From a virus, in the IMG/VR virus record IMGVR_UViG_3300032245_000193, positions 1 through 35,216 of that record: a stretch of DNA of 35,216 nucleotides; one strand, written 5' to 3'. A model generated the notes under the pieces. That model was not told the origin of the DNA, searched no databases, and worked only from the letters and a program-made list of their open reading frames with translations. The translations under genes were made by a program, and so were the position numbers. This document shows positions 1 through 35,216 of the stretch, piece by piece (position 1 is the stretch's first letter; every line of letters starts with the position of its first letter).

Positions 1-1956
1 AGTACCAGCATCACCACCACCACCGATAAATGAATAACTACCTGTAGCTTGGTTATTACCACCGCCTACTACTACTCCATGAGGAGTAAAGAAAGATAGA
101 GTGCTTGTAGATGAACCTGATGCGGCTTGGGAAAGGGTAAGACTTGTTCCTGATATGGCGGCTACATAGGTATCACCAGAAATGGAAGTTCCAGTAATGT
201 ATTGACCGACTTTAATATTAGCGTTAGAGCCTGACAGCGTTACGGCTGTTGTGCCATTCATCGTACCGCTTTGGGTTGTTACGGCTGAGTTTGATGTTGT
301 TGAGTTTGTAAATCCATTTCCAACAAATCCATAATAACCCGATGCTGTATTAGTATTGCCACCAACTATAGAACTATTTACACCTGATGAAGTATTTACA
401 GTTCCAGCCCCTACAAATGAAAGAGTTCCTGTTACTCTATTGTTGTATCCACCAACAGAAGCACAACTTGCACCCGATGCTATATTTGAAGTTCCACCAA
501 CAATTACTGCTTGAGCACCGCTTGCTACTTGGTTTGCTGCAAACCTAGCAGTTTGCCAATCTGTTGCATAACTACCCCTAGCATTACCACCTACTGTAGA
601 AGATGTAGTAGCTTGTGCTTGTAATGCGCCTGTTCCTGCTGGAGAAACATAAAGAGAACCATCAGACTGTAGTCCAATAGTAGATACTCCACTAAAGGAT
701 AGGGTAGGAGTTCCGTAGACTGCGGCTGATGTAGTTGAAACATAAGTGTTGGCTGTTGAGCCAATTTCTAATTGTGCGCCCCAAACATAAACAATTTGCC
801 CAGCACCGAGATTTGTTTGTACATTGCCGTTTGAATCTGTAGGGCTTACATCAAATAATGTTGCACCGAGTGTTGTATTAGAACCAGTTAGAGCAAGTCT
901 ATACCATCCACTTCCTGCATCAGTAGCTGTTAAAGTAGCTCCTGAAATACTGACTGTATTTGTAGTTAAAGTATCAAAATCAAAAAATGCAAACCTATCG
1001 CCATTTATAATATTTCCTAAACGCAAGCCAACATAACGATAATTATTCTTTTTTACATAAATAGAAATTGTATATGTTGTAGAAGTTAAGGTGGGGTATT
1101 GCCTTAACAATCCACCATAAGTAGTGTTTACAGTAGTAATTGTTCCAGCAGTATTTGTTCCATTTGGGGCAGTTATTTGATTATCTGCCCTAGTTGCAGT
1201 AGAAGCACTCCACGCAGAATTAGTAAATACTTGCGAATTAATAATTAAATTCTGCCCAGTACCCCTTAACACTCCTGTCTGTCCTGTAATCGTAGTAGCG
1301 TTTACAGTAGATGGGGTAGTAGCACCGATAGTAGTGCCATTGATTGTGCCGCCTGTGATGGCTACTGCGTTGGCATTTTGCTGCGCCATGTCGCCTAAAA
1401 CACCATCAATACCAGTTAAAGTATTGATTTGGTTCTGCAGGGACACTAAAGTATCGGTAACAACCTGTGATGTACCTGAACCACCGCTACTGATGATAAT
1501 GTTTCTAGCAACTTCAGGCTGTAGGATCTGACCGCAATCAATTTCATTACCGTTAGATAAGTAAACAACTAATGAACCATCAAAGTCAATCTTAGCGTCA
1601 ACAACAGAGATACCGTCTTTGCCATCTACACCATCTTTACCATCGGTCCCGTCTTTGCCGTTAAGCCCATCACGACCAGCTTTACCGTCTTTGCCATCTT
1701 TACCGTCCTGTCCTGCTGGACCTTGGATGCCTTGCTTTGCAGGAGTGTTGTTTAGCTCGGTTAACTTTGCTTCTAGCTTGGCTTCAATGGTTTTTAATGC
1801 TTGAATCACCATATCAGCGTTCTTACCGACTGCTGCAGTACGCTTTTGCTTCGCTTCGATGATAGTTTGCTCTACTTGAGCTAAGGCTTGTTGCTGTTCC
1901 TCTAACGAAACAGCACTATTACCGATTTTCTTGATAAAGTCTTTGATGTTAGCCAT
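1..1956 (-). CDS. Collagen-like tail/head fibre, C-terminus cut by window edge
   Basis: The frame is open from an ATG at 1956 to the left edge (652 codons, no stop), so the C-terminus is missing. Residues 1-70 look like a helical, coiled-coil-forming stalk rich in Q, E, A and K. Residues 76-117 are 14 consecutive Gly-X-Y triplets, mostly GKD. A middle beta-rich module (about 210-370) contains aromatic pairs and ends with VYVWGAQLE, a pattern common in phage carbohydrate-binding jelly rolls. The distal part has recurring segments such as VGGYNNRVTG, IVGGNTNTASG, VVGGGNNQATGSYSFIGGG, like the head repeats of YadA-type trimeric adhesins. Its ATG overlaps the portal stop by 8 nt and GAGAAG lies upstream. 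Inferred role: trimeric host-recognition or decoration fibre on the virion. Confidence 0.85.
   Translation of the reverse strand, partial: MANIKDFIKKIGNSAVSLEEQQQALAQVEQTIIEAKQKRTAAVGKNADMVIQALKTIEAKLEAKLTELNNTPAKQGIQGPAGQDGKDGKDGKAGRDGLNGKDGTDGKDGVDGKDGISVVDAKIDFDGSLVVYLSNGNEIDCGQILQPEVARNIIISSGGSGTSQVVTDTLVSLQNQINTLTGIDGVLGDMAQQNANAVAITGGTINGTTIGATTPSTVNATTITGQTGVLRGTGQNLIINSQVFTNSAWSASTATRADNQITAPNGTNTAGTITTVNTTYGGLLRQYPTLTSTTYTISIYVKKNNYRYVGLRLGNIINGDRFAFFDFDTLTTNTVSISGATLTATDAGSGWYRLALTGSNTTLGATLFDVSPTDSNGNVQTNLGAGQIVYVWGAQLEIGSTANTYVSTTSAAVYGTPTLSFSGVSTIGLQSDGSLYVSPAGTGALQAQATTSSTVGGNARGSYATDWQTARFAANQVASGAQAVIVGGTSNIASGASCASVGGYNNRVTGTLSFVGAGTVNTSSGVNSSIVGGNTNTASGYYGFVGNGFTNSTTSNSAVTTQSGTMNGTTAVTLSGSNANIKVGQYITGTSISGDTYVAAISGTSLTLSQAASGSSTSTLSFFTPHGVVVGGGNNQATGSYSFIGGGGDAGT
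1606..1731 (-). repeat. Gly-X-Y collagen-like repeat block in fibre gene
   Basis: Fourteen in-frame Gly-X-Y triplets (GIQ, GPA, GQD, several GKD, GRD, GLN, GTD, GVD, GIS). On the plus strand this appears as an imperfect 9-nt period of ccatctttaccgtct type. Such tracts form trimeric collagen helices in phage fibres and change length easily by recombination. Confidence 0.9.
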
Positions 1957-4009
1957 TGTTTGATAGCTTCTCAGTTAAGTTATTTAGAAACTCTTCTTCT
2001 GCTTTACCAATTGTAGCAACTTTATCTGCCATTTGCAACTCAACAATCTTGGTATTGTTCTTTAAGTCAGCTTCTTTGAGCATTAATTCAGCAATCTTCA
2101 CCCTGCGGTCAAATTCTACATTAGCAGCATTGTCTTCATTTGGTAAATTGCGTGAAACAGCAGAAATAACCTTAGCTTCTACCTCTTTAGGAGCCAATTG
2201 AGCCTCAACCATGGTCTTCTGAGCGTCTGCCATGTCTTTAGCAGCACTAGCATCGAGTTGCTTAATAGTTGCCTGTGCAGCTTGTAGCTTCAATTGCTGT
2301 TCTGCTTGAGCTAATTGCTGTTGTTCTGGGTTAGGCTGCATCATTTGATCTAATTGCTGGAGCATATCAGCTCTATTTGGCAGACTAGAACTAGCAATAA
2401 TGCCTTTGAGGATCATTGGCAATACCGGAGTATCGGGACCAAGGGTCTGGAGCAATGCGATAAGCTGCTGTTGCTCGTATTCACGGGCAATGATGCCTAA
2501 AGTAGCCATTGGGATAAACTTAAAGTCTGCTGCAGGATAACGCTCAGGATCAAACTGCATGAATCTCCACGCTGCCTTACGAATCAATGGCACGAGAAAG
2601 TCTTCTTGGAAGTTTGTTAGGGTACGCTTGTACTTCTTGACAATACCAGCGACAGACATCGACATCTGAGCCGCACCATCACGAGTAAACGCTGTTGGTT
2701 GACCAGCGGCATCGGTTGTGCCAGTAGCTTGTAGCAACATTCTCTCGAAGTTTTGGCTAATTGCTAGATTACCCGGATCGGTAGAACCGAACTTGAATGG
2801 GAATAGGATCTCCGCTGGATTACCGTTGGTGAGGATTGCTTTGCCGGGCTTGACTTCAAACTTAGCGCCACGAGGTAGACGGGTAGCGTCCATTGCAATC
2901 ATTGGCGAAGTAGTGAGAGCTAGGCTATCTAAATGGTTACGCAACTGAGCATCGATGCCCTTTTGCATATTGTATGCCTTCTCGACTGTGCCACGTCCGT
3001 AGAAGCGATTTGGAACTGTATCATCCTGATATGCTACGACAGGACGATCCTTCATCATGTAAGGCGTTTTCTCTGCTTTAAGGAGGAGGTCGCCATTAGC
3101 AATAACAACGATGGCTTCGACGAGGTCGCTATACTGATCCGCAGTGCTATCCTCCGGAAATAAGTCAACAACTTCTTCACCTTCTTTGTTCTCCAGTTGT
3201 TCAATGTATTCACGAGGTACTAAACCATAATATTTCAAGAGTACTACTTTGTCATCTTTAAACTGAATCTCTTCTTGTGTTGGTTCTAGGTCATCATCTT
3301 GTCCGTAAGGTTGAATATCTACTTTACGATAGATACCCTTTTCCATACCTGCAACAACTTGGTGGATAGAGACATAAGACTCGATAGCAACTCCCATTGC
3401 GTCATCAACCGAAACAGCGTTAGGGTCAATCAGGAAGTTCTTAGGATTGATGGGATTTAGCTTAATGCAAGTATAATCCTTCTCCATCACTCCGTAGGCT
3501 GCAGTACCGTCTTGCATTGGCATTGTCTGTGGATACATCTCAGTCTTCTTAGAGACCGACAACTCACCGATACCAGTACCATAAATCTCAGCCATTAACT
3601 CAACCTGAGTAATAGCCTTCTTAATATTCTCTTTCTCTAGGTCTTCTTTGAGCTGTCGTTTAATTGCTTCCACATCGAAAGGTTGTTGGTCCACAAGGTC
3701 ATCAGCGATGTCAAACCATTCTCCATTTCCGAATATAGCTTCGCATATCTCTGCGTGTCTTGTTTCCACAGCTTGCTGAGTCGCTGGGGAGATAATACGG
3801 CTGCGCTCAGATTCTCTAGTACGGTCTTCTGCAGCCCACTTGCCTCTAAATATTCTTTCATATTCTTTCCACTCTTCTAAATAATTCGTATCACGATGAT
3901 CACGCCAGCGGTCACAGTGTCCTACAACGAACTCAACAATCTCTTTGTCTGATTCAGTTGGTTGATCAAACTCGTTTTGTCCTAGTTCTTCGTTTTTAAA
4001 TTCAGCCAT
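1949..4009 (-). CDS. Portal protein (head-tail connector)
   Basis: This 686-aa protein sits directly downstream of TerL, as portals do. It has the long-portal pattern of podoviruses: an N-terminal clip/wing region starting with acidic helices and a WRDHRDTNYLEEW segment, a central beta region with NPKNFLIDPNAVSVDDAMG (cf. the phage P22/uncultured podovirus portals), a YGRGTVEKAYNMQKGIDAQL helix and a Q-rich C-terminal helical barrel (EQQQLAQAEQQLKLQAAQ). Portals form a dodecameric ring at one capsid vertex through which DNA enters and leaves. The start is supported by AAAGGA 8 nt upstream of the ATG; the gene follows TerL by 9 nt. The family assignment is from pattern and synteny, not from alignment. 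Confidence 0.9.
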   Translation of the reverse strand: MAEFKNEELGQNEFDQPTESDKEIVEFVVGHCDRWRDHRDTNYLEEWKEYERIFRGKWAAEDRTRESERSRIISPATQQAVETRHAEICEAIFGNGEWFDIADDLVDQQPFDVEAIKRQLKEDLEKENIKKAITQVELMAEIYGTGIGELSVSKKTEMYPQTMPMQDGTAAYGVMEKDYTCIKLNPINPKNFLIDPNAVSVDDAMGVAIESYVSIHQVVAGMEKGIYRKVDIQPYGQDDDLEPTQEEIQFKDDKVVLLKYYGLVPREYIEQLENKEGEEVVDLFPEDSTADQYSDLVEAIVVIANGDLLLKAEKTPYMMKDRPVVAYQDDTVPNRFYGRGTVEKAYNMQKGIDAQLRNHLDSLALTTSPMIAMDATRLPRGAKFEVKPGKAILTNGNPAEILFPFKFGSTDPGNLAISQNFERMLLQATGTTDAAGQPTAFTRDGAAQMSMSVAGIVKKYKRTLTNFQEDFLVPLIRKAAWRFMQFDPERYPAADFKFIPMATLGIIAREYEQQQLIALLQTLGPDTPVLPMILKGIIASSSLPNRADMLQQLDQMMQPNPEQQQLAQAEQQLKLQAAQATIKQLDASAAKDMADAQKTMVEAQLAPKEVEAKVISAVSRNLPNEDNAANVEFDRRVKIAELMLKEADLKNNTKIVELQMADKVATIGKAEEEFLNNLTEKLSNNG

Positions 4010-4018
4010 GGTTTTCCT

Positions 4019-5275
4019 TTAATAGCCAGAAATTACATCTAGTACTTCATAACTTTCTTCTTCGTAGTCTTGTTGATAGCTAGTCAAAGCCATCTGATCG
4101 ATATACGCCAGTGCGTCCACAAGGTCATCATGGACATTAGCGGTAGGGAACTGGAGTAACTGATCTACAAACTCTTTCCAGTCTTCATCTTCGTTTAGGG
4201 TAATCCTACCGTGTTCAAACCTACCCTGTAACGCCCAAGCTACTCGCTCAGTCTTTTTCTTGTTGCCGTGCGTCAAATCCGTGATATGGAAATAGACATT
4301 GTTCTTACGCATCAAATCGTTTAAGTAGGGATGCACTGCATTCTTTAGCGCCCCTCGTTCGATTCCTACAGCCATCGGCTGGTATTCTTGTACAAGTCGA
4401 AGTATCTTTGCTGCTGTCTCTTTAATGTCCCAACGACCATGTACAATCTTCTCAACGAACCAATCTCCTGTATCTTCTACTTTTACAATTGCGATAGCGG
4501 ATTCGTCTAAGCGTTTCTTTGAAGCACCTGCATTCTTCGCCACCTCTTCAAATCCTGCCAAATCGATAGCGATAATGTAGTCCCCATACTGAGGGTTTTC
4601 GCCATAACGAATCCATTCTTCCTTGAAGATTTCTTGACCGGCATTGTCAAAAGATGCTTCGTACTCTTGCTTGAACGCAAAAGACGAGAGCGTCTTCCTT
4701 GCTGCGTCCACCTCTTTCGGGTCAATCGTCTCATTATCTTTAGTGGTGAAGTGCCATGCTTTCCATTCTTCGTCTTCTTCTTCCATCCCTAGTTTATACA
4801 TATCGTAAAACCAGTTACGCCCTGACGGAGTGGAGATGAACATAGCCTCTCCCTTCTTATCCGACAGAGAAGCACGAACAATCTTCTCCCAAGTCTCCTG
4901 CTTAATAAACGCACACTCGTCTAGGACTGCGTAGTACAGACTCAAACCACGAAGGGTATCACTGTTGTCTGCGCCTCTGACATGAATCTTACGACCATTC
5001 ACCAAGGTGATGTCCAGATTGTTAATGTGAGCAGACTTAATAACAGGTCTACCAATCTCTAGGAGGCTGTCCCAGATGATTTGTCTGGACTGTCCTAGGG
5101 TCGGGGACACATACAATACAGCGCTGCCCTCTGGTGCCTCTAATGCCTTTATAATGAGCATCATCGTTGCTAGACGACTCTTACCGCACCGCCGCCCTGC
5201 TGCTATTACTTTAAAGCGAGTCTTATCCTTAAAGACATCTTGCTGCCACTTTAGCAACTGAAAGTTAAGATTCAT
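4019..5275 (-). CDS. terL: Terminase large subunit
   Basis: ATP-driven packaging motor with ATPase and nuclease domains. Residues (numbered from the ATG at 5275): Walker A AAGRRCGKS near 25-33, Walker B YAVLDECAF with the D/E pair near 119-120, a coupling motif FISTPSG near 147-152. The RNase H-fold nuclease follows, with AIDLAG (Asp near 238), VGIER (Glu near 296) and a C-terminal HDDLVDALAY (Asp near 383-387) as metal ligands. Length of 418 aa is at the short end for TerL but all expected motifs are present. An upstream in-frame GTG at 5284 would add three residues; I prefer the ATG because GAGG lies just before it. It overlaps the TerS end by 11 nt. Confidence 0.95.
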   Translation of the reverse strand: MNLNFQLLKWQQDVFKDKTRFKVIAAGRRCGKSRLATMMLIIKALEAPEGSAVLYVSPTLGQSRQIIWDSLLEIGRPVIKSAHINNLDITLVNGRKIHVRGADNSDTLRGLSLYYAVLDECAFIKQETWEKIVRASLSDKKGEAMFISTPSGRNWFYDMYKLGMEEEDEEWKAWHFTTKDNETIDPKEVDAARKTLSSFAFKQEYEASFDNAGQEIFKEEWIRYGENPQYGDYIIAIDLAGFEEVAKNAGASKKRLDESAIAIVKVEDTGDWFVEKIVHGRWDIKETAAKILRLVQEYQPMAVGIERGALKNAVHPYLNDLMRKNNVYFHITDLTHGNKKKTERVAWALQGRFEHGRITLNEDEDWKEFVDQLLQFPTANVHDDLVDALAYIDQMALTSYQQDYEEESYEVLDVISGY

Positions 5276-5690
5276 CGACCTCACCCATGTCTACGACATC
5301 AGCATCGATAGTGGGACTGTTCAGTCCAGTGATGTTGATGCTGATCTGTGGCGTGGTTCCACCGTTCTTAGCGGCATCGAATACCGACACTGGCAGAATC
5401 CTATCGACACACAGCTTTAGTGCCGCCATGTTATCCTTATCGTCAGGATTTAATGCTTTGGCGATAAGTGTCTCAATTATCTTATCTCCGGAGGTGCCAA
5501 GCAATCTGGCTTTGAATTCAGCAATTCGTGCTGAGTCTCCGGCTGGTCTTCCGACCTTACCCCTATTACCCTTCTTCTTCGCCTCGATGTCCTTCTTTAG
5601 GGGACGACCTAACTTACGACGAACAATCTTAGGACGAGGCGGTTTAGTATCGACAACTTCAGTTGTTATTTCGACAGAATCATTGCTCAT
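5265..5690 (-). CDS. terS: Probable terminase small subunit
   Basis: 141 aa, first gene of the leftward operon and overlapping TerL, the classic TerS position. Residues 20-50 are very basic with two AT-hook-like cores (KLGRPLKK and GKVGRPAGD), a plausible DNA-recognition arm. Residues 55-105 (IAEFKARLLG..., ETLIAKALNPDDKDNMAALKLCVDRILP) look like the helical oligomerisation core of phage TerS-like proteins. The C-terminus is acidic (DADVVDMGEVDES), possibly contacting TerL. RBS AAGGAT precedes the ATG. The assignment rests on position plus character; TerS proteins diverge rapidly, so an alternative DNA-binding protein is possible. Confidence 0.7.
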   Translation of the reverse strand: MSNDSVEITTEVVDTKPPRPKIVRRKLGRPLKKDIEAKKKGNRGKVGRPAGDSARIAEFKARLLGTSGDKIIETLIAKALNPDDKDNMAALKLCVDRILPVSVFDAAKNGGTTPQISINITGLNSPTIDADVVDMGEVDES

Positions 5691-5791
5691 TGTGTCTTTT
5701 ATCCTTTTTGGAAGACATTGCGTACTATATAGGGTTTTCGCTATTGGAGAGGTTTCTATAGGAGAAGAATATTAATCATCCTATATCGCTA

Positions 5792-5814
5792 ACGAATCAT
5801 CCCTAACGATTCGT
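5792..5814. promoter_or_regulatory. Inverted repeat ACGAATC/GATTCGT in leftward leader
   Basis: Perfect 7-bp arms (5792-5798 and 5808-5814) with a 9-nt loop. It lies just downstream of the expected start of the leftward transcript, so it would form a 5' leader hairpin or act as an operator. Confidence 0.5.
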
Positions 5815-5823
5815 CATAGTTCT

Positions 5824-5841
5824 ATATAGTGCGAACTATAT
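5824..5841. promoter_or_regulatory. Inverted repeat ATATAGT-GCGA-ACTATAT over the -10 box
   Basis: Perfect 7-bp arms with a 4-nt centre. The right arm contains the -10 box of the leftward promoter and the left arm lies about where transcription would start, an ideal repressor-site position. A further ACTATATAG half-site is at 5723-5731 in the leader. Confidence 0.55.
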
Positions 5842-5863
5842 CATACTTTTCTTCATTTGTCAA
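5835..5863 (-). promoter_or_regulatory. Near-consensus sigma70 promoter for packaging operon
   Basis: On the minus strand: -35 TTGACA (5863-5858), a spacer of exactly 17 bp, and -10 TATAGT (5840-5835). Transcription would start near 5828, giving a leader of about 140 nt before terS. This is the best promoter found by eye in the window and indicates use of host RNA polymerase for late genes. Confidence 0.8.
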
Positions 5864-5870
5864 GAGGTTT

Positions 5871-5886
5871 TTAACTATTTTGTTAA
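5871..5886. promoter_or_regulatory. Inverted repeat TTAAC-TATTTT-GTTAA
   Basis: Five-bp arms around a TATTTT centre, 7 bp upstream of the leftward -35 box. A sister copy with the same centre, TTGAC-TATTTT-GTCAA, occurs at 29537-29552 before the tail-tube genes. A shared regulator site is inferred. Confidence 0.5.
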
Positions 5887-6186
5887 CTATACTGTCCCTC
5901 CGGTGCGGGACTCCATAGGCTTGATAGGTCTCCGCAACCCTGCGACATAGTCCACTTCGTGTGCGCCGACTCCGCAGGAGGTCTGTATTGACTGCTTTCT
6001 ATACAGTCCAGACTTCGTCTGTTCCATCCTTGACTGTGTCCCTTTATTGTCTACTCTGTCCCTATTTATTATTACCTTAGTTATCATAGACTTACATTGC
6101 AGTGCAATATAGTCCTTTTTTACTATTTTGTATACAGTAGCGGCTCCGACAACATTACACAACACAGCCAACCCCACCCCCCCCTA

Positions 6187-6285
6187 TGTTGTTTTTATAC
6201 AACACTTTATAGCCTGTGTTGTTTTTATACAACAGTTGTTTCTATGCAACACTGTATAGATCATCAGTGTTGTTTTTATACAACA
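6187..6285. repeat. Cluster of four 18-bp palindromes TGTTGT-N6-ACAACA
   Basis: Copies at 6187-6204, 6217-6234 and 6268-6285 are identical (TGTTGTTTTTATACAACA); a degenerate one, AGTTGTTTCTATGCAACA, is at 6234-6251. Start-to-start distances are 30, 17 and 34 bp. Each has 6-bp inverted arms. They could be iterons of an origin or operators of an early repressor. A related unpaired ACAACATTACACAACAC lies upstream at about 6150. Confidence 0.85.
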
Positions 6286-6351
6286 GTCTGTTACGATAGC
6301 GATAAACTATTAAGACTTGATTGTCAATAGAGCCTGTATATGGGGCGATGA

Positions 6352-6368
6352 TGCACCTTTATAGTGCA
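6352..6368. promoter_or_regulatory. Inverted repeat TGCAC-N7-GTGCA
   Basis: Perfect 5-bp arms around CTTTATA, with a half-site TGCACCAT at about 6383-6390. A comparable ATTGC-AGT-GCAAT lies at 6096-6108. Candidate regulatory sites upstream of the early promoter. Confidence 0.4.
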
Positions 6369-6467
6369 ACATAGTAAACCAATGCACCATGATAGAGCAT
6401 AGGCTTAGGCTATCGACATAAAATCTTGATAGTTAAATACAATCAATAACTTAGGGTTTATCCCTAT

Positions 6468-6495
6468 TTGACAATACTATTATTAATAGCATACT
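6468..6495 (+). promoter_or_regulatory. Putative early rightward sigma70 promoter
   Basis: A consensus -35 TTGACA (6468-6473) is followed after 16 bp by CATACT (6490-6495; 4 of 6 matches) or after 18 bp by TACTGT. The spacer contains a CTATT-ATT-AATAG inverted repeat (6477-6489). The ArdC start lies about 40 bp downstream, so this would drive the early operon. Confidence 0.5.
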
Positions 6496-6535
6496 GTAGC
6501 TGTAGTTTTGATTAATTTATACAGGAGCTAAAATC

Positions 6536-7405
6536 ATGAGCGCATTAGTTTATCAACAAGTAACTGACAAAATCATTGCCGAGCTAGAAAGCGGCAATAT
6601 TCCAAGCTGGGTTAAGAATTGGAGCGGCGAAGCCGGCGCCGATTGTAATGTTATTACTAAGAAAACCTACAGCGGCATTAATACAATTATTCTCGGCATG
6701 AGCGGGTTTAAATCACCGTATTGGGGTACTTATAAGCAATGGCTTAGTATCGGCGCACAAGTAAGTAAGGGATCGAAGGGTACACAAATAATATTCTATT
6801 CACCAATAGAAAAGGGTACTAAGATCACCGAAGCCGGCGAAGTTAAAAACTATAGCTATATCCTAAAATCGTATACCGTATTCAATGCCGATCAAGTTAC
6901 CGGATTTGAAGCGCCAGCAATGCCAGCGCCGAAGATTTTTAATGATGTTGCTAGTATTGAAGCGCTAACGGTTAAAAGCGGCGCCATATTACAATTTGGC
7001 GGCGATAGAGCGTACTATTCACCGTCGCAGGATTTTATTGCAATGCCGCATAAAAGCCAGTTTAATAATGAAGCCAGCTATTATGCAACATTGTTGCATG
7101 AGTTAGCGCATTGGACCGGGCATAAATCCCGCTTAGATCGGGATCTATCCGGTAGATTTGGTAATGAAGCATACGCCGCCGAAGAGCTAATTGCTGAGCT
7201 AAGCGCCGCATTCTTATGCGCTCGGTTTAGTATCACCGGGGAATTGCGCCATTCTAGCTATATTGCTTCATGGCTTCGGGTACTTAAAAACGATAATAAA
7301 GCAATATTTAAAGCCGCCGCATTAGCACAAAAAGCCGCCGATTATCTAGCGGGTTTTGCCGGTGAAGTGCCTAGCGAAGTATCCGAAGAGCTAGAAGCGG
7401 CTTAA
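6536..7405 (+). CDS. ardC: ArdC-type antirestriction protein with zincin domain
   Basis: 289 aa. The N-terminal half (about 1-130) matches the ArdC ssDNA-binding domain: an opening helix ending in WVKNW, KTYSGINTIIL, YWGTYKQWLSIGAQVSKGSKGT and the tail YTVFNADQVTGF. The C-terminal half is a zincin metallopeptidase-like domain with the zinc site HELAHWTGH (H188, E189, H192) and a downstream EELIAE segment (217-222) supplying the third ligand. ArdC proteins are carried by conjugative plasmids and phages and protect incoming DNA from host restriction; as the first rightward gene it would be made immediately on entry. AGGAG lies 8 nt before the ATG. The gene is rich in GGC, GCC and AGC codons compared with the replication genes. 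Confidence 0.92.
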   Translation: MSALVYQQVTDKIIAELESGNIPSWVKNWSGEAGADCNVITKKTYSGINTIILGMSGFKSPYWGTYKQWLSIGAQVSKGSKGTQIIFYSPIEKGTKITEAGEVKNYSYILKSYTVFNADQVTGFEAPAMPAPKIFNDVASIEALTVKSGAILQFGGDRAYYSPSQDFIAMPHKSQFNNEASYYATLLHELAHWTGHKSRLDRDLSGRFGNEAYAAEELIAELSAAFLCARFSITGELRHSSYIASWLRVLKNDNKAIFKAAALAQKAADYLAGFAGEVPSEVSEELEAA

Positions 7406-7415
7406 TTAAGGGTTT

Positions 7416-7447
7416 ATCCTAGTATTGCTTAATTGTGATACTAGGAT
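7416..7447 (+). other. 10-bp stem hairpin between ardC and the GP88 gene
   Basis: Perfect arms ATCCTAGTAT (7416-7425) and ATACTAGGAT (7438-7447) with a 12-nt loop, followed by TATTCTATTTT. It may be a weak terminator/attenuator or an mRNA-processing or stability element between the two early genes. Confidence 0.65.
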
Positions 7448-7485
7448 TATTCTATTTTCAGTATCCTAAAATTGGAGGGTTTAAA

Positions 7486-8247
7486 ATGAGTAGTTATAAA
7501 TTATTAAATGTTGATAGCAATGCAAAAACCGTTAAGGGTCAAAAAGAGGGTTTTCTTACCGGCGTCCTATATCTTGCGCCATATAAGTTAAGCGGGTTTA
7601 ATACTTGCGCCATGGCAGATATTGCACAATGCGCTCATGCTTGCTTAAATACAGCAGGACGGGCAGGGATTATTAAAACCGGCGAGAGTACTAACCCAAT
7701 ACAGCAAGCTAGAATAAGAAAAACTAAGCAATTCTATAACGAGCGACAATCATTTATGCTTACACTTGCTAAGGATATCGAAAAGCTAATTAAACAAGCT
7801 AAGCGGGACGGGTTTATTCCCCTAGTGCGCTTAAATGGTACCAGTGACATTAAATGGGAAAATATCCAATTTGATTATGAATTTATCAATGGCAAAACCC
7901 GCACTATTACCATTTTTGAGCTATTCCCCGAAGTACAATTTTATGACTATACTAAAATCCCTAATCGTAAAGAATTACCTAAGAATTACGATTTAACATT
8001 TAGCTATAGCGGCGTATCGGCGTATCAAAAATACGCAATGCAAGCTATTGACTCAGGAATGCGCTTAGCTGTAGTTTTTAGATTACAGGATAAAATCCCG
8101 TCGCATTATTTGGGTTTACCTTGTGTTGACGGTGATAATACAGACATCCGGCATCTAGATCCTAAGCGCTCCATTGTCGCATTGTATGCTAAGGGTAAAG
8201 CTAAGAAGGATTACAGCGGCTTCGTTATCGATATTAAACCGGTTTAA
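7486..8247 (+). CDS. GP88-family protein of unknown function
   Basis: 253 aa from the ATG at 7486, chosen because GGAGGG lies 6 nt upstream; the frame opens earlier at 7435 without an RBS. It resembles the family named after mycobacteriophage gene product 88. Visible marks: a Cys cluster C41-x7-C49-x3-C53 followed by LNTAGRAG, a QARIRKTKQFYNERQSFM segment, VRLNGTSDIKWE near 120, YDYTKIPNR near 150, a SYSG element and a C-terminal VDGDNTDIRHLDP followed by ALYAKGKAK. The cysteines suggest metal or Fe-S binding, but the activity is unknown. It lies 80 nt after ardC with the same codon style, suggesting a shared early host-takeover or DNA-protection module; that is inference. Confidence 0.75.
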   Translation: MSSYKLLNVDSNAKTVKGQKEGFLTGVLYLAPYKLSGFNTCAMADIAQCAHACLNTAGRAGIIKTGESTNPIQQARIRKTKQFYNERQSFMLTLAKDIEKLIKQAKRDGFIPLVRLNGTSDIKWENIQFDYEFINGKTRTITIFELFPEVQFYDYTKIPNRKELPKNYDLTFSYSGVSAYQKYAMQAIDSGMRLAVVFRLQDKIPSHYLGLPCVDGDNTDIRHLDPKRSIVALYAKGKAKKDYSGFVIDIKPV

Positions 8248-8258
8248 GTATTAACCTA

Positions 8259-8302
8259 TAGGCGCTTATATTAGGCGCTTATGGGATTAGTATTTACTAA
8301 TC
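8259..8302 (+). other. Direct repeat plus palindrome in the 8248-8329 gap
   Basis: TAGGCGCTTAT occurs twice (8259-8269 and 8272-8282). It is followed by a perfect 16-bp inverted repeat GATTAGTA-TT-TACTAATC (8285-8302). This second intercistronic hairpin resembles the ardC/GP88 arrangement. Confidence 0.6.
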
Positions 8303-8329
8303 ATTAACCTATTACTAGGAGGCATTATT

Positions 8330-8617
8330 ATGCGTAAGTTAACATTAAACTATTATCAAGATCCGGGGCATGGCTGGGTTAAATGCTCTATTGGTTTGCT
8401 ATATGGTTTAGGCATTGCCGATAAGATTACCCGCTATTCATACCGGCGTGATGATTATGTATATCTAGAAGAGGATTGTGATTTAAGTACACTATTTAAT
8501 GCTTGTGACATTGCCGGGATAGAATTAAAGCTAAAACAATTCCATACCAATAAGACCAGTAAGATTAGGTCCTATAGTAACTATCATCAACCAATGGAGG
8601 TTTTAAATCATGCTTAA
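8330..8617 (+). CDS. Small phage protein of unknown function
   Basis: 95 aa with a strong AGGAGG 9 nt upstream of the ATG. The start contains YYQDPGHGWVKC, a pattern seen at the N-terminus of many small phage and bacterial proteins without assigned function. Tyr-rich (YSYRRDDYVYLEED) and mixed alpha/beta in character; no membrane segment or signal peptide. It is the third gene of the early group and shares its GGC/CCGG-rich codon style. Confidence 0.75.
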   Translation: MRKLTLNYYQDPGHGWVKCSIGLLYGLGIADKITRYSYRRDDYVYLEEDCDLSTLFNACDIAGIELKLKQFHTNKTSKIRSYSNYHQPMEVLNHA

Positions 8618-8690
8618 ATCATTGCTATTAACCGGCGTATGCCTTTATACTTGTATTGCTGCTGTAATATCTATCGTATTCTATTTATAG
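8610..8690 (+). CDS. 26-aa membrane peptide
   Basis: ATG at 8610 overlaps the preceding stop; GGAGG at 8596-8600. After MLKS almost the whole peptide is one hydrophobic helix (LLLTGVCLYTCIAAVISIVF). Translational coupling and RBS support it; too short for family recognition. Confidence 0.5.
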   Translation: MLKSLLLTGVCLYTCIAAVISIVFYL

Positions 8691-8702
8691 GAGGGTTTAA
8701 TA

Positions 8703-8861
8703 ATGGATAAATTTGACTATTACATGGAATTTATGTCGATGCGCTTAGATGATCCACAATTTAGATTAATGTATGGGATCAATGAATTCGATAAATGGTA
8801 TTCTGATTACATAGAGATACTTAACCAAAAATACGGAGAGCCGGCGCATGATAATGACTAA
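8703..8861 (+). CDS. Small acidic hypothetical protein
   Basis: 52 aa, opening MDKFDYYMEFMSMRLDDPQF. GGAGG at 8690-8694 gives a clear RBS. Rich in D, Y and F, no membrane segment. Sits in a tight run of tiny genes and is overlapped by the next start at 8848. Function unknown. Confidence 0.6.
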   Translation: MDKFDYYMEFMSMRLDDPQFRLMYGINEFDKWYSDYIEILNQKYGEPAHDND

Positions 8862-9000
8862 ACTATTGATTTTATTGGGCTTTATGTCGCTAATGTCTAG
8901 CGCTTATGCCTGTAAAACTGTTATAATCGACACACCGAAAGGCACTACTGTATGTTACATATGCGCCGATGGTAAACTAGTGAATTGTGCGCCATTATGA
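8848..9000 (+). CDS. Small secreted Cys-rich protein
   Basis: 50 aa (48 if the third codon, ATG at 8854, is used; GGAGAG precedes both). A typical signal peptide, MTKLLILLGFMS followed by LMSSAYA, is expected to be cut after AYA, leaving a mature peptide of about 29 aa with four cysteines: C at the new N-terminus, then CYIC and a C near the end. Two disulfides in the periplasm, or a metal site, are plausible. Such tiny exported Cys peptides recur in aquatic phages without known role; superinfection or envelope modification is a guess. Confidence 0.65.
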   Translation: MIMTKLLILLGFMSLMSSAYACKTVIIDTPKGTTVCYICADGKLVNCAPL

Positions 9001-9098
9001 AAACACTATATTGGTGGGCTTGTTTTTACCTAGTTTTAGCCTATGTTGTCTATCATCTTATTGGAGTGGCTTTATGTTATGCTTGGGAATACCTCTAA
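8997..9098 (+). CDS. 33-aa membrane peptide
   Basis: ATG overlaps the previous TGA (ATGA). MKTLYWW is followed by one hydrophobic helix rich in aromatic residues (ACFYLVLAYVVYHLIGVALCYA). Probably an inner-membrane peptide translated by coupling. No family recognised. Confidence 0.5.
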   Translation: MKTLYWWACFYLVLAYVVYHLIGVALCYAWEYL

Positions 9099-9188
9099 AA
9101 CCTCTTAAACGGGGCTATACGGGGTTTTCTTAGAGTAGTTAAGGGGTAGGTATTAATTAATTAATTTAAATTGAATAGAGAGGCTTTT

Positions 9189-9311
9189 ATGAAATGGATT
9201 GTAATTGATTTACAGGGGCGGATATTGGCTAAATTTATGACGGAATTAGAGGCTCATGATTTTGCCGACAATCAGATTAATTATGCCTATGTGGAAAACG
9301 AAGGGGATTAA
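9189..9311 (+). CDS. 40-aa hypothetical protein
   Basis: Starts MKWIVIDLQGRILAKF and has an EAHDFADNQ element, giving a short beta-hairpin plus helix pattern seen in small phage proteins. The RBS is AGAGAGG at 9178-9183. Its stop overlaps the next ATG by one base. Function unknown. Confidence 0.55.
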   Translation: MKWIVIDLQGRILAKFMTELEAHDFADNQINYAYVENEGD

Positions 9312-9541
9312 TGATGCACTGCACAATATGTGACAAAATGCTTAATGATTATGAGTCAACACGAAAGACCTTAGATGGCAAGTATTTGGATATGTGCCAA
9401 GACTGCTATACGGGACTTGATGTATTGATACCGACAATAGATCGTAAGGATTTACTGCACGAGGCTGATATGCCGTCAATGGATCAGATATTTGACGAAT
9501 ACGGGGACTATACAGACTATGATGATTATAAAGACCTATGA
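9311..9541 (+). CDS. Small zinc-ribbon-like protein
   Basis: 76 aa. N-terminal CTIC (residues 4-7) and CQDC (29-32) form a C-x2-C ... C-x2-C set, consistent with one structural zinc. The remainder is acidic and Tyr/Asp-rich (FDEYGDYTDYDDYKDL). A second in-frame ATG lies at 9314. Starts at the last base of the previous stop, indicating coupling. Possibly a DNA- or protein-binding adaptor; function unknown. Confidence 0.7.
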   Translation: MMHCTICDKMLNDYESTRKTLDGKYLDMCQDCYTGLDVLIPTIDRKDLLHEADMPSMDQIFDEYGDYTDYDDYKDL

Positions 9542-9609
9542 TGTTATACAACTTAGTATATGCTTATGATATATACATAGTTAAAAACACCTATGAAGTA
9601 ATACTATAA
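9538..9609 (+). CDS. Possible 23-aa peptide
   Basis: ATGATG overlaps the previous TGA and reads MMLYNLVYAYDIYIVKNTY. The only support is coupling and neighbour style. It may be chance. Confidence 0.25.
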   Translation: MMLYNLVYAYDIYIVKNTYEVIL

Positions 9610-9626
9610 AGTGAGGGTATCATATT

Positions 9627-9689
9627 ATGATGATTTTGTCAATAGCATTCTGTTGTATTTATGTCGTTGTATTTATTACTAATGTGTGA
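9627..9689 (+). CDS. Possible 20-aa membrane peptide
   Basis: ATGATG at 9627 with GAGGG about 10 nt upstream; nearly entirely hydrophobic (ILSIAFCCIYVVVFITNV). Fits the run of tiny membrane peptides but is too short to be sure. Confidence 0.35.
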   Translation: MMILSIAFCCIYVVVFITNV

Positions 9690-9718
9690 TATTGTCGGAT
9701 TTATTACAAGGAGGATTT

Positions 9719-9892
9719 ATGCATCATAACGAAGAAGCAAGGTATCATTTCATAATGATGGACTTTGTCGATTTAATCGGTGATTATGGCTATGACAAGG
9801 TCATGGACGATTTATCTACCGCTATCGCTGACAAGGTCAATCGCTTAGTCGGTAGGGCTGTTGCAGAGGAGATCGATGAAACTCCGTTTTGA
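9719..9892 (+). CDS. 57-aa hypothetical protein
   Basis: The start at 9719 is set by AAGGAGG 5 nt upstream, the strongest RBS in the block; the frame opens earlier at a poor GTG. Amphipathic helices (FVDLIGDYGYDKVMDDLSTA, DKVNRLVGRAVAEEIDE) suggest a small all-helical, possibly dimeric protein. The downstream gene starts inside it. Function unknown. Confidence 0.65.
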   Translation: MHHNEEARYHFIMMDFVDLIGDYGYDKVMDDLSTAIADKVNRLVGRAVAEEIDETPF

Positions 9893-10055
9893 GGTCAGGG
9901 ACGAATATAACGAGATTGTGCGTTGCTTTGCTAGTAAGCAAGAGGCACAGGCACATTGTAAGTTAGATCCTAGTTTCTATCTCAAAGTCAATCAACAAGT
10001 CAAACCAAACCGGTTTAAAGAGGCTTGGGAAAGGTTAGGCGAATGTCTATTTTGA
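9876..10055 (+). CDS. 59-aa hypothetical protein
   Basis: ATG at 9876 with AGAGGAG just upstream, overlapping the previous gene by 17 nt. Begins MKLRFEVRDEYNEIVRCF with a SKQEAQAHC helix, the same short strand-strand-helix plan as the 9189 gene, so the two may be distant relatives. Basic C-terminal half. Function unknown. Confidence 0.6.
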   Translation: MKLRFEVRDEYNEIVRCFASKQEAQAHCKLDPSFYLKVNQQVKPNRFKEAWERLGECLF

Positions 10056-10273
10056 TGCGTGGTTTTGTTATATCGGCGTTCTTCTTTGGTATCTTGGTCG
10101 GCTATGTTGCTGGTCGTATGGAATGGGCGCATGAGGATTGTTATGACGCAACAGGCAAGTATCAGCGTTATGAGGCTTGGTTAAGTGTTAAGAATGGGAC
10201 TTATCGTTGTTTTTGGATTGAAAAGGATTACCCGCATCGTGTTAGGATGCAGGGTGTGATTGATGTTAAATAG
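10043..10273 (+). CDS. Single-pass membrane protein, unknown
   Basis: 76 aa from ATG 10043, overlapping the upstream stop by 13 nt. Residues about 6-24 form one transmembrane helix (FVISAFFFGILVGYVAG). The remaining domain (CYDATGKYQRYEAWLSV ... CFWIEKDYPHR) carries two cysteines that could pair if it is periplasmic. Function unknown; its place in an early/middle operon argues against a virion role. Confidence 0.65.
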   Translation: MSILMRGFVISAFFFGILVGYVAGRMEWAHEDCYDATGKYQRYEAWLSVKNGTYRCFWIEKDYPHRVRMQGVIDVK

Positions 10274-10280
10274 GAGAGAA

Positions 10281-10526
10281 ATGATGGAGAATTATTATTA
10301 CGATATTAGCAACAAGATTGACCTGATTCAAAGCCGTATGAATTGCTTTGTATCAATGTTAGAAACAGTAGCATCGGCTGATCCGAATGATTTAACTAGC
10401 GGTTCTATGTGGTTTGTACACGATACAGTAAAGCAATACTCAGAGCAGTTAGCAGAACTATCCCATGTAGTTATGGAGTTCCACGCAGAAACATTAAACA
10501 TACCAAAGAAAGGTAAGCAGAAATGA
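10281..10526 (+). CDS. Helical hypothetical protein
   Basis: 81 aa. AGGAG at 10272-10276, overlapping the previous stop, points to ATG 10281 or 10284; the earlier ATG 10263 lacks an RBS. Long helices with a coiled-coil look (ISNKIDLIQSRMNCFVSML, VKQYSEQLAELSHVVMEF) and a Lys-rich C-terminus. Function unknown. Confidence 0.65.
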   Translation: MMENYYYDISNKIDLIQSRMNCFVSMLETVASADPNDLTSGSMWFVHDTVKQYSEQLAELSHVVMEFHAETLNIPKKGKQK

Positions 10527-10678
10527 CATTATTGCAACTACCAAAGGTTATTGAAGCGGTGAATGAACTTGGTCAAGAGATTCAGGCATTAAAAGCCAAG
10601 GTTCAGGCACTAGAACAACAAATTGCATTAGCCAAAACCATAAAGGAACCCAAGAATGTTGGCGGAAAAGCAAAGTAA
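10523..10678 (+). CDS. 51-aa coiled-coil protein
   Basis: ATGA coupling to the previous gene. Heptad-like pattern in VIEAVNELGQEIQALKAKVQ and on to ALEQQIALAKTI, then a basic tail. The primase-helicase start lies inside its 3' end (23-nt overlap). Could be a small oligomerisation partner; unknown. Confidence 0.6.
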   Translation: MTLLQLPKVIEAVNELGQEIQALKAKVQALEQQIALAKTIKEPKNVGGKAK

Positions 10679-12251
10679 GTTTATTAAACACATCGGGTGT
10701 GATCGGTGCGGATCAAGCGATGGCAACAGTCTGTATGACGATGGACACACCTATTGCCATGTCTGTTTGACCTATGTCGATCAAGCCGGTGAAATATCAA
10801 CAAGAGAAATTAAACCTATGAATAAGGACTTGCAATTTTATGACAATGCTACTTCTGGTGCTATCAGTGATCGTGGTATTTCTTCGGCTGTTTGCTTAAA
10901 ATACGGGGTTAAGCAAGATGTTAACAAGCATTATTACCCTTACTTTGATAATGATGGTGTGCTATCTGCTATTAAGATTAGGCTCATTAGTTCTAAATCA
11001 TTCTCGATTGCTGGTGAGTTTAGCTCTACGATCTTATTTGGTCAAAACTGTTTCCCTAAAGGCGGTAGATTCTTAACGATCTGCGAAGGTGAACTCGATG
11101 CACTATCAGCGTTTCAGATGATGGGCGCTAAGTATCCGGTGGTATCGATTCGCAATGGCGCATCGGCTGCTTTGAGGGACTGTAAGGCGCAATACGAATA
11201 TATTGATTCATTCGAAAACATTGTCTTATGCTTTGATGGTGATGAAGCCGGACAGAAAGCAATGCAGTCTGTTGCTGAGTTATTCGGTGGCAAAGTCAAG
11301 ATGATGAAGATGCGAACCGGACTCAAAGACGCATCGGATTATCTCAAGATCAAGGCAGACAAGGAGTTCGTTGATGATTGGTGGAGATCAGAGCAGTATG
11401 TTCCTGATGGAATCATCCAAGGCTCTACGCTGTGGGATGTCGTATCTAAGCCGATTGACAAAGCAGAAGTGGATTATCCCTATTCTGGTATAAACAAACT
11501 CACATATGGCATTCGTAAGGGCGAGTTAGTTATGATTACTGCCGGATCAGGCTTAGGCAAATCACAGTTCTTGCGTGAGATTGTGTGGCATATTCTTTCT
11601 AAGACCGAGGATAATATCGGCATGATGTTCTTGGAAGAAGGCGTTAGGAAAACTGCTAGATCGCTGATGTCTTTGGCATTGAACAAACCCATTCACTTAC
11701 CTGATGTGGATGTAACTGAGGAGGAACTCAAAGATGGATTTAATCGAACACTTGGCACTGACCGCCTTTATCTCTTTGATCATTTTGGAAGTAGTAATCT
11801 TGATAACATTGTTAATCGTGTCCGTTACATGGCAAAAGGACTTAACTGTGGCTATGTGGTCTTGGATCACATTAGTATCATTGTTAGCGGGGGTGATGTT
11901 GGGGATGAACGAAAGGCTTTGGATGCGATTATGACACGCTTGCGGATGTTGGTGCAAGAAACAGGGATTAGTCTGTTATGTGTGTCGCACTTAAAGCGTC
12001 CGGATAGTAAAGGTCACGAGGAAGGCGCTGTTACTTCTTTGGCGCAACTGCGTGGCTCTGGATCGATTGCACAGTTATCTGACATCGTGATTGGACTAGA
12101 GCGTAATGGACAGGCGACTGATATGACTGAGAGAAACACTACTCATGTTAGGGTTTTAAAGAATCGCTTTAGCGGTTACACTGGCGGTGCTGGTGATTTG
12201 CTATACAATCCATCAACAGGTCGTATGTTAGAGATACAGGAAACAATATGA
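10656..12251 (+). CDS. Primase-helicase, T7 gp4-like
   Basis: 531 aa, one polypeptide for primer synthesis and fork unwinding. An N-terminal zinc module (C15, C18, C34, C37) recognises the priming site. The TOPRIM fold follows with CEGELDALS (E144, D148) and CFDGDEAGQ (D194, D196) binding metal. A linker near 235-260 leads to the RecA/DnaB-type helicase core: Walker A AGSGLGKS (K302, S303), FLEEG near 325, Walker B YVVLDH (D404) and a VSHLKRP motif near 424-430. Length is close to T7 gp4 (566 aa). Acts with the DNA polymerase and SSB encoded downstream. It is preceded by AAAGGAA and translationally coupled to the small coiled-coil gene. Confidence 0.96.
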   Translation: MLAEKQSKFIKHIGCDRCGSSDGNSLYDDGHTYCHVCLTYVDQAGEISTREIKPMNKDLQFYDNATSGAISDRGISSAVCLKYGVKQDVNKHYYPYFDNDGVLSAIKIRLISSKSFSIAGEFSSTILFGQNCFPKGGRFLTICEGELDALSAFQMMGAKYPVVSIRNGASAALRDCKAQYEYIDSFENIVLCFDGDEAGQKAMQSVAELFGGKVKMMKMRTGLKDASDYLKIKADKEFVDDWWRSEQYVPDGIIQGSTLWDVVSKPIDKAEVDYPYSGINKLTYGIRKGELVMITAGSGLGKSQFLREIVWHILSKTEDNIGMMFLEEGVRKTARSLMSLALNKPIHLPDVDVTEEELKDGFNRTLGTDRLYLFDHFGSSNLDNIVNRVRYMAKGLNCGYVVLDHISIIVSGGDVGDERKALDAIMTRLRMLVQETGISLLCVSHLKRPDSKGHEEGAVTSLAQLRGSGSIAQLSDIVIGLERNGQATDMTERNTTHVRVLKNRFSGYTGGAGDLLYNPSTGRMLEIQETI

Positions 12252-12367
12252 TAACCTACAAAACAGGTCCATTCAGGTTAAAAATGCCTACAGGCTTTAA
12301 ATTACATACTTATCATGAATTATCGATATTGATACAAAAAGCCTACAAAGAAGGAAAAGTCAAATGA
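12248..12367 (+). CDS. 39-aa hypothetical protein
   Basis: ATGA overlap with both neighbours (primase-helicase before, next gene after). Reads MITYKTGPFRLKMPTGFK and ends in a short helix. No RBS of its own is needed if reinitiation is used. Function unknown. Confidence 0.55.
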   Translation: MITYKTGPFRLKMPTGFKLHTYHELSILIQKAYKEGKVK

Positions 12368-12687
12368 AAGACGATTTACTAGAGAAAGCATTGAAGTACG
12401 CAAAGCATGATGATTATCATGTTACCCGTAGAATCATCACGGATCTGTGCAATGAAATTGAGCGATTGCGTGAACTTAATAAAGATGTCTTTAGCCGGAT
12501 TCAGGATAATAAAGAAATCTTTAATAACGCTGAACGCTATCTTTGGCTACGCAATTCTGCGTGGGATGTTCCACCGAATGCCTATGCACCGATTGTGGTA
12601 TTATGCGATAACAAGATGGCAACATGGGAATGGCTTGATGGCACTGCATTAGACTTAACTATTGACAAATGGAGGAATGATGAGTAG
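12364..12687 (+). CDS. Hypothetical phage protein
   Basis: 107 aa with AAGGAAAAG upstream and an ATGA overlap. N-terminal helices (LLEKALKYAKHD, IITDLCNEIERLREL) are followed by RYLWLRNSAWDVPP and a WEWLDGTALDLTIDKW C-terminus. This layout (helical N-terminus, then an ERYRWLR-type motif and a C-terminal DxxID) is common to small phage proteins of unknown role that lie among replication genes. Confidence 0.7.
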   Translation: MKDDLLEKALKYAKHDDYHVTRRIITDLCNEIERLRELNKDVFSRIQDNKEIFNNAERYLWLRNSAWDVPPNAYAPIVVLCDNKMATWEWLDGTALDLTIDKWRNDE

Positions 12688-12850
12688 AGAACTTTCAGCA
12701 CGATTTGAGATTACCCGTACTTACTATGTCACCACTTACGGCAACTCTGAAGAAGAATGCTTTGACAATTTAGACCATGTTAAGGAAGAGGATTATGAGT
12801 TCTCAGATCAACAGGTCGAACTGATCGAAACAGACTATGCTGGCTTTTAA
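12680..12850 (+). CDS. 56-aa hypothetical protein
   Basis: GGAGG at 12671-12675 favours ATG 12680 over 12677. Short beta pattern (FEITRTYYVTTYG) followed by an acidic region (SEEECFDNLDHVKEEDYEF), resembling small phage proteins of unknown function. Overlaps the previous gene by 8 nt and the next by 14 nt. Confidence 0.6.
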   Translation: MSRELSARFEITRTYYVTTYGNSEEECFDNLDHVKEEDYEFSDQQVELIETDYAGF

Positions 12851-13049
12851 ATGGTTTGCAACCTGCCTTTGCTTAATCGGCATTGCACTGACAAGTTTTA
12901 ATATCTACCCTATAAACATTGTGTTAAGCGGGGTAGGCAGTGCGATGTGGGCTTGGGCGGGATGGAAACAACGGGACGATCCTTTGTTGATTGTCGAGTT
13001 AGTAGCAGTCGTGTTTTATATATCAGGAATGATTTCGTGGATGATGTAA
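12837..13049 (+). CDS. Small two- or three-TM membrane protein
   Basis: 70 aa with hydrophobic segments at about 3-20, 24-42 and 50-68; the central NIYPINIVLSG and the GSAMWAWAGWK turn are typical of a family of tiny phage inner-membrane proteins (resembles DUF6552, from memory). Starts within the preceding gene. Function unknown; not placed near the lysis genes, so probably not the holin. Confidence 0.65.
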   Translation: MLAFKWFATCLCLIGIALTSFNIYPINIVLSGVGSAMWAWAGWKQRDDPLLIVELVAVVFYISGMISWMM

Positions 13050-13375
13050 GCAAGCGAGTATTTGAATTAGCACGGGGATGTATTGACGAACTTGAGAAGC
13101 AGAAGCAATACATTCAATTATTAGAACAGTATATTGAGGAGTTAGAAAATGGTGTGGAAGTGTCCACCACTGAACCTGTTCAATTGGAACAACCTATGGA
13201 AATGGAGGAATCAAATGACAACATGGACAACGGAAGACCGAGTGCATTGCGTCGAAGAAATGCAAAAGCAGATAAAGGAATTACAAGACCAAGTAGTGAA
13301 GACTCATGCGGGATTAGTGATGGCGATGGCGGAATTGAAAGCGCTGAGACAGCAATTAATAACCTTGACAAATAG
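13037..13375 (+). CDS. Coiled-coil protein with long C-terminal overlap
   Basis: No ATG fits; a GTG at 13037 with CAGGAAT 8 nt upstream gives 112 aa and overlaps the previous stop. Residues about 5-40 form a coiled coil (ELARGCIDELEKQKQ, LLEQYIEELENG), then an acidic linker (MEMEESNDNMDNG). From 13215 the frame runs 161 nt into the next gene with no stop and becomes basic and low-complexity (RPSALRRRNAKADKG). The N-terminal half is convincing; whether the tail is selected or simply read-through to a chance stop is open. Confidence 0.45.
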   Translation: MDDVSKRVFELARGCIDELEKQKQYIQLLEQYIEELENGVEVSTTEPVQLEQPMEMEESNDNMDNGRPSALRRRNAKADKGITRPSSEDSCGISDGDGGIESAETAINNLDK

Positions 13376-13385
13376 CAAATATTAG
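13215..13385 (+). CDS. 56-aa coiled-coil protein
   Basis: ATG 13215 has GGAGG 6 nt upstream. It encodes a regular helix (VEEMQKQIKELQDQVVK, GLVMAMAELKALRQQLITL). Similar in size and character to the 10523 gene. Lies in the +1 frame relative to the preceding ORF and ends just before polA. Confidence 0.6.
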   Translation: MTTWTTEDRVHCVEEMQKQIKELQDQVVKTHAGLVMAMAELKALRQQLITLTNSKY

Positions 13386-13399
13386 TATACAGTTTATAT

Positions 13400-15061
13400 A
13401 TGCGATTATTACTAGACATCGAAACCACATTAGATCAGAGTAAGATTTGGTGCGTTGTTACTAAAGATTTAGACACAAACGAGGTACAGATATGGAAAGA
13501 AGCAAAAGGCTTGTCGGAGTACATAAAGGAAGCGAGTTTGATAGTGGCTCACAATGGGATAGCATTCGACTTTCACTTACTCAGAAAGTTATGGAAATGT
13601 CAGATCACATTGAAGAGAGTCGAAGATACATTAGTTCTAAGTCGCTTACTAAACCCAAGTCTGCCCGGCGGTCACGGTCTAGCCAATTTAGGCAAGATGC
13701 TGGGAATCCAGAAAAGTGAGTTTAATGATTTTGATTTACAAACACAATCATTGGATGAGATGATTGAATACTGTAAGCAGGATGTGGAAGTATTGCATAC
13801 TATTTACAATTATTTGAAGTATGAATTAAAGCGTCAGGAATTTTCAACACAATCACAGGAGTTAGAACATGAAATACAAGCAATCATTGCAGGTCAAGAA
13901 CGAAACGGTTTCAAGCTCGATGAACCGTCTGCTATGCGACTATTGGCTGAATTTAAAACTAAGCTGGATGCTATTACAGTTGCGATGCAAAGCATTTTTC
14001 CTGCCAAAGTCACTACTGGACGCACCCACAAAACCAGCGGTAGACCCCTTCCCGACATCGTGGAAGACTTCAATCCCGGAAGTCGCAAGCAAATCGCCGA
14101 GAGGCTCATCGAAAAAGGCTGGAAGCCGAGCAAGTTCACCGAGAAAACAAACGCCCCAATCGTTGACGAAACCACGCTCGAAGGTAGCGACATCCCCGAA
14201 GCGAAAGCCATCGCAGAATACTTAATGCTACAAAAGCGTATCTCTCAGGTGGAAAGCTGGATCGAGGCAGTACAGGCTGATGGTCGTGTGCATGGTCGTG
14301 TTATCAGCAATGGTACAGTTACTGGGAGAATGACGCACATTAAACCGAATATGGCGCAGGTTCCAAACTCTACTGCAATTTATGGACCTGAATGTCGTAA
14401 TCTTTGGACAGTTGAGAAAGGATGTAAGTTAGTCGGTATCGATGCAAGCGGTTTAGAGTTGCGGATGCTGGCGCACTACATGAATGATAATGCGTATACG
14501 AATGAAGTTGTATCCGGCGATATACACACAGCCAATCAAAAAGCGGCAGGGCTTGAAACAAGGAATCAAGCTAAGACTTTTATCTACGCATTCCTCTATG
14601 GCGCAGGAGCTGCCAAGATCGGGACGGTTGTTGGAGGCTCAGCGAAAGAGGGACAAAAGCTCATTACTAATTTTCTACGCAACACGCCGAAACTCGAAAA
14701 ACTCAGAGAAAGAGTGGCTAAAGCGTTTGCTTCGAGGGGAGTCCTACTCGGTCTTGACGGACGTAAGTTACTCGTTCGCTCGGAGCATTCGGCGCTCAAC
14801 ACGCTACTGCAGGGCGCTGGTGCGATAGTAATGAAGAAAGCGTTAATTCTATTGTATAAAGACTTGACAAATCGTAAAATACCATTTAAATTAGTAGCTA
14901 ATGTGCATGATGAATGGCAAATTGAAGTTCCAGCAAATTATGCAGAAGAAGTTGGGAAAGCCGGTACTCAAGCAATTACTGATGCCGGTGTTGAATTTAA
15001 AATGAATTGCCCCTTAGCTGGGGAATATAAGATAGGTGATACATGGAAAGAGACGCACTGA
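13400..15061 (+). CDS. polA: DNA polymerase, family A, T7 type with 3'-5' exonuclease
   Basis: Replicative polymerase of 553 aa (T7 gp5 is 704). The exonuclease domain has LDIET (D6, E8), HNGIAFD (D57) and YCKQD (Y124, D128), all catalytic positions intact. Polymerase motif A is GIDASGLELR (D348, E353), motif B RNQAKTFIYAFLYG (R388, K392, Y396, Y400-G401) and motif C VHDEWQ (H503, D504, E505). Tyr at position 396 corresponds to T7 Tyr526/E. coli Phe762, a residue linked to virulent phages in published surveys. The region between exo and palm (about 150-300) is shorter than in T7. No Shine-Dalgarno is visible before the ATG. Bases about 14000-14230 and 14640-14820 use many C-ending codons unlike the rest. 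Confidence 0.97.
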   Translation: MRLLLDIETTLDQSKIWCVVTKDLDTNEVQIWKEAKGLSEYIKEASLIVAHNGIAFDFHLLRKLWKCQITLKRVEDTLVLSRLLNPSLPGGHGLANLGKMLGIQKSEFNDFDLQTQSLDEMIEYCKQDVEVLHTIYNYLKYELKRQEFSTQSQELEHEIQAIIAGQERNGFKLDEPSAMRLLAEFKTKLDAITVAMQSIFPAKVTTGRTHKTSGRPLPDIVEDFNPGSRKQIAERLIEKGWKPSKFTEKTNAPIVDETTLEGSDIPEAKAIAEYLMLQKRISQVESWIEAVQADGRVHGRVISNGTVTGRMTHIKPNMAQVPNSTAIYGPECRNLWTVEKGCKLVGIDASGLELRMLAHYMNDNAYTNEVVSGDIHTANQKAAGLETRNQAKTFIYAFLYGAGAAKIGTVVGGSAKEGQKLITNFLRNTPKLEKLRERVAKAFASRGVLLGLDGRKLLVRSEHSALNTLLQGAGAIVMKKALILLYKDLTNRKIPFKLVANVHDEWQIEVPANYAEEVGKAGTQAITDAGVEFKMNCPLAGEYKIGDTWKETH

Positions 15062-15243
15062 AAGATAAAGAAGTTGAAGGCGAAATCATCATTACCCTGT
15101 ACGCTGATCGCACCTTTTCTATCGGAACCTCGGTTGATTTGGAAACAACGCTAGACTGCTTGATTGCAGCCGCAGATGGCATTGTCGAAGAAACAATGGA
15201 TGGGATCGATGAAATGAAGTCCTTCTCCGGAAGGCATCACTAA
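15043..15243 (+). CDS. 66-aa acidic hypothetical protein
   Basis: The ATG lies inside the 3' end of polA (19-nt overlap). Short beta strands (EIIITLYADRTFSIG) followed by a helix (LETTLDCLIAAADGIVEETMD), acidic overall. Position between polymerase and SSB suggests a replication-time role, but no family is recognised. Confidence 0.6.
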   Translation: MERDALKDKEVEGEIIITLYADRTFSIGTSVDLETTLDCLIAAADGIVEETMDGIDEMKSFSGRHH

Positions 15244-15280
15244 GCTGTATTTATTAACCGCAGTATAACAAGGAGTTATT

Positions 15281-15697
15281 ATGGCAAATTTAGAAAAGCC
15301 AGTGAAGTTTGAAGCAGAAGTCCAATGGGCTTTCTTTACCAAAAAGAATGAGATGTCAGGTAAGTACCAAGTAGACTTGACGAATCTCAGCGAGAATGCT
15401 GTAAAGGCGTTGACCGATGCTGGTTTAGAGCCACGCAATCGTGAAGACAAGCCTGAGAAAGGTTGGTTTATTACCGCTAAGAGCAACTATGAGATCAAGC
15501 CTGTTGATAAGGCTGGCAACGAGATCACAGATGCTGTCGGTAATGGATCCAAAGCAGTTGCGTTAATTAAGCCGTACGAGTGGAGCTGGAAGAACAAGAA
15601 AGGCGTTTCTCCATCTTTAGTCAAAATCATCATCACCGACTTGCAAGTGTACAATGCTGACCAAGCCGTTGAAGAAGAGGACGACATTCCACTATGA
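15281..15697 (+). CDS. ssb: ssDNA-binding protein, gp2.5-like
   Basis: 138 aa with AAGGAG before the ATG. The body is beta-rich with aromatic/basic strands (VQWAFFTKKNEMSGKYQVDL, GWFITAKSNYEIKP, KPYEWSWKNKKG), typical of an OB fold for ssDNA. The C-terminus EEEDDIPL is a short acidic tail closely resembling the DDIPF tip by which bacterial SSB docks partners, and functionally like the acidic tail of T7 gp2.5. It is placed between polA and the flap exonuclease, and its stop overlaps the next ATG. Expected to coat the displaced strand and recruit polymerase and helicase. Confidence 0.85.
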   Translation: MANLEKPVKFEAEVQWAFFTKKNEMSGKYQVDLTNLSENAVKALTDAGLEPRNREDKPEKGWFITAKSNYEIKPVDKAGNEITDAVGNGSKAVALIKPYEWSWKNKKGVSPSLVKIIITDLQVYNADQAVEEEDDIPL

Positions 15698-16371
15698 AAG
15701 CCTTAGTCGATGCTGATATTCTTGTATACCGATTTGGTTTTGCGTCGGAAGGAGACCCAGCAGAATTTGCGTTAGCTCGTCTATCTGAATTCTTGGACAA
15801 TCTCTACATAGAATTGAACATCGATGAAGTGTGGGGTTATTTAACCGGTGGCGGTAATTTCAGACATGAGATTGCTGTCACTGCGCCCTACAAAGGTAAT
15901 CGTGTTGCAGCGAAGCCGTATCATTTTCAGCTGCTTCGTGAATATATGGAAAGAGCGTGGGGATTTGAAGTAATAGAAGGCATGGAAGCGGATGATGCGA
16001 TTGGTATCGAAGCCTATCGTAACGAACCAGATGAGACACTCATTGTCAGCATTGACAAAGACCTCAACATGATTCGTGGTCATCACTATAACTTTGTGAA
16101 GGAAGAAAGGTATTACGTCACAGAGGAAGAGGCTATCCGTAACTTCTATCTTCAAATCCTTACTGGTGATAAGGTTGACAACATTATTGGACTAGCCGGG
16201 ATTGGTCCGGTGAAGTCCAAGAAGTTGTTAGTAGATTGCAATACTGAATTAGAGATGTACGAAGCTGTATTGAAAGCGTACGATGGCGACGAAGCCAGAG
16301 TGCTTGAAAATGCTCGTTTATTATGGATTCTTAGAGAGGAGAAGCAAGTATGGCATCCGCCAGTAAAATGA
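15694..16371 (+). CDS. 5'-3' exonuclease / flap endonuclease (PIN + H3TH)
   Basis: 225 aa. Acidic metal ligands in family order: LVDADI (D6, D8), GMEADDAIG (E98, D100, D101), SIDKDLN (D121, D123), LTGDKVDNI (D159, D162). The helix-3-turn-helix DNA-binding motif is GLAGIGPVKSKKLL (166-179). Homologous in role to T7 gp6 and the PolI 5' nuclease domain: removes RNA primers and flaps and can degrade host DNA. It is an independent protein because this phage polymerase lacks the 5' nuclease domain. Starts with ATGA coupling to ssb. Confidence 0.93.
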   Translation: MKALVDADILVYRFGFASEGDPAEFALARLSEFLDNLYIELNIDEVWGYLTGGGNFRHEIAVTAPYKGNRVAAKPYHFQLLREYMERAWGFEVIEGMEADDAIGIEAYRNEPDETLIVSIDKDLNMIRGHHYNFVKEERYYVTEEEAIRNFYLQILTGDKVDNIIGLAGIGPVKSKKLLVDCNTELEMYEAVLKAYDGDEARVLENARLLWILREEKQVWHPPVK

Positions 16372-16778
16372 AGTTACAAGATTGTCCGGTGATTAAGATC
16401 ACTTGGATTGATGCTCAAGCCGATGCAGGTTGGGATGAGCCTAAAGTAGATATTGCACAATGCGTTACTGTTGGATTTCTTGTCGGTGAAACTGACGATG
16501 CAATCTGTGTCGCAGGAACTGTATCGGATCACGAATGCAATAATCGTATCAGTATTCCTAAGTCGTGGATATTGACTCAACAGTTAGAGGAAACAAAGAA
16601 TGAAACCGCAGTCAGCAAAAGCAAAGGGAAGAAACCTACAAAAGTGGGTAGTAGCACAGTTGCAAAGAAGGTTCCCGCAACTACGCCAAGGAGACCTCGT
16701 AAGCACATCAATGGGAGCCGGCGGGGAAGATGTCAAGCTAAGTCCAGCGGCAAGAGACGCAATACCGTATCAGTTTGA
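16350..16778 (+). CDS. Hypothetical protein with basic overlapping tail
   Basis: 142 aa from ATG 16350 (AGGAG 8 nt upstream); an alternative ATG at 16368 shows ATGA coupling. Residues 7-85 look like a compact beta domain (VIKITWIDAQADAGWDEP, VTVGFLVGETDDAICVAG, ISIPKSWIL) seen in small phage proteins of unknown function. Beyond 16600 the frame overlaps the nuclease gene for 179 nt and encodes a strikingly basic tail (KSKGKKPTK, TPRRPRKH, GSRRGR, GKRRNTVSV). The tail may be chance or a nucleic-acid-binding extension. Confidence 0.65.
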   Translation: MASASKMKLQDCPVIKITWIDAQADAGWDEPKVDIAQCVTVGFLVGETDDAICVAGTVSDHECNNRISIPKSWILTQQLEETKNETAVSKSKGKKPTKVGSSTVAKKVPATTPRRPRKHINGSRRGRCQAKSSGKRRNTVSV

Positions 16779-16935
16779 ATGTAAAAGCCTTGCTAAAGTA
16801 GCAGTGTATAATTATTATGAACAAGCAAAGACACACGGCAACCATGAACCAGTTGCTGTTGTTAAGCAAAACGGTAAGAAGCCTTTAGTTGTTGTTGATG
16901 CAGAAGTATTCTTTGATTTAATAGCGAGGAAATGA
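16600..16935 (+). CDS. PD-(D/E)XK-type nuclease, probable Holliday junction resolvase
   Basis: 111 aa. Resembles archaeal Hjc-like and phage resolvases: N-terminal KAKGRNLQKWVVAQLQRRFP helix with a conserved Arg-Lys face, GAGGEDVKLSPAARD with the catalytic Asp, FECKS forming the E-x-K pair, and a C-terminal AVVKQNGKKPLVVVDAEVF strand pair. Such enzymes resolve branched replication or recombination intermediates, the role of T7 gp3. RBS GAGGAA lies upstream. Its start is inside the previous ORF in the +1 frame. Confidence 0.8.
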   Translation: MKPQSAKAKGRNLQKWVVAQLQRRFPQLRQGDLVSTSMGAGGEDVKLSPAARDAIPYQFECKSLAKVAVYNYYEQAKTHGNHEPVAVVKQNGKKPLVVVDAEVFFDLIARK

Positions 16936-17114
16936 TGAAATTAGTAGAGATGAAAGAGCGTAAAGACGGAGGCGCTGATCTTCAGATTGATATGTCAGAA
17001 GAAGAGCGTTGCTTTATGATTGAGTTTGGTTTTAATCAGTTGTTGCGTAATACCATTGATAAGTTTGAAGAGCAGTTTAAAACTAAGAAAGGAACTAAAA
17101 ATGCTACACGTTAA
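16932..17114 (+). CDS. 60-aa hypothetical protein
   Basis: GAGGAA upstream; ATGATG start overlapping the nuclease stop, the second ATG at 16935 also possible. DGGADLQIDMSEEERCFMIEFGFNQLLR is a strand followed by a helix found in many small phage proteins of unknown function; the C-terminus is Lys-rich. It overlaps the next gene by 14 nt. Confidence 0.65.
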   Translation: MMKLVEMKERKDGGADLQIDMSEEERCFMIEFGFNQLLRNTIDKFEEQFKTKKGTKNATR

Positions 17115-17391
17115 GATTGAGATTATGGACAATGAGGATTGCATCACCCGTAGTCGTAACTTTGACGAATCTCCTCAGTGGATGGAGATTATGTTGATGT
17201 GTGCGGATGTCATCTCTGCACAATACGGATACAATGTTGTTGATCGTGTGAAGTTCATTGGCGACAATACAACCTTTTATGATCGTGCCGACGAGCATAT
17301 GATTCCTAAAGCAGCTTGGGCGGAGTTCTTAAATCAAGACTTTGTGCAACCTGAGTTTGACTTTAATAAGCAAGATGAGGAATGGTCATGA
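17101..17391 (+). CDS. 96-aa hypothetical protein
   Basis: The frame opens at 17020, but ATG 17101 with AAAGGAA upstream is the likely start. Sequence MLHVKIEIMDNEDC suggests a beta strand start, with a helical middle (WMEIMLMCADVISAQYGY) and acidic C-terminus (PEFDFNKQDEEWS). No domain recognised. Confidence 0.65.
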   Translation: MLHVKIEIMDNEDCITRSRNFDESPQWMEIMLMCADVISAQYGYNVVDRVKFIGDNTTFYDRADEHMIPKAAWAEFLNQDFVQPEFDFNKQDEEWS

Positions 17392-17504
17392 TCCAGATTA
17401 AAGAATGGAAAGTAGTTGGTGATCATACTAACTTTACTGTGCTAGGCATGGATGAACAAGGTTGGATCTATTACTGGAAAGAGACTAAATGGAATCTCCT
17501 ATGA
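17388..17504 (+). CDS. 38-aa Trp-rich hypothetical protein
   Basis: ATGA overlap at both ends. Contains IQIKEWKVVGDHTNF and GWIYYWKETKW, a compact beta pattern with four Trp. Function unknown; kept because of the strict coupling. Confidence 0.55.
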   Translation: MIQIKEWKVVGDHTNFTVLGMDEQGWIYYWKETKWNLL

Positions 17505-18238
17505 AAATCCTATTGCTTGATATTGAGTCTAGTCCTAACACAGCCCATGTTTGGGGTCTGTGGCAGCAAAACGTCAGCATCAATCAATTAATGGAATCTT
17601 CTTATGTCTTATGCTATGCAGCAAAGTGGTTAGGTGATAAAGAAGTTGTATTTGATTCTGTTCATCAATCTAAACCTAAAACAATGTTAAAAGGCATTCA
17701 TGGGCTTCTCAACGACGCAGACGCTGTGGTTCATTACAATGGTACTAAGTTTGACATTCCTACTCTTAACAAGGAATTCTTACTACATAGTTTTAATCCA
17801 CCATCGCCTTATAAACAAATTGACCTATTGCGTGTTGTTCGTAGCAACTTTAGGTTTCCTAGTAACAAGCTGGATTATGTAGCACAGCGACTCAACCTTG
17901 GTAAGAAGCATGAACACGAAGGACACGAACTTTGGGTTAAATGTATGAACGGAGATAAAGATGCTTGGAAGCGGATGGAGCAATATAATATACAAGATGT
18001 CGTTTTACTTGAGTCGTTGTATAACTCTTTGCGTCCTTGGATTCGGAATCACCCTAATCACAATCTCTTTACTGACGATCATGTTTGCCCTAATTGTGCT
18101 TCGACTCGCTTGCAGAAACGAGGCACTGCGATCTCTAGTACCGGAACCTATCAACGCTATCAGTGTTCTTCTTGTGGAACTTGGTCGCAGTCTACAAAAT
18201 CAATCAAATCATCCGTAGAGGTAAAACAATGCAATTAA
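17501..18238 (+). CDS. DnaQ/RNase H-like 3'-5' exonuclease with zinc ribbon
   Basis: 245 aa from ATG 17501, which overlaps the prior stop (ATGA); an upstream ATG 17489 adds four residues. Exonuclease motifs: LLLDIESSP (D7, E9), HYNGTKFDIPTL (D85) and YNIQD (Y162, D166), the DEDDy set of the DnaQ superfamily. A C-terminal zinc ribbon uses C196-x2-C199 and C222-x2-C225. The DNA polymerase already carries a proofreading domain, so this separate nuclease may act in repair, recombination or host DNA degradation; the substrate is unknown. Confidence 0.85.
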   Translation: MKILLLDIESSPNTAHVWGLWQQNVSINQLMESSYVLCYAAKWLGDKEVVFDSVHQSKPKTMLKGIHGLLNDADAVVHYNGTKFDIPTLNKEFLLHSFNPPSPYKQIDLLRVVRSNFRFPSNKLDYVAQRLNLGKKHEHEGHELWVKCMNGDKDAWKRMEQYNIQDVVLLESLYNSLRPWIRNHPNHNLFTDDHVCPNCASTRLQKRGTAISSTGTYQRYQCSSCGTWSQSTKSIKSSVEVKQCN

Positions 18239-18495
18239 AAGACTATATAGACCGCATAAACGAGTCCGTAAGCCCCGATCATAAGCAGGTTGGGGGAGAT
18301 CATTACCAAGTCGCTGCGATCCAGCCTTGGGACATTTTCATGGCTTACAAGCTAGATCCTTGGACAGCTAATGTCATTAAGTACTCACTTCGGTTTCCAT
18401 ATAAGAACGGTGTGCAAGACCTTGAAAAGGCAAAGCATTACATAGAATTTCTTATTGCGAACTACGAAACTATTGACAAAAACTACTATTCGTGA
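18229..18495 (+). CDS. DUF3310 family protein
   Basis: 88 aa from ATG 18229 with AGAGG upstream. Contains the full family signature: VGGDHYQVAAIQPWDIF, then ANVIKYSLRFPYKNG and a DLEKAKHYIEFLI helix. DUF3310 (SaV-like nucleotide-kinase-associated family) is widespread in phages, often near nucleotide metabolism genes, but its activity is not established. Here it lies between a nuclease and the ribonucleotide reductase. Confidence 0.9.
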   Translation: MQLKDYIDRINESVSPDHKQVGGDHYQVAAIQPWDIFMAYKLDPWTANVIKYSLRFPYKNGVQDLEKAKHYIEFLIANYETIDKNYYS

Positions 18496-18513
18496 TACAC
18501 TAAAAGGTTCCAC

Positions 18514-18669
18514 ATGGCATTAACCCTCATAGAAATAAAAGACCGCCTCAAGCAGATCGATGAAGTTGATCTGTTAGAGTTACTTGATATTAGTAGTGAA
18601 GATTTGGTGGAGAGATTCACTGATTTAATTGAAGACAAAGCTGACGAACTGGAGAAAGAAGTAGAATGA
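18514..18669 (+). CDS. 51-aa acidic helical protein
   Basis: AAAGG about 8 nt upstream, stop overlapping the RNR ATG. The sequence (LIEIKDRLKQIDEVDLLELL, DISSEDLVERFTDLI) matches a small acidic helical protein seen repeatedly beside phage RNR and replication genes. No biochemical role known; possibly a regulator or adaptor of its neighbour, by inference from coupling. Confidence 0.7.
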   Translation: MALTLIEIKDRLKQIDEVDLLELLDISSEDLVERFTDLIEDKADELEKEVE

Positions 18670-20570
18670 CATATAACACACCCTTTAGTACTGTAGGATA
18701 CATTACATATAAACGCACATACGCAAGGAGATTAAACGAAGGAGATCCGAAGTCTAAAACAGAAGAATTTACAGATACAGTTGAAAGGGTTATTAAAGCC
18801 TCTAACGATCAGTTAGGCTGTAACTTTGACGCAGATGAGCAAGAGCGTCTACGGAAGTATTTAATGGAATTGAAAGGCACTGTTGCTGGACGATTCTTAT
18901 GGCAAATGGGGACAGAGACAGTTGGTCGTCTAGGATTAGCGAGTCTACAGAACTGTGCATTCACTGTCATCGATCAACCCGTTCGTCCTTTCACATGGGC
19001 GATGGACCTGCTGATGCTTGGCTCAGGTGTTGGCTATAACATTCAGAGGCAACACGTTGATAAACTTCCTCCGGTCAATCCTAACTTTAGCGCTCCTACT
19101 CGTGTTACTACCGCTGATGCTGATTTTATTGTGCCTGACTCCCGTGAAGGCTGGGTCAAACTTCTCGGCAAGACGCTCAAAGCGGCGTTTCTAGCAGACA
19201 CCAATCCTACCTTTACATACAGCACCATTCTAGTGCGTGGTCGTGGTGCGGCGATTAAAGGCTTTGGTGGAACTGCTTCTGGTCCTGAAGACTTATGTGA
19301 TGGTATCGTTAAGATTAGTAACATCCTTGAGAAGCGTAAAGGTAAGAAGTTGCGTCCGATTGACTGTCTTGACATCATGAACATTATTGGTGCTATTGTC
19401 GTAGCTGGCAATGTACGCCGTTCTGCTCAGATTGCCATCGGCGATCCTGACGATGTCGAGTACTTACTTGCCAAGCGTTGGGACATGGGAAATATTCCAT
19501 CATGGAGAGCAATGTCGAATAACAGCGTTGTCTGTAACGACATCAAAGACCTGCATGAGTACTTCTGGGATGGCTATGAGGGCAAAGGAGAGCCTTACGG
19601 ACTTATCAATCTGAAACTCTCTCGTAAGATTGGTCGTTTAGGCGAGACAGATTATCCAGATCCAGATGTCATGGGATACAATCCTTGTGCTGAACAGTCC
19701 TTAGCTGCTTATGAGACTTGCTGCTTAGCAGAAGTATATCTGCCTAACATCGAGAGCAAAGAGCAGTTATTAGATGTTTGCCAATTGCTGTACCGCATCA
19801 ACAAGCATAGCCTTGCACTGCCTTGCCATCTCAAAGAGACAGAAGACATTGTTCACAAGAATATGCGGATGGGTATTGGCGTTACTGGAGTATTGCAAGC
19901 AACTGAAGAGCAGCGTAGTTGGTTAAATGATACTTATCGTCGTCTTCGTGAGTTTGACTTCAAATACAGTCATGAGCATGGCTTCCCTGAGTCTGTCAAG
20001 TTGACAACAGTTAAGCCTAGCGGTACTTTGTCGTTACTTCCGGGAGTTACTTCAGGATGTCATCCAGCATACTCACAATACATGATTCGTCGTATTCGTA
20101 TCGCTGCAGATCATGCGTTGGTGCAAGTATGCCGTGAGCATGGCTATCCAGTAGAATATCAGCGTCACTTCGATGGTTCTGAGGATCACAGCACAATGGT
20201 TGTATCATTCCCATTCTGCTATCCTGAAGGTACTAAGATTGCTGCTGAGATGACCGCTATCGATCAATTGGAAGTAGTGAAGTGGCTACAGGCTAACTGG
20301 TCAGACAATAGCGTATCCTGCACAGTGTACTATCGTAAGGAAGAATTGCCTGAGATTCAGAAGTATTTAGCGAAGAACTACAAGAACAATCACAAGTCCT
20401 TGTCATTCCTGCTACACAATGAACACGGCTTTCACCAAGCGCCTTTGGAGGAGATTACTAAAGAAGCGTATGATGCTTTGGTAGCTTCGACACAACTGAT
20501 TACTCATGTTGATGAAGCGTTGTTTGATGGTGGCGACGAGTGTGCCAGCGGAGCTTGTCCAGTCAAATGA
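18666..20570 (+). CDS. nrdJ: Adenosylcobalamin-dependent (class II) ribonucleotide reductase
   Basis: 634-aa monomeric-type enzyme making deoxyribonucleotides. Active-site residues follow Lactobacillus leichmannii RTPR: LQNCAF (C97), NPCAEQ (C341, E343), second redox partner C352 exactly 11 residues on, and a C-terminal CASGACPVK pair (C626, C631) that re-reduces the site through thioredoxin-like donors. GSGVGYN near 119-125 and RGRGAAIKGFGGT near 191-203 belong to the substrate barrel. It is about 100 aa shorter than the Lactobacillus enzyme. It needs vitamin B12 from the host, and no separate small subunit is present. Last main gene of the rightward operon, starting with ATGA coupling. Confidence 0.95.
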   Translation: MTYNTPFSTVGYITYKRTYARRLNEGDPKSKTEEFTDTVERVIKASNDQLGCNFDADEQERLRKYLMELKGTVAGRFLWQMGTETVGRLGLASLQNCAFTVIDQPVRPFTWAMDLLMLGSGVGYNIQRQHVDKLPPVNPNFSAPTRVTTADADFIVPDSREGWVKLLGKTLKAAFLADTNPTFTYSTILVRGRGAAIKGFGGTASGPEDLCDGIVKISNILEKRKGKKLRPIDCLDIMNIIGAIVVAGNVRRSAQIAIGDPDDVEYLLAKRWDMGNIPSWRAMSNNSVVCNDIKDLHEYFWDGYEGKGEPYGLINLKLSRKIGRLGETDYPDPDVMGYNPCAEQSLAAYETCCLAEVYLPNIESKEQLLDVCQLLYRINKHSLALPCHLKETEDIVHKNMRMGIGVTGVLQATEEQRSWLNDTYRRLREFDFKYSHEHGFPESVKLTTVKPSGTLSLLPGVTSGCHPAYSQYMIRRIRIAADHALVQVCREHGYPVEYQRHFDGSEDHSTMVVSFPFCYPEGTKIAAEMTAIDQLEVVKWLQANWSDNSVSCTVYYRKEELPEIQKYLAKNYKNNHKSLSFLLHNEHGFHQAPLEEITKEAYDALVASTQLITHVDEALFDGGDECASGACPVK

Positions 20571-20701
20571 TGATAAACTTATACTTCATTACTGGGTTCA
20601 GCGTAGGATTTGAGTATGTTCCTGACTTTGATGAAGAATCCCATCTCGCTATCGATTTGGGAATCATCAGAATCATGTTCAGTAGACCTCACGACGACTG
20701 A
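20567..20701 (+). CDS. 44-aa hypothetical protein after RNR
   Basis: ATGA coupling to nrdJ. Reads INLYFITGFSVGFEYVPDF then an acidic and Ile-rich region ending in SRPHDD: a short beta-rich protein similar in pattern to small phage proteins (GFxxGxEY) of unknown function. The terminator follows 45 nt later, supporting it as the end of the operon. Confidence 0.6.
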   Translation: MMINLYFITGFSVGFEYVPDFDEESHLAIDLGIIRIMFSRPHDD

Positions 20702-20745
20702 GGCGGCAGGTTCACCTAATACCCAATGCATTTGCGCTCCTTTAG

Positions 20746-20769
20746 CCCCGCTTCGGCGGGGTTCTTTTT
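20746..20769 (+). terminator. Intrinsic terminator of the rightward operon
   Basis: A perfect 6-bp stem CCCCGC/GCGGGG closes a TTCG tetraloop and is followed by TTCTTTTT. It stops rightward transcription 40 bp before the convergent lysis operon ends. In the leftward sense no T-run follows, so it is one-directional. Confidence 0.95.
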
Positions 20770-20810
20770 GTTACAAAGTATCAATAAATACCGACAAAAT
20801 GTAGCATATA

Positions 20811-21245
20811 CTACACAAAATTCCTAGTACCGTTCTTATCGATAATTAGGGCTTGTCTACGAGGCTTGTCAGAAGTAGCGTTAGGAACGCTTATATGCGT
20901 CCAAGAGCCGAATTCTTCGATGATTTGGTCAAAGGATATATCCGAAGCCAAACACGCCTCTACGACCTGTTTAGGGGTCATTCCGGGGACTCTGATATCA
21001 GCAGCACAACCTATCCTATGTTGGCTAGTGTCCTTGCTACCGACAGAGTCATTGACTGGTTTAGACCTAAAGCCAGAATTAATCATTATTGGCTTGTTTA
21101 GGAGGGTTCTAACTTGCTCAAGCAAGGCTGCCAATCGAGTTAGATTAGCAACCTCTGTAGCGTTAGGGGTATTATCTAGGTTCTTACGCTCTGCTACTTC
21201 AGAGTGGGTTAGTTCTTCTAGTGTAAAGTTAGGGCTTAGGTTCAT
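20811..21245 (-). CDS. Endolysin, M15 (D-Ala-D-Ala) peptidase type
   Basis: 144 aa peptidoglycan peptidase of the Peptidase_M15_3 type. Features: N-terminal FTLEELTHSEVAE, GFRSKPVN near 58-65, zinc motif SQHRIGCAADIRV with H76 and D83, and WTHISV with the third ligand H117. No signal peptide, so it needs the adjacent holin for release. It starts inside the holin gene (17-nt overlap) and is the last gene of the leftward late operon. Confidence 0.92.
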   Translation of the reverse strand: MNLSPNFTLEELTHSEVAERKNLDNTPNATEVANLTRLAALLEQVRTLLNKPIMINSGFRSKPVNDSVGSKDTSQHRIGCAADIRVPGMTPKQVVEACLASDISFDQIIEEFGSWTHISVPNATSDKPRRQALIIDKNGTRNFV

Positions 21246-21642
21246 TCTTGCCTTTCTTCATTTCCATGATCTTCTCCAGCGAGCGTCCGCCGAAATAGAA
21301 AGACATAATCAGCATTCCCCATTGACCTAATAGTTCAACATAGTTGTTGTTTACTTCAATGTCCCATGCGGACATCGTAGCAAAAGTAGAATAGACCAAC
21401 AGGATAAAGACTAGCGTCATGGGTCTTATGTTCTTAGACAGCCAGCTATCACTAGCCATGTCTGCTTCTTGACGCTTTGTAAGTTCCTGTGCCTCAATAT
21501 TGTCAGCGTTTAACTCAGCTAACTTACCTTCTTGTTGCATCTGTAGCAACTCTTTCTGTGCCTTAGCCTTAGCTTCAGGATCAGGAATGAATTTATCTAG
21601 GACTTTCATCCCAACATCGAATAGTGCCATTAATGGTAACAT
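21229..21642 (-). CDS. Holin, 3TM family
   Basis: 137 aa. N-terminal helices with a charged region (DPEAKAKAQKELLQMQQEGK), then SWLSKNIRPMTLVFILLV, a second hydrophobic segment and WGMLIMSFYFGGRSLEKI. The RPMT and FYFGGRSLEKI motifs are typical of the 3TM holin (GTA-release) family. It makes the membrane lesion that lets the endolysin reach the wall. GGGGGT lies upstream of the ATG at 21642, which abuts the preceding gene; an internal ATG at 21630 lacks an RBS. Confidence 0.88.
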   Translation of the reverse strand: MLPLMALFDVGMKVLDKFIPDPEAKAKAQKELLQMQQEGKLAELNADNIEAQELTKRQEADMASDSWLSKNIRPMTLVFILLVYSTFATMSAWDIEVNNNYVELLGQWGMLIMSFYFGGRSLEKIMEMKKGKNEPKP

Positions 21643-22094
21643 TATTGTTTATACCCCCAAGTTAGATACCAAGCAATGACCGCAGCCACTGCATAGCACA
21701 TGAACATTGCTCTACGAACCTTTGCCAAATCTTGTTTAAACTCTCTAGTAAGTTCATTGTCTTGTTTCTCTATCTTTTGTTTAATGGATTCGATTTCACT
21801 CCAGCGTTTAGCGCCATGCTTCTTAATGAAATCAGCTTTGACTTTAGCTTCTTCGATACGGATGGATTCTTGGCGTTGCCATTCCATCATTGCTCTCTTG
21901 AAATACTGCTCTTTAAAGACCTGTGCTTCTCGTATCTGTCTCTTACGCTCTAGGTCCTTTTGCTGCTCTACTTCTGCAACATCCTTTTGTACATCGACAA
22001 TACTCTTAGTGATGGACTTACTAACCTGACGGCTAGCATCCATATTATCTACTACAGACTTTGCTCCTTCGATAAACCCAAATTGGTCGGACAT
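21642..22094 (-). CDS. Coiled-coil protein with C-terminal TM helix
   Basis: 150 aa, almost all charged helix (for example VQKDVAEVEQQKDLERKRQI, IESIKQKIEKQDNELTREF) ending in one membrane helix (AMFMCYAVAAVIAWYLTWG). The location directly before the holin suggests lysis, but the topology (C-terminal anchor, cytoplasmic coiled coil) is opposite to a normal inner-membrane spanin. It may instead be a virion or ejection component. No family recognised. Confidence 0.7.
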   Translation of the reverse strand: MSDQFGFIEGAKSVVDNMDASRQVSKSITKSIVDVQKDVAEVEQQKDLERKRQIREAQVFKEQYFKRAMMEWQRQESIRIEEAKVKADFIKKHGAKRWSEIESIKQKIEKQDNELTREFKQDLAKVRRAMFMCYAVAAVIAWYLTWGYKQ

Positions 22095-22109
22095 GGAATC
22101 ATATTCTTA

Positions 22110-24050
22110 TTATTGTAGTTCTTTTTCAAGACGAATCAATTCTTCTTTTTCAGCATCTGTTAAACCTGTTTGTGCTGGAGAGGTTGTTTCTGTGGTTGGT
22201 CGAACTAAATCTTCTGCTGTGATTTTAGCTTTTTCAAACGCTTGGAATGCTTTAGCAGCTAAGTTTCTTGTTATTGGTAAACCTTTTTCTTGTTGCTTTA
22301 GCATCGCCACAGCCGTATTCGTTGCTTCTGGATTGGTAATCGCTTTGGCAATAAAGCGAGGACCTAAGAATACTGCACCCGCTGTCGCAACAGTTGCAAA
22401 TGGACTATTTGTTGCTGCTTTTTGAGCTTCATCGCTAAAGATTAATGCCCCAACACCAGCTACTCCGGTAATTGCTTGAGCTTGCTGCGCTGCAAAGAAT
22501 AAAGGCGCTGTTTGATCAGGACGAACTGACGATAATTCAGCAGCTTTGAGCAACTTCATTACATTAGTTTGTTGATCTTTTGTTAAGATCGTGTTAAAGG
22601 TGCGGCGTACAGCTTCATCGGACTCAATCTTTTGTCCAAGTTTGTCTAGACTTCCTTCATTTTTAAGTAGATTCTCTACATAGCCACGACGTACACTATT
22701 TAGTGTATCAGCGATATTTAACTTAGGATCAAGTTGTTTTGCACGACCTAGAGCTTTCTTTGTTTCTTCAAAAGCTGTTACATTGCCGCTTTGATAGATA
22801 GTCTTTCCAACAAACTCTGGATCTTTATTTAATAACTTTGCAGTTGTATCCGTATATAAGTCTGTAATACTATCACGGTACAGTTTAGAATAAAACTTAT
22901 ACTGATCAGCTAGTGTTGTTGTTGTATCTTCAGCTAAACGACCATCAAAACTAATAGCAGATCCTTTTAGGTTTTTACCTACTTCGTCCATTTGTTTCTC
23001 AAGTTGATTAATAAATGAACTGTATTGTGCAGATAATTTACTATCAGGCTCTGCAGCATTCTTTAAATCTCTAGCTGTTGTTTTAAAACTAGATAAAATA
23101 TCATGTGCAATACCAAAATCTACTTTCTCACCAGCTTTAGCAATACGAGTTAAGAAAGCCTGTTCATTAGAAGACAAAGTCAATCCGCCAGCTCGTTCAG
23201 CACGATTGAGAATTGACAAGGCTTGATTTTGTAAAGGACGAATATCCACAGGAATTGTATTAATTCTACTTAATTCCGTATAATAAGGACGAACAGTATC
23301 TCCTAAGGCTTTATCACCGGCTTTGATACTATCTGCAAATGCATTGCCAGTAGCGACGCTATCATAAATACCAGTTGTAATATCATCAAGAATCTTACCT
23401 TTAGCAGATTGAATAGCCTTTTCTGTAGCTAAATCAGCTTTTGCCATAATTGGTTTCGCTGTGAATGAACCACGAGCAAGGCTTTCCATGATTCCTTCAA
23501 ACTGGCTTCCTGTAGCCTGATATGGGGTTAAGCCAAATCCGCCTTCTTGTTTGAGTAGTCTATCTGCTTGGAAAATAGCATTATCAATCTGAGCTGTCTC
23601 TGAACCTAGTTTACTTTTGATAAAGTCTTTGGTTACTCGATAGGCTTTACCGCCAGCAGAGAAAATAAGATTACCAGCAGCATCGTAAGTAGCTTGTTCA
23701 ATACCGGATTGAGCAACACCAAATAAAGATGGACTACCAGTAATAGCTTGTTGAACTGCTTCTCCGGTAGCTCCTCCAGCGCCAGCACCAATCATACTGC
23801 GAACTGCAGCAGAGCCAGCCGCAGCTCCAACTCTAGCTCCTGTTGGCGATCTAGTGCCTAATGCACCAACAGTGCCGCCAATCATTCCGCCTAATTCAGG
23901 AAGAGTTTCAACAAAACCACGACCTAGCTGTTGTAGGACTGTTGGCTCAGGTTGGTTAGGTTTAATTAAAACACTTTGATAAGAAGTATCAGCACCTACT
24001 TCTTTTTCAAGATTAGCTAATTCTTCTTGTTCTTGAGCAGTTAAAGCCAT
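22110..24050 (-). CDS. Large internal virion / DNA-ejection type protein
   Basis: 646 aa. After a polar start comes a Gly/Ala-rich amphipathic or membrane-active zone (LGGMIGGTVGALG, VGAAAGSAAVRSMIGAGAGGATGEAV, residues about 52-105), then a long helical body and a second hydrophobic stretch near 560. It has the size, order and composition expected of an ejectosome protein (functional counterpart of T7 gp15/gp16) though no lytic transglycosylase motif is visible. Both ends carry the same short acidic helix (LTAQEQEELANLEKEV at the N-terminus, LTDAEKEELIRLEKEL at the C-terminus). AAGGATAA RBS before the ATG. Confidence 0.7.
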   Translation of the reverse strand: MALTAQEQEELANLEKEVGADTSYQSVLIKPNQPEPTVLQQLGRGFVETLPELGGMIGGTVGALGTRSPTGARVGAAAGSAAVRSMIGAGAGGATGEAVQQAITGSPSLFGVAQSGIEQATYDAAGNLIFSAGGKAYRVTKDFIKSKLGSETAQIDNAIFQADRLLKQEGGFGLTPYQATGSQFEGIMESLARGSFTAKPIMAKADLATEKAIQSAKGKILDDITTGIYDSVATGNAFADSIKAGDKALGDTVRPYYTELSRINTIPVDIRPLQNQALSILNRAERAGGLTLSSNEQAFLTRIAKAGEKVDFGIAHDILSSFKTTARDLKNAAEPDSKLSAQYSSFINQLEKQMDEVGKNLKGSAISFDGRLAEDTTTTLADQYKFYSKLYRDSITDLYTDTTAKLLNKDPEFVGKTIYQSGNVTAFEETKKALGRAKQLDPKLNIADTLNSVRRGYVENLLKNEGSLDKLGQKIESDEAVRRTFNTILTKDQQTNVMKLLKAAELSSVRPDQTAPLFFAAQQAQAITGVAGVGALIFSDEAQKAATNSPFATVATAGAVFLGPRFIAKAITNPEATNTAVAMLKQQEKGLPITRNLAAKAFQAFEKAKITAEDLVRPTTETTSPAQTGLTDAEKEELIRLEKELQ

Positions 24051-24059
24051 TGTTTATCC

Positions 24060-25142
24060 TTACTGAGGTTGTGGTCCAGCTTTTTGTCTTAATTGCTGTA
24101 AACGCTTACGCTTTTCAAAAGTAGCATTAACGTCTGTTTGAGCTTGTTTCCGGAACTCATTAATGTTTATCTTAGCCATATCGCCAGTATAGCCTTGAGC
24201 TAAGTCAAATGTTCTTTGATCAATTAAGGCATTACGCTCAATACGCTCGACAACATTTTGCAATGTTTCTTTGGTTAATCCACGAGAACCTACAGCCTCT
24301 TTCAAGAACTTAACATCTTTGTCAGATAAAGATCCTTTTAAATTCTTAGCTTGACCGACAGTTAATGCTGCGAATAACTGGTCTAATTGTTCAGATTCTG
24401 TTGTTCCGGTAACATTAACGCCTAAAGCATTGGCAAACTGAGAAGCCGTTAACTTAACTCCAGCACCCGTTCCAGTAAATGCCTTACCTAAAACATTATT
24501 AAAATCACGAGTAATCTGAATTGTATCAGCAGCGGTAATAGCAGCATCTTCGAGGTCTAAGAATTTACCAGTACGCTTCTCACGAAGAATCTTATCGCTT
24601 GCTTCGCCGGGAAGAACAATCTTAGTTCCTTTTCCTTCGCCTTCAGCTTTAATAACAGCATTAACTTCTTTAACTCTAGGATCATTTTCACCAAAATCGG
24701 CAACTAATTGATCACGGTAGGCTTGTAACTGACCAATTGTAGGTAATTTTTCACGCCCTTTAGCCTCTGTTTCTGCAATTATTTTCCTTTGTTGCAACAT
24801 AGATGTTGTCATATCATTAGAACGTTTAATTGCTGCTTGAGCAACATCTGGTGCAAACGGAGCTACTTCTCTAGCAAATGCCATAACTTCACCGGGATTT
24901 GCCATGTTGAATTGTGAGGCTATCTCACGAACCTTAGTAGCACGATTAAGCTGCTCATCTCCACCAAGAAGCTGATTAATTCCACGACTAAGTCCAGCAC
25001 TACCTTGGTAGATTGACAGATTAGCTCTTTCTAATGGATCTAACTGAGCAAATCTAAATGCGTTAGAGAAATCAGTAGCAGCTCGTTGCTGTTGCAACGC
25101 AGCAGGATCTACTCCGAATAAGTTGTTTACAATATCAGCCAT
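24060..25142 (-). CDS. Internal virion-type protein
   Basis: 360 aa from ATG 25142, chosen for AAAAGGAATTAAC upstream; the frame opens 36 nt earlier. Opens IVNNLFGVDPAALQQQRAATD, then helical, Gln/Ala/Lys-rich throughout without a membrane segment or Cys. Similar small-to-mid-sized helical proteins lie between tail and lysis genes in T7-like phages and are ejected with the DNA. Assignment is from position and composition. Confidence 0.65.
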   Translation of the reverse strand: MADIVNNLFGVDPAALQQQRAATDFSNAFRFAQLDPLERANLSIYQGSAGLSRGINQLLGGDEQLNRATKVREIASQFNMANPGEVMAFAREVAPFAPDVAQAAIKRSNDMTTSMLQQRKIIAETEAKGREKLPTIGQLQAYRDQLVADFGENDPRVKEVNAVIKAEGEGKGTKIVLPGEASDKILREKRTGKFLDLEDAAITAADTIQITRDFNNVLGKAFTGTGAGVKLTASQFANALGVNVTGTTESEQLDQLFAALTVGQAKNLKGSLSDKDVKFLKEAVGSRGLTKETLQNVVERIERNALIDQRTFDLAQGYTGDMAKININEFRKQAQTDVNATFEKRKRLQQLRQKAGPQPQ

Positions 25143-25153
25143 GTTAATTCCTT

Positions 25154-26209
25154 TTACGAAATGTAGGGACTTTCCCACGATTCAAAACCAGTAGACCCTG
25201 TTGGCGCTCTACCCCAATCAAATAACCCACTACCGTAACGATTATAAGGATTTAAACCAGAACCACCAATACCCATATCAGCGCCAAAACCACCAAATCC
25301 TCCGCCACTGATTGAACTGCCTAAACCACTCATCGCTGTGCCTAATGGACTGTAACCTTGATACTTAGCATAAGCATTTGCTGCGGCAGCTTGTGGTTGT
25401 AAATATAACTGACCTGATCTTGCACCTGCCCCTGCCTGTGCAGCAGCTAAGTCTAAACTCATTTGATAAGGCTGCTGTCCTAAACTTTCTACACTTTGAG
25501 CAAGTTTAAGTTGTGTCTCGATTGGCAGGAATGAACCGCTAAAGAGTGTGGGAATACCCGAAGCAAGTTTACCGCCAGCGCCGTATAACTCTCCACCGAA
25601 ACGAATACGATCCATAGCGGCTTGATCTGCTTCTGCAGCCAGTTGCTTATCTTGTTGGAATATAGAGTTGTAATATGCCTGTAATGCAGGATTAGATGGC
25701 GCTCCGCCAGTTCCTGTATTGACACCTAGACCACCACGACCAGTAGCATAGTTACGAGCATTGATTCTACCAAATTCAGCAGCACGGCTAGGCTGTAGTA
25801 ATCCTTGTCTATCTGATATATATTTAGCTGCAACCTCTTGTGGATTTGCACCTAGATAGCTACCACCTAAGTTGAATAACGATTCTGCTGCACCGTAAAC
25901 AGGTTCTGTTAGTTGCTGTAAACGAGTAGGATCGTATCCAGTAGCTCCTGTTGTGAATCGATTACGAAGAGCTTCTAGTTGCGGATCTAATGTATATCCA
26001 GCCTCAGTTACTTGACCAAGATCGTTTACTTTAAAGTTAGAACTTCCAAAGGCAGTTTTTAATCCAATAGGACGAAACTGAGCCATGCTGGAAGCTCGAT
26101 CTGCAGCAGCTCTAAGCGCCTCGGCTTGTCCTTTGGCAGCATCTGCTCCCTTACTTCCAGAAATTAATCCGCCACCAATCGATAAGAGTGGACCTACAAA
26201 GTTACCCAT
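25154..26209 (-). CDS. Internal virion protein, gp14-like position
   Basis: 351 aa. A Gly/Ser-rich hydrophobic N-terminus (VGPLLSIGGGLISGSKGADAAKGQAEALR) precedes a helical body rich in Gln, Ala and Tyr and a glycine-rich C-terminus (SGLGSSISGGGFGGFGADMG). The N-terminal glycine zipper followed by coiled coil is typical of podovirus ejection proteins that enter the cell envelope. AGGAG RBS. First of three consecutive internal-virion-type genes. Confidence 0.65.
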   Translation of the reverse strand: MGNFVGPLLSIGGGLISGSKGADAAKGQAEALRAAADRASSMAQFRPIGLKTAFGSSNFKVNDLGQVTEAGYTLDPQLEALRNRFTTGATGYDPTRLQQLTEPVYGAAESLFNLGGSYLGANPQEVAAKYISDRQGLLQPSRAAEFGRINARNYATGRGGLGVNTGTGGAPSNPALQAYYNSIFQQDKQLAAEADQAAMDRIRFGGELYGAGGKLASGIPTLFSGSFLPIETQLKLAQSVESLGQQPYQMSLDLAAAQAGAGARSGQLYLQPQAAAANAYAKYQGYSPLGTAMSGLGSSISGGGFGGFGADMGIGGSGLNPYNRYGSGLFDWGRAPTGSTGFESWESPYIS

Positions 26210-26496
26210 TATTTACTCCTGCTATAGATGTCATACATTTGTTTATCATTACCTAAAAAGGGTTGTTCATATTTAAAACCAATTACTTTACTAAATTTAC
26301 TTAATTTCTTATTTCGTTGATTAATCATTGCAACTAAAGGACAGTTTATTAAATACTGCAATATGTTTAAATCTTCTAAATACTTTACTTTTACTTCTGC
26401 TGTCCACTTATGTACATCTGTATGAAACCACAATATCCCATCAAAGAACTCTATAAACATTGTGTAGTCGTCTCTAATAACTACAGGTACTTTCAT
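26209..26496 (-). CDS. 95-aa protein, unknown, next to collar fibre
   Basis: Starts MKVPVVIRDDYTMFIEFFDG and contains WFHTDVHKW and a C-terminal KFSKVIGFKYEQPF segment. The pattern resembles a small protein repeatedly found with podovirus tail genes; the final strand and GF turn recall GNAT acyltransferase folds, but no acetyl-CoA loop is visible, so I do not assign that. It lies between tail and internal virion genes and shares one base with the next ATG. Confidence 0.6.
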   Translation of the reverse strand: MKVPVVIRDDYTMFIEFFDGILWFHTDVHKWTAEVKVKYLEDLNILQYLINCPLVAMINQRNKKLSKFSKVIGFKYEQPFLGNDKQMYDIYSRSK

Positions 26497-26497
26497 G

Positions 26498-27199
26498 TTA
26501 GGTCTTCATAATGAACGCTAATGCGTAGTATGGAGGTAAGTTAGCGTTTGTACCGCTTGAGCCTTCTGTACTGTTTGTTGTTGCTACAGTAATTCCTGTT
26601 ACCCTTGTTCCAGTAGGTGTAGGATTATCTACACTATTGCTTCCTGAGAAACCATTTAAATTTGGATAATTACCACCACTACCGTTATATTGTACTGTCA
26701 GTGTGTGGTTGTGTCCGGGGTCTGTTACAACGGATGTAGCAGTATGTGTATGGCTTACGTTAATAGCGTCTTTAGAACCACCAGATTGAGTATTAGACCC
26801 AGTAACAGTGGAGTATGCTACACCAGCAGTATCACTGTGAGCGCCAATGATAAACTTGTTACGCAAGTCAGGAGTGCTGTTAGATCCGTTACATAATACC
26901 CATCCTGAAGGAATACTAGCAATCGTACCGGACCACATAGAAATTAATCCACTAGGAATAGCATTAGCTACCACAAACGCAGTAGTTGCAACCTGAGTAG
27001 TATTAGTACCGGCAGAAGCTGTAGGAGCAGTAGGAGTGCCTGTTAAAGCAGGACTGTTAAGGTCTGCCTTAGATGTAATAGCAGAAGCTATCGCAGTAAA
27101 TTCGGTATCAATCTCTGTGCCTTTAACAATCTTGCCTGAGTTACCAGTAGGTAGTCCATCTTTAGCTGTAAAGTTAGTTGCTTTTGTATAGTTTGCCAT
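26498..27199 (-). CDS. Tail collar-domain fibre protein
   Basis: 233 aa. Residues 1-80 are a fibre N-terminus (YTKATNFTAKDGLPTGNSGK, then EIDTEFTAIASAITSKADL and a GTPTAPTASAGTNTTQVATTAFV segment typical of fibre necks). Residues about 84-125 form the phage tail collar domain (LISMWSGTIASIPSGWVLCN, PDLRNKFIIG). The end has the HTHT and GHNH histidines seen in iron-binding T4 gp12-like fibre tips, closing with LPPYYALAFIMK. Likely a short receptor-binding fibre. AAGGACAT RBS. Confidence 0.9.
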   Translation of the reverse strand: MANYTKATNFTAKDGLPTGNSGKIVKGTEIDTEFTAIASAITSKADLNSPALTGTPTAPTASAGTNTTQVATTAFVVANAIPSGLISMWSGTIASIPSGWVLCNGSNSTPDLRNKFIIGAHSDTAGVAYSTVTGSNTQSGGSKDAINVSHTHTATSVVTDPGHNHTLTVQYNGSGGNYPNLNGFSGSNSVDNPTPTGTRVTGITVATTNSTEGSSGTNANLPPYYALAFIMKT

Positions 27200-27208
27200 G
27201 TTATGTCC

Positions 27209-28861
27209 TTAGACTAGAGTCTTTCCTTGCTTGATTGCTACGTCTATTTTCTGAATTGAAACTGGATTGCCATTAATATCTGCTTCTAAGCCTAACTGCA
27301 TTACAGTGCCTTGTCCGCCAGCATTAATGTTAAAGCGATCTAAAACAATACCTGACGTATATTCAGCGATGTTATATTCTGTAGAGCCGGGAATAGTGTC
27401 TACAGTAGAATTGTTATATTCATAGGTTACAGCAGGATCTAATGTATAAGTAGTGGCTTGGTAGCTTTCGCTGTAATCAAATCCCCACTTAACTGCTATA
27501 GATTGATTAGTACCGCCAATTAAGATCCAGCCAATCTTCTTTAATAATTTAAGATTTGTTGAAGCACCAAAGTCAAAGTAGTTGGTAAAGTAAGCCATCC
27601 GATAACTAGAAGTATTATCAGTATAGCCGTAGTACTTACCGATATATCCCGGTTTACCTAAATATAGATCTTTAGCTTGTGTTACAAAGAATGACTTAGG
27701 CTCAATACTGTCCCAAATTGTAACTCTCATTGAACCGTCTTCCAGTGCAGCACGAGTATCAAAGCAGTATACAAATTTACTTGTAGGCAGTGTTAATAAA
27801 TAGATAGCATCACGTTCATAATAAACACTTTTAATCTTAGCTAAATCTGTCTCAGAGGACGCAGAAGATATTAGTTCATCACGAACATTCTTAGAGATGT
27901 CACGCATCGGCATGGACTTCTCTTGGATTACTCGCTGTAGACTACGAACTCCTGAGTCAGATAAGAATAACACATCTGTTGCAATATTCTGTACTGAATC
28001 TCTAGCGATACATCCTACGTTATAGATAATCTCAACAAGAGTTAAAGATCCTGTGTCCAAAGGATTAGCATAGATTGCTATATTTCTACGACCAAAGAAG
28101 ATAATAAATCCATTATGTGCTGCAGCAGCTACTACAGGATCTCCATTAGGGAGAACTTCTTGTAGATTAATATAACCAGCAGTTCCATTCTGAAAGTCTG
28201 TACCAGCTAGTAAGTCGCTGAAGTAGACAGTCTGAGTGTCTCCTGAGATACCGCCACACCAGATTCTTCCATAAGCAGATAATACCCAGCTAGGCATAAA
28301 GGTAGAAGTGCTATGATTAAGAGGCAACGCAGCAGCGTCTCCTACTCTTTGGTATCCAAACGTACCGCTAGTGTGGTCATTAAAACCACCACCAGAGGTA
28401 GGTAGCTCATGATACACTAGCATTGGGTGTGCAGCTTGTGCTAAATACACATGAGGCTGGAAGTCGCTAACATCTCCGTAAGACATTGCAGCACCCTGCC
28501 AGTTGTTAGCTGTAATAGTGTAAGTAGCATCACCACTGTTGGTAGCGTTACGAACTGTCTTAGTAGTCATCGTAGTTGTTCCTACGAATAACTTATTATT
28601 ACCAGCACTTAACACTTGATTACTACCGCCATCTACTACTTCAAATATAAACTCTACTGCATTACCAGCTCCTAAGTCAGTATTAACTGAGGAGTTGACG
28701 GGAGTCCAGCCACGTCTTGCACCGATACGACCATATTTATCAATAACACAGTTCTGAGCTTTTAATGCAAAGCCAGAGGACAGAGTAATACTAGACTCTT
28801 GTAGATTGAGTCCGTAAAACCCCGGAGCTGCTATAGACGATGTCTGTAGTTGGCTTGCCAT
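27209..28861 (-). CDS. Tail tubular protein B / nozzle, gp12-like
   Basis: 550 aa, shorter than T7 gp12 (794). Begins with AAPGFYGLNLQESSITLSSG and FALKAQNCVIDKYGRIGARRGW, the conserved opening of podovirus nozzle proteins in which the polypeptide describes genes for a beta-propeller. VLFLSDSGVRSLQRV and FVYCFDTRAALEDGSMRVTIWD are further propeller strands. Forms the hexameric tip of the short tail. Follows tail tube A immediately, as in T7. Confidence 0.88.
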   Translation of the reverse strand: MASQLQTSSIAAPGFYGLNLQESSITLSSGFALKAQNCVIDKYGRIGARRGWTPVNSSVNTDLGAGNAVEFIFEVVDGGSNQVLSAGNNKLFVGTTTMTTKTVRNATNSGDATYTITANNWQGAAMSYGDVSDFQPHVYLAQAAHPMLVYHELPTSGGGFNDHTSGTFGYQRVGDAAALPLNHSTSTFMPSWVLSAYGRIWCGGISGDTQTVYFSDLLAGTDFQNGTAGYINLQEVLPNGDPVVAAAAHNGFIIFFGRRNIAIYANPLDTGSLTLVEIIYNVGCIARDSVQNIATDVLFLSDSGVRSLQRVIQEKSMPMRDISKNVRDELISSASSETDLAKIKSVYYERDAIYLLTLPTSKFVYCFDTRAALEDGSMRVTIWDSIEPKSFFVTQAKDLYLGKPGYIGKYYGYTDNTSSYRMAYFTNYFDFGASTNLKLLKKIGWILIGGTNQSIAVKWGFDYSESYQATTYTLDPAVTYEYNNSTVDTIPGSTEYNIAEYTSGIVLDRFNINAGGQGTVMQLGLEADINGNPVSIQKIDVAIKQGKTLV

Positions 28862-29518
28862 TTAGATCCAATTCCATTGGGATTCTTCAACATAGCGATT
28901 TGATTCTAATGATATTGCATCTGCAAGACTTTGGCGATACAATACATAAGTCTCACCTGATTGTACTCCGCCGTCTTCTCCACGCTCTGCTTGCGCCCTA
29001 GCTAATGCGCCTAAAATTACTGGCTCATCAGGAACTAATAATACATCAGCGTTAGCCGCTAATGGTATTTGTGGTTTAATGATGTTAAACCGAATATCGT
29101 ATGCTCCGTTAGGAATAGGAAATAAATCTACTTGCGTATCCCCGTTAGAGTTAGTACCGTTAAAGTTATAATACTGTGGAGAGCCTTTTTGTGCTGTTGT
29201 TAGCAAAAACTGCTGATCCATCCAAATAGTAGGAGCATTTGTTAGAAACCAATTATCGGTATCATTTAATACATCAATAACACGGAATCGTTGTCCTGAT
29301 CCTGTTAAGACATAGTTAAATACATCGGCTGTAGTGGTAGCCGACAGTGTTTCTGACAACGCATTCCAGTTATATGCGTCCTCAACTTGTCGCTTAGAAT
29401 CATTGACATAACGAGCAATGAGTTTAACGTAGGCGTTATCAGCAACCGAAGAAGCCTCTGGCTCACGAAGCCGTATAAGTACGTCATTAACAAGTTGGAT
29501 ATAGTTCATTGAAGCCAT
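28862..29518 (-). CDS. Tail tubular protein A / adaptor, gp11-like
   Basis: 218 aa (T7 gp11 is 196). N-terminal NYIQLVNDVLIRLREPE and YVNDSKRQVEDAYNW helices are the hallmark of gp11-type gatekeepers; a beta core (GQRFRVIDVLND ... TQVDLFPIPNGAYDIRFN) and the C-terminal ALARAQAERGEDGG helix complete the fold. Forms the dodecameric ring linking portal to nozzle. AGGATAA RBS; a possible promoter lies just upstream. Confidence 0.9.
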   Translation of the reverse strand: MASMNYIQLVNDVLIRLREPEASSVADNAYVKLIARYVNDSKRQVEDAYNWNALSETLSATTTADVFNYVLTGSGQRFRVIDVLNDTDNWFLTNAPTIWMDQQFLLTTAQKGSPQYYNFNGTNSNGDTQVDLFPIPNGAYDIRFNIIKPQIPLAANADVLLVPDEPVILGALARAQAERGEDGGVQSGETYVLYRQSLADAISLESNRYVEESQWNWI

Positions 29519-29523
29519 TCGTT

Positions 29524-29552
29524 ATCCTATCATAGTTTGACTATTTTGTCAA
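29524..29552 (-). promoter_or_regulatory. Candidate promoter/operator before tail-tube genes
   Basis: Minus strand TTGACA (29552-29547), 17-bp spacer, TAGGAT (29529-29524). The -35 is inside a perfect TTGAC-TATTTT-GTCAA inverted repeat (29537-29552) that shares its TATTTT centre with the copy at 5871-5886. The -10 coincides with the RBS of the tail tube A gene, so a transcript would be nearly leaderless; the inverted repeat is certain, promoter activity is not. Confidence 0.4.
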
Positions 29553-29560
29553 GTAAAATC

Positions 29561-29806
29561 TTAACAATCCCATTTCTTTAATGCCAAGGCTTTTCTTGTA
29601 GGTCTGCCTTTCTCGTCCTTCATCGGACCTTTAACGCCTCCCATACGGGCGCAGAAGCTCTTTCGTCTTCCAGCCGCTTTAGGGGACTTTGCAGCCTCTT
29701 TAGCAGAAACTGGGGGCTTGAGGTCAGCGCCTTCAGTTCGCTTGAAATAAGCCCTTCCTTTGGCGTTTAAACCGCCTTTGGGATTCTGATATACCTTTTT
29801 AACCAT
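29561..29806 (-). CDS. Small basic DUF6321-like protein
   Basis: 81 aa, very basic. Recognisable core: GGLNAKGRAYFKR, then LKPPV, RRKSFCARMGGVKGPMKDEKG and a C-terminal PTRKALALKKWDC. I recall this layout as DUF6321, frequent in aquatic phages. No known activity. A conserved Cys in SFCARM and the final Cys stand out. One of four tiny basic proteins made in a row before the tail tube. Confidence 0.8.
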   Translation of the reverse strand: MVKKVYQNPKGGLNAKGRAYFKRTEGADLKPPVSAKEAAKSPKAAGRRKSFCARMGGVKGPMKDEKGRPTRKALALKKWDC

Positions 29807-29961
29807 TATTTCTTCTTCTTAGCTGTTTTAGCAGACTCGATAAAGGCTTTAGCGGTAGGAGCGCCTTTGCTGCCTACCTTCCGCATCCTCTCGCCGGAAC
29901 CCGCCTTAATACGACGGCGTTTAGCGGCAATATTGGCATACAAGCCGGGTTTAGTAGCCAC
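29806..29961 (-). CDS. 51-aa Lys/Arg-rich protein (GTG start)
   Basis: Begins with a GTG at 29961 inside the end of the previous gene. Reads VATKPGLYANIAAKRRRIK, then GSGERMRKVGSKGAPTAKAF and a Lys tail. The GLYANI-AKR-RIKAGSGERMR-GSKGAPT pattern recurs in phages next to DUF6321-like proteins. Its TAA shares a base with the next ATG. Function unknown; net charge suggests nucleic-acid binding. Confidence 0.75.
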   Translation of the reverse strand: MATKPGLYANIAAKRRRIKAGSGERMRKVGSKGAPTAKAFIESAKTAKKKK

Positions 29962-30085
29962 GCATTGCACCCATCTTCTTCATTGGCTTAGCTACTACTT
30001 TAGCACCAGTCTTCTTAGCGTATGTCTTAGCTTGCTTCTTACCCTTAGTTGTATAGGGGAACTTCTTGTCTTTTACCATTGGCAT
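29951..30085 (-). CDS. 44-aa Lys-rich protein
   Basis: ATG 30085. Sequence MPMVKDKKFPYTTKGKKQAK continues as TYAKKTGAKVVAKPMKKMGA. The PMVxxKKFPYTxKGKxxAK start is common among tiny phage late proteins. Very high Lys content, no acidic stretch. Overlaps the next gene by 11 nt. Confidence 0.75.
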   Translation of the reverse strand: MPMVKDKKFPYTTKGKKQAKTYAKKTGAKVVAKPMKKMGAMRGY

Positions 30086-30086
30086 A

Positions 30087-30245
30087 TTACTTACCTTTCT
30101 TAGATTTACCTGCAACGGATAGAGCAACTGCAATAGCTTGCTTACGGGATGTTACTTTCTTAGGAGATTTGCCGATGTTAAGTTCACCTGCTTTATACTC
30201 ACGCATTACCTTACTAATCTTCTTTTCTGCCTTAGTCTTTTTCAT
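30087..30245 (-). CDS. Small basic DUF6496-like protein
   Basis: 52 aa from ATG 30245 with AGGAG upstream. KVMREYKAGELNIGKSPKKV and SRKQAIAVALSVAGKSKK match the conserved body of DUF6496-type proteins (E-[FY]-K-x-G-x-L, then S-R-K-Q-A-I-A-x-A-L). Widespread in phages and bacteria without known activity. First of the row of four basic mini-proteins. Confidence 0.8.
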   Translation of the reverse strand: MKKTKAEKKISKVMREYKAGELNIGKSPKKVTSRKQAIAVALSVAGKSKKGK

Positions 30246-30254
30246 CACTACTCC

Positions 30255-30605
30255 TTAGTTAAACTGTTGTACTGTACTACGTTGCTCTATCTCTACAGTG
30301 ATAATACAAGTTGTTGTAGAACCTGTCTCTGACTGTACTCTAATTTCATCGCCTTCGTCTAACATTACATAAGCCTGTCCATCTATTCGGATGAATGTTT
30401 TAGCAGTTAAACTATACTGAAACAATACTTCAATCTCAATATTTGCACTCTTATCGTACCACCAAGCACTAAACCATTTAGACGATGTGCTGTGGTTTGT
30501 AGCAAAGAGTAAACTCCATTTAGCAAGGCTTCTGGTAGGGACAGTAAACATAGTAGTCTTAGTATTAGCTACTAAGTTCTTACCTACGGAATGTGCTATA
30601 CTCAT
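30255..30605 (-). CDS. 116-aa beta-rich virion-type protein, unknown
   Basis: ATGA overlap with the previous gene. Beta strands throughout (TMFTVPTRSLAKWSLLFATN, ANIEIEVLFQYS, KTFIRIDGQAYVMLDEGDEI, TTTCIITVEIEQRS). Similar small all-beta proteins in late podovirus operons are often decoration, neck or fibre-associated; here this is inference only. Confidence 0.65.
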   Translation of the reverse strand: MSIAHSVGKNLVANTKTTMFTVPTRSLAKWSLLFATNHSTSSKWFSAWWYDKSANIEIEVLFQYSLTAKTFIRIDGQAYVMLDEGDEIRVQSETGSTTTCIITVEIEQRSTVQQFN

Positions 30606-30754
30606 TTAAGTACCAAGGTTAGGAGTGTTACAATAATGAATCCAGCAGTACCGAGGAGAATCTGTTCTAGTCTCTTTAGTCTAGCATGGATCTGTTCGTA
30701 TCGAACCTTACAGACTTCTTCGTGGCTTAGGAGTTTTAATTCAGCTTCAGTCAT
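30602..30754 (-). CDS. 50-aa protein with C-terminal TM helix
   Basis: ATG 30754 overlaps the preceding gene and the stop overlaps the next ATG (ATGA). A charged amphipathic helix (LKLLSHEEVCKVRYEQ, HARLKRLEQ) is followed by a single membrane helix (ILLGTAGFIIVTLLTLVL). Could be a small membrane or spanin-like protein, but it lies far from holin and endolysin. Confidence 0.6.
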   Translation of the reverse strand: MTEAELKLLSHEEVCKVRYEQIHARLKRLEQILLGTAGFIIVTLLTLVLK

Positions 30755-31230
30755 ACAGCCTCACTAGGAAAAGATATATCTAATGCAATCAATTGTTCTA
30801 CAGTTGTTACTGCAGCGATAGCTGTTTCCAACTCGGTAGCCTTTGCTACTACGCTTGCACGATAAGTAGCGACAGAACTAGGAATATCTACGTTTCTTTC
30901 AGCCTTACGAATTACCATCCAATCAGTCTGGGCAAGGATAGAACCAGCAGTAGTCTTTACTTGTGCGATAAAGTTAGACTTTAATCCTTTGGTTGTGTAT
31001 TCTTTCCCATCTACTGTCTCGGTAACATCCTCTAGTGCTTTAGGATTGTTGATGTTGCCATCCCAATAGAATCTGTCATCTGCACGAATTGGATCAGCTT
31101 CCCATACTAGACCGATAGCATCTCTGTCTTCTTCAGTAGACAAGCGAATCCAATTAGCAGGATACTGAATGTCATTGTGTGTAAAAGGTGTATCCAGTTG
31201 GATAGTCCTAGTTCCTAGTTTAAAAGGCAT
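30751..31230 (-). CDS. Tail fibre assembly/chaperone-like protein
   Basis: 159 aa. The N-terminus (LGTRTIQLDTPFTHNDIQYP, ANWIRLSTEEDRDAIG) and C-terminal helices (DWMVIRKAERNVDIPSSVATYRAS, ATELETAIAAVTTVEQL) resemble the DUF4376-like tail fibre assembly proteins. Placed immediately after the large fibre gene, the usual chaperone position. AGGAAC RBS. The family is suggested from pattern memory. Confidence 0.7.
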   Translation of the reverse strand: MPFKLGTRTIQLDTPFTHNDIQYPANWIRLSTEEDRDAIGLVWEADPIRADDRFYWDGNINNPKALEDVTETVDGKEYTTKGLKSNFIAQVKTTAGSILAQTDWMVIRKAERNVDIPSSVATYRASVVAKATELETAIAAVTTVEQLIALDISFPSEAV

Positions 31231-31238
31231 AATAGTTC

Positions 31239-33677
31239 CTATCGTGCGTTAGCGTATTTAAAGGGATATTCGGCAAATGCCATGTATATGTATGTTGCTC
31301 CAGAACCATTTGAATTTGTGCCAGTTGATCTAGGCTTAAATCCATTGGAAAGAAGGTCTGCTGGGAAATCGTTTAATTCAGCAGCAGAACTGTTAGCCCA
31401 CAGCCTTGCTGATGTAGAAGAATTATACGTATCTCTCGCAGCATCTCTAATTTCCCATTCGTTGCCAGAAGAATCAGTACGTTTTACCATTACAAACCTA
31501 GGTCTAAATCCTAAATACACAAAAGTGCCATCTGTACTTCCGTTGCCTGTGTAGCTACCAAAAGCAGAGTAGCCAGCGATAGGTGCAAAGCAGTAGGCTA
31601 CTATTAAATTTCCAGAGCCATTAACTTCAGGAAAAGTGTTATCTCCTAAACTAAATACAGTAGAAGTTGGAGCAGTATTGTTCCAAGGTCCAGGTGTTCC
31701 ACCAGCAATTTCTCCGTTTGTTAAGTTTAATTGCAGTCTGCCTGTATTTGGATTGGTAAGGAATTTGTTATATACAAACCATCCCCATGTTGCAGAACGA
31801 TTTTTAACAATAATCATACTGGGTGCTACACCAAGTCCATGACCGACTGTTCCTGTTGAACCTGTGCCTGTATAAGTAACAATACTAAATCCAGCAGTTG
31901 TATTAGCACTTACTGTAGATGTAATAGAACCTGCTGTGTTGGTTACTCCTGCTCCGTTAGCTTTCCAGTTCCATGAAACATAGTTATAACCAGTATTGTT
32001 CCATTCGTTTGTGGATACACTGCCCGTAGTTAATGTTGCTACAGTAAACCCATTAGAATCAAAAGACCTAAACCAATTATTTGCAGTATTTGTGTTTTCT
32101 GCTGTTGTAGCATTTGAAACTAAATAAGCAGTTGTGCCTCGCACAGCATCTTGTAATACATGAGAAAGTGTGCTGGTTCTATTTTTTATCCATACAAAAT
32201 CAGGTTGAAAACCAACACCTGTTACTGCTTGCGTTCCGCTAGTTCCAGTATATGTAACCGCATTAAAGTTCTTACTTGCCAATGTAGCCGCAGTAGCACC
32301 AATCGTAGGAGTAGGTAAGTTAAATGTGTTTAGTCTATTAAAGCCTGTTGGTGGGGTGTAGGCGAATGGTATTTGACCAAAGTTGACATTAGCTGTTGTG
32401 CTGTTTTCAACAATTACTTCAGCCGCATATTCACCTGCTGGAATACTGCTAAAAGCAGTTCCTTGACTAACTCCATTTTTGTAAAAAGTAATTGTTCCTG
32501 CATCTAAATCAAATGCAATACCGCAAATATCACCAGCAGATGACCAAGATGCCCCATAAGAAGTATATGAAGAATTGACCTTTTCGCCATTAGAACGATA
32601 GCGGTATGTTGAACTGCTGGTTTCGCTAAAAGAAGTTGTGCTTGTAAATCCGCACATGACAAACGATGTGCCAGTTGTGTTCGTGACTTCGTAATACCAC
32701 TTGCCAGAGGTGACAGCAATACTTGATTTATGCCCATACCAGTTGGTTGCTGCATAGGTAATAGTTAAGTTTCCGTTGCTTGTAGTTCCAGTTCCACCAT
32801 TACTTAATGCCTTTGTAAGTGGATTTAACACCGCATAATTAGCCGTAGTAACACTTGTCAGCGTAGGCACATCGGTCATACTGTCATAAGTAGAGCCAGC
32901 AGTTAGGCTAATGTTGTTTACTGTCCAAGTATTACCATTACCTGAGAAGTCGTTACCTAGTGTGCTTGTGCTAGAAGTATTAGTAAATGGTAAATAGAAT
33001 CCATTAGTGCCATATGTTCCTGTGTATTTCTTAGGAATCCATACACCTGTGGTTGCGGATGTTTCACCAAAAGAACTGACTGAAACAAGGCTTCCTGAAA
33101 CCATGATTGTTTCAGCTAAATAGCCATCGCCAAAGTAAATAGGTGCTCCACCGCCTTGATACCCGCCATTAATATCGTTACGATAAGTGTTATTTATAGA
33201 CCTGTAAGCTGAAGAAGAAATGCTTCCAGCCGCACCTGAATCACTAGAAGTCCCCCAAGAAACTTGTTGCCCGTTTATATAAGCAATAATTCTATTTGCA
33301 GAAGTTCCGTTATCGGGGTCAAATTGAACTACTAAATGATACCAAGCAGATGGGTCACGATATACAGCACTTGAAACTCTTTGGAAATAATATCCTGAAG
33401 CGTTAGTAAAAGCATAAACTTGCAAATTATTGTTGCTGTCAAACAAAACAGAAAGCACATTTCTTACACCACCTGAAGTTGTAGTGTTACCACCAATAAT
33501 ATATTGCTCAGAAGTTAAAATACTTCTTTTAACCCAAGTAGAAAAAGTCCATTGATTTTCACCCGATGCACTAGCAGGGGTTCTACTTAAGTAAGCAGAC
33601 GCACTTTGACGAAAGCGTAGGGAGTTGGTTAAGTTATAACCAGCATCTCCAGTAAGCAGTAGATTCTGATTAATCAT
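31239..33677 (-). CDS. Large tail fibre with lectin-like (LamG and SPRY) domains
   Basis: 812 aa. Residues about 1-210 are a LamG/concanavalin A-like fold (SLRFRQSASAYLSRTP, WTFSTWVKRS, WYHLVVQFDP, IIAYINGQQV). Around 325-440 lies a SPRY-like domain (GKWYYEVTN, GDICGIAFDLDAGTITFYKNG, NFGQIPFAYTPP). Two similar modules follow (FQPDFVWIKNRT and APSMIIVKNRS, near 490-600 and 610-700, of DUF7483 type from memory) and a third partial one (FRPRFVMVKRTD). All are carbohydrate-binding-type folds, so this is probably a glycan-recognising receptor-binding protein. Its ATG overlaps the upstream fibre stop. Confidence 0.85.
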   Translation of the reverse strand: MINQNLLLTGDAGYNLTNSLRFRQSASAYLSRTPASASGENQWTFSTWVKRSILTSEQYIIGGNTTTSGGVRNVLSVLFDSNNNLQVYAFTNASGYYFQRVSSAVYRDPSAWYHLVVQFDPDNGTSANRIIAYINGQQVSWGTSSDSGAAGSISSSAYRSINNTYRNDINGGYQGGGAPIYFGDGYLAETIMVSGSLVSVSSFGETSATTGVWIPKKYTGTYGTNGFYLPFTNTSSTSTLGNDFSGNGNTWTVNNISLTAGSTYDSMTDVPTLTSVTTANYAVLNPLTKALSNGGTGTTSNGNLTITYAATNWYGHKSSIAVTSGKWYYEVTNTTGTSFVMCGFTSTTSFSETSSSTYRYRSNGEKVNSSYTSYGASWSSAGDICGIAFDLDAGTITFYKNGVSQGTAFSSIPAGEYAAEVIVENSTTANVNFGQIPFAYTPPTGFNRLNTFNLPTPTIGATAATLASKNFNAVTYTGTSGTQAVTGVGFQPDFVWIKNRTSTLSHVLQDAVRGTTAYLVSNATTAENTNTANNWFRSFDSNGFTVATLTTGSVSTNEWNNTGYNYVSWNWKANGAGVTNTAGSITSTVSANTTAGFSIVTYTGTGSTGTVGHGLGVAPSMIIVKNRSATWGWFVYNKFLTNPNTGRLQLNLTNGEIAGGTPGPWNNTAPTSTVFSLGDNTFPEVNGSGNLIVAYCFAPIAGYSAFGSYTGNGSTDGTFVYLGFRPRFVMVKRTDSSGNEWEIRDAARDTYNSSTSARLWANSSAAELNDFPADLLSNGFKPRSTGTNSNGSGATYIYMAFAEYPFKYANAR

Positions 33678-34603
33678 TTAACATCTGCTACTAAGCGGGC
33701 AGTAATACGACTAGCTGACTCTACATAATAGGCTAGTACATCTACCGCAGATGCAGTTGTGGTTAGTGTTGGTGCTGTGCCACCGGGGAACTTAAAGTTA
33801 GAACCATACGCTAGGGTGCGAGAGCCAGTACCATCTTGAGTAATCACGATGACACCAGACTGACCAGCAGTTAAGTTTGTTGGATTAGCTAAGGTACGAT
33901 TGCCGCCTAAAGTGACAGAGAAGTTGTTAGCATTATTGAAGTTAGGAGTAATAGTTGCTCCGTCTGTCAGAGCAGTAATACTACCACGCTGTGCCACGCT
34001 AAAGGATTGGTTGGTATTGGTAAATGCAGTATTAGCGTTATAGGCTTGTACATCTGTGCCAATCACAACACCAAGGTTTGTTCTAGCGTTAGCTGCTGTA
34101 GATGCGCCTGTACCGCCATCGGCTATTGCTAAGTCTGTGATTCCTGTAATAGAACCGCCAGTGATTGAGACAGAGTTAGATGCTTGAGTAGCAATACTAC
34201 CAAGACCTAAATTAGTTCTTGCAGTAGAAGCATCAGACGCACCAGTACCGCCATCCGCTACAGCTAGGTCAGTAATACCTGTGATTGAGCCACCAGTAAT
34301 TGATACTGAACTAGAAGCCTGAGTAGCAATAGAACCTAAACCTAAGTTAGTTCTAGAAGTAGAGGCAGAAGCGAGGTCAGATAGATTACTTGCTTTAGCT
34401 ACATATAATGCAGGATTAAATGTAGCAGCGGCAGCAGCAGAAGCTGCAGCGTTTGTTGCAGCAGTCTCTGCATTAGTTTCTGCAGTTTCTGCAGCAGACT
34501 GTGCAGCAATAGCAGCGTCTTTCGCTTGTAAAGCTAATAATACTTCACTGGTTGCGTCGCCTACAGCGTCACCTGATCCACCTGCTCCACGATAAATTGC
34601 CAA
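33674..34603 (-). CDS. Tail fibre/adaptor with Ala-rich stalk and 45-aa repeats (TTG start)
   Basis: 309 aa from a TTG at 34603, preceded by TAGGAG; no ATG fits. Residues 20-62 form an Ala/Thr-rich trimeric coiled coil (AAIAAQSAAETAETNAETAA). Residues 84-173 are two tandem 45-aa repeats starting RTNLGLGSIATQAS and containing SITGGSITGITDLA and ADGGTGAS; a third partial unit follows. The C-terminal module (TLGGNRTLANPTNLTAGQSG, TLAYGSNFKFPGG) is a beta domain found in many phage fibres. Probably a trimeric proximal fibre to which the 812-aa lectin fibre attaches. Confidence 0.85.
   Translation of the reverse strand: MAIYRGAGGSGDAVGDATSEVLLALQAKDAAIAAQSAAETAETNAETAATNAAASAAAAATFNPALYVAKASNLSDLASASTSRTNLGLGSIATQASSSVSITGGSITGITDLAVADGGTGASDASTARTNLGLGSIATQASNSVSITGGSITGITDLAIADGGTGASTAANARTNLGVVIGTDVQAYNANTAFTNTNQSFSVAQRGSITALTDGATITPNFNNANNFSVTLGGNRTLANPTNLTAGQSGVIVITQDGTGSRTLAYGSNFKFPGGTAPTLTTTASAVDVLAYYVESASRITARLVADVK
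34085..34354 (-). repeat. Two tandem 135-bp repeats in fibre gene
   Basis: In-frame 45-codon units at residues 84-128 and 129-173, with near-identical protein (differences S/N, V/I, D/T and a few at the end). The nucleotide copies have diverged at third positions, so the duplication is not recent but the protein repeat is conserved. Confidence 0.9.
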
Positions 34604-34647
34604 GATCTATCTCCTATATTTGTTTAAATACACTCAGCGAATGTACT

Positions 34648-34679
34648 TAAAGAAAACTCCCCAGCCGAAACTGGAGAGT
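34648..34679 (-). terminator. Intrinsic terminator after major capsid gene
   Basis: Read on the minus strand: a 9-bp stem ACTCTCCAG/CTGGGGAGT (one G-U pair), loop TTTCGG, then TTTTCTTT. It follows the capsid stop by 14 bp. Fibres downstream need read-through or their own promoter; partial termination would favour capsid over fibre expression. Confidence 0.88.
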
Positions 34680-34693
34680 CTTAGGAACTACTA

Positions 34694-35216
34694 TTAGCCG
34701 TTAACTGCTAATACAAAGCCAGTCTCAGGACGTACTACTTTAACACCGTAGAGGGTGTCAGCAGTGTACAGAGTAGACAAGTACTCTTGTTTGTACTGAG
34801 TCTGTGAACGAACAGACAATTGCTCGGCAAGAACCATTGTATCACGATGAGCCAAGATAGCTGCTTTAATATCGCCACCAACGCTGTTTTGAGCGTCAGT
34901 TTCGATTACTGGGCAGTTGCTTGTTACATAGATATCGATACCATACAACTGACCGATTTGACCGTTGTTTACACCACGACCATCAACGAAATCAGAGCTG
35001 TTGTAACGATCAATACCCATGATAGCTGCACGGAGTGATGGAGGAACAACGAAGAAACGACCATCCATTGGGGTGTCAGCATCGTCCATGAGCTTGATCA
35101 AGGCACGGAAGCCAGCGTCAGTGAATACGTCAGCAGCAACTACAGTGTCTTCAGCGTAAGCTGTGAGACCAGTAGATACGTCGATGTAATAGCTGGTGCT
35201 GTGTGTCCAGTCAGAA
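34694..35216 (-). CDS. Major capsid protein, C-terminal part
   Basis: The frame is open from the right edge for about 173 codons; the N-terminus is outside the window. Segments FTDAGFRALIKLMDDADTP, RFFVVPPSLRAAIMGIDRY, then FVDGRGVNNGQIGQLYGIDIY with SNCP, and the end TLYGVKVVRPETGFVLAV are typical of HK97-fold capsid proteins of podoviruses: DGRFFVVPP begins the peripheral domain and G-x-L-x-G-I-x-I-Y is its usual beta hairpin. It would form the icosahedral shell with the portal encoded at the other edge of the window. Confidence 0.88.
   Translation of the reverse strand, partial: SDWTHSTSYYIDVSTGLTAYAEDTVVAADVFTDAGFRALIKLMDDADTPMDGRFFVVPPSLRAAIMGIDRYNSSDFVDGRGVNNGQIGQLYGIDIYVTSNCPVIETDAQNSVGGDIKAAILAHRDTMVLAEQLSVRSQTQYKQEYLSTLYTADTLYGVKVVRPETGFVLAVNG

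Follow-up and report, generated by a model that had tools for sequence, protein, structure and literature searches.

A divergent control region with an island of predicted host-regulator operators in a podovirus-like phage family

Positions 5691-6535 of a 35,216-base IMG/VR virus contig (hereafter the window, an incomplete genome) are where transcription diverges in a podovirus-like phage family, and the two sides of this hub are under different control. Our preferred reading, to which we assign a probability of about one half, is that host regulators replace a phage repressor in this hub, with early transcription being wired to them via an island of operators. Leftward, a constitutive-looking host sigma-70 promoter would start the terS/structural operon, while a folded leader and a hairpin over the terS ribosome site would probably gate its amount and timing. 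Rightward, the early promoter would be preceded by the island, which in the window comprises four putative outer-membrane (porin/MlaA/OmpW) operator dyads plus NtrC-like sites, and which in relatives carries candidate DnaA, NrdR, LexA, Fur, HrcA, NtrC/sigma-54, ParB or GntR-type TCA-cycle sites in the same slot. Host proteins binding the island would set early transcription by cell state, making a phage repressor unnecessary. More tentatively, this single slot between a conserved core and the early promoter, with operators of at least eight host regulators swapped in, may constitute a plug-in physiology sensor, which if true would cover nitrogen, iron, DNA damage, heat, nucleotides, central metabolism and the envelope. 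A phage that has neither polymerase nor repressor of its own still has to time its infection, and if host operators set that timing, uncultured phages could be read for the host signals that they obey, while the question of whether virulent phages sense host physiology would become directly testable.

A divergent hub between terS and the early genes

The genes to the left of the hub lie on the minus strand and include a terS-position gene (5265-5690, assigned by its position upstream of terL, its product having no Pfam or PHROG match), the adjoining terminase large subunit gene terL (4019-5284, Terminase_6N match) and an SU10/P22-type portal gene. To its right, on the plus strand, are an ArdC-like anti-restriction protein (6536-7405, Pfam ArdcN and MPTase-PolyVal), GP88, a primase-helicase, a family A DNA polymerase and a ribonucleotide reductase. 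Both contig ends consist of leftward genes, and the genome is organized around this single divergent hub at 5.7-6.5 kb and a single convergent point at ~20.7 kb. The closest DNA polymerase from an isolate is that of Pelagibacter phage HTVC103P (50% identity), and the DNA of the region itself has no similar sequence among isolate phages or plasmids. We compared ~150 relatives that were fetched via their terminase and then aligned, which revealed three layers: a left promoter with its leader, a central core and a right operator island. The ArdC-like gene was present in only one of 12 relative contigs, and in five relatives (L002, L008, L037, L044 and L065) a gene of ~450 aa replaces it as the first rightward gene, so the cargo adjacent to the hub is evidently exchanged. 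A conjugative-plasmid or oriT reading, prompted by ArdC, was dropped given the neighboring terminase and portal genes. A coding role for 5691-6535 was likewise dropped, as the ORFs within it are not conserved (indels, C-run length) and no frame is shared.

The first-pass annotation had described this region as gene-free and divergent, which is borne out, as are its sequence and coordinates, and every element that it listed is present. Perfect inverted repeats (arms ≥6, loop ≤12) number 16 in the region compared to 3.4±2.3 in shuffled sequence, with none of 300 shuffles reaching 16. Promoter-like sites are not in excess (4 found vs 6.0±2.4 expected); the case for the leftward promoter comes from its conservation rather than from site excess. 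The suggested alignment with related phages separated the lasting elements from the transient ones: the leftward promoter, leader, core and an island of changing operators are kept, but not all repeats are conserved. The inverted repeat reported upstream of the -35 (TTAAC..GTTAA, 5871-5886) exists in the window and is lost in close relatives, while hairpins at 5981-6030 are missing from most relatives. Sister phages lacking several repeats retain the terS-terL order and have their right-hand genes exchanged, so the individual repeats are not essential. The view of the repeats as DNA elements holds only in part, since two helices of the leader (P1 and P2) and the ribosome-site hairpin are better explained as leader RNA structure.

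The use of host RNA polymerase is upheld, and the scan of window proteins, from an incomplete genome, found no RNA polymerase or repressor family. The lambda-type switch region has divergent promoters with palindromic operators between them, and the present hub shares that layout. Unlike lambda, it is flanked by terS and ardC, its operators match host regulators, and we saw neither a phage repressor among the proteins scanned in this incomplete genome nor a lysogeny module. We also dropped a resident prophage or plasmid form, because a search of ~85,000 bacterial and archaeal genomes returned no copy of the core.

Predicted operators in the right-hand island

The segment at 6187-6466 reads as an operator island. 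Its most prominent component is the palindrome cluster noted at first pass, which consists of a TGTTGT-N6-ACAACA dyad (TGTTGTTTTTATACAACA) present in three exact copies (6187-6204, 6217-6234 and 6268-6285) and one degenerate copy (AGTTGTTTCTATGCAACA, 6234-6251). To our knowledge, there is no known consensus for this dyad or for a second phage-derived dyad, GTCTTATATAAGAC. Among ~85,000 genomes, the window dyad occurs in 66 contigs, at least nine of which are named Methylophilaceae or Methylotenera; the proteobacterial copies lie mostly upstream of outer-membrane genes, while many other matches fall inside ORFs. A search of 80 Methylophilaceae genomes returned 37 sites, versus one for the reversed control, and the genes downstream were mostly those for porin, MlaA, OmpA/OprF and OmpW. 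TGTTGT-W6-ACAACA seems to be an operator, as yet undescribed, of an outer-membrane regulon in Methylophilaceae (L252-L295), and from the dyad alone we infer this family to be the host of the window phage, an example of how such operators may point to a host. The same motif also precedes genes for TonB receptors in Woeseiaceae and for porin-like proteins in marine Alphaproteobacteria. In addition, a Methylophilaceae genome bin includes a 4.9-kb contig (L188, CAINIH010000104.1) that has a Fur-like box beside the TGTTGT dyad together with CTCTGAGGTA repeats and is possibly another phage with host operators.

The second dyad behaves similarly. GTCTTATATAAGAC was found in 76 of 250 Burkholderiales genomes, where the reversed control is rare; in these it separates a GntR-family gene from malate dehydrogenase and also precedes the genes for aconitase, isocitrate lyase and isocitrate dehydrogenase. 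In the phages, 25 copies are located in islands, with none in 763 kb elsewhere. For both dyads, genomic context points to control by a host regulator, which for GTCTTATATAAGAC would be of the GntR/TCA-cycle type.

To assess the islands more broadly, 33 host operators and the window's own dyad were tested to the right of the core, and the excess seen for DnaA, parS, Fur, CIRCE, LexA, NtrC, sigma-54 and NrdR persisted in a recount with stricter thresholds and distinct-flank counts. In that recount, against dinucleotide shuffles, DnaA boxes numbered 115 versus 5.6 in shuffles, Fur sites 17 versus 0.37, parS 6 versus 0 (flanks all different), CIRCE 12 versus 0.03 (reducing to four distinct flanks), NtrC sites 37 versus 0.07 (≤1 mismatch) and LexA boxes 17 versus 2.4, although all six, together with OxyR-like sites, had been spotted by eye before the test, so that these enrichments are not strictly blind, and related phages are not fully independent in any of the counts. 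Sigma-54 sites (47 vs 3.0) and NrdR boxes (21 vs 1.5) had not been spotted beforehand, nor had the negative motifs. Most of these host-type motifs are absent to the left of the core. About fifteen of the tested operators gave no excess in the islands, with ArgR, FNR, CRP, PurR, TrpR, MetJ, BirA and Rex among those showing no enrichment right of the core. Zur and OxyR were only moderately above shuffles and PhoB hardly so, and none of these three is claimed. Pairs of ACACTATAGGTAGTGT-type NrdR boxes lie 31-32 nt apart in ten relatives, equal to a 15-16 bp spacer, and NrdR binding is strongest with a spacer of 15-17 bp between boxes (PMC12051234). The NrdR-type box ACACTAYAGGTAGTGT has just three matches in 250 Burkholderiales genomes and no clear nrd context there, so its assignment to NrdR rests on shape and pair spacing. 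Overall, the island sites are well supported by sequence as host-type operators, with the outer-membrane dyad being the only firm one in the window, where no DnaA (exact box), LexA, Fur, CIRCE or parS site occurs in the island. Individual islands can be composite, as in L181, which lines up a Fur-like box with an exact parS of 16 bases, a LexA box and a sigma-70 promoter.

The first-pass annotation had proposed that the palindromes serve a small phage protein encoded at 8330-10678. We found no support for this: the small early proteins scanned have no DNA-binding family, and the palindromes, including the main window dyad, instead match host-regulator operators in bacterial genomes. A phage-encoded regulator would be favored by the dyad TTAGTGAGTGCTCACTAA, which is not matched exactly in any of 250 Burkholderiales genomes and could be phage-specific, and by a palindrome (TAGGG-TTTAT-CCCTA, 6452-6466) that abuts the rightward -35, yet given the host matches of the main dyad we consider such a regulator improbable. 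Sites related to this palindrome, AGGGT(T/A)(T/A)ACCCT, are also found right of the core in relatives. TTAGTGAGTGCTCACTAA and a further dyad, AGTGACT-N4-AGTCACT, are both strongly enriched in islands (L075, L090, L120, L164 and others).

How the sites are placed bears upon whether they control phage promoters at all. Six relatives (L036, L040-L043 and L045) have the TGTTGT dyad 24-36 nt upstream of the -35 of the leftward promoter, which would be an operator-like position, and sigma-54-like sites lie ~50-80 nt ahead of the first early gene in several relatives, with L110, L118, L164 and L093 having such promoters immediately before it. In the window, the dyads are ~180-280 bp upstream of the rightward -35, which is far for direct repression. 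Between them lies a conserved element, C2 (GGGGCGATGATGCACC, plus strand, 6342-6357), which many relatives have at ~80-200 nt to the right of the C-run. An NtrC-like site with one mismatch (TGCACC-N5-AGTGCA, 6352-6368), of a class enriched in islands, and a weaker NtrC-like match at 6383-6399 were also seen; the NtrC-like matches overlap C2 and may simply be part of it. The proposed rightward promoter (TTGACA-N16-CATACT, plus strand, 6468-6495) is present but weakly conserved, with a strong match in 26 of 91 relatives compared to 14-15 on control strands, and we treat it as a candidate.

The operators might alternatively form a decoy, titrating host regulators as the phage genome multiplies without controlling phage promoters; nucleotide synthesis (NrdR), chaperonins (HrcA), SOS, iron uptake and outer-membrane genes would be derepressed as a result. 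Titrating each of these regulators would free a function useful to a phage, the distances from site to early gene vary, and some sites are multicopy (up to 7 DnaA boxes in L101 and four dyads in the window, with 0 to 4 dyads in relatives). Most operators, however, occur only once per genome, which would be too little for titration at an early stage of infection, and a decoy would require neither a dyad beside the leftward -35 nor sigma-54-like sites at the position of the early promoter. For these reasons we prefer control by host regulators and regard pure titration as unlikely, though decoy and replication roles may coexist with control.

There is precedent for parts of this arrangement. In phages of Alphaproteobacteria, CtrA sites are packed into intergenic regions, with binding and regulation shown experimentally and 'lytic deferment' proposed (PMC9437464). 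The present phages likewise have a large intergenic region in which host-regulator sites are dense and, at the sequence level, confined to the promoter region, with a similar proposal of timing to host state. They differ in that many regulators rather than one are represented in a single island, known here from sequence rather than from experiment. Cyanophage genes are controlled by the host PhoBR system (PMC10976474), which also involves phage promoters using a host nutrient regulator, except that the Pho boxes occur at individual genes, with one regulator and no common island. We found no case in the open-licence literature of many regulators being exchanged in one slot, and the present system would best be read as the CtrA 'lytic deferment' proposal extended to multiple regulators.

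The central core

The best conserved part of the region is a universal core at 6115-6184 (plus strand), composed of a T-tract (6115-6135), GGCTCC (6142-6147), an A/C-rich spacer and the C-run listed at first pass as C8, which reads C4-A-C8 (6172-6184). A dyad just outside it (ATTGCAgTGCAAT, 6096-6108) is conserved in close relatives. GGCTCC and the C-run are separated by 31-32 nt in 118 of 121 sequences even though the spacer sequence varies, and with this fixed spacing of about three helical turns the core probably binds a protein complex as DNA. A degenerate core pattern retrieved 103 contigs, and the core was located 0.7-1.8 kb upstream of terL in all 84 contigs with enough sequence. A sigma-70 promoter within the core was dropped because the logo does not fit. 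The core is an element separate from the island, most likely either an origin or a packaging signal, and its strict spacing in more than 100 phage contigs calls for an explanation of its own.

In one reading, the core, T-tract and C-run included, would be the origin of replication proper and the sites to its right initiator sites, an arrangement that could coexist with an operator island. Several features point this way, including the fixed helical spacing and the DnaA boxes, which are 71-fold denser in the 300 nt to the right of the core than in the rest of the contigs, with none to the left. As in DnaA-dependent origins, TTATNCACA clusters lie beside a T-rich element in many relatives. The G-rich strand of the core resembles ColE1 R-loop priming tracts and the mitochondrial CSB2 element, which we take as a lead only. 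The recommended skew analysis did place the cumulative G-C minimum at 6214 and the maximum at 21240, but the skew follows gene direction and is therefore confounded. Moreover, DnaA boxes occur in only 36 of 125 relatives as one of many host site types, the parS and Fur sites are left unexplained, no initiator protein was recognized, the window island has no exact box, and the core is not a known origin type. An origin is thus a possible reading, held with less conviction than the operator reading.

Alternatively, the core could be the pac site recognized by TerS. It is present in one copy with fixed spacing and is always upstream of terS, and more IMG/VR contigs (L083-L183) terminate close to the C-run than expected, with 14 ends vs 3.1 in the 300 nt to its right and 12 vs 5.2 in the 500 nt to its left, the ends being scattered. 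These ends do not pile up at one base, and a hypervariable island alone breaks assemblies; furthermore, TerS falls to 45-50% identity while the core barely changes. We therefore view a packaging site as quite unlikely. A cos site or direct terminal repeat was dropped, since the ends are scattered over hundreds of bases without a common terminal sequence. The N-terminal part of TerS (5265-5690) does contain two basic, AT-hook-like GRP motifs, which count toward packaging and might bind the core T-tract. It should also be mentioned that the T-tract unit (TTTTTACTATTTTGTATAC) is duplicated in tandem at ~22 nt, or two helical turns, in ten relatives (L008, L011, L016, L021-L023, L029, L030, L033 and L047).

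Leftward promoter and leader RNA

The leftward promoter claimed at first pass, TTGACA-N17-TATAGT, is upheld. On the minus strand at 5835-5863, it has a -35 TTGACA (5863-5858), a 17-nt spacer with a TG extension and a -10 TATAGT (5840-5835), matching the sigma-70 extended -10 promoter at 11 of 12 positions with the TG, and we place its transcription start near 5828-5832. Of 91 relatives, 79 conserve a match of this type (≥10/12) at 160-325 nt to the left of the core. The inverted repeat over its -10 and start was found at 5822-5840 and is conserved in part, with one mismatch in about half of the close relatives. This site is predicted to be a near-consensus extended -10 host promoter from which terS and the structural genes are transcribed behind a folded leader. 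A strong, constitutive-looking promoter ahead of late genes makes control at the level of the leader plausible.

The leader RNA of this operon (5691-5832, minus strand) is predicted to form helices P1 (5832-5822/5732-5724), P2 (5816-5790), which corresponds to the reported leader hairpin, and P3 (5785-5757). It folds at -34.4 kcal/mol (z -3.5), with none of 200 shuffles being as stable. In 11 of 25 relatives, two P2 pairs are altered on both sides in a compensatory manner, and the P2 loop GUUAGGG is nearly invariant, which together with the stability above shuffles is characteristic of a structured regulatory leader. P1 and P3 are absent from the consensus fold; the P1 closing helix is predicted in the window and many close relatives and is rearranged in others, making it less secure. 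A hairpin is also predicted over the terS ribosome-binding site (GUCUUCC..GGA..AAGAC, 5693-5717, minus strand), and its GUCU..AGAC frame recurs in the groups of relatives inspected. Rfam yielded no family at gathering score for the region and two sub-threshold matches. A pseudoknot between the P2 loop GUUAGGG and a CCCUA near TerS was set aside, as it is present in some relatives and absent in others. Lastly, in four relatives (L007, L011, L028 and L034) an insertion of ~60 nt that contains two hairpins (CAGCCGAAGGCTGG .. GTTGCTTCGCAAC) separates the leader from terS.
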